A stretch of 45,302 nucleotides of DNA from NCBI GenBank assembly GCA_017303975.1, contig JAFLBG010000031.1, forward strand, positions 1 to 45,302. The letters run 5' to 3'. The stretch is from Bacteroidota bacterium (lineage in GTDB: Bacteria > Bacteroidota > Bacteroidia > JAFLBG01). The position numbers were made by a program, and so were the translations under genes. Under the pieces are notes generated by a model that ran no database searches, was not told where the DNA came from, and saw only the letters and a program-made list of their open reading frames with translations. This document shows positions 1 through 45,302 of the stretch, in pieces (positions within the stretch are counted from its first letter, which is position 1; each line of letters begins with the position of its first letter).

Positions 1-1
1 T

Positions 2-478
2 TATTACGCCTATATTATTATAGCAATGGATTACGACTCTTTTTCATTAAGTGGCGGCACACCTTATCTTGTAAAAGCACAAAAGGTAGTAGCCAATGCT
101 CAAAATGCTACAGAAAAAGGTTGGAAAAGCTTTGATGGCAACAAAAACAGATACTGGTTGGTAGAAAATTTATTGGATAAATTATATTACCCAATACGAG
201 AATTTACTTATAAATACCACCGACTGGGCTTGGATGTAATGAGTAACAATCCTCCGCAAGGAAGGTCTGTAATGATGGAAAGTTTAGAAGGATTGAAGGC
301 AATACACAAACTACGTCCGCTTTCTTTTAATATGCAAGTGCTATTCTATGCTAAAGTAGATGAATTGGTAAATGTATTTAAACAAGCCGACCCTGCAGAT
401 AGAACAAAGGTATCTGCATTATTAATGGATATAAATCCGGGGAATAGCAATAAGTATCAGAAAATATTACAACCGTAG
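2..478 (+). CDS. porD: PorD-like protein (DUF4835), 3' part; 5' end outside window
   Basis: The reading frame is open from the first bases of the window, so the ATG at 26 is an internal methionine and the gene is cut by the window edge. About 158 C-terminal residues are present. They match what I recall of DUF4835/PorD, a periplasmic or outer-membrane-associated protein required for type IX secretion: the run DYDSFSxxGGTPY, then NRYWLVENLLD, YHRLGLDVM, a KADELV-like motif (AKVDELVNVF) and a final INPGNSNKYQKI. The assignment rests on family memory, not a search. The window also holds a protein with a type IX sorting domain (32103-33917), which fits. Its stop lies one base from the stop of the convergent TPR gene, so no terminator fits between them. 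Confidence 0.75.
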   Translation, partial: YYAYIIIAMDYDSFSLSGGTPYLVKAQKVVANAQNATEKGWKSFDGNKNRYWLVENLLDKLYYPIREFTYKYHRLGLDVMSNNPPQGRSVMMESLEGLKAIHKLRPLSFNMQVLFYAKVDELVNVFKQADPADRTKVSALLMDINPGNSNKYQKILQP

Positions 479-479
479 A

Positions 480-1748
480 TTAATTGGTTGTACCCATCAA
501 CTTATTTATTCTATCTAATTTATCTTTTTGTGAGGTACGTGTATATAGCTGTTTTAAAGCAAATAGCGTATTGTTGTCTTTCCCGTTAATCTCCAAAGCA
601 CTTTCTAAATAAGGAATTGCTTTTGCAAATTCTTCATCTGCCTTTTTATTCTGAACTGCAAATTTTGCGTGATCCATTATGTTATCAGCATTTTTACTAA
701 TACTTACCCCTACATTGTTATAAAGAATTCCTAAGTTGTAAAGCGCATCAAAAAATTTAGGATTTAGTTCAATTGCTTTTTTATAATTAGACTCTGCTTT
801 GCTAAATAATTCTTGGTAGTTTGCAGGCTTAGGAGCATCTTCGCCTTTTGCATCCTTGGGGTTTGCTAAATTGTCGTAAATATTGCCCAATACAAGATAC
901 AAGTTGGCATCTGTAGGATTATTCTTTATTGCTTTATCTAAATTGTCAGATGCTTCCTTGTTTTTTCCAACTCGTAAAAAATAATTGGTTTCTGTAATTA
1001 ATAAATTGGGGTCATTCGGATAAGCTTGTCTCCCTTTTGTCATGGCGCTAACAGCAGAAGCTGTATCTTTTAAATTGTAACACGCGGTAATCAAAGCTGA
1101 ATAGGTATTCGCCTTGCCAAACTTCATATCAATTAATTTCTCATACAAAGATTTAGCCTTCGAAAAATTCCCCAATTTTTCTGAAACAATAGCAGCGTTG
1201 TTTGAATTTACGGTATCCACCTTCCCCATGATAGTATTACATTCAAATGCTGTTTCAAACATTTTTAGAGCATCTTCAAGTGCTTTATTATTGTATGCTG
1301 TGATGCCTTTGTTTTCGAAATGAATAGCACACTCTTTTTGTTTTTGAGCAACTTCGTCTTTGTACTGTTTTTTCGCATCTAACTCTATGCATTTTTTATA
1401 CGATTCGTATGCAGTTATTAACTCCAATGAATTTGTGTTTTGATATGCAATAAGTGCTTTTTTTGAATTATCGGGCTCTGCTTTTTGTTTAGCAAGTTCA
1501 TTTCTATAATTGTTATCAAAAATAGCATGGTATATTTTACCTCTGTACAACCAAGTTTTAGCATCATCTTTGGTTTCCGCATCAAGTATAGCAGGCTCGA
1601 TGGTTTCTTTTGCTTTTAGCAAGGAAGGCTCTTCTTGAAAATCCTGAAAATCCTTTAAATACTTCCATGCCGAAATAACATTTTTGTTTTGACTATTTAA
1701 AGAAGAATATAGAATTAAGAAGCAAGATACAAGACGAAAAGTTTTCAT
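480..1748 (-). CDS. Exported TPR protein (paralogue of the next gene)
   Basis: A 422-residue tetratricopeptide-repeat protein. I chose the second methionine (1748) because it opens a clean signal peptide (MKTFRLVSCFLILYSSLNSQ), whereas the longer frame from 1766 adds six residues before it. TPR-like helices run through most of the mature protein, with clear units near residues 180-215 and 280-350 (LYLVLGNIYDNL, ALYNLGILYNNVG). It shares several blocks with the upstream neighbour (KTWLYRGKIY; AIPYLE near the C-terminus; a final ALK-LYxxT helix), so the two look like a tandem duplication. It is the last gene of the gyrA-M16-TPR-TPR run and converges on porD. The function is unknown; a periplasmic scaffold is an inference from the signal peptide and repeats. 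Confidence 0.8.
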   Translation of the reverse strand: MKTFRLVSCFLILYSSLNSQNKNVISAWKYLKDFQDFQEEPSLLKAKETIEPAILDAETKDDAKTWLYRGKIYHAIFDNNYRNELAKQKAEPDNSKKALIAYQNTNSLELITAYESYKKCIELDAKKQYKDEVAQKQKECAIHFENKGITAYNNKALEDALKMFETAFECNTIMGKVDTVNSNNAAIVSEKLGNFSKAKSLYEKLIDMKFGKANTYSALITACYNLKDTASAVSAMTKGRQAYPNDPNLLITETNYFLRVGKNKEASDNLDKAIKNNPTDANLYLVLGNIYDNLANPKDAKGEDAPKPANYQELFSKAESNYKKAIELNPKFFDALYNLGILYNNVGVSISKNADNIMDHAKFAVQNKKADEEFAKAIPYLESALEINGKDNNTLFALKQLYTRTSQKDKLDRINKLMGTTN

Positions 1749-1792
1749 AAAGGAAAGACTTAGCACATTTATAAATTAATGAACTTCACAAA

Positions 1793-2956
1793 TTATTTTT
1801 TTTCTTTTTCTTTTAGTTGGTTATACTTTTCAGTATCACCTGTACTCACGTACATTTTTTTTAATGCCTGAATAGTTGATTTGTCGGTTGGGAAAGCCTC
1901 CACAGCCTTTTCTAAATAAGGAATTGCCTTTTTAAATTCTGTATCACGTTTTGATTCGTAATCTTTAAATTTAGCTGTTTGATCCGGAGGTAACGCATTG
2001 GCTTTGTTGTTCCAATCAACACCCTTTGCGTAATACATAACACCTAAATTATAGTTAGCATCTCCATAATCCGGACGAATTTCTATTGCTTTTTTATAGG
2101 CTGCTTCTGCTTTTTCCATTTCTTTCTTTTTATCATAAACAGAACCAACAATAAAATGCAAAATTTCGTTGTCAGGATTTATTTCAATAGCCTTATTTGT
2201 TTTTTCTAACAAAGCATCCGTTTTTCGTTGGGCAATATAAATTGCTAACTCTGCATTAATCAAGTTTACATTGTCATCAAACACCATACGCCCCTTCTCT
2301 AGATAAGACAAGCCTTTAATAGTATCTCTCTTAAGCAAAAAAAGTTGGCTCATGTCTATGTAGATATTCGGATCTTTATAGCCATTATCAATCAGCTTTT
2401 GCAAATTAGCCTCAGCAGTGGCATAGTCTTTAGTTTGAAGTGCGGCCAAGTACAAATTATATGTAATTCCATCTTTTGTAATATTTCGTTGTGCCAATCC
2501 ATTGTCCTTATCAAACTCAAACGCTTGATTTAGCAAATAAAAATACCGTACAGCCTTATCGTATTCTTTGTTTGCGATTGCTTGCATCCCTTTATTACTA
2601 AGGCGTGCAGCACTGGCCATAAAATCTGGAATTACCTCTTTTTCATATACTTTGTCTTTATCTAGCTTTAAGCAAGTTAGAAAAGCTTCGAATGCTTTTT
2701 CCTTTGAATCGGGATCTAAATTTTTGTATTTGTCCTTATCATCGTCAATTTTTAAATAGATTTTACCACGATACAACCATGTTTTGGTCATATTCTTTGT
2801 TTCTTCATGCACAGAAGCTGCATCTATAGCCGCTTTAGCTCTATCCAGCTCTTTCAAGTTAAGTGCACTATAGGCTGTATTTAAATTATTTTTTTGAGCA
2901 AACAACGAAACGGTCATTGCCAAAACTACCAGCGGTATTAATACTATTTTTCTCAT
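1793..2956 (-). CDS. Exported TPR protein
   Basis: A 387-residue protein with a signal peptide (MRKIVLIPLVVLAMTVSLFAQ) followed by TPR repeats, the clearest near residues 255-310 (LHFIVGSVYDKKKEMEKAEAAYKKAIE; ANYNLGVMYYAKGV). It is paralogous to the next gene downstream, 44 bases away, and a similar TPR gene next to gyrA is common in Bacteroidota as far as I recall. A strong RNA hairpin (2983-3037) separates it from the M16 peptidase gene upstream, so its expression may be uncoupled from that gene. No catalytic motif is visible. It is probably periplasmic and its partners are unknown. Confidence 0.8.
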   Translation of the reverse strand: MRKIVLIPLVVLAMTVSLFAQKNNLNTAYSALNLKELDRAKAAIDAASVHEETKNMTKTWLYRGKIYLKIDDDKDKYKNLDPDSKEKAFEAFLTCLKLDKDKVYEKEVIPDFMASAARLSNKGMQAIANKEYDKAVRYFYLLNQAFEFDKDNGLAQRNITKDGITYNLYLAALQTKDYATAEANLQKLIDNGYKDPNIYIDMSQLFLLKRDTIKGLSYLEKGRMVFDDNVNLINAELAIYIAQRKTDALLEKTNKAIEINPDNEILHFIVGSVYDKKKEMEKAEAAYKKAIEIRPDYGDANYNLGVMYYAKGVDWNNKANALPPDQTAKFKDYESKRDTEFKKAIPYLEKAVEAFPTDKSTIQALKKMYVSTGDTEKYNQLKEKEKK

Positions 2957-2982
2957 ATAGATATTTTTAGGACAAAGTATTT

Positions 2983-3037
2983 TGTATTAAGTACAATGAA
3001 AGCGATTTAACATTTCTTGTTCATTGTACCTAATACA
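2983..3037. repeat. 17-bp imperfect inverted repeat (hairpin) between M16 and TPR genes
   Basis: Arms tgtattaagtacaatga (2983-2999) and tcattgtacctaataca (3021-3037) are complementary at 16 of 17 positions; in the minus-strand RNA the exception is a G-U wobble on one strand. The loop is 21 bases. No T-tract follows on the minus strand, so it is not a typical intrinsic terminator; mRNA processing or stabilisation, or a dispersed repeat, are alternatives. Related GTACAA words occur in the batD signal-peptide region. Confidence 0.6.
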
Positions 3038-3047
3038 TTGTACAGTC

Positions 3048-5903
3048 TTATTCAAACTTCATATTACTAACAGTTACCTTGGTTTTACCCAAATCAACTT
3101 TATCCAATTGCTTTTTCACATATTCCTTATCCCCAACAATTACAATGGCCATATTATTTGGCTTAACGAATTTCTTAACCTGTTGTGCCATATCCTCACG
3201 TGTCATTTTATTTAAAATTTCCATCTGAGTTTTAGTGTAATCTTTTGGTAGATTATAATTAGCGATGTTTAATAAAAAGCGAGCCTTTTGACCTGAAGTT
3301 TCGTATTTAATAGATTGCCCATTGAAATAGGCATTTTTTGTAAATGAAACCTCTTCTTCTGTAGGACCATTGTTTACATAGTTATTCAATTCTTTATTAA
3401 TTTCCACTAATGCATCTCCAGTATTAAATCTTTTTATACTTGCGTTAATGGCAAACTCACCGATATGTTTTGTCGCACCAAATCCACCATAAATACCATA
3501 GGTATAGCCTTTCGCCTCGCGTAAATTCAGATTTAATCTACTGTTCAACATTCCGCCACCAAAAGCAAATGTAGATACTGTATTCTTAAAATAATCTCCA
3601 GTTGCATCATAAGGTAATGAGTAATGCCCCATTGCAAAAACGGATTGTTTAGCAAATGGCTTATCCACAATATATACTTGTGATTCTTTCAATACAGGTA
3701 AATCCACAGTTGGTTGTACTTTTACTTCTTTAGCCTTCCACTTATTTAAAAACTCTAGCTTCGGAAGTATTTCGGCTTCTGTTATATCACCTACTATTAC
3801 TAGGTTAGAGACAGAAGGGGAATAATACGAGTTGTAATATTCTTTTACATCAGCAAATTCTAATCCGGAAATACTTTTTGCTGTAGCATGTGAACCATAA
3901 ATACTGTTGCCATACACAATATTATCAAATGCTTTTTGAGCCATTTGATTAGGATCGTCATTCTGAGATCTCAATGATTGTTTAAATTGCTTTCGAATAC
4001 GCTTAAACTCTTTTTCATCGAAAACAGTGTTGAACAATCTTTCCTCCAATAATACCAATGATGCATCTAGATTTTTTTTCAAACAAAACAAAGAAACATA
4101 GGTTTTCTCTTTGTCAGCAGAAACAGAAACATAACTGCCTAATTTCTCCAATTCTTTTACAAAATCATCCGATTTGTATTTCACGGTAGATCCCTCGCTT
4201 ATCACCGCGGATGTGAGTGCAGCCAATCCTATTTTTTTTGAATCTTTTAACACCAAATCTCCACCATCAATTTCAATTACTATTTCTACAGTAGGAGTTT
4301 CGCTGTATTTTGTTCCAGTCATTTTCAAACCATTAGTCAGTGTTTTTTGATAAAAATCAGGAACAGGAGGTGTTTTAGAAGCTGATGGAGTAGGAACTTT
4401 ATACCAATCGAACTTTTCTGTTGCGGGTTCATATTTCAAATTAGCATATTCCTTTGAATCATCTACCGTAACATTTAAATAAGGATTTACACTTTTAATA
4501 GTATCTTTTTTATCGGTATAGTTAGGATACACATTAATTACGGCCGCCCCAGCACCTTTTATATATTTATTAAATACACGTGTAATATCATCTTTGGTTA
4601 CATTTTTATATCTATCCAATTCATCCTGTAAATTATAGCCTTTAGAAGCTAAGCGCTCCCAATCAATTAATATTTGAGCTTTATCTTCAATATCCTGAAT
4701 AGATGCTATAATACCCGTTTCCTTTTTTGCTTTAGATCGTTGTAATGCCTCGTCTGTTATCCCTGTTTTTTCAAACTCCTCAAAAGTCTCCTTCAATAAG
4801 GATTCGTTATCATTAAATAGTTTGTCCAAGTTTGGATTTAGTAAATCATCGGGAGCATAGCAATCAACCTCCACTTGAAAAAAACCTGCTAACTCTAAAT
4901 TTTCAGCAACGACACTTACAGATAAAGCCTTTTCAGATTTAACAAATTTTTTGTACATAATAGAAGCTTCTCCTCCACCCATCATGTCTGCCAACAAATT
5001 CAACGCTGGCTCGTCTTTATGATATTGTGGTACAGTAGGTAATGCCCTAATAGTAATAGGCAAATAAACATTATCTCTGTAGCTAGCATATTTATTTGTT
5101 GGTAGTATAGGAGAATTGGGTTTCATTTTGGTTACCGGAGGGCATTGTTTAAAATTACCAAAATACTTTTCTGCCCAAGCAACTACCTGCTTGGTATCTA
5201 CATCTCCGGCAACAGTTAGTATTGCATTATTTGGACCATACCAACGCAAAAAGAAATTGCGAACATCTTCTACTTGTACTCTGTTTAAATCCTCGATGTA
5301 ACCTATAGGCAACCAACTATAAGGATGCTTGTACGGAAAAAGATTTTGAAATAACATTTCTGCCACTAATCCATAAGGTCTATTATCACCTTGCCCCTTT
5401 TCGTTTTTCACTGCATCTCGTTGTATTTCAAATTTTCTAGATGTTAACGAATCTAAAAAATACCCCATTCTATCTGCCTCCAACCACATAGCAGCTTCGA
5501 CATTGTTACTAGGTAAAACCTCAAAGTAATGCGTTCTATCAAAATTAGTATTGCCGTTCATCTGACCTCCGGCATCCACTATAATTTTTTCATGCTGTTC
5601 ATCTTTCACATGTTTAGAGCCCTGAAATAACATGTGCTCGAACAAGTGCGCAAAACCCGTTTTACCAATAGTTTCGCGGTTAGATCCAACTTTGTAAGTT
5701 ACCGCCACATAAGCTTTAGGATCAGAATGATCTTCATTTACAATGATGGTTAATCCGTTGGATAGTTTGTACTTTTCGTACGGAATAATTAAACCATCTG
5801 CTTTTGCTTCGGCTTTTTCAATTAAGGTGGTTCCTGTGCCTTGAGCAAAAATATTTCCTGCTACTAAAGCAGTTACAGCAACTAGTTTTAGGGCTTTTTT
5901 CAT
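3048..5903 (-). CDS. M16 family zinc metallopeptidase, two-domain, exported
   Basis: 951 residues: a signal peptide (residues 1-20, ending IFAQ) and two tandem M16 (insulinase/pitrilysin) halves. The first half carries the inverted zinc motif H86-L-F-E-H90 and a downstream glutamate in VKNE168, the usual third ligand. The second half, from about residue 520 (TLTNGLKMTGTKYSE), has the M16 fold signatures but no HxxEH, so it is the inactive partner half. The C-terminal region keeps the R/Y-type substrate segment (NSRLNLNLREAKGYTYG). Such proteins degrade peptides in the periplasm or at the outer membrane; the substrate here is unknown. The gene lies 94 bases downstream of gyrA on the same strand, with a hairpin in the gap. 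M16 membership is clear; the physiological role is inference. Confidence 0.93.
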   Translation of the reverse strand: MKKALKLVAVTALVAGNIFAQGTGTTLIEKAEAKADGLIIPYEKYKLSNGLTIIVNEDHSDPKAYVAVTYKVGSNRETIGKTGFAHLFEHMLFQGSKHVKDEQHEKIIVDAGGQMNGNTNFDRTHYFEVLPSNNVEAAMWLEADRMGYFLDSLTSRKFEIQRDAVKNEKGQGDNRPYGLVAEMLFQNLFPYKHPYSWLPIGYIEDLNRVQVEDVRNFFLRWYGPNNAILTVAGDVDTKQVVAWAEKYFGNFKQCPPVTKMKPNSPILPTNKYASYRDNVYLPITIRALPTVPQYHKDEPALNLLADMMGGGEASIMYKKFVKSEKALSVSVVAENLELAGFFQVEVDCYAPDDLLNPNLDKLFNDNESLLKETFEEFEKTGITDEALQRSKAKKETGIIASIQDIEDKAQILIDWERLASKGYNLQDELDRYKNVTKDDITRVFNKYIKGAGAAVINVYPNYTDKKDTIKSVNPYLNVTVDDSKEYANLKYEPATEKFDWYKVPTPSASKTPPVPDFYQKTLTNGLKMTGTKYSETPTVEIVIEIDGGDLVLKDSKKIGLAALTSAVISEGSTVKYKSDDFVKELEKLGSYVSVSADKEKTYVSLFCLKKNLDASLVLLEERLFNTVFDEKEFKRIRKQFKQSLRSQNDDPNQMAQKAFDNIVYGNSIYGSHATAKSISGLEFADVKEYYNSYYSPSVSNLVIVGDITEAEILPKLEFLNKWKAKEVKVQPTVDLPVLKESQVYIVDKPFAKQSVFAMGHYSLPYDATGDYFKNTVSTFAFGGGMLNSRLNLNLREAKGYTYGIYGGFGATKHIGEFAINASIKRFNTGDALVEINKELNNYVNNGPTEEEVSFTKNAYFNGQSIKYETSGQKARFLLNIANYNLPKDYTKTQMEILNKMTREDMAQQVKKFVKPNNMAIVIVGDKEYVKKQLDKVDLGKTKVTVSNMKFE

Positions 5904-5962
5904 ATTATAATTTACTTGTTAATTTTTACTTTGTATCTCTATTATTCGAGGGGGAGGGTAAA

Positions 5963-5993
5963 TGTAACTTCCATTTAGTAAAAGGAAGTTACA
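5963..5993 (-). terminator. Hairpin just after gyrA, possible weak terminator
   Basis: A perfect 10-bp stem TGTAACTTCC (5963-5972) / GGAAGTTACA (5984-5993) with an 11-base loop begins five bases after the gyrA stop codon. On the minus strand it is followed only by ATTTACCC, a poor U-tract, so termination would be partial at best. Confidence 0.5.
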
Positions 5994-5997
5994 AAAA

Positions 5998-8538
5998 CTA
6001 TTCCAAATTATCTGTTTTAGGGGAATTATCCAAATCAACAGGTGTCTGAGGGGTATCTGTTGAGTCTAAACTTTCCTTTTCCGACTCCTCATCTACATCA
6101 ATTTTAGCAACCGCAGCAATACTATCTTCCTCTTTTAGGTTAATCAATTTAACACCTTGTGAAACACGCCCAATTACACGTAAATCGGCTACTGCCAAAC
6201 GAATAATGATACCCGATTTGGTAATAATCATTAAATCGTTTTTATCGGTAACATCTTTTATAGCAACCAATTCGCCTGTTTTCTCTGTAATATTGATGGT
6301 TTTAACACCTTTACCACCTCGGTTAGTTATTCTATATTCGTCAAGGTCGGAGCGTTTTCCAAATCCTTTTTCGGCAACAACCAATACATGTTTTGTTGGA
6401 TCATCTACTGCTATCATTCCAATTACTTCATTGGTATTCCCGCCTTCATCGTCTAAATTAATTCCACGCACACCAGAAGCGTTTCGGCCCATTGGTCTTA
6501 CGGTAGATTCATTAAAACGAACTACTTTACCTTGTTTAGAAGCCAACATAATTTCATTCTTACCATTTGTTAAAAGTGCTTCTAACAAAATATCTCCATC
6601 TCTTACAGTAATGGCATTTATACCATTTTGGCGAGGACGAGAATAAGCTTCTAATGTAGTTTTCTTAATGATTCCGTTTTTAGTACACATAATAATGTAA
6701 TTATTATTTAGGTACTCTTCGTCAGAAAGATTTTTAACTTTTATGTACGCTTTAACCTTATCATCAGGAGCAAGGTTGATTAAGTTTTGTATTGCTCTAC
6801 CCTTAGAACCTTTCGTGCCTTCCGGAATTTCAAACGCACGTAACCAATAACATTGCCCTTTCTCGGTAAAAAACATTAAATAATTGTGAGTAGATGCAAC
6901 AAATAAATGCTCTAAGAAATCTTCGTCTCTAGTAGCACTGCCTTTAGAGCCCATTCCGCCTCTATTTTGGCGTCTATATTCGTTAAGTAAGGTGCGTTTT
7001 ATGTAGCCCATGTGCGATATCGTAATCACAACTTCTTCATCGGCTATCATATCCTCCATGCTAAACTCCTCGGCATTTAAAACAATTTCTGTTTTACGCT
7101 CGTCTCCGTACTTTTCTTTTATCTCAATAAGTTCATCTTTTATAATTTGATAACGTAATGTTTCGTTTGCCAATACTTCTTTATAGTAAGAAATACGTTT
7201 CATTATTTCATCAAACTCTTCTTTTATCTTATCTCTTTCAAGCCCTGTTAATACACGCAAACGCATTTCCAAAATTGCTTTGGATTGAATTTCGCTAAGG
7301 CCAAAGTTTGTCATTAATCCATTTTGCGCATCCAGTGGAGTTGCCGATTCTCTGATTAATTTAATTACTTCGTCTAAGTGATCAAGCGCAATTAAATAGC
7401 CTTGTAATATGTGCGCACGTTTCTCTGCTTCGTTTAATTCGTATTGTGTTCTTCTTACTACAACTTCGTGTCTGTGCTGAACAAAGTAGGATATCATATC
7501 CTTTACATTCAGCATCATTGGTCTTCCTGCAACTAGCGCAATATTATTTACACTAAAGGATGTTTGAAGTTCGGTGTATTTAAATAAATTATTTAGTACT
7601 ACGTTTGCAATAGCATCGCGTTTTAATTCATACACAATTCGCATACCTTCCCTATCCGATTCATCACGGATATCGGAGATACCTTCTATTTTCTTTTCAT
7701 TTACCAAATCAGCTGTCTTTTTAATCATTTCAGCTTTATTGATTTGATAAGGAATTTCTGTTACAATAATTCGCTCTCTATCGTTGTGTGTTTCAATAAC
7801 GGCACGCGCACGCATCATTACGCGACCACGACCTGTTTCCAACGCATCTTTCGCACCTTGCATTCCATATATTAGTCCGCCTGTAGGGAAGTCCGGCCCT
7901 TTGATATATTGCATTATTCCGGCAATATCAATATCTCTATTATCAATATACGCTATAGTTGCACCAACTACTTCGGTAAGATTGTGTGGAGGCATGTTGG
8001 TAGCCATACCCACTGCAATTCCGGACGAACCGTTAATTAATAAGTTGGGAATACGCGTTGGGAAAACAGTAGGCTCTTCTAACGAATCATCGAAATTAGG
8101 GCGGAAATCAACAGTATTCTTGTCGATATCGGCAATCATTTCTTCTGCTATTTTTTTAAATCTAGCTTCTGTGTAACGCATTGCTGCTGGACTATCACCA
8201 TCTACTGATCCAAAATTTCCTTGACCATCAATCAACGGATAACGCAACGACCATTCTTGCGCCATACGCACCATTGCATCATACACAGAGCTATCTCCGT
8301 GTGGATGGTATTTACCCAAAACCTCACCGACAATTCTTGCTGATTTTTTATAAGGCCTGTTTGCAAGAACTCCTAAGTCCATCATACCATATAAAACTCT
8401 CCTGTGCACAGGTTTCAATCCATCTCGCACATCGGGCAGCGCACGAGATACAATTACCGACATAGAATAGTCTATGTAAGCGGTTTTCATTTGATCTTCA
8501 ATATTAATTTGAACTATTTTTTCTCCCTCGTGTTGCAT
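5998..8538 (-). CDS. gyrA: DNA gyrase subunit A
   Basis: Subunit A of the type IIA topoisomerase that introduces negative supercoils using ATP hydrolysed by GyrB. 846 residues. The numbering coincides with E. coli: the catalytic tyrosine is Y122 in AAMRYTEAR, and the quinolone-determining positions S83 and D87 ([10 protein letters not shown]) carry the susceptible-type residues. The N-terminal breakage-reunion region (about 1-490) is followed by the six-bladed C-terminal domain; the GyrA-box equivalent is Q524[10 protein letters not shown], with the spaced variant I associate with Bacteroidota rather than QRRGGKG. The acidic tail after about residue 815 is typical of GyrA. The gene starts at an ATG with no Shine-Dalgarno and is divergent from clpC across 226 bases. 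Confidence 0.99.
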
Positions 8539-8637
8539 AGTATATACGTGTCTTTAGTTGAAGTTAAAATTGTTAGTAAAAAAGCTTCCGAAGATACAAA
8601 AAACCTACCTTAAAAGGGCATTTTAAGCCCCCCTTAA

Positions 8638-8669
8638 TTATCAACATTATTAACAATGCTTGTTGATAA
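8638..8669. promoter_or_regulatory. 9-bp perfect inverted repeat with DnaA-box-like 9-mers, gyrA-clpC divergent region
   Basis: TTATCAACA (8638-8646) and TGTTGATAA (8661-8669) form a perfect inverted repeat with a 14-base spacer, and a third related 9-mer, TTATTAACA, lies at 8647-8655. Each differs from the DnaA-box consensus TTATNCACA at the same single position (C to A at position 6). The 226-base divergent gap holds both promoters. A weak -7-like TATATTTA lies at 8733-8740 for clpC. The site may be a repressor operator or a DnaA-binding cluster; neither is shown. Confidence 0.4.
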
Positions 8670-8764
8670 AAATATGGCGTAAAGAAGCTCTATTTCTTAG
8701 CATCTAGTATATTTATTGTATTGATAAATAACTATATTTAGGAATATTCTAAAAACCATCATAT

Positions 8765-11299
8765 ATGGAAGCTAAATTTTCACCAAGAGTTAAAGATGTT
8801 ATTACATTTAGTCGCGAAGAGGCTTTACGACTTGGTCATGATTATATTGGAACAGAACACTTGCTACTAGGTATTATAAGAGAGGGAGAAGGCATGGCAA
8901 TTCGCTTAATGAAAGCATTGCAAGTAAACATTCCGGAACTTAGAAAAACGGTAGAACAATCGATTGCTGTTACCACTAAGAAAAACACGAACATGGGTAA
9001 CATCCCATTAATCAAGCAAGCTGAAAAGGCTTTAAAAATAACCTATTTGGAGGCTAAATTATTTAAGAGTCCTGTAATTGGAACAGAACATTTGTTGTTA
9101 TCTATTTTAAAGGATGAAGATAATGTAGCAACAAAATCGTTACACAAATATGGTGTTGACTACGAAACTATTAAACAAGAACTAGAAAATATGACAATTG
9201 ATCCTAAAGCAGAGTTTCCTGCTAATCCGGCTGATGACGATAATGATGATGATGCAGGTTCGTTCAGCGCAGGTGCTAAAAAAACAACCGACTCTAAATC
9301 TAAAACCCCGGTATTAGATAATTTTGGACGTGATTTAACAAAAGCGGCCGAAGAAGGCAAATTAGATCCTATTGTAGGAAGAGAAAAGGAGATAGAGCGT
9401 GTATCTCAAATTTTAAGCCGTAGAAAGAAAAACAATCCGATATTGATTGGAGAACCGGGTGTTGGAAAATCAGCAATTGCAGAAGGTTTGGCGTTGCGCA
9501 TAATTCAAAAAAAGGTGTCGCGCGTATTGTTTGGAAAACGAGTAGTTACGCTAGATTTGGCTTCTTTAGTTGCCGGTACAAAATACCGCGGTCAGTTTGA
9601 AGAGCGAATGAAAGCCGTAATGAATGAGCTAGAAAAATCTCCTGATGTAATTTTGTTTATTGATGAAATACATACCATAATTGGAGCCGGTGGAGCATCG
9701 GGCTCTTTAGATGCGTCAAACATGTTTAAACCAGCGTTGGCGCGCGGAGAAATACAATGTATTGGAGCAACAACATTAGATGAGTACCGTCAATACATAG
9801 AAAAAGATGGTGCTTTAGAAAGACGTTTTCAAAAGGTAATGGTAGAGCCTACTACAGTAGATGAAACAATTCAGATTTTAAATAACATTAAGTCTAAATA
9901 CGAAGATCATCATAGTGTAACTTATTCTGATGAGGCATTAAAAGCATGTGTTACGCTAACAGCTCGTTACATAACCGACAGACATTTGCCCGACAAGGCA
10001 ATTGATGCTTTGGACGAAGCAGGATCTCGTGTACATATTACCAACATTAATGTTCCGAAGAACGTGTTGGAAATCGAGAAAAAAATTGAAGATATAAAGG
10101 AAGAAAAAAACAAGGTTGTTCGCAGTCAAAAATACGAAGAAGCTGCTCGATTAAGAGATACGGAAAGACAATTGCTAGAACAGCTGGAAGCCGCAAAAAA
10201 ATCTTGGGAAGAAGAAAGCAAAACACACCGAGTACAAGTTACCGAAGATAATGTAGCAGAAGTAGTTGCTATGATGACTGGTGTGCCGGTGCAACGTATT
10301 GCACAAACAGAAGGCAATAAGTTAATGAAAATGTACGATGAGCTAAAAGGCAAGGTAATTGGGCAAGATGATGCAATTAAAAAAATTGTAAAAGCAATAC
10401 AGCGCAATAGAGCGGGATTAAAAGATCCTAATAAACCTATTGGAACATTTGTGTTTCTAGGCCCTACAGGTGTTGGGAAAACACAGCTTGCAAAAATATT
10501 ATCACGCTATATGTTTGATAACGATGATGCGTTAGTGCGAATTGACATGAGCGAATACATGGAAAAATTCGCTGTTTCTCGTTTAGTAGGTGCTCCTCCA
10601 GGATATGTTGGGTACGAAGAAGGTGGACAACTGACAGAAAAAGTGCGTAGAAGACCATACTCAGTTGTGTTGTTAGATGAGATAGAAAAAGCGCATCCGG
10701 ATGTATTCAATTTATTGTTACAAGTTTTAGATGAGGGTCAATTAACCGATAGTTTGGGAAGAAAGATTGATTTTAAAAACACCGTTGTTATAATGACGTC
10801 TAATATTGGCTCTCGACAATTAAAAGATTTTGGACAAGGAGTAGGGTTTGGAACTAGTGCGAAAGTAAGCCAAGCAGACGATCATTCAAAAGGTGTTATA
10901 GAAGGTGCATTGCGCAAAGCATTTGCTCCGGAATTCCTAAACAGGATTGATGATGTTATTATGTTTAACTCATTGAGCCAGGAAGATATGACTAAGATTT
11001 TGGATGTAGAATTAGTTGGTCTAATAAACAGAATTGCACAAATGGGATTTACAGCTAAAATTAGCGAAGAAGCGAAAAAGTTTATTGTAGAAAAAGGCTA
11101 TGACTCTCAATTTGGGGCACGTCCACTGAAACGGGCGATTCAAAAGCATTTAGAAGATCCATTGGCAGAAGAAATTATCAAATCTAACTTAACAGAAGGA
11201 GATTCTATTGAGGTTGATTTTGATAAAGAAACAAGTGAGTTGAAATTTAAAAATACAAAGCCAAAAACTCCAAAAAAGAATAAGAAGGAAGAGAACTAA
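8765..11299 (+). CDS. clpC: ClpC-type AAA+ unfoldase (Clp protease ATP-binding subunit)
   Basis: Hexameric ATPase that unfolds proteins and feeds them to ClpP. 844 residues in the ClpC order: Clp N-terminal repeats (about 1-145), an acidic linker (about 150-175), first AAA+ module with Walker A GEPGVGKS (229-236) and Walker B VILFIDEIH, a UVR/coiled-coil middle segment (about 430-490, QKYEEAARLRDTERQL), a second AAA+ module with Walker A GPTGVGKT (566-573) and Walker B VVLLDEIEKAH, and the C-terminal D2-small domain. The ClpP-docking tripeptide VGF is at 693-695. The UVR segment and VGF separate it from ClpB, which lacks both. It is monocistronic, closed by hairpins at 11307-11390. Confidence 0.97.
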   Translation: MEAKFSPRVKDVITFSREEALRLGHDYIGTEHLLLGIIREGEGMAIRLMKALQVNIPELRKTVEQSIAVTTKKNTNMGNIPLIKQAEKALKITYLEAKLFKSPVIGTEHLLLSILKDEDNVATKSLHKYGVDYETIKQELENMTIDPKAEFPANPADDDNDDDAGSFSAGAKKTTDSKSKTPVLDNFGRDLTKAAEEGKLDPIVGREKEIERVSQILSRRKKNNPILIGEPGVGKSAIAEGLALRIIQKKVSRVLFGKRVVTLDLASLVAGTKYRGQFEERMKAVMNELEKSPDVILFIDEIHTIIGAGGASGSLDASNMFKPALARGEIQCIGATTLDEYRQYIEKDGALERRFQKVMVEPTTVDETIQILNNIKSKYEDHHSVTYSDEALKACVTLTARYITDRHLPDKAIDALDEAGSRVHITNINVPKNVLEIEKKIEDIKEEKNKVVRSQKYEEAARLRDTERQLLEQLEAAKKSWEEESKTHRVQVTEDNVAEVVAMMTGVPVQRIAQTEGNKLMKMYDELKGKVIGQDDAIKKIVKAIQRNRAGLKDPNKPIGTFVFLGPTGVGKTQLAKILSRYMFDNDDALVRIDMSEYMEKFAVSRLVGAPPGYVGYEEGGQLTEKVRRRPYSVVLLDEIEKAHPDVFNLLLQVLDEGQLTDSLGRKIDFKNTVVIMTSNIGSRQLKDFGQGVGFGTSAKVSQADDHSKGVIEGALRKAFAPEFLNRIDDVIMFNSLSQEDMTKILDVELVGLINRIAQMGFTAKISEEAKKFIVEKGYDSQFGARPLKRAIQKHLEDPLAEEIIKSNLTEGDSIEVDFDKETSELKFKNTKPKTPKKNKKEEN

Positions 11300-11306
11300 A
11301 TTTATG

Positions 11307-11341
11307 TTGGTTTACCGCTTATAAATATAGTGGTAAACCAA
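11307..11341 (+). terminator. First hairpin after clpC
   Basis: A perfect 10-bp stem ttggtttacc (11307-11316) / ggtaaaccaa (11332-11341), eight bases after the clpC stop, with only a short T-rich run after it. It probably acts with the stronger hairpin that follows. Confidence 0.5.
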
Positions 11342-11353
11342 TATTTTGGGCAT

Positions 11354-11391
11354 AAAAAAAGAGAGCAATTAATAAATTGCTCTCTTTTTTT
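11354..11391 (+). terminator. Intrinsic terminator after clpC, likely bidirectional
   Basis: The stem gagagcaatt (11361-11370) / aattgctctc (11375-11384) with loop AATA is flanked by a run of A's on the left and T's on the right. This fits a rho-independent terminator for clpC on the plus strand and also for the tRNA-Pro transcript on the minus strand. Confidence 0.85.
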
Positions 11392-11401
11392 GTCTTTTTT
11401 G

Positions 11402-11475
11402 TCGGGGTGGCCAGATTCGAACTGACGACCTCCACATCCCAAATGTGGCGCGATACCGGGCTACGCTACACCCCG
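11402..11475 (-). tRNA. tRNA-Pro (anticodon TGG)
   Basis: Read on the minus strand, the 74-base segment folds as a cloverleaf. The acceptor stem CGGGGTG pairs with CACCCCG, followed by discriminator A at 11402. The D arm opens with GCG and closes with CGC. The anticodon stem CCACA/TGTGG encloses the loop TTTGGGA, giving anticodon TGG. The T loop is TTCGAAT. The 3' CCA is not encoded. It is a single tRNA gene with no neighbouring tRNA. Confidence 0.97.
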
Positions 11476-11527
11476 AACTTTTTAAGCGAGGCAAAGATGC
11501 AAAATTTTTATCAATAATAAAAAATAT

Positions 11528-12229
11528 TTACTCTTTTACTTTATGATGAAGAACCTCTTCTGCAGTTTCTTTAAGCACAATTTGAGCTTCTTGCCCAAAA
11601 TACTTATCAATTAGAGCATGACCGGCATAAATAAGTGGGGTTAAACCAATAGCTACTAGTAACTTAAAGGTATATCCTGTTAAAGCCACATTTATAAAAA
11701 CCTCTGTAGTCATTTTCCCCGGCAACCAAAACGCAATTCCTACTACTAAAAAAGTATCTATAAATTGCGAAACCGCAGTAGAACCTGTTGTTCTGAGCCA
11801 TATTAACTTCCCTCCTGTCTTGTTACGAAGTGTCCAAAAAATAAATACATCTATCATTTGACCTACTAAAAATGCAACAATACTTCCTACTATAATCCAC
11901 ATAGATTGACCAAAAACAGCTGTAAATTGTTCGTTAGTGACTAATGAAACTGAGGATGCATTGATATTAATTGCAAAGAATAAAACAACAAATGCATAGG
12001 CAATTAATCCGGCTGTAATCAAAGAAAGCGTTCTTACACCTTTTTTACCGTAGTATTCATTAATCAAATCTGTTGTTAAAAAAACTACGGGCCATGGTAT
12101 AATACCAATACTCATTGTAAATGGACCTATTTGTATAAGCTTTGCACCAATTAGTTCTGCAACTACCGCATTTGTAATAAATATACCTGCAAGTATAAGG
12201 TAAACTATGTCCTTCTTGGTTTTAAACAT
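11528..12229 (-). CDS. yhhQ: Queuosine precursor transporter (YhhQ/VUT family)
   Basis: A 233-residue integral membrane protein with about six hydrophobic segments, matching the YhhQ (formerly DUF165) family: LTTDLINEYYGKKG after the second segment, the GQMIDVFIFWTLR motif, and TGSTAVSQFIDTFLV. In E. coli YhhQ imports preQ0/preQ1 for the queuosine modification of tRNA. Its ATG overlaps the end of bioA by eight bases (12222-12229), so translation is probably coupled to the biotin operon. No preQ1 riboswitch is seen, and none is expected at an internal operon position. The tie between biotin and queuosine genes is unexplained. Confidence 0.92.
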   Translation of the reverse strand: MFKTKKDIVYLILAGIFITNAVVAELIGAKLIQIGPFTMSIGIIPWPVVFLTTDLINEYYGKKGVRTLSLITAGLIAYAFVVLFFAININASSVSLVTNEQFTAVFGQSMWIIVGSIVAFLVGQMIDVFIFWTLRNKTGGKLIWLRTTGSTAVSQFIDTFLVVGIAFWLPGKMTTEVFINVALTGYTFKLLVAIGLTPLIYAGHALIDKYFGQEAQIVLKETAEEVLHHKVKE

Positions 12230-13502
12230 CGGTAGTTAAAAAATCAATTATTGTAGAATAAATAAATTTAAGTTCTGCCTCTGTAATACAATACGGAGGT
12301 AAAATGTAAATCGTATTCCCCATAGGTCTCAACAGTATGCCTTTTTTTAAAAAATAAAAATATGCCTTATCTCGTATTTCATTAAAATAAGAATCCTTCC
12401 CTTTTCCGGCTATTTCGAATGCGGCAATTGTACCAATACTTCTAGGGTTGAGCACATTCGCATAATTCGAAATATCTATGACAAATTGCTGATGATTTTG
12501 TTCAATCATTTTAATTTTTTCGAATACATTGTTCTGCTCAAACAAATCAAGACTGGCAAGCGAAGCTGCGCAAGCAATTGGATTGGCAGTAAAAGAGTGC
12601 CCGTGAAAAAATGTTTTATATCTATCATTTATTTTAAACTCTTGATACAAAAACTCTTTGCAAGAAGTAACTCCTAAAGCCATCGTACCTCCTGTTATTC
12701 CTTTTGACAAACAAATTATATCCACTTCGCTTTTCAAATAGTTTGTTGCAAACATTTTTCCTAATCGACCAAAACCTGTCATCACTTCATCTGCAATGGT
12801 AACTATACCGTTCTCCTTACACAGTAAAATCAGTTCATTTAATTCTTCGGCATCATAGATTACCATACCTCCTGCACCCAACACCAATGGCTCAAAAACG
12901 AAGGCCGCTATTTCATGTTTATTCTCTGCTATAATTCTATTAAAAGTAAGAAGTATTTCTTTTTTATTTTCTTTAGTTGGAACAGGTATATGTATTACAT
13001 CAAACAATAATTCCTCAAAAGGCTTAGAAAAGGCCCCGCGAGAACCAAGTGACATTACACCAAATGTGTCTCCATGATAAGAATTACTGAATGCAATTAT
13101 TTTTTTTCTGGGTTCGTTTTTATTATACCAATATTGTAGGGCCATTTTCAAGGCTACTTCCACCGCGGTAGATCCGTTGTCTGAATAAAAAATTTTTGAG
13201 TGTCCACCAGGCAAAATCTTCAACAATCTCTCTGCTAACTCAATCGCAGGAAGATGAGTAAATCCGGCAAATATTACATGCTCTAAATTCAAAAGCTGCT
13301 CATGCACTTTTTCTGCGATATATGGATGTGAATGCCCATGAATATTGACCCACCAGGAGCTTATGGCATCAATTATTTTACGCCCTTTATCGTCATACAA
13401 ATAAACACCCTCTGCCTTTACAATTGGCAAAGCAAGTGGATAAATAAAATGATTTGTATATGGATGCCAAATAACAGCAGCATCTCTTTCTGCTAAATTC
13501 AT
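12222..13502 (-). CDS. bioA: Adenosylmethionine-8-amino-7-oxononanoate aminotransferase
   Basis: PLP enzyme of fold type I that transfers the amino group of S-adenosylmethionine to 8-amino-7-oxononanoate, giving 7,8-diaminononanoate. 426 residues, normal for BioA. Visible motifs: SSWWVNIHGHSHPYI near residue 50, the aminotransferase class III segment FVFEPLVLGAGGM...IADEVMTGFGRLG, the PLP lysine K267 in CLSKGITGG, and FFHGHSFTANPIACA. It lies 11 bases after bioD and overlaps yhhQ by eight bases. The position between bioD and yhhQ and the WW/HGH motifs distinguish it from other class III aminotransferases. Confidence 0.97.
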   Translation of the reverse strand: MNLAERDAAVIWHPYTNHFIYPLALPIVKAEGVYLYDDKGRKIIDAISSWWVNIHGHSHPYIAEKVHEQLLNLEHVIFAGFTHLPAIELAERLLKILPGGHSKIFYSDNGSTAVEVALKMALQYWYNKNEPRKKIIAFSNSYHGDTFGVMSLGSRGAFSKPFEELLFDVIHIPVPTKENKKEILLTFNRIIAENKHEIAAFVFEPLVLGAGGMVIYDAEELNELILLCKENGIVTIADEVMTGFGRLGKMFATNYLKSEVDIICLSKGITGGTMALGVTSCKEFLYQEFKINDRYKTFFHGHSFTANPIACAASLASLDLFEQNNVFEKIKMIEQNHQQFVIDISNYANVLNPRSIGTIAAFEIAGKGKDSYFNEIRDKAYFYFLKKGILLRPMGNTIYILPPYCITEAELKFIYSTIIDFLTTDV

Positions 13503-13513
13503 TGATAATATAT

Positions 13514-14134
13514 TTAAATCAGTTCCTTCTCTAGTTGCGCTGCATACTGAGCTACTAACTCTTTCGTAAATTTAGTTTCCTTCTTAATTCGCCCCAAGCA
13601 CTTGTATTTTGTGTGATTCAGAATGACCTCTTCAGAAAATTTATTTTCAGGACCATTGAATACAATGCCTAACACATTACAATTCCTTTGTTTAAGCAGC
13701 TCGTGTGAAAGCAATGTATGATTAATGCTTCCCAAATAAATACTCGACACCAAAATAACATCGGCTTGCAAATACGAAATTAGATCAACTACTAATTCTG
13801 TATCATTAATAGGAACCATAAGCCCGCCAGCTCCCTCAACTACAAGAGTATTTGATGTTTTGGGAGTCACGATATCACTAATTTTAATTTCTTTTTTTTC
13901 TAATGCAGCCGCTGCATGTGGAGACATGAAAGCCTTTAAAGAAATATACTCGGGATGAATAATGCTGTTACTATTGCTCAACAATCCTCGCACTACATCA
14001 CTATCTTTGCCCTCTATATCGCCCGACTGTATTGGCTTCCAATAATCTGCATGGAGAGCCTCCGTCACAATGGCCGAAACAATTGTTTTACCAACATCTG
14101 TTCCAATTCCTGTTATAAAAATTCGTCTCGACAT
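13514..14134 (-). CDS. bioD: ATP-dependent dethiobiotin synthetase
   Basis: Forms the ureido ring of dethiobiotin from diaminononanoate, CO2 and ATP in the cytoplasm. 206 residues. The N-terminal P-loop is GIGTDVGKT (residues 9-17). KPIQSG and the VVEGAGGLMVPI segment, both BioD signatures, follow. The start codon is one base after the bioF stop and the next gene starts 11 bases downstream, so it sits inside a tightly packed operon. No unusual feature was seen. Confidence 0.97.
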   Translation of the reverse strand: MSRRIFITGIGTDVGKTIVSAIVTEALHADYWKPIQSGDIEGKDSDVVRGLLSNSNSIIHPEYISLKAFMSPHAAAALEKKEIKISDIVTPKTSNTLVVEGAGGLMVPINDTELVVDLISYLQADVILVSSIYLGSINHTLLSHELLKQRNCNVLGIVFNGPENKFSEEVILNHTKYKCLGRIKKETKFTKELVAQYAAQLEKELI

Positions 14135-14135
14135 A

Positions 14136-15287
14136 CTATTTCAATAAATACGATGTAAGTTGATTAGCTAATTTTTCAATTTCATTTGCAGTATTAAAAC
14201 TGTGCAAACATATTCGTAAACGCTCCTTTCCTAATGCTACGGTTGGGCTCAAAACGGGCTTTATAGCAAATCCGTTCTCTTGCAAAGCTTTTGCAAACTG
14301 CTTTACTTGGTTATTTCCGGGAATATGAATAATCTTTATTGGAGTTGTATTTTTAGTGAAATTACTTGTTGGTAATTTATCTAGAAGAGCATTAAATAAA
14401 TTTATGTTTTCATATAATTTGGAACGCTCTGAATTATGAGCTTTCAAATAATGATACGCTGCTATTATGGTACACAAACTGTGCAATGGCAACGCGGTAG
14501 TGTAAATAAAAGACCTTGAAAAATTAATCAAATATTTTTTCAGCAATTCACTTCCCACTACACATGCTCCATGGGCGCCTAAGGCTTTTCCAAAAGTGTG
14601 TACCCGAGCAATTACTTTTTTCTCTATACCTAATGCCACCACCAAACCTTCTCCATTCTCTCCAATGATGCCGGTAGCATGCGCTTCATCAACAAGTAAA
14701 TTAGCACCAACTTGCTCACACAACAAAGCAATTTCCTTCAACGGAGCAACATCTCCATCCATAGAGTAAACAGATTCAACTACAACAAAAACATGTCCTT
14801 TTGATCTTTGAAGTTTGTCTTGTAAACTATCCAAATCATTGTGCTTAAAGGCAAACGATTTTGCTAAACTCAAACGAAGTCCATCTCTAATGGATGCATG
14901 AACTAACTCATCGTAAATAATTGTGTCGTCTTTCCCGGCAATGCAAGACAGCAACCCCAAATTAGCATCGTAGCCAGAATTGTAGATAAGTGCAGCTTCG
15001 GCATGATGATATGCTGCGATTTCAAGCTCCAGCTGCTCGCAAAACTCCGAATTACCCGACAATAAACGAGAACCTCCGGAGCCGTTTATTGTAAGCTCTG
15101 TAGATGTATTATAAAACTCAAAGGCTGAATTAGAAATTACTTTATTGCGTGCAAAACCTAAATAGTCATTTGATGTAAAATCTATAATTTCTTTAGATAT
15201 AGATAACTTTCGCAAAGCATTTTCCGATTGTCTTTTTAAAAGCTTAGCTTGAAATGATTTGTTGGCAGAAAAGTCAATTAAATCCAC
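14136..15287 (-). CDS. bioF: 8-amino-7-oxononanoate synthase
   Basis: PLP enzyme (alpha-oxoamine synthase family) that condenses a pimeloyl thioester with L-alanine. 383 residues, typical length. Motifs: DFTSNDYLGFA near residue 40, GSGGSRLLSGNSE, the aspartate region LLVDEAHATGIIGENG, and the PLP lysine K234 in HTFGKALGAHGA. Related KBL or serine palmitoyltransferase enzymes share the fold, but the biotin operon context settles the assignment. It begins eight bases after the outer-membrane-like gene. Confidence 0.96.
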   Translation of the reverse strand: MDLIDFSANKSFQAKLLKRQSENALRKLSISKEIIDFTSNDYLGFARNKVISNSAFEFYNTSTELTINGSGGSRLLSGNSEFCEQLELEIAAYHHAEAALIYNSGYDANLGLLSCIAGKDDTIIYDELVHASIRDGLRLSLAKSFAFKHNDLDSLQDKLQRSKGHVFVVVESVYSMDGDVAPLKEIALLCEQVGANLLVDEAHATGIIGENGEGLVVALGIEKKVIARVHTFGKALGAHGACVVGSELLKKYLINFSRSFIYTTALPLHSLCTIIAAYHYLKAHNSERSKLYENINLFNALLDKLPTSNFTKNTTPIKIIHIPGNNQVKQFAKALQENGFAIKPVLSPTVALGKERLRICLHSFNTANEIEKLANQLTSYLLK

Positions 15288-15295
15288 ACCATTAC

Positions 15296-16057
15296 TTATT
15301 CTTTTGACACATCAATTCTAATGCCTGAAACAATATTATAGGATACAATATTGTGATTAATAGTACTTGGGGTTTCGTCTTTGTTATTTTTAAAATATTT
15401 AAACTCCACACATGGATTAACAAACAAATATACGTGAGGCAGCACCTTATAGTCTGCCAAAAGCCCTAAGTTTAAAAGAAAAGAACGAGCCATTGGTTCT
15501 TCTCCAAAAAAGTTAAATCGCTCTATGCCGTTATAATTAAAATAACCTAAACGAGATGTAGCACTAAATGAATACAGCTTATCTGAATCAAATTTAAAGG
15601 GGACTTCCAATGTAAAATAGATTTTATCAAATCTAAAACTTTCGTCAAAAATCAAATTAGATTCGGCCGCAGTAGGAGTAGAACTAAGTGCTAATTGGTC
15701 GATATAAAATTCTTCAAAACTAATTCCCAATCCCATTCTTACTTTCATTACAGGAAAAGACGCTTCGTAGTTGTAAAATTTCGTTGGATTCTTTGCTGTA
15801 AACTGAATTTCACCTGAGCGAATTACATTTCCACTCTTATCATAAATTACGGCATTCGTAAGAGTTGAATACCAACGAGCTGTACCAAAACCATAACTTG
15901 CAGCAACAAAATATTTTTTCTGCTTTCTAAAACTTCCTGCACCTTCTTCTTGCGAAAATAATACAGGCAAACAAAACAAGATTGCTAGAGCCGAAAATAG
16001 TACTTTTTTCAAATTAAAAATTTTAGAGTTGTTCAACGGAAACCTTTTGCTTTGCAT
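15296..16057 (-). CDS. Putative outer-membrane beta-barrel protein inside the biotin operon
   Basis: I do not recognise a named family. The mature part (about 220 residues) is rich in alternating polar/hydrophobic strands with aromatic belts ([84 protein letters not shown]), as in small outer-membrane barrels. The ATG at 16057 lies inside bioB and would place a 15-residue polar extension before the signal sequence. A TTG at 16012, just after the bioB stop, gives a standard signal peptide ([20 protein letters not shown]) and may be the true start. It lies between bioB and bioF, eight bases from bioF. A role in uptake across the outer membrane is only a guess from context. Confidence 0.65.
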
Positions 16058-17009
16058 CCTTAAATGCAGCTTTGGGTTTTAATCCAAGTATTGAAAACAT
16101 TTCCATATCCTCGTTAAAATTAGGATTAGGAGTTGTAAGTAATTTATCTCCGGCAAAAATAGAATTAGCTCCGGCTAAAAAGCACAATGCTTGCCCCTCC
16201 AAACTCATTTGGGTGCGCCCTGCAGATAGCCTTACAGCTGTTTTAGGCATAGCAATACGAGTTGTGGCCACCATACGCACCATTTCCCAAATTGGGACCA
16301 ACGGTTGTTTCTCAAGTGGAGTGCCTTCTACAGGAACCAACGCATTAATAGGAACCGACTCCGGCTGAGGACTTAATGATGTTAGTGTCAAAAGCATGTC
16401 AATTCTGTCTTCTACAGACTCTCCCATGCCAATAATACCTCCGGAACATACAGTAACTCCGGCTTTACGCACATTATTGATTGTACCCAATCTGTCTTCG
16501 TAAGTACGTGTTGAAATTATATTTGTATAATATTCTTTAGATGTATCTATATTATGATTGTAAGCATATAATCCAGCGTCAGCAAGCTTTTGAGCTTGAG
16601 ATTCGTTTAACATGCCCAAGGTGCAACAAACCTCCATCTCTAGCGAGTTTACCGCTTTTACCATTTCTAACACATTATCAAAATCTCTGTTATCTCGCAC
16701 TTCACGCCATGCAGCGCCCATGCACAATCTAGAGGCACCAGCTTCTTTAGCTTTTTTCGCGGCAGAAGAAACCTGCTCCACACTCATCAGCTTATGCACA
16801 TTAACATCGGTGTGGTATCTAGCTGCTTGAGGGCAATAGCCGCAATCTTCCGGACATCCTCCGGTTTTAACAGAAAGTAACGAACTTACCTGAACTTCAT
16901 TTGCATCATGATTTGCACGATGTACTGAAGCTGCTTTAAAAACTAAATCAAGTAATGGAAGATTGTAAATATCCAATAACTCTTGTTTCGTATATTTTAT
17001 AGTCGACAT
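16023..17009 (-). CDS. bioB: Biotin synthase
   Basis: Radical-SAM enzyme that inserts sulfur into dethiobiotin, the last step of biotin synthesis. 328 residues. The 4Fe-4S ligands are C52, C56 and C59 ([12 protein letters not shown]). The [2Fe-2S] site residues lie in [31 protein letters not shown] and the arginine of RLSAGRTQM. It is the first gene of the operon, behind a consensus promoter at 17030-17059, with a 5' leader of only about 15-20 bases and no Shine-Dalgarno. No BirA-type operator palindrome is visible around the promoter. bioC, bioH or bioG are absent from this operon, so the pimeloyl source must be encoded elsewhere. Confidence 0.99.
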
Positions 17010-17029
17010 ATATTAATGTGGGTGTGTAA

Positions 17030-17059
17030 CAAATATAACATTTTATGGAAATTAGTCAA
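17030..17059 (-). promoter_or_regulatory. Promoter of the biotin operon (TTG-N19-TATATTTG)
   Basis: On the minus strand TTG (17057-17059) is followed after exactly 19 bases by TATATTTG (17030-17037), a full match to the Bacteroidota primary-sigma consensus TTG-N19/20-TAnnTTTG. The bioB ATG lies about 20 bases downstream. The whole element is in the 66-base gap after the P-loop kinase gene. Confidence 0.8.
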
Positions 17060-17075
17060 TAGCCCTAAAAAGGCT

Positions 17076-17510
17076 TTAAACACTAGGAAGTAAACAAACG
17101 TGGTATTTAGCAGCCATTTTTTGAAGTTGTTCCTCTCCTATTCCATGAATATTTTTTCCATTGTGCCTATTTTCAACGGTAACAACAAATAACGAATAAT
17201 TAAATTCCATTGCTAATTTAAAGTATGGCTCCATTTCCCATTCCAATGTAAAAGTATTGTGTACAATGATTTTGGAGTGCTGCAGTTGCATACTTTCCTT
17301 CACACGAAGTTCACATTGCTTGTATGCCAAGTAATTTTTATCAAATTCAAAATGATAATTTCCAGTTTCCGAATCGGTAAAAAAATCATCTATTGATGCA
17401 ATTGGATATTTGCCATTTTCGCTTAACACATTTGCTAATGTCGATTTCCCGCTACCAGGCAAGCCTCTAAGAATAATCAACGCCTTGTCCGACAACTTAT
17501 CACCCAGCAT
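17076..17510 (-). CDS. Small P-loop kinase, N4BP2/polynucleotide-kinase-like
   Basis: 144 residues. The Walker A motif GLPGSGKST lies near residue 16 (ALIILRGLPGSGKSTLA), followed by SIDDFFTDSETGNYHF, where the DDFF pair and the following G-x-Y-x-F resemble the kinase domain of NEDD4-binding protein 2 and related AAA_33 proteins. The segment IIVHNTFTLEWEMEPYFKLA matches the ...NT...WEM.PY..LA pattern of that group, and the C-terminal HGIGEEQLQKMAAKY matches its HGV...I..M...Y element. Members phosphorylate nucleic-acid ends or small molecules; the substrate here is unknown. It precedes the biotin promoter and follows the LytTR regulator by 19 bases on the same strand, so these two may be co-transcribed. 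Confidence 0.75.
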   Translation of the reverse strand: MLGDKLSDKALIILRGLPGSGKSTLANVLSENGKYPIASIDDFFTDSETGNYHFEFDKNYLAYKQCELRVKESMQLQHSKIIVHNTFTLEWEMEPYFKLAMEFNYSLFVVTVENRHNGKNIHGIGEEQLQKMAAKYHVCLLPSV

Positions 17511-17529
17511 AAAATAGAAAATATGGAAA

Positions 17530-18339
17530 TTAAATAGTATTCATTCTACTTAAAAAATCAGGTAAAATCCTTCGCGCAACTGGTACTTGAAATTCGTCTG
17601 ATAAAAATAGAATATTCCCCTCCTTTCGGCTAAACTCCTTCAAATGATGAGCTATATTAACAATAAACGAACGATGTGTTCTAAAAAACAAACGTTTATC
17701 CAAAATATCTTCGAAGCGTTTAATACTACCGCAGCTCAAATACTTACGTTTATTGGTTAGATAAATAGTTGTGTAATTTTCATCAGCTTCTAAAAAAATT
17801 ATTTCCTCATTACGTGCCACCACAAAACCATCACTTGTAGGAATAGCAATACTTCCAGGAGTTCCAGATGTAACTAAACTATCCAACATTTTTTGAATTG
17901 AGTTGGTAGGTACTTCCTGCACATCATCTTCATTAGCAGCTACATCGCCCACAGGTTGTGGCTTAGCTACCGATTTAGACTTTACCACTTTGGCTACGGA
18001 ATTTCGCAATTCTTCAATATCGATAGGCTTTTCCAAATAATCAATTGCATTTGCTTTAAATGCTTTTAATGCAAATTGATTGTGCGCTGTGGTAAAAACA
18101 ACATCAAAATCACGTTTTGCGAGAGAACTTAAAAACATAAACCCATCCTCTCCGGGCATTTTTATATCTAGAAAAACTAATTCAGGTTTTGTTTCATCCA
18201 CCAAGGCCTTAGCTTTATCTGCCGACTCCGCAATTCCGACAACCTCAATTTCCGGACAAAATTCTTCAAGCATCATTTTAAGATTGCTTCTTGCATTAAA
18301 CTCATCATCTACAACAAGGGTTCTAATTTTTGGTGTCAT
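17530..18339 (-). CDS. LytTR-family response regulator (REC-LytTR)
   Basis: 269 residues. The N-terminal receiver domain has the acidic pair D11-D12, the phospho-acceptor aspartate D58 (VFLDIKMPGEDG), the conserved threonine in FTTAH and the lysine in LEKPID. A low-complexity linker of about 40 residues (125-165) leads to a LytTR DNA-binding domain (about 165-265: FLEADENYTTIYL, FFRTHRSFIVNI). LytTR regulators bind direct repeats upstream of target genes. No histidine kinase of the LytS/YehU type lies next to it, so it is an orphan in this window. The targets cannot be read from the sequence. Confidence 0.95.
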   Translation of the reverse strand: MTPKIRTLVVDDEFNARSNLKMMLEEFCPEIEVVGIAESADKAKALVDETKPELVFLDIKMPGEDGFMFLSSLAKRDFDVVFTTAHNQFALKAFKANAIDYLEKPIDIEELRNSVAKVVKSKSVAKPQPVGDVAANEDDVQEVPTNSIQKMLDSLVTSGTPGSIAIPTSDGFVVARNEEIIFLEADENYTTIYLTNKRKYLSCGSIKRFEDILDKRLFFRTHRSFIVNIAHHLKEFSRKEGNILFLSDEFQVPVARRILPDFLSRMNTI

Positions 18340-18454
18340 ATTCTGGTGTTTCTTTAAACTTAATTTTTTTTTAGGAAATAGTAAAATATATATGTATTAC
18401 TTTTCATTTATATCTATTTTTTTCTAGATTAGTGGGTATTAACATAAAAAAGCT

Positions 18455-19330
18455 ATGAACATAAAATCTATTTCGATTAGAACTGCATTAGTTGCAAGTG
18501 TACTTACAATTTACTCCTGTGGTGGTGGTGAACCTAAAGAATCTCCAGATACTGCTCCAACAACAGACTCTACCGAAGTACAAGCGGAAGTAGAATCAGA
18601 AGCACCAACCTATCCATTGCCATCTCCGCTTCAAATTGCATCTATTTTTAAAAAATCAGGATTGAAATATTTTGAAGGATTAACAAACCCGACATCAAAT
18701 ATTTCTAAATACTCATCAAACACAAGCAAATCAATCAACCTAGGTGTATATAGTGCAGATATGGCATATGCTGCATTAAACAAGCAAAATCAAGCCACTA
18801 TTGATTATTTGAAAGCTTCTCGCCAATTGGCAGATCAAATGGGCATGGGCAGCATTTTCGAAACAAATAATCTATTTAAACGTTTTGAAAAAAATGTTTC
18901 TAACGAAGATTCGCTTGCTTCTATTATTGCCGAATTGCAAATGGAAACAGATATGTATTTAGAGGATAACGAACGCGAACATGTTTCGGCTATTGTATTT
19001 GCAGGCGCTTGGACAGAAAGCATGTACATAGGCTCAAAAGTATACGAAAAAAATAAAGATGCTAAAATTACTGCACGTATTGTTGAGCAAATGACTATAT
19101 TAACAAACATTATTCATGTGTTAAAATCATATGAAGCAAAAGACAACACAATCACTTCTATTGTAACTGATTTGTCGTTAATTAAAGATACCTATGCAGG
19201 TTTAGAAAGTGTAAAAAAAGCACAAGCTAACGATAGCGAAGACGCACCAGCCATTGTATTAACTGAAGCGGAAGCAATGTTGGTTTCTAAACAAATTATT
19301 GAGGTTAGAACCAAATTTATAAACGGGTAA
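18455..19330 (+). CDS. Conserved-looking lipoprotein of unknown function
   Basis: 291 residues. The N-terminus is a lipoprotein signal with lipobox TIYSC22 followed by GGGEPKES, then a Ser/Thr/Glu-rich linker (about 26-50) and a largely helical domain (55-290). The C+2/C+3 glycines argue against retention by an Asp signal. I do not recognise the domain. It contains INLGVYSADMAYAALNKQ and VFAGAWTESMYIGSKVYEK, segments that look like a helical bundle with small-residue packing. It is followed 35 bases later by another exported protein and then thrS. A role at the inner face of the outer membrane is inferred only from the lipobox. Confidence 0.8.
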   Translation: MNIKSISIRTALVASVLTIYSCGGGEPKESPDTAPTTDSTEVQAEVESEAPTYPLPSPLQIASIFKKSGLKYFEGLTNPTSNISKYSSNTSKSINLGVYSADMAYAALNKQNQATIDYLKASRQLADQMGMGSIFETNNLFKRFEKNVSNEDSLASIIAELQMETDMYLEDNEREHVSAIVFAGAWTESMYIGSKVYEKNKDAKITARIVEQMTILTNIIHVLKSYEAKDNTITSIVTDLSLIKDTYAGLESVKKAQANDSEDAPAIVLTEAEAMLVSKQIIEVRTKFING

Positions 19331-19365
19331 TTATAATTTACACTTCAAAATAATATTCATACAAA

Positions 19366-19848
19366 ATGAAAAAAATAATCTCTGCTCTTTTACTTACTAC
19401 TATTTTAGTATTTGTATTCAACGTACATACAAATGCACAATGTAAGGCAAAACAAATAGCAAAAAGTTGCCGTGGTGCAATGAAACCTTATTATTACGAT
19501 GGTTTTGCAGAAAGCGAAATTACTATTGGAAAAAAAGCGAAGAAACAAGAAATAGAATTTACTGCATTCGGAAAACAAAAATACAAATTGATTTTTTGCA
19601 CATCCGGCTTTCCTGAAAATGTAAGTATTAACATTTACGACAAAGGAAAAACCAAACCAAACAGAACCAAAGTGTATAGCAACGAAAGCATTAATAAAGC
19701 GGAATGGGTTGTAGCACCTGCAAAAACAACAACATACTATATTGAGTACGATATTCCGGAAGGAACATCTGCTCCAAGAAAAGAATGTGTGATAATGCTT
19801 ATAGGATTTGATGAAAAATCGGCCGTTGGTTATGGCGATGACGAGTAA
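19366..19848 (+). CDS. Small exported protein of unknown function
   Basis: 160 residues with a clear signal peptide (cleavage expected after NA24, before QCKAKQ) and a mature part dominated by short beta-strands (EIEFTAFGKQKYKLIFC; VSINIYDKG; TTYYIEYDIPEG). Four cysteines in the mature region (CKAK, KSCRG, IFCTS, KECVI) could form two disulfides, which fits an extracytoplasmic location. The family is not recognised. It lies between the lipoprotein gene and thrS (14 bases from the thrS start), so it may be part of one transcript with the translation genes. No Shine-Dalgarno is present. Confidence 0.75.
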   Translation: MKKIISALLLTTILVFVFNVHTNAQCKAKQIAKSCRGAMKPYYYDGFAESEITIGKKAKKQEIEFTAFGKQKYKLIFCTSGFPENVSINIYDKGKTKPNRTKVYSNESINKAEWVVAPAKTTTYYIEYDIPEGTSAPRKECVIMLIGFDEKSAVGYGDDE

Positions 19849-19862
19849 CAGCTTAAAAATTT

Positions 19863-21806
19863 ATGGAAAGTACAATTAGTGTTACCTTGCCGGATGGCTC
19901 TGTAAGGCAATACCCAAAAGGAACGAGTGCCATGCAAATAGCATCGAGCATTAGTGAAGGGTTGGCTCGCAATGTGCTTGCAGCTAAAGTAAATAACGAC
20001 ATTTGGGATGCTAGTCGATCCATAGATACAGATTGCAATCTAAAACTAATTACCTGGGATGATCCAGACGGTAAATCTACCTTATGGCATTCCTCTGCCC
20101 ACCTTATGGCAGAAGCTTTAGAGGCATTGTATCCCAATGTTAAATTTGGAATTGGACCCGCCATAGAAACCGGATTTTATTACGATGTAGATTTGGGCTC
20201 TCAAATTTTATCATCGGATGATTTCAAAAAAATTGAAGATAAAATGCTTCAATTAGCTCAACAAAAAAACAACTATGTTCGCAAAGAAGTTTCTAAAAAA
20301 GATGCAATAGCTTACTTTACAGAAAAAGGAGACGAGTATAAATTAGATTTATTAAAGGATTTAGAAGACGGTACCATTACATTTTACCAACAAGGTAATT
20401 TTGTTGATTTATGCCGTGGCCCTCACATTCCAAACACCAGCTTTATAAAAGCTGTGAAACTAATGAATTTGGCTGGTGCATACTGGAAAGGCGATGAAAA
20501 GAACAAACAACTAACCAGGATATACGGTGTTACTTTTACTAAACAAAAAGAATTAACCGATTATCTTTTATTGCTCGAAGAAGCAAAAAAACGCGACCAC
20601 AGAAAACTTGGAAAAGAGTTAGAATTATTTACTTTTTCTGAAAAAGTTGGAATGGGTCTTCCGATGTGGCTTCCCAAAGGGGCAATGTTGAGAGAAAAAT
20701 TAGTGCAGTTTCTTCAAAAAGCACAAGTTAAATCAGGATATCTTCCGGTAATTACACCTCATATTGGGAATAAAAATCTATATATAACATCAGGGCATTA
20801 CGAAAAATACGGAAAAGACTCCTTTCAACCGATTAATACTCCACACGAAGGGGAGCAATTTTTCTTAAAACCGATGAACTGTCCGCATCATTGCGAAATT
20901 TACAAATCATCTCCAAAATCATACAAAGACTTACCGGTACGCTATTCCGAGTTTGGCACTGTTTATAGATACGAAATGGCGGGGGAATTACACGGATTAA
21001 CCCGCGTAAGAGGCTTTACACAAGATGATGCCCACTTATTTTGCCGTCCGGATCAAGTAAAAGAAGAGTTTTGCAAAGTAATTGATTTAGTGCTTTATGT
21101 GTTTAAAGCACTGGATTTTACAGATTATACAGCCCAAATCTCATTGCGCGACCCTGAAAACAAAACTAAATACATTGGTTCAGACGAAAATTGGAAATTG
21201 GCAGAGCAAGCCATCATTGAATCTGCTGCCGAAAAAGGACTTAAAACAGTTGTTGAATTAGGAGAAGCTGCATTCTATGGCCCAAAATTGGATTTTATGG
21301 TTAAAGATGCGCTCGGAAGAAAATGGCAATTGGGAACAATACAAGTAGATTATAACTTACCTGAATGCTTTGAATTGGAATATACAGGTAGCGACAACCA
21401 AAAACACCGCCCTGTAATGATTCACAGAGCTCCATTTGGCTCGTTAGAACGATTTGTGGCAGTTTTGATAGAGCATTGTGCCGGAAATTTTCCGTTATGG
21501 CTAACACCGGACCAACTTTCAATACTTCCGATAAGTGATAAATTTAATAATTATGGCGAAAAAGTTTTAAATTATCTAAAAAATTCCGATATTCGCGCCC
21601 TATTTGATGATCGTTCTGAAAAAATTGGAAAGAAAATTAGAGAGTCGGAAATAAAGAAAATTCCAATGATGTTGGTTATAGGAGAGAAGGAAGAAACTAA
21701 CAACGAAGTGGCTGTTAGGCTTCATGGAGGTAAGGATTTAGGAACCATGTCGTTAGAAAATTTTGTTAGTTTTTTCAAACAAGAAGAAAATAAAGTATTA
21801 AACTAA
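19863..21806 (+). CDS. thrS: Threonyl-tRNA synthetase
   Basis: Class II aminoacyl-tRNA synthetase charging tRNA-Thr. 647 residues, full length. The N-terminal TGS domain (about 1-65) is followed by the editing domain with [11 protein letters not shown], the catalytic core with zinc ligands C340 (MNCPHH), H391 (TQDDAH) and H521 ([12 protein letters not shown]), and a C-terminal anticodon-binding domain (about 545-640). It heads the classic thrS-infC-rpmI-rplT order found in many bacteria. The infC start is only 15 bases after its stop. No T-box or thrS-leader structure was recognised upstream. Confidence 0.99.
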
Positions 21807-21810
21807 ATAT

Positions 21811-21816
21811 AGGAGG
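21811..21816 (+). promoter_or_regulatory. Perfect Shine-Dalgarno of infC
   Basis: AGGAGG stands five bases before the ATA codon at 21822, just after the thrS stop (21804-21806). Almost no other gene in the window has such a site, and it fixes the otherwise unrecognisable infC start. Confidence 0.85.
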
Positions 21817-21821
21817 TTACC

Positions 21822-22421
21822 ATAGCAACACAATTTAATGGTCCAAAACCGGGAGGAGGACCAAGACCATTTCAACCAAGAGGAGGATTTAATCCTTACA
21901 GAGGCCCTAAAAAAGAGGCAGCTCATCAAATAAATGAGCTTATTCGAGCAAAAACTGTTCGCGTAGTAGGAGAAGGCATAGAACCTGGAGTTTATCCAAT
22001 TGAGCAAGCGTTAAAAATTGCTCAAGATGCAGGTTTAGATTTAGTAGAAATTTCAGGAACTGCGGTTCCTCCCGTATGTAAGGTAATTGATTATAAGAAA
22101 TTTTTATACGAACAAAAAAAGAAGCAAAAAGAGTTAAAAGCTAAAGCTGCAAAGGTTGTTGTAAAAGAGATTCGCTTTGGACCGCATACAGATGAGCACG
22201 ATTTCAATTTTAAAAAGAATCATGCTATCAAATTTTTACAAGAAGGCTCGAAAGTAAAAGCTTTTGTAATGTTTAGAGGAAGAACGATAATGTTTAAAGA
22301 GCAAGGCGAAATTTTATTGTTACGTTTTGCACAAGAGTTGGATGAGTACGGGAAACCAGAAAAACTTCCAGCATTAGAAGGTAAAAGGATGTTTATGCTG
22401 ATAACACCTAAGAAGAAGTAA
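21822..22421 (+). CDS. infC: Translation initiation factor IF-3, ATA start codon
   Basis: 199 residues. The frame contains IF-3 motifs: [16 protein letters not shown], the N-domain segment [31 protein letters not shown], and the C-domain [15 protein letters not shown]...[13 protein letters not shown]. An upstream in-frame TAG at 21810-21812 bounds it, and the only codon in position behind AGGAGG is ATA (21822-21824). The first in-frame ATG lies deep in the C-domain, so it cannot be the start. IF-3 rejects non-canonical start codons, and in E. coli the AUU start of infC creates negative autoregulation; the ATA here probably does the same. A Gly/Pro/Arg-rich N-terminal tail (residues 7-30) precedes the conserved domain. 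Callers that accept only ATG/GTG/TTG miss this gene. Confidence 0.95.
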
Positions 22422-22458
22422 AATAAAATAAATTAGAAACAATATAATTTTTATACAA

Positions 22459-22653
22459 ATGCCTAAGATGAAGACCAATTCCAGCGCAAAAAAAAGGTTT
22501 AAAGTAACCGGCTCTGGAAAAATTAAAAGAAAGCAAGCATTCAAAAGACATATTTTGACCAAAAAAGATACTAAAAGAAAAAGAAAATTAACGAAAGATG
22601 GATTAGTGCATGTATCTGACATGAACAGAGTAATGGACATGCTAGGAATGTAA
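22459..22653 (+). CDS. rpmI: 50S ribosomal protein L35
   Basis: 64 residues, the normal length of bL35, very basic, with the family opening [21 protein letters not shown] and [16 protein letters not shown]. It starts at an ATG 37 bases after infC without a Shine-Dalgarno. It belongs to the 50S subunit and is encoded, as usual, between infC and rplT. Confidence 0.98.
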
Positions 22654-22678
22654 ATTTCAATAAATTAATTATAAACCC

Positions 22679-22720
22679 GACAATCAGCTCAATAAGTCTT
22701 AGAAATAAGCGCTGCTTGTC
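22679..22720 (+). promoter_or_regulatory. Hairpin in the rpmI-rplT gap, candidate L20 leader element
   Basis: GACAATCAGC (22679-22688) and GCTGCTTGTC (22711-22720) pair at 9 of 10 positions around a 22-base loop, ending 15 bases before the rplT ATG. No T-tract follows, so it is not a terminator. L20 autoregulation through mRNA structure is known in this operon family in other bacteria, but the link here is inferred. Confidence 0.45.
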
Positions 22721-22735
22721 AAAAAACAAAAAGTT

Positions 22736-23080
22736 ATGCCAAGATCGGTAAACGCGGTTGCATCAAGAGCAAGACGCAAAAAGGTACTAAAACAAACAAA
22801 AGGGTATTGGGGTTCACGTAAAAACGTTTGGACAATTGCAAAAAACGTTCGTGAAAAAGGTTTAACATATGCTTATCGCGATAGAAAAACCAAAAAACGT
22901 AATTTTAGAGCACTTTGGATTCAACGTATTAATGCTGGTGTAAGAGAATTCGGAATGTCTTATTCTGAGTTTATGGGTAAAATTCACACTAAAAATATTG
23001 ATATAAACAGAAAGGTTTTAGCTGATTTAGCGCTAAACAATCCGGATGCTTTTAAAGCAATTGTAGAATCTGTAAAATAG
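22736..23080 (+). CDS. rplT: 50S ribosomal protein L20
   Basis: 114 residues, standard for bL20, with [56 protein letters not shown] and GMSYSEFM. It binds 23S rRNA early in 50S assembly and in several bacteria represses its own operon. It is the last gene of thrS-infC-rpmI-rplT and is followed 20 bases later by a strong terminator. Confidence 0.98.
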
Positions 23081-23099
23081 AATTTACATCCAATAAAAG

Positions 23100-23130
23100 A
23101 AAAACCCACGCAAATGCGTGGGTTTTTCTT
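23100..23130 (+). terminator. Intrinsic terminator after rplT
   Basis: The stem cccacgca (23105-23112) / tgcgtggg (23115-23122), extended by A's on the left and a T5 run on the right, is GC-rich for this genome. It ends the translation operon. Confidence 0.92.
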
Positions 23131-23185
23131 TTATACTAAATCCTACCATACTAAACCGCACACTTATTGCGTTAGCTTACTTACT

Positions 23186-23806
23186 ATGCTACCTAAATCC
23201 CCCATACAATTATCAATTATACTGCACACTTGTCTGTTTTTTAGCGTAGTTGCGCAAACAAACACAACAAAAGAGCCTGCCAAACAATCTTCATCAACAG
23301 ATTGCCCAACTTGGAATACGAAGAAAAAATCGAGCAAAGCAGATTACTTGGAATATTTGAGAAACAATCAAGGCAAAAAAAAGGAAACGGCTAAGCCAAC
23401 CGATACCAAGATTGTAAAAAACGAAGAAAAAAATAGTAACGAAAAACCCACCACAGAAAACTCTACTTTTTATACTCGAAAACGATATACTAAAAACGAA
23501 ACAACCAAAGAAACTATCCAGTTTGAAGGCGTTAAACAAGATGTATCAAAACGAGAAGATAAGAAATCGGAAAAATTAGTAGAACCTGTTTTAGAAAAAG
23601 AAGAAACTTCCATAAATACTTCTGTACAACCTGCTATTCAAAAAGAAGAAACAATTAGTCCAGAAAATAGTGCAAAGATTGATGCTCCAACTACTCCAGA
23701 AAAAAACAAAAAATCAAAAACTGAAAAAAAATTGACCAAATTATTTAGCAGGAAAAACAACAAGGCGCATAAGCCCAATTATAAAAAGTGTCCAAAGTTT
23801 TCGTAA
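23186..23806 (+). CDS. Exported low-complexity Lys/Glu/Thr-rich protein
   Basis: 206 residues from the ATG at 23186, which opens a signal peptide (LSIILHTCLFFSVVAQ). The longer frame beginning at 23114 starts inside the rplT terminator and is rejected. The mature protein is rich in K, E, T, N and S, with a short motif CPTWNTKKKSSKADYLEYLR near its start and a very basic C-terminus (TKLFSRKNNKAHKPNYKKCPKFS). It appears largely disordered. No family is recognised; such proteins occur as poorly conserved, lineage-specific genes. It lies alone behind the terminator. An open frame overlapping its 3' end and running to 23968 is noted in the findings. Confidence 0.6.
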   Translation: MLPKSPIQLSIILHTCLFFSVVAQTNTTKEPAKQSSSTDCPTWNTKKKSSKADYLEYLRNNQGKKKETAKPTDTKIVKNEEKNSNEKPTTENSTFYTRKRYTKNETTKETIQFEGVKQDVSKREDKKSEKLVEPVLEKEETSINTSVQPAIQKEETISPENSAKIDAPTTPEKNKKSKTEKKLTKLFSRKNNKAHKPNYKKCPKFS

Positions 23807-23992
23807 GCACATATTGCTGTTGTTTTTTGAGCGAATTCCAACAGTTGGCTTGTTCGGAGCACTTCAAAATAAACTTGTACGAAAGATTGATAGTAGCGAC
23901 TTCGATGTTGTACTTTATCGCCAATTAAGAAAGCAGGCCATTAGTTTTTCAAAAACTAATACTACCTAATTATACTTTAATTTGAAAAAAAA

Positions 23993-24580
23993 TTATATCT
24001 CGCCACTCTCAATTAGATAAATAACATCCTCTATCATTTTGTCTTTCCCTTTGGGGTCGTATTCCGACTTTAAGGAAGAACCAAACAACGATGCAAGGGA
24101 TTGCCACATAAATGCAGAAAAAGAACCTCGCAAATCTTTTACAAGCTCATACGATGTTTCTCCCGTTTGACGATCAATTAGTTTTATTAAAATTTTCCCT
24201 TGCGTTACGGTAAGTTTTTTAAGGTCGGCTGCAAACTGCTGTTTTAGCTCTTCTTCGGCAGTTTTCATGTAACGCTTGCGCTCTATTTCATTTTTCATGG
24301 TAGCCAACTTTGCATTGTACTCCTTTAGCTTAGCTTCCGCCATAATTGCATACGGATATACCTTTTTAACATCGCGTTTTAGCTTCCAATAAATTTCTTG
24401 TTGTTTTTTATTCTTAAATATTCTATCTCCAACAATTCTAACTTCGTTCAAGCTTATGTATGGCATGGTATCTCCGTCAACAATAACGGCTCTAACAGGA
24501 ATCCCCTTTAAAGCATTAGTTTCCTGTGCCGATAGAAAACCGACAAAGAATAAACAAACAAAGGACAGAATATATTTCAT
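23993..24580 (-). CDS. DUF4294 family exported protein
   Basis: 195 residues with a signal peptide (MKYILSFVCLFFVGFLSAQ). The body matches my recollection of DUF4294, a Bacteroidota protein family of unknown function: VIVDGDTMPYISLNEVRIV, the YWKLKRDVKKVYPYA motif, a long charged helix (about 85-130), and GKILIKLIDRQTGETSYELVKDLRGSFSAFMWQS. It is 64 bases downstream of the biotin carboxylase gene on the same strand and may be co-transcribed with it. The C-terminal part looks membrane-peripheral rather than membrane-spanning. No enzymatic motif is visible. Confidence 0.8.
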   Translation of the reverse strand: MKYILSFVCLFFVGFLSAQETNALKGIPVRAVIVDGDTMPYISLNEVRIVGDRIFKNKKQQEIYWKLKRDVKKVYPYAIMAEAKLKEYNAKLATMKNEIERKRYMKTAEEELKQQFAADLKKLTVTQGKILIKLIDRQTGETSYELVKDLRGSFSAFMWQSLASLFGSSLKSEYDPKGKDKMIEDVIYLIESGEI

Positions 24581-24644
24581 TAACTACTTAAATGGCAAAA
24601 TATGTGCCAATCCTAACACATTAAACGCAACAATTTAAAAAAAG

Positions 24645-26129
24645 TTACCGATTTTGCTTCCATTTCGAAACTTTTTTGGGTGTTGCTGCAACTGCCCCAC
24701 CTGCGTTAACCAACTGACTGTCAGCATACAAAAACACAGACAATGCGGCTGCCAACTCATTAATTGCAATATTCTTCTTCTTAAAATTTTGCGGGTCGAA
24801 ATATTTTTTCACAAAATGAGTATCGAAATTTCCGGATATAAATGCCTCATGATTCAATACGAATCGGCAAAAATCGAGTGTTGTTTCTACACCTGTTATT
24901 TCATAATCATCAATAGCTCGAATAGTTCTATCAATAGCTTCCTTGCGAGTTCCTGCATGACACACTAATTTTGCAATCATGGGGTCGTAATAAATTGAGA
25001 TATCCATCCCCTCTTCAAATCCATCATCTACGCGAATCCCCGGCCCTTTAGGAATTCTGTAGGTTGCCAATTTCCCGATATCAGGTAAAAAATTATTAGC
25101 CGGATCTTCAGCATATACACGCACTTCAATGGCATGACCATTTATTTTCAAATCTTCTTGGGTAAACGAAAGCTTTTCGCCTCGAGCAACTCTAATTTGC
25201 TCCTTTACCAAATCTACTCCGGTTATCATCTCTGTTACCGGGTGCTCTACCTGTAACCGAGTATTCATTTCTAAAAAATAAAAATTTTTATTTTCATCCA
25301 GTAAAAACTCTACCGTACCAGCTCCTTCGTAATTACAAGCTTTGGCAACAGCAACAGCACACTCACCCATTTGCCTGCGCAATTCAGGGTTTAATACAGA
25401 TGAAGGAGCTTCCTCCACCACTTTTTGATGTCTGCGCTGAACAGAACATTCGCGCTCAAACAAATAAACTACATTTCCGTGGCTATCGCCCAATACCTGA
25501 ATTTCGATATGACGAGGGCCTGCTACATATTTCTCGATAAAAACAGAACCATCTCCAAAAGCAGATGTAGCTTCACTTACAGCCAACTTCATTTGCTCTT
25601 CAAACATCTCTACATTATCTACAATGCGCATCCCTTTACCACCACCACCGGCACTTGCTTTAATCAATATTGGAAATCCTATAGACGTTGCAATTTTCTT
25701 TGCGGCATTTACATCTGTTATAGCCTCTTCGGTACCAGGAACTAAGGGTATTTTATATTTCTTGGCAGCATTCTTTGCAGAAAGTTTATCGCCCATCATA
25801 TCCATTGAGTAAGGAGATGGTCCAATAAATACAATGCCTGCATCTTTTACCTTTTGCGCAAACTCGGCATTTTCAGATAAAAAACCATAACCGGGATGAA
25901 TACCTTCTACGCTCAACTCCTTAGCTACTTTTATAATCTTATCCATATTCAAATAAGATTGAGAAGAAGCCGGAGGACCAATACAAACGGCTTCATCAGC
26001 ATACCTTACAAAAGGTGCATTTCTATCTGCTTCGGAAAATATTGCAACTGTAGAAATGCCCATTTCTTTGCAAGAGCGCATTACTCGCAATGCAATTTCG
26101 CCTCTATTGGCAACTAAAATTTTACGCAT
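24645..26129 (-). CDS. accC: Biotin carboxylase subunit of an acetyl-/propionyl-CoA carboxylase
   Basis: ATP-grasp enzyme that carboxylates biotin on its carrier protein, a first step toward malonyl-CoA or methylmalonyl-CoA. 494 residues: N-terminal domain KILVANRGEIALRVMRS, glycine-rich loop KASAGGGGKGMRIV, ERECSVQRRHQKVVEEAPS, and the EMNTRLQVEHPVTE signature. It is about 45 residues longer than the E. coli AccC (449 aa), with a C-terminal tail ending KVSKWKQNR and no biotinyl domain, so the carrier is a separate protein. The length resembles the subunit I associate with acyl-CoA (propionyl) carboxylases in Bacteroidota, so accC is used loosely. The carboxyltransferase and carrier genes are not adjacent. 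An ECF sigma gene lies 110 bases upstream on the same strand. Confidence 0.93.
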   Translation of the reverse strand: MRKILVANRGEIALRVMRSCKEMGISTVAIFSEADRNAPFVRYADEAVCIGPPASSQSYLNMDKIIKVAKELSVEGIHPGYGFLSENAEFAQKVKDAGIVFIGPSPYSMDMMGDKLSAKNAAKKYKIPLVPGTEEAITDVNAAKKIATSIGFPILIKASAGGGGKGMRIVDNVEMFEEQMKLAVSEATSAFGDGSVFIEKYVAGPRHIEIQVLGDSHGNVVYLFERECSVQRRHQKVVEEAPSSVLNPELRRQMGECAVAVAKACNYEGAGTVEFLLDENKNFYFLEMNTRLQVEHPVTEMITGVDLVKEQIRVARGEKLSFTQEDLKINGHAIEVRVYAEDPANNFLPDIGKLATYRIPKGPGIRVDDGFEEGMDISIYYDPMIAKLVCHAGTRKEAIDRTIRAIDDYEITGVETTLDFCRFVLNHEAFISGNFDTHFVKKYFDPQNFKKKNIAINELAAALSVFLYADSQLVNAGGAVAATPKKVSKWKQNR

Positions 26130-26239
26130 AGATTAAAAGTAAATGCAACGTTAAAAAGTACATGTTGCACTTACTAATGTACTAAAACAGGAAATAATTT
26201 GCGAATATATTTTTAGGGGATACTATAAATTTTTTCTCC

Positions 26240-26845
26240 TTACGCCTCTACACAAATATTACTTTCTTCCAACATCTTTTTCAGATTCAACAGTGCATAG
26301 CGCATACGCCCCAAAGCTGTATTTATACTTACATTGGTAGTTTCTGCAATTTCCTTGAAGCTCATATCGTAACTATGGCGCATCATGAGCACCTCTCGCT
26401 GCTCATCGGGCAACTGACTAATAAGCGTGCGGAGTCCTTTCTGAGTTTGCTTTCTTAGCACTTTATCTTCAATACTTTCATCGTACACTTTTATAGTATT
26501 AAAAATATCCACCTCTTCTCCATCTTCATTTACTGCTCCGGAAACAGTTGGCAGCTTTTTATCTTTTCGGTAAAAATCAATTATCAAATTATGTGCGATA
26601 CGCATACTCCAATTAATAAACTTTCCCTCTTCGTTGTATTGTCCACGCTTTAGGGTGTTTATTATCTTAAAAAAAGTGTCTTGAAAAATATCCTCAGCCA
26701 ATTCTCTTGAATTAACATGAGTATAGATATAGCTATAAATTTTTTTCTGATGACGAACAATTAAAGACTCGAGTGCTTCTTCACTTCCCGTTAAATATAA
26801 ATTGATTAATTTCTCGTCAGAAATAAACTGTTTTGCAGTAGACAT
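26240..26845 (-). CDS. ECF-type RNA polymerase sigma factor
   Basis: 201 residues with sigma-70 region 2 (about 20-95: LIVRHQKKIYSYIYTHV, AEDIFQDTFFKIIN, FINWSMRIAHNLIIDFYRK) and region 4 (about 135-190: LPDEQREVLMMRHSYDMSFKEIAETTNVSINTALGRMRYALLNLKK). There is no region 1 or 3, as in the extracytoplasmic function group. No anti-sigma gene is adjacent. A strong Shine-Dalgarno (AGGAGG, 26850-26855) precedes the ATG, unlike nearly all other genes here. It is divergent from uvrA; the 7-bp inverted repeat at 26931-26953 lies between them. The target regulon cannot be deduced. Confidence 0.95.
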   Translation of the reverse strand: MSTAKQFISDEKLINLYLTGSEEALESLIVRHQKKIYSYIYTHVNSRELAEDIFQDTFFKIINTLKRGQYNEEGKFINWSMRIAHNLIIDFYRKDKKLPTVSGAVNEDGEEVDIFNTIKVYDESIEDKVLRKQTQKGLRTLISQLPDEQREVLMMRHSYDMSFKEIAETTNVSINTALGRMRYALLNLKKMLEESNICVEA

Positions 26846-26849
26846 GTTT

Positions 26850-26855
26850 CCTCCT
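26850..26855 (-). promoter_or_regulatory. Strong Shine-Dalgarno of the ECF sigma gene
   Basis: Minus-strand AGGAGG is separated from the ATG (26845) by AAAC. It is one of only two perfect sites I found before genes in this window; the other is at infC. Confidence 0.75.
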
Positions 26856-26930
26856 TTTTTAATTAGTTGTGTAATTAAGTTAAAAGAGTAACAGTTTATT
26901 CTATAGATAGTATTTTTTAGTTGTAAGACG

Positions 26931-26953
26931 TTGTAACCTACAAATAGTTACAA
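26931..26953. promoter_or_regulatory. 7-bp inverted repeat between sigma factor and uvrA
   Basis: TTGTAAC (26931-26937) and GTTACAA (26947-26953) are separated by nine bases, in the 174-base divergent region. The geometry fits an operator for a dimeric regulator of either gene; no known motif is recognised. Confidence 0.35.
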
Positions 26954-27005
26954 TCAATTTTATCAAACATACACTATTTTTTTAGAAAAGGCAATAATTT
27001 GTAAC

Positions 27006-27013
27006 TAATTTTG
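27006..27013 (+). promoter_or_regulatory. -7 element upstream of uvrA
   Basis: TAATTTTG matches TAnnTTTG exactly and lies seven bases before the uvrA ATG (27020). No good TTG -33 element is found at 19-20 bases upstream. If used, the transcript would start at or very near the ATG. Confidence 0.4.
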
Positions 27014-27019
27014 TGTTCT

Positions 27020-29872
27020 ATGGGAAATAAGCCACTGACAATCAGTAAAAACTTGGAGAAAACCGATGAGAAAAAAAATATTTTCATCAAAGGCGCACGG
27101 GTTCATAATTTAAAAAATGTTGATGTTACTATTCCAAGAAATAAGTTTGTTGTAATTACAGGCGTATCGGGTTCCGGGAAATCGTCATTGGCTTTTGATA
27201 CGTTATATGCAGAAGGGCAACGGAGATATGTAGAAAGTTTATCGGCATATGCTCGTCAATTTTTAGGAAGGATAGAAAAACCTGCGGTAGATTATATTAA
27301 AGGAATTTCTCCGGCAATAGCTATTGAACAAAAAGTTACTACACGCAATCCAAGATCGACCGTAGGAACAACAACCGAAATATATGATTACCTAAAATTA
27401 CTTTTTGCCCGAGTTGGAAAAACATACAGTCCTGTATCGGGAAATATTGTGAAACGGCATACTGTGCAAGATGTAGTTGATGAAATTATTTCGAAACCGG
27501 ATAACGCTAAAATTCAAATACTATCAAAAATAAGCATTGCAAAGAATAAAAACAGTGCAGAGCAACTACAACTATTGTTGCAACAGGGCTTTTCTAGAAT
27601 TAAAATTAATGACGAAACCAAACGTTTGGATGAATTAGTGCAGGCAAAAATTTCCGCATCTGATTCCTTATATCTAATTATCGACCGAATAGTGCTAAGT
27701 AAAGATGATGACGATTTGATGAATAGAATTGCAGATTCTGTTCAGACAGCATTTTTTGAAGGAGAAGGAGAATGCACTATCGAATATTTAGATGAGAAAA
27801 AAAATAAACTAAAAATATTTTCGAACAAATTTGAATTGGATGGCATTACATTCGAAGAGCCGAATGTGCATTTTTTCAGCTTTAACAATCCAATTGGCGC
27901 TTGCAAACACTGCGAAGGATTTGGCAGTGTGATAGGCATTGATGAAAATTTAGTAATTCCGAATAAAAATTTATCGGTGTATGAAGATGCCATAGTTTGC
28001 TGGAGAGGCGAGCGAATGAGCGAATGGAAAAATGAATTACTTAAAGTAGCTCACAAGTTTGACTTTCCGGTGCATAAGCCCATAATAGAGCTATCAGAAA
28101 AAAATAAAAAACTTTTGTGGAGTGGCAATGAGTATTTTGGTGGGCTAAACAAATTCTTTAAACATCTAGAGGAACAAGCCTACAAAATACAGTATAGAGT
28201 AATGTTATCGCGCTACCGAGGCAAGACAATTTGCCCGGAATGCCAAGGAACAAGATTGCGAAAAGATGCTTCGTACGTCAAGGTATCAGGCAAATCAATT
28301 AGTGAATTAATATTACAACCTGCAGAAGAAAATCTGCTATTTTTTAAACACATTAAACTAAATGAAACTGAGAAGCAGATAGCGAAACGAATTGTAGTAG
28401 AAATAACCAATAGACTACAATTTTTAGTAGATGTTGGTCTCGGATATTTAACGTTAAATAGACTATCAAACACCTTATCTGGAGGAGAATCACAACGTAT
28501 TAATTTAGCTACATCGCTTGGCAGCAGCCTAGTTGGCTCTATGTATATATTAGATGAACCTAGCATTGGGCTGCACTCTCGCGATACAGAAAGACTAATT
28601 GGCGTTTTAAAATCGCTAAAGAATATTGGCAATACTGTTATTGTGGTTGAACATGACGAAGAAATAATACGCGCATCGGATGTATTAATTGACATGGGAC
28701 CATTAGCAGGCACACTTGGTGGAGAAGTTGTTTTTGCGGGAGACCACAACGATATTTTAACTGCGGAAAAAAGCCTAACAGCCGCATACTTAACAGGAAA
28801 AGAAAAAATTGATATCCCATCTACACGCAGAAAAGCTTCAAAATACATTGAGATACTTGGAGCAAGGGAAAATAATTTAAAAAATTTAAATGTTAAATTT
28901 CCTTTACAATCTTTTGTTGTAGTAACAGGAGTAAGTGGTTCTGGTAAATCATCGCTTATTAAAAAAGTTTTATATCCTGCTGTAAAAAAATTATTTGGTG
29001 GCTACAATGATCTATCCGGCACTTTTGATAATATTAAAGGCGACATAAACAGCATATCTACAATTGAATTTATAGATCAAAATCCAATTGGAAAATCATC
29101 TCGCTCCAATCCAGTAACATATGTAAAAGCATATGATGAAATACGTGCCTTATTTGCAGAGCAACCTTTGGCTAAAATGCGAGGATATAAGCCATCCCAC
29201 TTTTCGTTTAATGTGGATGGTGGTAGATGCGAAACCTGTGAAGGCGAAGGAGAAGTAGAAATAGCCATGCAATTTATGGCAGACATTCATTTAACCTGCG
29301 AAGACTGTAACGGTAAAAGGTTTAAGCAAGATGTTTTAGAAATAAAATATAAAGAAAAAAACATTGCAGATATATTAGAACTTACAATCGATGAAGCAAT
29401 AGATTTTTTCTCTACTGCAAATGAGAAAAACAATACAGACAAAAGGATTATATCAAAAATAAAGCCATTGCAAGATGTAGGCTTGGGGTATGTACATTTA
29501 GGACAAGCATCAAGCACCCTGAGCGGTGGAGAAGCGCAACGTATTAAGCTTGCCTCCTTCTTAGGAATGGGTCAAAGCACTACATCTCCTACTCTATTTG
29601 TTTTTGATGAGCCAACTACCGGATTGCATTTTCATGATATAAAAAAATTATTGTATTCGTTCAATGCCTTGATTGATCAAGGCCATTCCATACTAGTTAT
29701 TGAACACAATATGGATATTATTAAATGTGCCGACTGGATAATAGACTTAGGTCCGGAAGGTGGCGACAAAGGTGGAAATATTATTTTTGAAGGCACACCG
29801 GAAGAGTTGATAAAAAATAAAATATCTTATACAGCCAAGTACTTAAAAGATAAAATGAATGGGATTAATTAA
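27020..29872 (+). CDS. uvrA: Excinuclease ABC subunit A
   Basis: Damage-recognition ATPase of nucleotide excision repair. 950 residues from the ATG at 27020; a TTG at 27011 would add three residues but coincides with the end of a -7 promoter box. Two ABC modules: Walker [10 protein letters not shown] (48-56) and a second GVSGSGKSS in the C-terminal half, each with an LSGGE signature and a D-loop ([32 protein letters not shown]). The C-terminal zinc finger is intact (CETCEG ... CEDCNGKRF). In the N-terminal zinc region the first CxxC pair is missing ([12 protein letters not shown] where E. coli has CPxC) and only CKHC remains, a pattern I recall from Bacteroidota UvrA. It is followed after one base by a phosphatase gene. 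Confidence 0.97.
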
Positions 29873-29873
29873 T

Positions 29874-32045
29874 ATGACTAAAAAAAACACCCCTATTTAT
29901 TCCATTTTTAAATACTTGGGGCTTATTTTGTTTCTTCTATCGAACCAGCTTATTTCACAATCTAACGATGACAAAGAATCTGTATTCGAATTGGAGAAAA
30001 ACACAACCGACACCTTGCAAATTGTAACGCTTACAGAAAAATGCAAGTCGATAATGCGCACAAATTCATATGCTGCACTTCAAATAGCCGATACTATATA
30101 TCAGCTGTCCAATGCAGTAGGATATGTGTCGGGCATTAATAATGGCTTGTTTTTAAAAACATTTATTTATCACTTACTTGACGATAATAAAAAAGCATTT
30201 TCTGAATGGGAACGATTGAATTACTACCAAAGCAAGAATAATGTAAATCTAGCTTCTGTATGCAAGGCAAATATTTTAGGTGGCGATATTTTTTCGGAAA
30301 TAGGTAATTACATACGTGCAATTGAATGTTTAACCAAGGCAGAAAAAATTGCGTCTGAAATAAATAATGATAATTTAAAATCCTCTGTTTACCTAAGCCT
30401 TGGAGGCATTTATCACGAAGTATTAAAAGATTTTGAGAAAGCTACTTTCTACTATAAACAGGCACTTGCATCTTCCTTTAAAACCAACAACAATGTAAAT
30501 ATTGCTGCCAGCTATAATAACATTGGCAACGTTTTAGTTGCTCAAAACAAAGTTGAAGATGCAATTGACTATTTTAAAAAAGGTCTTGCTCTTTATACTA
30601 AAGAAGACACTTCAACCATAAAAGCAGCACTACTATCTAATATTTCTGATGCCGATTATAGTTTTTTCAAAAATTACGAATCATCTATTCTATATGCGGA
30701 ACAAGCACTTGTAATTTACCAAACGTTAAATGACAAAAAAGGCATAATCGATTCGAAAACAAGATTAGCACTATGCGCTATTGCTCAAAACGAAATCGGG
30801 AAAGCGGAAAGCTATTTACTGGAAGCCGAGCAATTATCGAATGAAATTGACTTTATGAAATCGCCCGAATTGTACCAAGCTATGCGCAAGTTATATGAAA
30901 CAAAAGGAGACTTTACCAATGCTTATAAATACCTAAGCATCTATACACAAATTAAAGATTCACTAACCACACTAGATCAAATAAAAAAAATAAAAGACAT
31001 CGAAAACAAAGCGCTCGAAACAAAAAGCCAAACAGAAATTGAAATACTAAAACGTGAAAGTTTATTAAATGAGCTTACTAAAAACAATGCGGAAACGGAG
31101 CGTAATTTTTTACTAATTGCATCTTTCTTATTCTTAATAATAGCTGCAATTGTTTACAATATGTATCATTTAAAGAAAATAAGTAACAACGCGTTAGAAG
31201 AGAAAAAAATTACTATTGAGAACCAGAAAAAAATTGTAGAAAATCAAAAAGAAGTAATTGAAATTGCGAAAGAAAAAATAGTTGATAGTATTACATACGC
31301 CAAAACCATACAGCAATCTATCTTACCGAGAATAAATTACATAAAAACATATTTGCCCGAAACCGCTATTTTTTTTCAACCAAAAGATCTAGTGAGTGGT
31401 GATTTTTACTGGTTTCATCACGAAAAAAACATATCCTTTATAGCCATCGCAGATTGTACTGGACATGGTGTTCCGGGAGCTCTTATGAGTATGATTGGGA
31501 ACTCACTACTCAATAAAATCATAATTGAAAACAAAATTACGGAGCCAAACTTAATTTTAAGTGGCATGAACAAAAACATTTACGAAATATTGCAACAAGA
31601 CAAAGGCGCGCAACAATCGCAAGATGGTATGGATATGGCATTGTGTACATACAATCACACTACTAAAGAATTAAATTATTCCGGGGCTAGGTCAAACATA
31701 ATTTTAGTAAATCAAAAAGGGGTAAACATGCTTAAATCCACTACAAATGCGGTAGGCGGATTATCACTTAGAAATGAATTAGAACCGGAAAGAAATTACG
31801 ATAAAAAAACTATTCAAATAACAGAACCAACCTTGCTTTTTATGTTTACAGATGGTTATGCAGACCAAATTGGAGGAGTTGAGCAAAAAAAGCTAGGGAT
31901 TACAAAATTCAAAGACAATGTAAACGGAACTTTGTTTTTGCCAATTGAAAAAGTAGTAGATCAATTAGTTTACAACTTCAATAGCTGGAAATCGACTAAC
32001 ACTCAAATAGACGATGTACTTGTATTTTGTACACGACTTGGATAA
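29874..32045 (+). CDS. Membrane TPR protein with C-terminal SpoIIE-type PP2C phosphatase
   Basis: 723 residues from the ATG at 29874; the frame opens at 29859, but that start lies within uvrA. An N-terminal signal/membrane segment (IFKYLGLILFLLSNQLISQ), TPR repeats (about 80-350), a transmembrane helix (about 408-430, FLLIASFLFLIIAAIVYNMY), a coiled coil (about 435-475) and a PPM/SpoIIE domain (about 480-723). Metal-binding aspartates are visible in VSGDFYW, IADCTGHGVPGALMSM, DGMDMALC, FTDGYADQ and IDDVLVF. The layout predicts periplasmic TPR sensing and a cytoplasmic serine/threonine phosphatase output. No anti-anti-sigma (STAS) gene is adjacent. The start is one base after uvrA, implying co-translation. 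A paralogue is at 43081-45111. Confidence 0.93.
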   Translation: MTKKNTPIYSIFKYLGLILFLLSNQLISQSNDDKESVFELEKNTTDTLQIVTLTEKCKSIMRTNSYAALQIADTIYQLSNAVGYVSGINNGLFLKTFIYHLLDDNKKAFSEWERLNYYQSKNNVNLASVCKANILGGDIFSEIGNYIRAIECLTKAEKIASEINNDNLKSSVYLSLGGIYHEVLKDFEKATFYYKQALASSFKTNNNVNIAASYNNIGNVLVAQNKVEDAIDYFKKGLALYTKEDTSTIKAALLSNISDADYSFFKNYESSILYAEQALVIYQTLNDKKGIIDSKTRLALCAIAQNEIGKAESYLLEAEQLSNEIDFMKSPELYQAMRKLYETKGDFTNAYKYLSIYTQIKDSLTTLDQIKKIKDIENKALETKSQTEIEILKRESLLNELTKNNAETERNFLLIASFLFLIIAAIVYNMYHLKKISNNALEEKKITIENQKKIVENQKEVIEIAKEKIVDSITYAKTIQQSILPRINYIKTYLPETAIFFQPKDLVSGDFYWFHHEKNISFIAIADCTGHGVPGALMSMIGNSLLNKIIIENKITEPNLILSGMNKNIYEILQQDKGAQQSQDGMDMALCTYNHTTKELNYSGARSNIILVNQKGVNMLKSTTNAVGGLSLRNELEPERNYDKKTIQITEPTLLFMFTDGYADQIGGVEQKKLGITKFKDNVNGTLFLPIEKVVDQLVYNFNSWKSTNTQIDDVLVFCTRLG

Positions 32046-32102
32046 AAAATAAAATCATTAGTCTTCAAAAATATTCGGCACGTAAAATCGAATTTAGTTT
32101 TA

Positions 32103-33917
32103 CTAAAATCCAACCACGGCCTTAAATGACTTTATCTTTTCCGAATTACTTAGCACCACAAAATACAATCCGCTAGGAACATTGTTTAGAGACAACACAG
32201 AAGTTTTAGTTTCTAGAAAATCTTCTTCAGCAATTACTCTGCCAGACAAATCATATAAAGAAACTTTTCCTGAAAAAGACTTCACAAAATCAATGTATAA
32301 ATTATTATTATCAACTCTGCTTACAAAATCACCAACGGCATCTATTAATTGAACAGAAGATGGGCCACAAGGAACGAGCAATCCTCTATCATAAAATCTA
32401 CTGCAAAGTGTTACGAAATTTTGACCTCCATTCAAATTGCTATCTGCTTGAATACACAATCTGGCAGCATCACTCATAGTCATGTTAGAAGCGTAACCAT
32501 ACATGGATTCTAATACTATTTCATCTGTTTTGTTTCGTCCAATATCTCCCCATATTTCCATCAATGTGGATGACCAAATTTCCGCATCTGCATACAAATT
32601 AGAAATTAAATCTGTCGGATACTTTTTATTTGAAGTAGATTGCCTTCCACTCCAAAAAACATTATGACCATCCCAAGAAAAAACGTTGTCCCAATTAAAT
32701 GAGTTCAAAAAACGTGAATAAGAAGACGCAAAATAATCTCCAATAGCTTCTTCAAGCGCAATACGCTCAGAGCCCCCTACTGTATTGGGAGCTGCACTGT
32801 GAGAAATTGCATGTCCATATTCGTGTATAATTACATCCGCATCTTCAGCATCATCTACACCTCCTTCTCCAAAAAATAATCTATTAGTTGGCCCAGGCAA
32901 AAATTTAGAATTGTCAGATCCATTCATAGCATGAGCATCGACTTCAATTGAATAATTTACCAAATTGGTAAAGCCTAAATTTTGAATGTGCTTTTGAAAT
33001 TCACTAATATGGAAGAGTGTATTCACATCCTCAAATCCATTGTGCTTTCTAGTATAATTAAAAGAAGGATTTGACACTTCAAATGCAGGTGCTACAACTG
33101 GATTATCAAACTCAGTAATTTTTGCATACTGATTTCGCAAATAAAAAGTATCGCCCGAGTAATACACATTCAAAGGCATTACAACTCTTTGATTGTTCAG
33201 TGCCGCAGTATCGTTATCGTTGTTGTCAACATAAACACCACCGTAAGTTACACCCGCTGTGGTTAGCGGATCCGGCAAAAAAACAGATGCTGAAACCAAA
33301 GAATCTTGAGACGTTGTGGACAGCTTATAGTACAAACATAAATCTCTCTTATACAAAATAGTATTATTCTCATCCAAAATAATTTCAAACGAGTTGTTCA
33401 AAACATCAATATACTCTATTCGTATAGCAGCAACAAGTTGTGGCTCCTTATAAAAATAGACATTCTCCTGCGTTAGGTATTTAAGAGGAGGTAGTTTACT
33501 AATAAAGGTGTTTGTTGTTGCAATGGAAGGAAAATTCTTCTCTAAAGAAGAAAAAACAAATGAGTTATCAAATACCGATTGAACAATATTGTTATTATTG
33601 ATAGAAACTTTGACTTGCGCTCTATATATTCTAGTGTTGTTCAAATACTGGTCAAATAGAAAATGCTTTGCTGTTTTACTCTGCACCATATTGGACAAAC
33701 GTAATTCTGTAGAATAATTTCCATTTGAAGGTATTATAGTTGCTAAATATTGTTTAACATCATCTACATGTGATGAAATAATCTTCTTTGAGGGATAAAA
33801 AGATTTGCAAGTTTTAGTATCAATGCCATAATCGAATAAAGGACTTTGCTGTTTGGAGTTTTGCGAAAACACCAAAGTAGAGTACACAAAAAACAGAAGT
33901 AGATAGTTCTTTACCAT
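32103..33917 (-). CDS. Secreted zinc metalloprotease with type IX sorting domain
   Basis: 604 residues. Signal peptide (LLLFFVYSTLVFSQ), a pro-region of about 180 residues resembling an FTP-like propeptide, and a gluzincin catalytic domain with HEYGH (residues 365-369) and a downstream E389/E390 in ALEEAIGDYFASS, the HExxH...E geometry of M4/M36-type peptidases. The last 75 residues (KVSLYDLSGRVI...NVPSGLYFVVL...KSFKAVVGF) form a type A type IX secretion C-terminal domain, so it should cross the outer membrane via the PorD-containing system and lose that tail. The exact peptidase family (M36-like or bacillolysin-like) is uncertain. It is convergent with the phosphatase gene and 62 bases downstream of batE. 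A -7-like TATATTTA precedes it. Confidence 0.85.
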   Translation of the reverse strand: MVKNYLLLFFVYSTLVFSQNSKQQSPLFDYGIDTKTCKSFYPSKKIISSHVDDVKQYLATIIPSNGNYSTELRLSNMVQSKTAKHFLFDQYLNNTRIYRAQVKVSINNNNIVQSVFDNSFVFSSLEKNFPSIATTNTFISKLPPLKYLTQENVYFYKEPQLVAAIRIEYIDVLNNSFEIILDENNTILYKRDLCLYYKLSTTSQDSLVSASVFLPDPLTTAGVTYGGVYVDNNDNDTAALNNQRVVMPLNVYYSGDTFYLRNQYAKITEFDNPVVAPAFEVSNPSFNYTRKHNGFEDVNTLFHISEFQKHIQNLGFTNLVNYSIEVDAHAMNGSDNSKFLPGPTNRLFFGEGGVDDAEDADVIIHEYGHAISHSAAPNTVGGSERIALEEAIGDYFASSYSRFLNSFNWDNVFSWDGHNVFWSGRQSTSNKKYPTDLISNLYADAEIWSSTLMEIWGDIGRNKTDEIVLESMYGYASNMTMSDAARLCIQADSNLNGGQNFVTLCSRFYDRGLLVPCGPSSVQLIDAVGDFVSRVDNNNLYIDFVKSFSGKVSLYDLSGRVIAEEDFLETKTSVLSLNNVPSGLYFVVLSNSEKIKSFKAVVGF

Positions 33918-33979
33918 ATTAGCAGACTACTCCTAAATATAGCCATAAATGGGGAAAAAGTAAACCTTGAAATAGAAGT

Positions 33980-34744
33980 TTAAAACAAACCTACAGCAGA
34001 CTGTGGAATCCAACCAACATCACCATTTGCCAACTTTACTTCCACCCATACTCCGTTAAAAGACTGAATTTTTACTTTGGTACCTTCGTGAAGAATAAAC
34101 AGTTTTGTGCCATTTGAATTCGGAGAACCTTTTGCTGTAACACTTTGCTCCAACACAATTCCATTGTTTGTTTCACTCGATTTAAGATAGCTCGATTTAG
34201 CCATAAAAAACACCGGAATCATTGCACAAAGCAGCACGAGCGAAATAAAAAAGCTAATTCGCTTAAGAACAACTTTCTTTGCAATAAAATAAAGCGTAAT
34301 AAAACAACAAAACAAAAAAAAGAGTGCAAGAAAAAAAACAGAAAATTGTTTTTCGTTCGACAAGCTATTTATACCATCATTTAGCAAATCGTTTATTAAC
34401 AATTCCGGTACAGCATCAATCTTATCAACTATTTTCTGATTAGCTAACTTCAAATTAAATGCAATATCCTCATCTGTTCTGTTTAGCTTCTTTGCTTTTT
34501 CGTAGTTCAAAATCGCTAATCCTATTTTATTGATTTTAAAATACGCATTACCCAAATTAAAATACAGCTCAGATGACTCATAACCAGATGCAATTATTGA
34601 CTCATATGAAACAATTGACTTTTCAAAATTAGTATTTGCATACTGTGTATTTGCAGAATCAAATAATACAGCTACAGATGCAGCATGCAGCTTAAAGCCT
34701 ACAAGCAAAAACAAAAATAATATCTTACGCAATTTCATTTTCAA
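33980..34744 (-). CDS. batE: BatE: TPR, membrane and SH3 domain protein
   Basis: 254 residues. Signal or N-terminal anchor (LRKILFLFLLVGFKLHA), two or three TPR units (about 30-105; YFNLGNAYFKINK), two transmembrane helices (about 133-155 and 163-182) and a C-terminal bacterial SH3 domain (about 190-254: GTKVKIQSFNGVWVEVKLANGDVGWI). This order matches BatE of the Bacteroidota Bat operon. The start overlaps batD by 20 bases; a second ATG two codons later is equally possible. It is the last gene of the moxR-bat operon. Its precise role is unknown; Bat proteins were linked to aerotolerance in Bacteroides. Confidence 0.88.
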   Translation of the reverse strand: MKMKLRKILFLFLLVGFKLHAASVAVLFDSANTQYANTNFEKSIVSYESIIASGYESSELYFNLGNAYFKINKIGLAILNYEKAKKLNRTDEDIAFNLKLANQKIVDKIDAVPELLINDLLNDGINSLSNEKQFSVFFLALFFLFCCFITLYFIAKKVVLKRISFFISLVLLCAMIPVFFMAKSSYLKSSETNNGIVLEQSVTAKGSPNSNGTKLFILHEGTKVKIQSFNGVWVEVKLANGDVGWIPQSAVGLF

Positions 34745-36554
34745 TATTTGTAATAATTGTAACGGTATCTTCGTACACTTTTATTAAGTTTTGCTCGACT
34801 GCCGATGGAGCATAGCGAGCCATTTCACAGGTATTAAGCATTTGCAATAACGAACTTACCGACTCCTCTTTAACTTTCATTGAGTCCAATGTATTCTTTA
34901 TAGAATCTTTAGACAAATTAGAAATTGGAATTGAGAATTTGTCACTTAAATATCCGTACAAGGCTTTAAATATTTCATCGCAAAATAAATCTCTCTTATT
35001 CTCCTTTACAAATTGATTTGCTACCGACAATCTTTTTTGAGCTATCTTATTTGCTTTACGACTCTTAAGTGCGACAACATTACTATTTGCTTTATCTTGC
35101 GACCGTTTTACCAAAATAAGCGCAAGTGCCAAAAATCCAGGGAAGGCAATTCCTGCATAAAACAAACCACTTCCGAAGAAAAATTCATTTTGCTTTCTCA
35201 AACTAGCTGAATTTGTTTTGATATACCTGATATCACTCCCCAACTGCTTTACGCTCTCCTTTGTAACACTTGTAATAACAACATTTTTTGTATCATCCTT
35301 ATTATCTGATGGATCAACCTGTATAGAAAATTCAGGAGCAGGTAGTGTTACGTAGGACTTCTTTTCGGGATCGAAATATGAAAACGATAAAGCATCCAAC
35401 TTAAAAGTGCCCTGCTCTCGTGCAATTAACAAATAGTCGAATGTTTTAGATCCAGCAACTCCCGAGGAAGAAACGCTTACATTGTCGGTTACTTTCGGAT
35501 CATACTTCTCAAACTCTTGAGGAAAATTAACGGCCGGAGCATCTATCAATTTAAGATTACCTCTTCCAGAAATTGTATATACAAGATTAATAGCATCATT
35601 AACCTTCAACTTCTCTTTACTTAATTGAGTTTTCATAGTATAATTACCAACTGCTCCAGAAAAATCTTTTGGTTTATTCGCTTCCGGCAATGCACTAACG
35701 TCAATCTTTACAGGGCGGCTCTTTATCTTATACGAAACATCTTTGTATCCACCACCTCCAAAAAACTGATCGAAAATACTTTGAGGCGCATTACTACTTC
35801 TCTCTCTAACAATACAAGTAACTTCAACAGGTTCAATTTCAAGTGTACCGCTTCTTTGCGGAAACAAAAACACTTTTTTCAATTCTGCAACTTGATACAT
35901 AGCACCATCAATATTTTCGGTAGTCAATTCAATTTGCCCTTTACTTACCACATCTTGAGACCAAAAACCATTGTAGGATGGCAATTCATAATCCTGAAAT
36001 CCTCTTAAATTAAGGCGCGTATAAATTTTATGTGATACCATAATCTGCTCTCCTACATATACTTTGGTTTTACTTACGGTGGTTTTCGCAAACAAATTAT
36101 CATTTGCCGTTTGTTGAGAAGATGAATTTGAATTTCGCTGATTACCTCCGCCAGTACCCGCATTACCTGAACCTTTCACAACTTCGATAACCATAGAATT
36201 AGATTCTACTTTCTTCCCATCGGCATTCACAGAGGCGGGTGCTATGGTATACTTACCCTCTTTTTTTGCAGCAATAATATAAGAAAACGAAATAGACTGA
36301 GACATATTTCCATTTACAAATTGCATACTCTGCGACTGATTAGGACCCGAATAAACATCAAACTCATTTAATGAAGGCGCCTTAAAACTACTAGCAGATG
36401 TATTAATTGCAAACGTAATTTGAAACTGCTCTCCAACAGCAACTACGGTCTTACTGGCACTAGCTGTAAATTTCTGTGCATAAATACTTGTACAAAGCAC
36501 TATGTACAAAGTACAAAGTAACACAATGGTAATGTATCTATTTATCTGTTTCAT
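34725..36554 (-). CDS. batD: BatD: exported oxygen-tolerance protein
   Basis: 609 residues. The signal peptide (ITIVLLCTLYIVLCTSIYAQ) is followed by three Ig-like/beta repeats typical of BatD (about 30-440; KTVVAVGEQFQITFAINT, KVYVGEQIMVSHKIYT, KLKVNDAINLVYTISGRGNLKLID), a Gly/Asn/Ser-rich loop near 130-150, a transmembrane helix (about 462-485) and a cytoplasmic helical tail. BatD is part of the MoxR-VWA envelope complex. The signal-peptide codons are made of CTTTGTAC-type repeats (36491-36520). The upstream gap to batC is 82 bases with a repeat-like mosaic. The stop lies inside batE. Confidence 0.93.
   Translation of the reverse strand: MKQINRYITIVLLCTLYIVLCTSIYAQKFTASASKTVVAVGEQFQITFAINTSASSFKAPSLNEFDVYSGPNQSQSMQFVNGNMSQSISFSYIIAAKKEGKYTIAPASVNADGKKVESNSMVIEVVKGSGNAGTGGGNQRNSNSSSQQTANDNLFAKTTVSKTKVYVGEQIMVSHKIYTRLNLRGFQDYELPSYNGFWSQDVVSKGQIELTTENIDGAMYQVAELKKVFLFPQRSGTLEIEPVEVTCIVRERSSNAPQSIFDQFFGGGGYKDVSYKIKSRPVKIDVSALPEANKPKDFSGAVGNYTMKTQLSKEKLKVNDAINLVYTISGRGNLKLIDAPAVNFPQEFEKYDPKVTDNVSVSSSGVAGSKTFDYLLIAREQGTFKLDALSFSYFDPEKKSYVTLPAPEFSIQVDPSDNKDDTKNVVITSVTKESVKQLGSDIRYIKTNSASLRKQNEFFFGSGLFYAGIAFPGFLALALILVKRSQDKANSNVVALKSRKANKIAQKRLSVANQFVKENKRDLFCDEIFKALYGYLSDKFSIPISNLSKDSIKNTLDSMKVKEESVSSLLQMLNTCEMARYAPSAVEQNLIKVYEDTVTIITNIENEIA
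36491..36520. repeat. TACAAAG repeats inside the batD signal-peptide coding region
   Basis: TACAAAG occurs three times, at 36491-36497, 36505-36511 and 36512-36518, the last two directly adjacent. They encode part of the hydrophobic core of the BatD signal sequence, where the exact residues are free to vary. Words of the same kind (GTACAATG, CAAAGTA) occur in the hairpin at 2983-3037. Confidence 0.6.
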
Positions 36555-36636
36555 TTTCCGTATTACACTTTTAGTAATTCGTATTAAGCTTCTTCAATTT
36601 CCATAATAAACGGTACATAGTTTCTAGTACGCGTAT

Positions 36637-37317
36637 TTACCAGTCTTTATCAATATTCCTATCTCCCGCTCTCCCTTTTTGTTTTTTTAATTTTTCCTGT
36701 GTTTTCTTTTCATCGTTATTCAACGCTTCTAGCAAACGAGCTGCATCCTCTTTCGAAATTTTATTCTTCGCCTGTTGTTGCTGTTCTTCATTTTGTTTTT
36801 TCTCTTGCTCCTTTTGTTGATCCTGCTTATTTTGTTGGTCTTGTTTTTCTTGATTCTTGTTTTGGTCGTTATTTTTATTTTGTTGTTGTTGTTCCTTTTT
36901 TAGCATTTGTTGCGCATACGCCAAATTATATCTCGCATCTTGGTCTTCAGGATTATTTTTCAGTGCTTTCTTATAGGCATTTATACTTTCTTCGTACTTC
37001 TTGGTTTTCAAAAAAGAATTACCCAAATTATGGTAGGCCATTGCAAGGGAATCTTTAGGCATTTTCTTTGTAGTTACAACCTCAAACTGTTCCTGTGCTT
37101 CGGCATATTTACCTTGCTTATAATAGGCATCGCCTAAATTAAATAATGCTTTATAGTTGTCATTTTTTTTGGATAGTGCATCTTGGTACTTTTTTTCAGC
37201 CTCGTTATACTTTCCTTCATCATAATAACTATTGCCCTTACGCACCAAAGCTTTCTCTGTTTGGGCATTTAACAGACTTCCAATTAAAATAATAAATATG
37301 ACTAGCAGGTATCTCAT
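36637..37317 (-). CDS. batC: BatC: TPR protein with Gln/Lys/Asn-rich tail
   Basis: 226 residues. Signal peptide (LLVIFIILIGSLLNAQ), three TPR units (about 20-135; YYDEGKYNEAEKKYQDAL, LGDAYYKQGKYAEAQEQF, LGNSFLKTKKYEESINAYKKAL), then a low-complexity Q/N/K tract (about 138-185) and a basic helical end (ISKEDAARLLEALNNDEKKTQEKLKKQ). This is the BatC arrangement. It starts 37 bases after batB, across a heptamer tandem repeat, and batD follows after 82 bases. The tail may bind other envelope proteins, but that is unproven. Confidence 0.9.
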   Translation of the reverse strand: MRYLLVIFIILIGSLLNAQTEKALVRKGNSYYDEGKYNEAEKKYQDALSKKNDNYKALFNLGDAYYKQGKYAEAQEQFEVVTTKKMPKDSLAMAYHNLGNSFLKTKKYEESINAYKKALKNNPEDQDARYNLAYAQQMLKKEQQQQNKNNDQNKNQEKQDQQNKQDQQKEQEKKQNEEQQQQAKNKISKEDAARLLEALNNDEKKTQEKLKKQKGRAGDRNIDKDW

Positions 37318-37367
37318 TCTTAATTCTTAATTCTTAATTCTTAATTCTTAATTCTTAATTCTTAATT
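37316..37367. repeat. Tandem heptamer repeat (TAATTCT) between batB and batC
   Basis: Six perfect copies of TAATTCT at 37321-37362, plus partial copies on both sides (attct at 37316-37320, taatt at 37363-37367). The batB stop codon (37355-37357) lies inside the tract, and the tract ends at the batC start codon. Copy-number changes would alter the distance between the two genes and the last batB codons. Confidence 0.9.
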
Positions 37368-38407
37368 TCTTTATTATTCTCACCAAAAAGATTCAACTTT
37401 TTAATCCATAAACTTTTACGTTCGCCAATAAGAAATTCAATTAGTAGTAATAGCAATGCAGGTAAAGCAAAATATTGAAACTTATCGTCATAATCTGTGT
37501 ACATTTTACTCTCAAATTGCTTCTTATCCAACTCCCTCAATTGATTCAATAAAGAATTTAATCCCACATCGGAGTTAGTGGCTCTAACATAAGAACCATT
37601 TCCCGCTGCACTAATTTCTTGCAATGCAACCTCATTTAGTTTTGTGATAACGGTATTTCCATCTTTATCTTTTTTAAATCCAGTTTGAATATTGTTTTTA
37701 TAAACCGGTATTGGAGTTCCGTTTACAGAGCCGATGCCAATCGTATGCACGATTATATTCTTTTCTACTGCGGTTTTGGCAGAAGCAATTGCATCGTCCT
37801 CGTGATTCTCGCCATCGGTCAATATAATCAATGCTCTATTTTTGCCAACATCATCACCAAAAGATTCAATAGCTAAATCAATTGCTGCACCAACAGCAGT
37901 ACCTTGTGTAGGAACAATATCTGTATCTATATTTTGTAAAAACAATTTCGCAGCAGCGTAATCCGTAGTTATTGGAAGTTGAACAAATGCTTCTCCCGCA
38001 AAAACAATCAGACCTATCCTATCCCCCTCCAATTTATCTATCAATTTTTCAATAGCTTGTTTAGACCGAGTTAATCTGTTAGGCTGAATATCTTCCGCCT
38101 TCATACTGTTGGAGACATCTAAAGCAATTATAATATCTGCACCTTCTCTCTTTACCTCTTGCAAACGAGAACCAATTTGAGGATTCATCAAGACCAAGAC
38201 TAACAAAATAAATGCTAACTGAGTTATAATAAACTTAAACAACGGTTTATTTTTTGATTTCAATGGCATTAATCTTTCTACAAGAGAAGGATCTCCCAAA
38301 AGTTTAATGAGTCTCTTTTTTTGAAATACGTACACAAGATATAGTACTACAAAAAGAATCAGTAGCAAAAATCCATAAGCAAAATAAGTATGTTCGAATC
38401 TAAACAT
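37355..38407 (-). CDS. batB: BatB: membrane VWA-domain protein
   Basis: 350 residues. Two N-terminal transmembrane helices (about 8-28 and 57-77), then a von Willebrand factor A domain (about 85-285) with the metal-ion-dependent adhesion site DVSNSM, the threonine-containing PTQGTAVG and TDGENHED, and a C-terminal membrane helix (about 313-332). It is adjacent to batA, with a three-base gap. MoxR and VWA proteins act as chaperone-like pairs. The C-terminus NNKEIKN and stop codon fall in the heptamer repeat, so the last residues could vary with repeat number. Confidence 0.93.
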   Translation of the reverse strand: MFRFEHTYFAYGFLLLILFVVLYLVYVFQKKRLIKLLGDPSLVERLMPLKSKNKPLFKFIITQLAFILLVLVLMNPQIGSRLQEVKREGADIIIALDVSNSMKAEDIQPNRLTRSKQAIEKLIDKLEGDRIGLIVFAGEAFVQLPITTDYAAAKLFLQNIDTDIVPTQGTAVGAAIDLAIESFGDDVGKNRALIILTDGENHEDDAIASAKTAVEKNIIVHTIGIGSVNGTPIPVYKNNIQTGFKKDKDGNTVITKLNEVALQEISAAGNGSYVRATNSDVGLNSLLNQLRELDKKQFESKMYTDYDDKFQYFALPALLLLLIEFLIGERKSLWIKKLNLFGENNKEIKN

Positions 38408-38410
38408 GAG

Positions 38411-39421
38411 TTATGGCAATATCTTTAATAGTGTGTATTTTAAAAATAGTTCTAGTGCAAAAAACAAAGCTGCTGCAATTGCAAAAATTAAAAAACGTTC
38501 TTCCTTATTTGTAAAACTCTTTTCCTCAATTATTGTTTTCTCCATTTTGTCAATCTCGGCATACACCTGTTTTAACTTTTTCTTATCCGTTGCTCTAAAA
38601 TATTTCCCTCCGGTCATTTGCGCTATTTTAGACAATCCATCGTCATCAATCTTAACATCTACATAATCAAATTGATACTGTCCGTTAGGATAAATTGCCA
38701 CCGGAGAGAGCGCTTTTCCCATACTTCCTACTCCGATAGTATACACACGAACACCAAACGCTTTTGCAATCTCGGCTGCAGTCATTGGAGCTACCGCTCC
38801 CACATTATTTACGCCATCTGTCAATAAAATAACCACTTTACTTTTGGCTTTACTATCCTTTATTCTATTTACGGCATTCGCTAATCCAAGTCCTATTGCA
38901 GTGCCATCTGCAATCATTCCTGTTTTAACAGAGAAAAACAAATTCTTAATAACCGCATGATCTGTTGTTAATGGACATTGTGTAAATGATTCTCCACTAA
39001 AAATAACAAGACCAATTTTATCGGTCGGTCTATTATCAATAAATTCGATAGCTACTTCCTTAGAAGCTTCTAATCTATTTGGCTTAAAATCTTGCGCAAG
39101 CATACTTGCCGAAATATCCATTGCCAAAATTATATCAATACCTTCGGATGTCACATTCTTCCAACTAGAGCGAGACTGAGGACGAGCCAAAACAATAATT
39201 AACATCGCAATAGCCAACATTCTAAAAACAACCAACAAAGGCTGCAAATACTGTCGAAGAGAGGGTTTTAAACCATCGAAATTTGCAAGTGATGAAAAAT
39301 TAAGAGAAGTCGAATTTTTTCTAATTTTAAAATTATACCACACCACCAACACAGGAATTACCAGCAGAAGCCATAAAGCTTCTTTGTTAGCAAATGTTAT
39401 ATCATTTATAAAATTAAACAT
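38411..39421 (-). CDS. batA: BatA: membrane VWA-domain protein
   Basis: 336 residues with two N-terminal membrane segments (about 14-30 and 60-80), a VWA domain (about 90-280) carrying MIDAS elements DISASM, IADGTAIG and TDGVNNVG, and a C-terminal membrane helix (about 308-330). It belongs to the Bat operon VWA pair and is paralogous to BatB (IGLVIFSGESF versus IGLIVFAGEAF). It starts 20 bases after the BatD-like gene and ends three bases before batB. No deviation from the family is seen. Confidence 0.94.
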   Translation of the reverse strand: MFNFINDITFANKEALWLLLVIPVLVVWYNFKIRKNSTSLNFSSLANFDGLKPSLRQYLQPLLVVFRMLAIAMLIIVLARPQSRSSWKNVTSEGIDIILAMDISASMLAQDFKPNRLEASKEVAIEFIDNRPTDKIGLVIFSGESFTQCPLTTDHAVIKNLFFSVKTGMIADGTAIGLGLANAVNRIKDSKAKSKVVILLTDGVNNVGAVAPMTAAEIAKAFGVRVYTIGVGSMGKALSPVAIYPNGQYQFDYVDVKIDDDGLSKIAQMTGGKYFRATDKKKLKQVYAEIDKMEKTIIEEKSFTNKEERFLIFAIAAALFFALELFLKYTLLKILP

Positions 39422-39441
39422 GAAATGTTTTTCTAGTTTAG

Positions 39442-40464
39442 TTAATCTTTAGTTTCTATTGCTTCACTCTTTACTTCCTCTTCTCGTTTTGTGCCATTTA
39501 CAAAATCAACAGCCAACTGCATAGACAATTCATTTTCATTAGGCAAAGGATTCTCTTTAGCAAATTTCACTAAATCGGCTAGCGTCAAAATTTGTTTTAA
39601 GCGTTGCTTGCTTTCTTCATCCATAACCATTGAACGCAGTTGAGCAAAAATTTCATCAGATGTTTGCTCCGGAGCATTAATTTTAAATCGTTGCTGCAAA
39701 TACAACCTCAAAATATCGGATATAGCAGAATGGTATTGCTTGTATTTGCCCTGCTGCCACAATTTTTCATTATTAATTTGCTCTAATGCAGCTAACGCAG
39801 TTATATGTGGCGGCACTTTAGGGTCCGACTTAACGACAATGGTTGTCTTACGACTTTTCAAATAACGTTTTATTAAATAAATAACCAACGTTAGTAGTGC
39901 TAGTATACCAACCACCCATTTTACATAAGGAATTAACTCTCTAAAATCGAATGGTTCATCCATAGGAGGCTTAATGTCACGTATAGCTTGTGTTGTATCA
40001 ACTTGCACATTATTCACCTCTAACAGCAGAGCCTCCGTTTCAAAAACCTTTGACGTGTCATTATTCAAGATAAATTTAAACGGGGGTATGGCATAATAGC
40101 CCGAATCAAAGGATGTAATAATTAAATTTTGAGATTGTTGCAACCAATAAGGATCGTCCTTATTTGGTATTGTTGTATCTATTTTGGTTTTATTTACAAT
40201 TTCAATTTGTTTAATAATCGTATCATTCAATGCAGGCCACTGAATTGCAACATTACCTTTATCCGCTCTGTACTGAATAGTTACATGAACAACGGTCTGC
40301 TCTCCAATTAAAATACTATTGGTATCAAGTGTTGCCGACACTTTAACATCTTGAGCGGCAAATACGCCCGGCATAGCCAATAAAATAACTAGTAAAATAT
40401 ACCTACCCACAACTCTATAGGAATTGATATAATTAAAAACCATATGTATTTTACTGTTACTCAT
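39442..40464 (-). CDS. BatD-like membrane protein of the Bat operon
   Basis: 340 residues. A signal or anchor segment (about 19-37: VVGRYILLVILLAMPGVFAAQ, shown in part), an extracytoplasmic beta-rich domain (40-165; DVKVSATLDTNSILIGEQTV resembles the BatD repeat opening), a transmembrane helix (about 180-205: VVGILALLTLVIYLI) and a cytoplasmic helical domain (225-320; LWQQGKYKQYHSAISDILRLYLQQR) recalling DUF4381-like proteins of MoxR operons. A second ATG seven codons in (MVFNYINS) is an alternative start. It lies between DUF58 and batA, as in other Bacteroidota Bat operons. It has no standard symbol. A role as another membrane partner of the VWA proteins is inference from context. Confidence 0.8.
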   Translation of the reverse strand: MSNSKIHMVFNYINSYRVVGRYILLVILLAMPGVFAAQDVKVSATLDTNSILIGEQTVVHVTIQYRADKGNVAIQWPALNDTIIKQIEIVNKTKIDTTIPNKDDPYWLQQSQNLIITSFDSGYYAIPPFKFILNNDTSKVFETEALLLEVNNVQVDTTQAIRDIKPPMDEPFDFRELIPYVKWVVGILALLTLVIYLIKRYLKSRKTTIVVKSDPKVPPHITALAALEQINNEKLWQQGKYKQYHSAISDILRLYLQQRFKINAPEQTSDEIFAQLRSMVMDEESKQRLKQILTLADLVKFAKENPLPNENELSMQLAVDFVNGTKREEEVKSEAIETKD

Positions 40465-40479
40465 TCTTACTTATTTTAT

Positions 40480-41349
40480 TTACCCTCTGCGTTTAAATAA
40501 ATTCATCAATGGTTTTATATACGATTCTGTTGTATTAATTTCCGCACAATCTACTCCCGACTTCGCAAAAATTTCTTTTAGTTTATCTCTATTTCTCTTT
40601 GCATTCATCTCATACTGCAATCGAACAGCTCGGCTTGATGTATCAACCCAAATAGACTGTTCGGTCTCATTATCTTGCACTCGTATTAAACCAACATTGG
40701 GCAATTGGTGTTCTCTTTTGTCAGACACTTGCAACGCAACCAAATCATGTTTTTTATTTGCAATTTTTAGTGCGTCCGAAAAATTAGACGTATCAATAAA
40801 ATCGGATATTAAAAACGTAATGCTTTTTTTCTTAATTACATTATTCAAATATTTCAGCGCGAGTTCTATGTTCGTTTTCTTACGTTGAGGTTCGAACTCA
40901 ATTAAATCTCTTATAATTCTTAGAATATGAGATTTCCCTTTCTTTGGAGGAATAAATTTTTCAATCTTATCGCTAAAAAATATGATTCCTGTTTTATCAT
41001 TGTTTTGAATAGCCGAAAATGCAATAACAGCGCACAATTCGGTTATCAATTCTTGTTTGAATTGATTTGAAGTTCCAAATAATCCCGAAGCACTAACATC
41101 TACCAACAACATAACGGTAAGCTCTCGTTCCTCTTCAAACACTTTTACAAACGGATGATTAAATCGAGCCGTTACATTCCAATCAATTGTTCTAATATCG
41201 TCTCCTGCCTGATACTCGCGCACCTCGCTAAAAGCCATCCCCCTACCTTTAAAGGCACTATGATACTCTCCCGAAAAAATTTGATTCGAGATACCTCGAG
41301 ATTTAATCTCGATTTTACGCACCTTCTTTAAGAGTTCAACAGTTTCCAC
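40480..41349 (-). CDS. DUF58 domain protein of the MoxR/Bat operon
   Basis: 289 residues beginning with GTG. The DUF58 signature is obvious: GRGMAFSEVREYQAGDDIRTIDWNVTARFN (near residues 35-65), followed by a VWA-like fold with DVSASGLFG and FLISDFIDTSNF. No transmembrane helix is predicted by eye, so the protein is probably cytoplasmic, unlike BatA/B. It lies 46 bases after moxR, and DUF58 proteins are usual MoxR partners. The exact biochemical function is not known. Confidence 0.94.
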   Translation of the reverse strand: METVELLKKVRKIEIKSRGISNQIFSGEYHSAFKGRGMAFSEVREYQAGDDIRTIDWNVTARFNHPFVKVFEEERELTVMLLVDVSASGLFGTSNQFKQELITELCAVIAFSAIQNNDKTGIIFFSDKIEKFIPPKKGKSHILRIIRDLIEFEPQRKKTNIELALKYLNNVIKKKSITFLISDFIDTSNFSDALKIANKKHDLVALQVSDKREHQLPNVGLIRVQDNETEQSIWVDTSSRAVRLQYEMNAKRNRDKLKEIFAKSGVDCAEINTTESYIKPLMNLFKRRG

Positions 41350-41395
41350 TATACAATTTTTAATGCCTCTTTATAATTCAACACTCACAAATCAT

Positions 41396-42382
41396 CTACG
41401 GCACTTCAACCGCATTCAAAATTTCTGTAATTATATTTTCTGTTGTAATATTTTCTGCTTCTGCTTCGTAGGTCAATCCAATTCTGTGGCGCAACACATC
41501 TGTACATACCGCACGAACATCTTCCGGAATTACATAACCTCTGCGTTTTATAAATGCGTATGCTTTGGATGCCAATGCTAAGCTAATACTTGCACGTGGC
41601 GATGCTCCAAAATTTATTAATCCTTTAAATTTGCCTAATTTATAATCTTCCGGTGTTCTGGTAGAATACACTATATCTACAATGTAGCGTTCTATTTTTT
41701 CGTCCATATATACATCACGCACTACATTTCTAGCTTTCACAATATCTTCAGGTTGCAACACATGATTCAGCTTAGGAAATTCGGCTGCAATATTTTGGCG
41801 AATAATTTTTCGCTCATCTTCTTTGGAAGGATAAGAAATCACGACTTTAAGCATAAATCTATCTACTTGCGCTTCCGGCAATGGATAGGTACCTTCTTGC
41901 TCTACCGGATTTTGTGTTGCCAATACTAAGAATGGCTCAGGCAATTTAAAAGTTGTATCACCAATAGTTACTTGGCGCTCTTGCATCGCTTCTAGCAAAG
42001 CACTTTGAACTTTTGCAGGAGCACGATTAATTTCATCGGCCAAAATAAAATTCGAAAACAAAGGTCCTTTACGTACGGTAAATTCTTCTTTCTTTTGATT
42101 ATAAATCATTGTACCAACCAAATCGGCAGGTAACAAATCCGGAGTAAACTGAATACGACTAAATGCAGCATTAATAGTAGATGCTAGTGATTTTATAGCC
42201 AACGTTTTTGCTAGTCCTGGAACTCCTTCCAACAAAATATGTCCATTTGAAAGCAATCCAATTAGCAATCTTTCCACCATGTATTTCTGACCAACAATAA
42301 CCTTATCTAATTCAAGATTAAGAAGATCTACAAATGCACTATCACGCTGAATACGCTCGTTTAATTCTTTAATATCTGTCAT
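41396..42382 (-). CDS. MoxR family AAA+ ATPase
   Basis: 328 residues: Walker A-type loop LLEGVPGLAKT (about 50-60), Walker B ILADEINRAPAKVQSALLEAMQE, sensor 1 LATQNPVEQEGTYPLPEAQVDRF, and the MoxR lid (SPRASISLALASKAYA). MoxR ATPases act as chaperone-like assembly factors for VWA-containing complexes, here BatA/BatB and DUF58. It is the first gene of an eight-gene operon running to batE. A -7 box, TACTTTTG, lies 25 bases upstream of the ATG. The gene is often called batR or moxR; the symbol is left blank because usage varies. Confidence 0.96.
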   Translation of the reverse strand: MTDIKELNERIQRDSAFVDLLNLELDKVIVGQKYMVERLLIGLLSNGHILLEGVPGLAKTLAIKSLASTINAAFSRIQFTPDLLPADLVGTMIYNQKKEEFTVRKGPLFSNFILADEINRAPAKVQSALLEAMQERQVTIGDTTFKLPEPFLVLATQNPVEQEGTYPLPEAQVDRFMLKVVISYPSKEDERKIIRQNIAAEFPKLNHVLQPEDIVKARNVVRDVYMDEKIERYIVDIVYSTRTPEDYKLGKFKGLINFGASPRASISLALASKAYAFIKRRGYVIPEDVRAVCTDVLRHRIGLTYEAEAENITTENIITEILNAVEVP

Positions 42383-42406
42383 AACTCGTGTATATTTTTA
42401 TCTATA

Positions 42407-42414
42407 CAAAAGTA
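42407..42414 (-). promoter_or_regulatory. -7 element of the moxR-bat operon
   Basis: Minus-strand TACTTTTG matches TAnnTTTG, about 25 bases upstream of the moxR ATG. No TTG is found at the expected -33 distance, so this is a partial match. Confidence 0.5.
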
Positions 42415-42533
42415 TATCAACAAGCAGTTGCTGAGCTCTTTATTACTGTTAAAAATTGTTAATGATTAAGCACTAAAAATGTTAGAATTAACAACAAAAA
42501 AGATTACAAAAAAATAAATGGAAAACCGGAGGA

Positions 42534-43013
42534 TTAATAGGTAAAGTTTCCGCTGGCAAAATTACTTGCACCTACCTTTACATTCGAAAATTGGTAGTTG
42601 ATTTCTCCGTTTGATTTCTTGGTAACTAGTACTTGACCGCTATCTGCAATAGAGTAATAATAAGCCCCGTTTAATTTTACAGAAACTACACATTTAGTAG
42701 TATCCGTCTGAAAAGAGCTTTGAACTTTATACGTTCCGGAATTAGGACCTTGAAAATTTGAAGTTGGAATAAAACCAAAAAAACTTAGTGCGCATCTATT
42801 AGCCGAATTTGCCATATCCGGTTGCACAAAAACCTGAAAAGTTGTTCCGAAAGACGATTTACCCATGTTAGCGGTAGTAAGATTATTGTAAGTTGTATTA
42901 TCTATCGAGTAAAACATGGCAGATTGAGGCGTTTCGTCATTAGATGGTGCTGCGTCCTCTTTCTTTTTGCATGCAAATAATACAACAAGTGATATAAAAA
43001 TTATCTTTTTCAT
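42534..43013 (-). CDS. Small lipoprotein of unknown function
   Basis: 159 residues. Lipoprotein signal with lipobox VLFAC15 followed by KKKEDAAP, and a mature domain of beta-strands (AMFYSIDNTTYNNL; SFFGFIPTSNFQGPNSGTYKV; CVVSVKLNGAYYYSI; GQVLVTKK; INYQFSNVKVGASNFASGNFTY). The pattern of a Ser/Asn-rich, all-beta lipoprotein is common in Bacteroidota, but I do not recognise the family. It has its own consensus promoter (43038-43068). The minus-strand moxR operon starts 151 bases beyond its stop codon. Confidence 0.75.
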   Translation of the reverse strand: MKKIIFISLVVLFACKKKEDAAPSNDETPQSAMFYSIDNTTYNNLTTANMGKSSFGTTFQVFVQPDMANSANRCALSFFGFIPTSNFQGPNSGTYKVQSSFQTDTTKCVVSVKLNGAYYYSIADSGQVLVTKKSNGEINYQFSNVKVGASNFASGNFTY

Positions 43014-43037
43014 TTTATTCGGTTATTAGATACAAAT

Positions 43038-43068
43038 CAAAAGTAAAAAAGTCCTATACTTTTTACAA
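43038..43068 (-). promoter_or_regulatory. Promoter of the small lipoprotein gene (TTG-N20-TACTTTTG)
   Basis: On the minus strand TTG (43066-43068) and TACTTTTG (43038-43045) are separated by 20 bases, matching the Bacteroidota consensus. The ATG is at 43013. Confidence 0.7.
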
Positions 43069-43080
43069 AAAAATTACACA

Positions 43081-45111
43081 CTATACACGTACTCCAATAA
43101 CACATACATCATCAACCTGCTCTAGATTGCCTTTCCACAGAACAAAGGCATCCTGCAATTTCTCCTTTTGCTCAACTACGGGTAAAGACGCAATGGAGAC
43201 AAGAAGTTCTTTCAATTGCTTATACATAAATTTCTTTCCCTTAGGACCTCCGAATTGATCAGGCATTCCATCTGTTATGGTGTAAACCATATCGCCATCA
43301 TTTAAATCAACAATGTGTTGGGTAAAGGAGTTTGCATCTCTATCGTGTCTGCCTACAGGCATTTTATCAGGAGCCAATTCTATCAATTTTTTTTCTGTTT
43401 CATTCTTCACTATCCAAACAGGATTATTAGCTGCTGCATAACAAAGCTTATGAACACGAAAATCGAAACGTAATAAACTACAATCCATCCCATCTTTTCC
43501 GCCTTCAGCACTTCCATCTTTTTTCAGTCGTTCAATAATTTTGGTTCTGGTGTAATTTAATATTTCAGCAGGCTGTGTTAGTTGTTTTTCTTCTACTGCT
43601 TTTTCCAAACATGTAATATTAAGAATACTCATAATAGCACCCGGCACTCCATGCCCAGTGCTATCGGCTGTAACAAGAACAAACTCTCCGCTCTGCAATT
43701 TCGAAGCCCAATAAAAATCTCCGCTTACCACATCTTTGGGCTGAAAAAAAACAAAATAGTCTTTCAAATTTTCTGAAAGCAATTGGTCTGTAGCTAAAAA
43801 GCTTCTTTGAATACGCTCTGCATAATTTATGCTATCGGTAATTTCCTTTTGCTTTTCATCAACAATGTGTTTTTGTTTTTCTACCAATTCTTTTTGTGCG
43901 GTAATTATTTTATTCTGTTTTTGGTTTTGTCTAAGACTTCTAAAAATTACCAAAGCCAAAACCAATACAAATACTAATCCCACAGAAACAGAACCAATAA
44001 TAATGTTCTTCCTTTGTTTTTCTTCTTTAGCAAGCGCATCCTTTCTTTCTTGCTCTTGTTTTAAGTCTTGCTCTTTTTTCTCGAAAAAAAAACTCATTTC
44101 TGCACTTATGCTTTTTCGCATATTCTCTTCGTTGAGCAAACTATCTCTATATGCTACAAATTGCTTATGATTTTGATATGCAGCATGCCAACTACCAACA
44201 GTGCTATCTAAAACAGATAAACCATAATAACTAGCTTTTATCGCTTCTTTGTATCCAATTTTTTTAGAAAACGCAAGTGCATCTTGCATGTATTTTTTTG
44301 CCTCTGCATTTTTAGAAAGGCGCGTGTACACCAATCCAATACTAATATAAGAAAGTGCAACACCTTGCTTATCGCCTATTTTCTCTCTTATTTCCAGTGC
44401 TTTAAAATATTGGTCGAGCGCTTTGTTATAATATGCATTCTTTTCTCCGTTACCGGAAGAAGCCATTTCGCCTTTAGCATAATAGATGGTACCAATATTA
44501 TTTATGTTTATAGAGGCCCAATTTATATTTCCGGTTTCTTCATTTATGCGCAGAGCCATAAAATAATGCTCGAGCGCCTTATCAAATTTTTTCTGCTCTT
44601 TATACACCTCTCCAATATTATTAAGCGAACCTGCAACTCCCTGCATATCGTTAATTTCCTTGCGTATTTGCAACGATTTAAAATAATTCTCTAAAGCTCC
44701 TTGGTAATTTTGTTGATTAAAGTAGATAAGCCCAATGCAATTATAGGAACGAGCAATTCCTTTTCTATACTTAATTTCTTCGTTTATTTTTAACGCAATA
44801 AATATTTGCTCTAATGCTTTAGGGTACTCGCCCTGTTTCCAATATATAAGGGCACTATGAATAAAAGCAGTTGCTTTACCTTTTTTAAAATTTATTTTTT
44901 CGGCAAGCGTTTTTCCTTGAACTACATAATCCATTGCTTGTTTGTAATCGCCACGCTGCCAAAGCTTGTCTGACAAAACATTTAATGTATTTACCTTGAA
45001 CGTGTCTTCTTTTGCAGCATTTAGAACAACCACAAGCGAATCTATTTCTCGCTTTTGAGCTATAGAAACAAAACTGATAACTAAAAAAAGTACTGTCGCA
45101 AATTTTTTCAC
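43081..45111 (-). CDS. Membrane TPR protein with C-terminal SpoIIE-type PP2C phosphatase
   Basis: 676 residues starting at a GTG that overlaps the TGA of the upstream gene (GTGA), implying translational coupling. Signal peptide (FATVLFLVISFVSIAQ), at least six TPR units (about 45-300; ALEQIFIALKINEEI, ALENYFKSLQIRKEI, ALEHYFMALRINEET), a transmembrane helix (about 372-392: IIIGSVSVGLVFVLVLALVI), a coiled coil (395-430) and a PPM/SpoIIE phosphatase domain (about 435-676) with VSGDFYW, TADSTGHGVPGAIMSI, DGMDCSLL, ITDGMPDQFGG and QVDDVCVIG. It is a paralogue of 29874-32045 with the same domain order. The input ligand and phosphoprotein substrate are unknown. Confidence 0.93.
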   Translation of the reverse strand: MKKFATVLFLVISFVSIAQKREIDSLVVVLNAAKEDTFKVNTLNVLSDKLWQRGDYKQAMDYVVQGKTLAEKINFKKGKATAFIHSALIYWKQGEYPKALEQIFIALKINEEIKYRKGIARSYNCIGLIYFNQQNYQGALENYFKSLQIRKEINDMQGVAGSLNNIGEVYKEQKKFDKALEHYFMALRINEETGNINWASININNIGTIYYAKGEMASSGNGEKNAYYNKALDQYFKALEIREKIGDKQGVALSYISIGLVYTRLSKNAEAKKYMQDALAFSKKIGYKEAIKASYYGLSVLDSTVGSWHAAYQNHKQFVAYRDSLLNEENMRKSISAEMSFFFEKKEQDLKQEQERKDALAKEEKQRKNIIIGSVSVGLVFVLVLALVIFRSLRQNQKQNKIITAQKELVEKQKHIVDEKQKEITDSINYAERIQRSFLATDQLLSENLKDYFVFFQPKDVVSGDFYWASKLQSGEFVLVTADSTGHGVPGAIMSILNITCLEKAVEEKQLTQPAEILNYTRTKIIERLKKDGSAEGGKDGMDCSLLRFDFRVHKLCYAAANNPVWIVKNETEKKLIELAPDKMPVGRHDRDANSFTQHIVDLNDGDMVYTITDGMPDQFGGPKGKKFMYKQLKELLVSIASLPVVEQKEKLQDAFVLWKGNLEQVDDVCVIGVRV

Positions 45112-45302
45112 TCGTTACCCTCTTTCAATTTTTTCCAATTCTCTTGATTCAACCTCTCGTCCGCATTTGGATTATAATCTGCTTTATTTGTTCCAATGTA
45201 CTCGCCATTCGTATTCATCCAATATTGATTAGAACCGCTATTTACCTTGTATTGCTGACCATCGGCATCGCTCACATTTGTTTGCTCTGTTATGGCATCA
45301 AT
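45108..45302 (-). CDS. Unknown protein, 3' end only; 5' end outside window
   Basis: The minus-strand frame is open from the window edge to a TGA at 45108-45110, giving 64 C-terminal residues of a hydrophilic protein rich in N, Y and G (QQYKVNSGSNQYWMNTNGEY, then NPNADERLNQENWKKLKEGNE). I do not recognise a family. The stop overlaps the GTG start of the TPR-phosphatase gene, so the two are probably translated in series and might share a pathway. Confidence 0.7.
   Translation of the reverse strand: MDAITEQTNVSDADGQQYKVNSGSNQYWMNTNGEYIGTNKADYNPNADERLNQENWKKLKEGNE

Follow-up and report, generated by a model that had tools for sequence, protein, structure and literature searches.

A perfect heptanucleotide array joining batB and batC in a Bacteroidota genome is probably a slippage-expanded, tolerated spacer

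The batB and batC genes of a Bacteroidota bacterium (GenBank assembly GCA_017303975.1) are joined by a perfect tandem array of a seven-base unit. We consider it probable that the array is a heptanucleotide spacer of a co-directional gene pair that was expanded by slippage and has been kept because it is almost harmless. The window analysed here is contig JAFLBG010000031.1 over its full length of 45,302 nucleotides, and positions are those of its forward strand.

Tandem Repeats Finder reported a period-7 array at 37316-37367 with 7.4 copies, 100% matches and a score of 104, which makes it the top-scoring tandem repeat of the window (the runner-up, a separate array, scores 51). Its 52 nt correspond to 7.43 perfect copies of a unit that reads AATTAAG on the mRNA (minus) strand and ATTCTTA on the plus strand. 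The preliminary description had placed the repeat exactly, but its count of six perfect copies plus partial ones was too low. Judging from this length, perfect lag-7 identity across 45 positions is far beyond chance. With at least three perfect tandem copies and no shorter period, the array is a heptanucleotide simple sequence repeat.

Both flanking genes lie on the minus strand. The batB gene (37355-38407) encodes a VWA-domain protein of 350 aa and batC (36637-37317) a TPR protein of 226 aa; the Pfam matches bear out the gene names given earlier. Pfam recognised a MoxR-type AAA protein, DUF58, BatA, the VWA protein (BatB), the TPR protein (BatC) and BatD, confirming a bat/MoxR operon. A 340-aa ORF at 39442-40464, between the DUF58 gene and batA, had no Pfam match at E 0.001. 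As had been described, the array holds the batB stop and reaches the batC start. The last codons of batB are GAA ATT AAG AAT TAA, and the first base of the array is the final base of GAA. The array therefore encodes the last three residues, IKN, and the stop codon (37355-37357, minus strand), which lies in unit 2, counted from the 5′ end of the array. The spacer of 37 nt that follows (37318-37354, minus strand) consists entirely of array, whose final two bases, in the last partial unit, are the A and T of the batC ATG (37315-37317, minus strand). A hydrophobic BatC N-terminus can be read from this ATG.

The preliminary description held that each slippage event of seven bases would change the frame of the batB end, and with it the last BatB residues, as well as the batB-batC spacing, so that the tract could tune or switch batC translation. 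We placed 0 to 12 units in silico between the window's own flanks. BatB ended in NNKEIKN and a stop at all counts from 2 to 12, since the stop lies within unit 2. An in-frame stop was found 12 nt upstream of the batC ATG at the same counts, the 20 nt preceding the ATG were identical at 3-12 units, and stops occurred in all three frames of the array from 3 units up. These constancies follow from the geometry of the junction: a unit that carries TAA, whose length of seven is not a multiple of three, with the stop on its 5′ side and the start on its 3′ side, yields the same BatB and a stop just upstream of batC, and therefore no fusion. Coding consequences were seen only at 0 or 1 unit, where BatB had no stop in the tested stretch; at 0 units, as read from the bases, batB and the batC ATG share a frame. 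Unless the array collapses almost completely, only the batB-batC spacing can vary, as 2 + 7(n − 2) nt (2, 9, 16 and so on up to 72 nt for 2-12 units). Phase switching by reading frame was thus excluded, and at 2-12 units copy number switches neither frame nor start, as it would in a phase-variable contingency locus. The tune-or-switch reading proved mostly wrong: the change of spacing in 7-nt steps stands and the frame switch does not. The alternative offered alongside it, a neutral tract, fits best, neutrality being presumed here.

The start region of batC within the array is plausible, not exceptional, as a site of initiation. None of 200 dinucleotide shuffles was as weakly structured as the RNA of the junction (z +2.49). 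The array supplies A at −3 of batC but T at −6, −12 and −13. In F. johnsoniae, initiation is helped by A at −3 and by low structure, according to the accessible part of PMC6847099, and, similarly to that species, the 523 start regions sampled from the source genome are A-rich upstream, at −10 to −13, with little G. A single copy of AATTAAG does not act as a common start motif in the source genome, being present in only 7 of these 523 upstream regions. We suggest that the array would have grown by tandem slippage in the batB-batC spacer and would have been retained there since it is nearly harmless. In doing so it may have replaced a tight or overlapping junction in the source lineage, and, as a result, ribosomes finishing batB would count for less in batC translation than the weakly structured, A/U-rich start region of batC itself. 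A change of copy number would then alter batC at most gradually.

Orthologous junctions were compared in 80 named loci, the window's own locus and 29 class-level loci, with L054 (off the contig end), L030 and L033 (no batC call) and four loci that duplicate a named record (L115, L116, L119 and L127) dropped. Among the 102 other junctions there were 34 ATGA overlaps and 26 other overlaps; gaps measured 0-15 nt in 21, 16-60 nt in 9 and over 60 nt in 12, the last class being an upper bound because about five of its members (L017, L064, L070, L108 and L126) look like possible shortened batC calls. Period-7 arrays of score at least 11 at or just after the junction were found in three of the 102 (TTCTACC in L006, CTTGATA in L028 and TTGGCTA in L111), and arrays of other periods reached the same score in L018 (period 14) and in L007 and L038 (period 8); an array call at the L010 junction is a run of N. 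None of these junction arrays shares the unit AATTAAG. Three Draconibacterium loci, L023, L024 and L028, have three different spacers, with an above-threshold array in L028 only. The junction is thus labile, as would be expected if its spacer is tolerated, and a perfect heptad array is one state among many. We also considered batB-batC as a special hot spot for heptads and rejected it: three period-7 arrays and one of period 14 in 102 junctions are no clear excess over co-directional spacers generally (46 arrays in 895 such spacers, with stretches and thresholds that differed between the two scans). The heptads of L111 and L006 lie inside the called batC start, no more than about 120 nt past the batB stop, and may be translated near the BatC N-terminus.

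We next turn to spacers in general, which were delimited by a simple longest-ORF caller (at least 80 aa), not by a gene finder. In co-directional spacers of up to 120 nt from the 80 named loci, which are mostly Bacteroidota (a few titles name Chlorobiota, Ignavibacteria or Kapaibacterium), excess identity at lag 7 was +8.3 points (z 22.9), with +6.0 at lag 14 (z 12.1) and +3.4 at lag 21 (z 6.0). Because these loci all surround batB, they do not provide a random selection of spacers. Divergent spacers of the same loci had no lag-7 excess (−0.5, z −1.4). The co-directional effect was weaker in 40 class-level loci, three of which repeat named ones (+2.8, z 6.1). When arrays of score at least 12 with a best period of 7 or 14 were pooled over 118 genome units, with three repeat loci dropped, 46 were found in 96.5 kb of co-directional, 3 in 42.4 kb of divergent and 7 in 18.4 kb of convergent spacers, and 25 of the 118 units had at least one. 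The co-directional value was at or below the divergent one in 0 of 5000 bootstraps and at or below the convergent one in 5% of them. Without one strong contributor, genome G105, there were 28 co-directional, 1 divergent and 2 convergent arrays. Two patterns hinted at by G105 were tried and did not prove general: an attraction of heptads to starts (of the 46 co-directional arrays, 19 were nearer the start, 26 nearer the stop and 1 tied) and an A-rich-before-start, T-rich-after-stop polarity (mean A-T skew 0.09 at starts and 0.16 at stops). As judged by eye, heptads are inverted at the spacer ends of L038 (2796-2870) and L271 (G105) and could fold into a hairpin; L036 (6741-6854) and L018 (1941-2019) carry long degenerate heptad mosaics whose unit drifts along the spacer.

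STRR sequences are the short tandemly repeated repetitive heptanucleotide families of cyanobacteria. AATTAAG resembles them in the source genome in that the unit recurs in tandem at several sites and is scarce elsewhere. The exact 14-mer AATTAAGAATTAAG occurs at 6 distinct places in the source genome, with about 0.03 expected in its non-coding DNA under a Markov-3 model, and was matched once across 8 other genomes. Reversing the pattern gave 3 further matches in two of these 8, but reversal is no control here, since read circularly it returns the unit itself. When up to one mismatch in 16 was allowed, the source genome had 10 distinct places, the window included; nine of them fall within spacers or overlap them, and the tenth (C45:5469) is just inside a called ORF. 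Among 15 permuted units compared in the source-genome sample, AATTAAG ranked first for near-perfect pairs (6 against 4 for the next), and at 21 nt it tied with two other units at 7; a comparison unit, AAAATTG, was matched once in the source genome, and 5 of the 8 others had 1-3 matches. The placement of AATTAAG sites varies (sense, antisense, divergent), and batC is the only one of the 6 places with at least two exact copies where the array itself extends to a called start. In a sampled quarter of the source genome there were three heptad arrays of score at least 12, of which only one is long and perfect. An intergenic region of the source genome (L091, 12077-12129) holds a decayed array of about eight GAATTAA-like heptads.

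A second unit behaved similarly in G105, which is a picked case because AACTGAA was chosen after L038 showed it at several junctions. A search for AACTGAA pairs returned 38 rows, representing 21 places, in G105 and a single match across the 8 other genomes; for the reversed unit, AAGTCAA, there were 25 matches in G099, and three further genomes had 7, 4 and 1. At 18 of the 21 places the array's right end was no more than 27 nt from the boundary of a called ORF, often immediately ahead of a start, a placement that did not generalise to the 46 pooled arrays.

Several other explanations of the array have to be weighed against a tolerated spacer. A perfect tract of 7.43 copies at a gene junction, with spacing that would move in 7-nt steps, is what one might look for in a contingency locus in which slippage tunes batC translation through the distance from the batB stop and gives varied BatC levels, and since ATGA overlaps are found in many relatives (34 of 102), spacing could matter through coupling. 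We regard this as quite unlikely: the frame and the start stay constant at 2-12 units, relatives range from overlaps to gaps over 60 nt, and their batB-batC junctions have no array in common. To our knowledge, Bat proteins are also not in the usual surface-exposed, phase-variable class. Selection of the array as an insulator that puts stops in all frames between batB and batC would account for TAA in all three frames at 3 or more units and for a batB stop that comes from the array itself, and 27 of the 46 co-directional arrays have stops in all sense frames, compared to 23% of control windows. A similar excess is present on the antisense strand (21/46 against 21% of control windows), so most of the stop excess follows from periodicity in AT-rich DNA, and selection for sense-strand stops was rejected on the small difference between the strands. 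Relatives with overlapping genes, moreover, manage without an array, and we hold this explanation to be very improbable. Little sense-strand stop bias and no general start preference are what tolerated tracts would show.

The recurrence of the unit is harder to accommodate, since AATTAAGAATTAAG at 6 places against 0.03 expected is not predicted by independent slippage alone; the boundary placement in G105 also looks more ordered than neutral drift, and lag-7 periodicity is weak in short co-directional spacers of the source genome itself (+1.6, z 3.5), below lag 2 (+2.5, z 5.8). The heptads could be sites for an RNA- or DNA-binding protein specific to the genome, and the AATTAAG sites a small candidate regulon; MacGregor made such a proposal for TAACTGA in Beggiatoaceae in the accessible part of PMC4679880. 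The genome bias of AATTAAG and AACTGAA and the G105 boundaries agree with this. The variable placement of AATTAAG sites, the lack of a general start preference, units that differ at every orthologous junction and the scarcity of strong arrays in the sampled quarter do not, and we find such a role improbable. Two-copy AATTAAG sites may instead be chance seeds at AT-rich gene ends, of which only that of batB expanded. The codons ATT AAG AAT TAA (Ile-Lys-Asn-stop) already contain nearly two heptads and, as read by eye, two unrelated genes, at C21:4053 and C43:27272 (L137 and L144), end in IKN and a stop like BatB because both run into the AATTAAG repeat. Under codon independence about 0.32 such ends are expected per 3,100 genes, a round figure (the sample's 698 gene ends per Mb gives fewer), so chance seeding may explain some of the recurrence. 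Three ends were seen, however, and the sites at C5, C8 and C45 are not gene ends of this form; chance seeding as the whole account is unlikely. Such seeding would bear on why the unit recurs and does not conflict with a slippage-expanded spacer.

The kind of array described here, as a heptanucleotide repeat and in its likeness to TAACTGA repeats, is already known. Heptanucleotides are the most abundant category of long repeats in most genomes, which may reflect the stretch touched by DNA polymerase (Mrazek 2007, as cited in PMC4679880); heptamers in at least three copies had a median category of 0.75 in Bacteroidetes and of 0 in 18 of 23 groups (Huang and Mrazek 2014, PMC4060949, Table 2), and heptameric repeats have been called little studied (Rehm 2015, PMC4692102). 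The batB-batC array is similar to these long simple sequence repeats in its unit of seven, its intergenic position and its more than three copies; the surveys (Mrazek et al. 2007; PMC4679880, PMC4692102 and PMC4060949) are, in their accessible parts, genome-wide counts that do not deal with this junction, with spacer orientation or with genome-specific units in Bacteroidetes. Several tandem heptanucleotides share one genome in Calothrix (cited in PMC4692102), as in the cyanobacterial STRR families generally, which differ from the present case in phylum and units. Direct repeats of TAACTGA are known from Beggiatoaceae, some Cyanobacteria and five Bacteroidetes (MacGregor 2015, PMC4679880), some of the last with other heptamers nearby. 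In BOGUAY they form 169 sets, mostly just before starts and sometimes overlapping an upstream stop. The batB-batC array likewise is an intergenic heptanucleotide that overlaps an upstream stop and has stops in all three frames, but it is not of the TAACTGA type, its unit being AATTAAG, and it has 6 places with at least two exact copies in its genome against the 169 sets of BOGUAY. A search of the literature, largely without subscription journals, found no paper on batB-batC heptads or on lineage-specific spacer heptads in Bacteroidota.

The accessible part of PMC4679880 leans towards a single unit that spread horizontally; in the present data the units differ from genome to genome. It is possible, if doubtful, that gene junctions in Bacteroidota harbour families of tandem heptads that are specific to each genome, largely absent from divergent, promoter-bearing spacers and spread by copying, each lineage having its own units and the array of the window being one expanded member. 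If units are copied among junctions, beyond independent slippage, the TAACTGA repeats would exemplify something more general than one motif passed on by horizontal transfer. That heptads are genome-biased and occur in operon spacers but seldom between divergent genes offers a testable route to why seven is favoured and how units spread. The batB-batC array also indicates that a perfect, probably mutable tract can span a stop and a start yet stay coding-neutral, which counsels caution: repeats at gene junctions are not automatically phase switches. Within the same operon, a 2.4-copy GTACAAA heptad is located at 36504-36520, inside codons 1-20 of batD, a region that looks by eye like a signal peptide.
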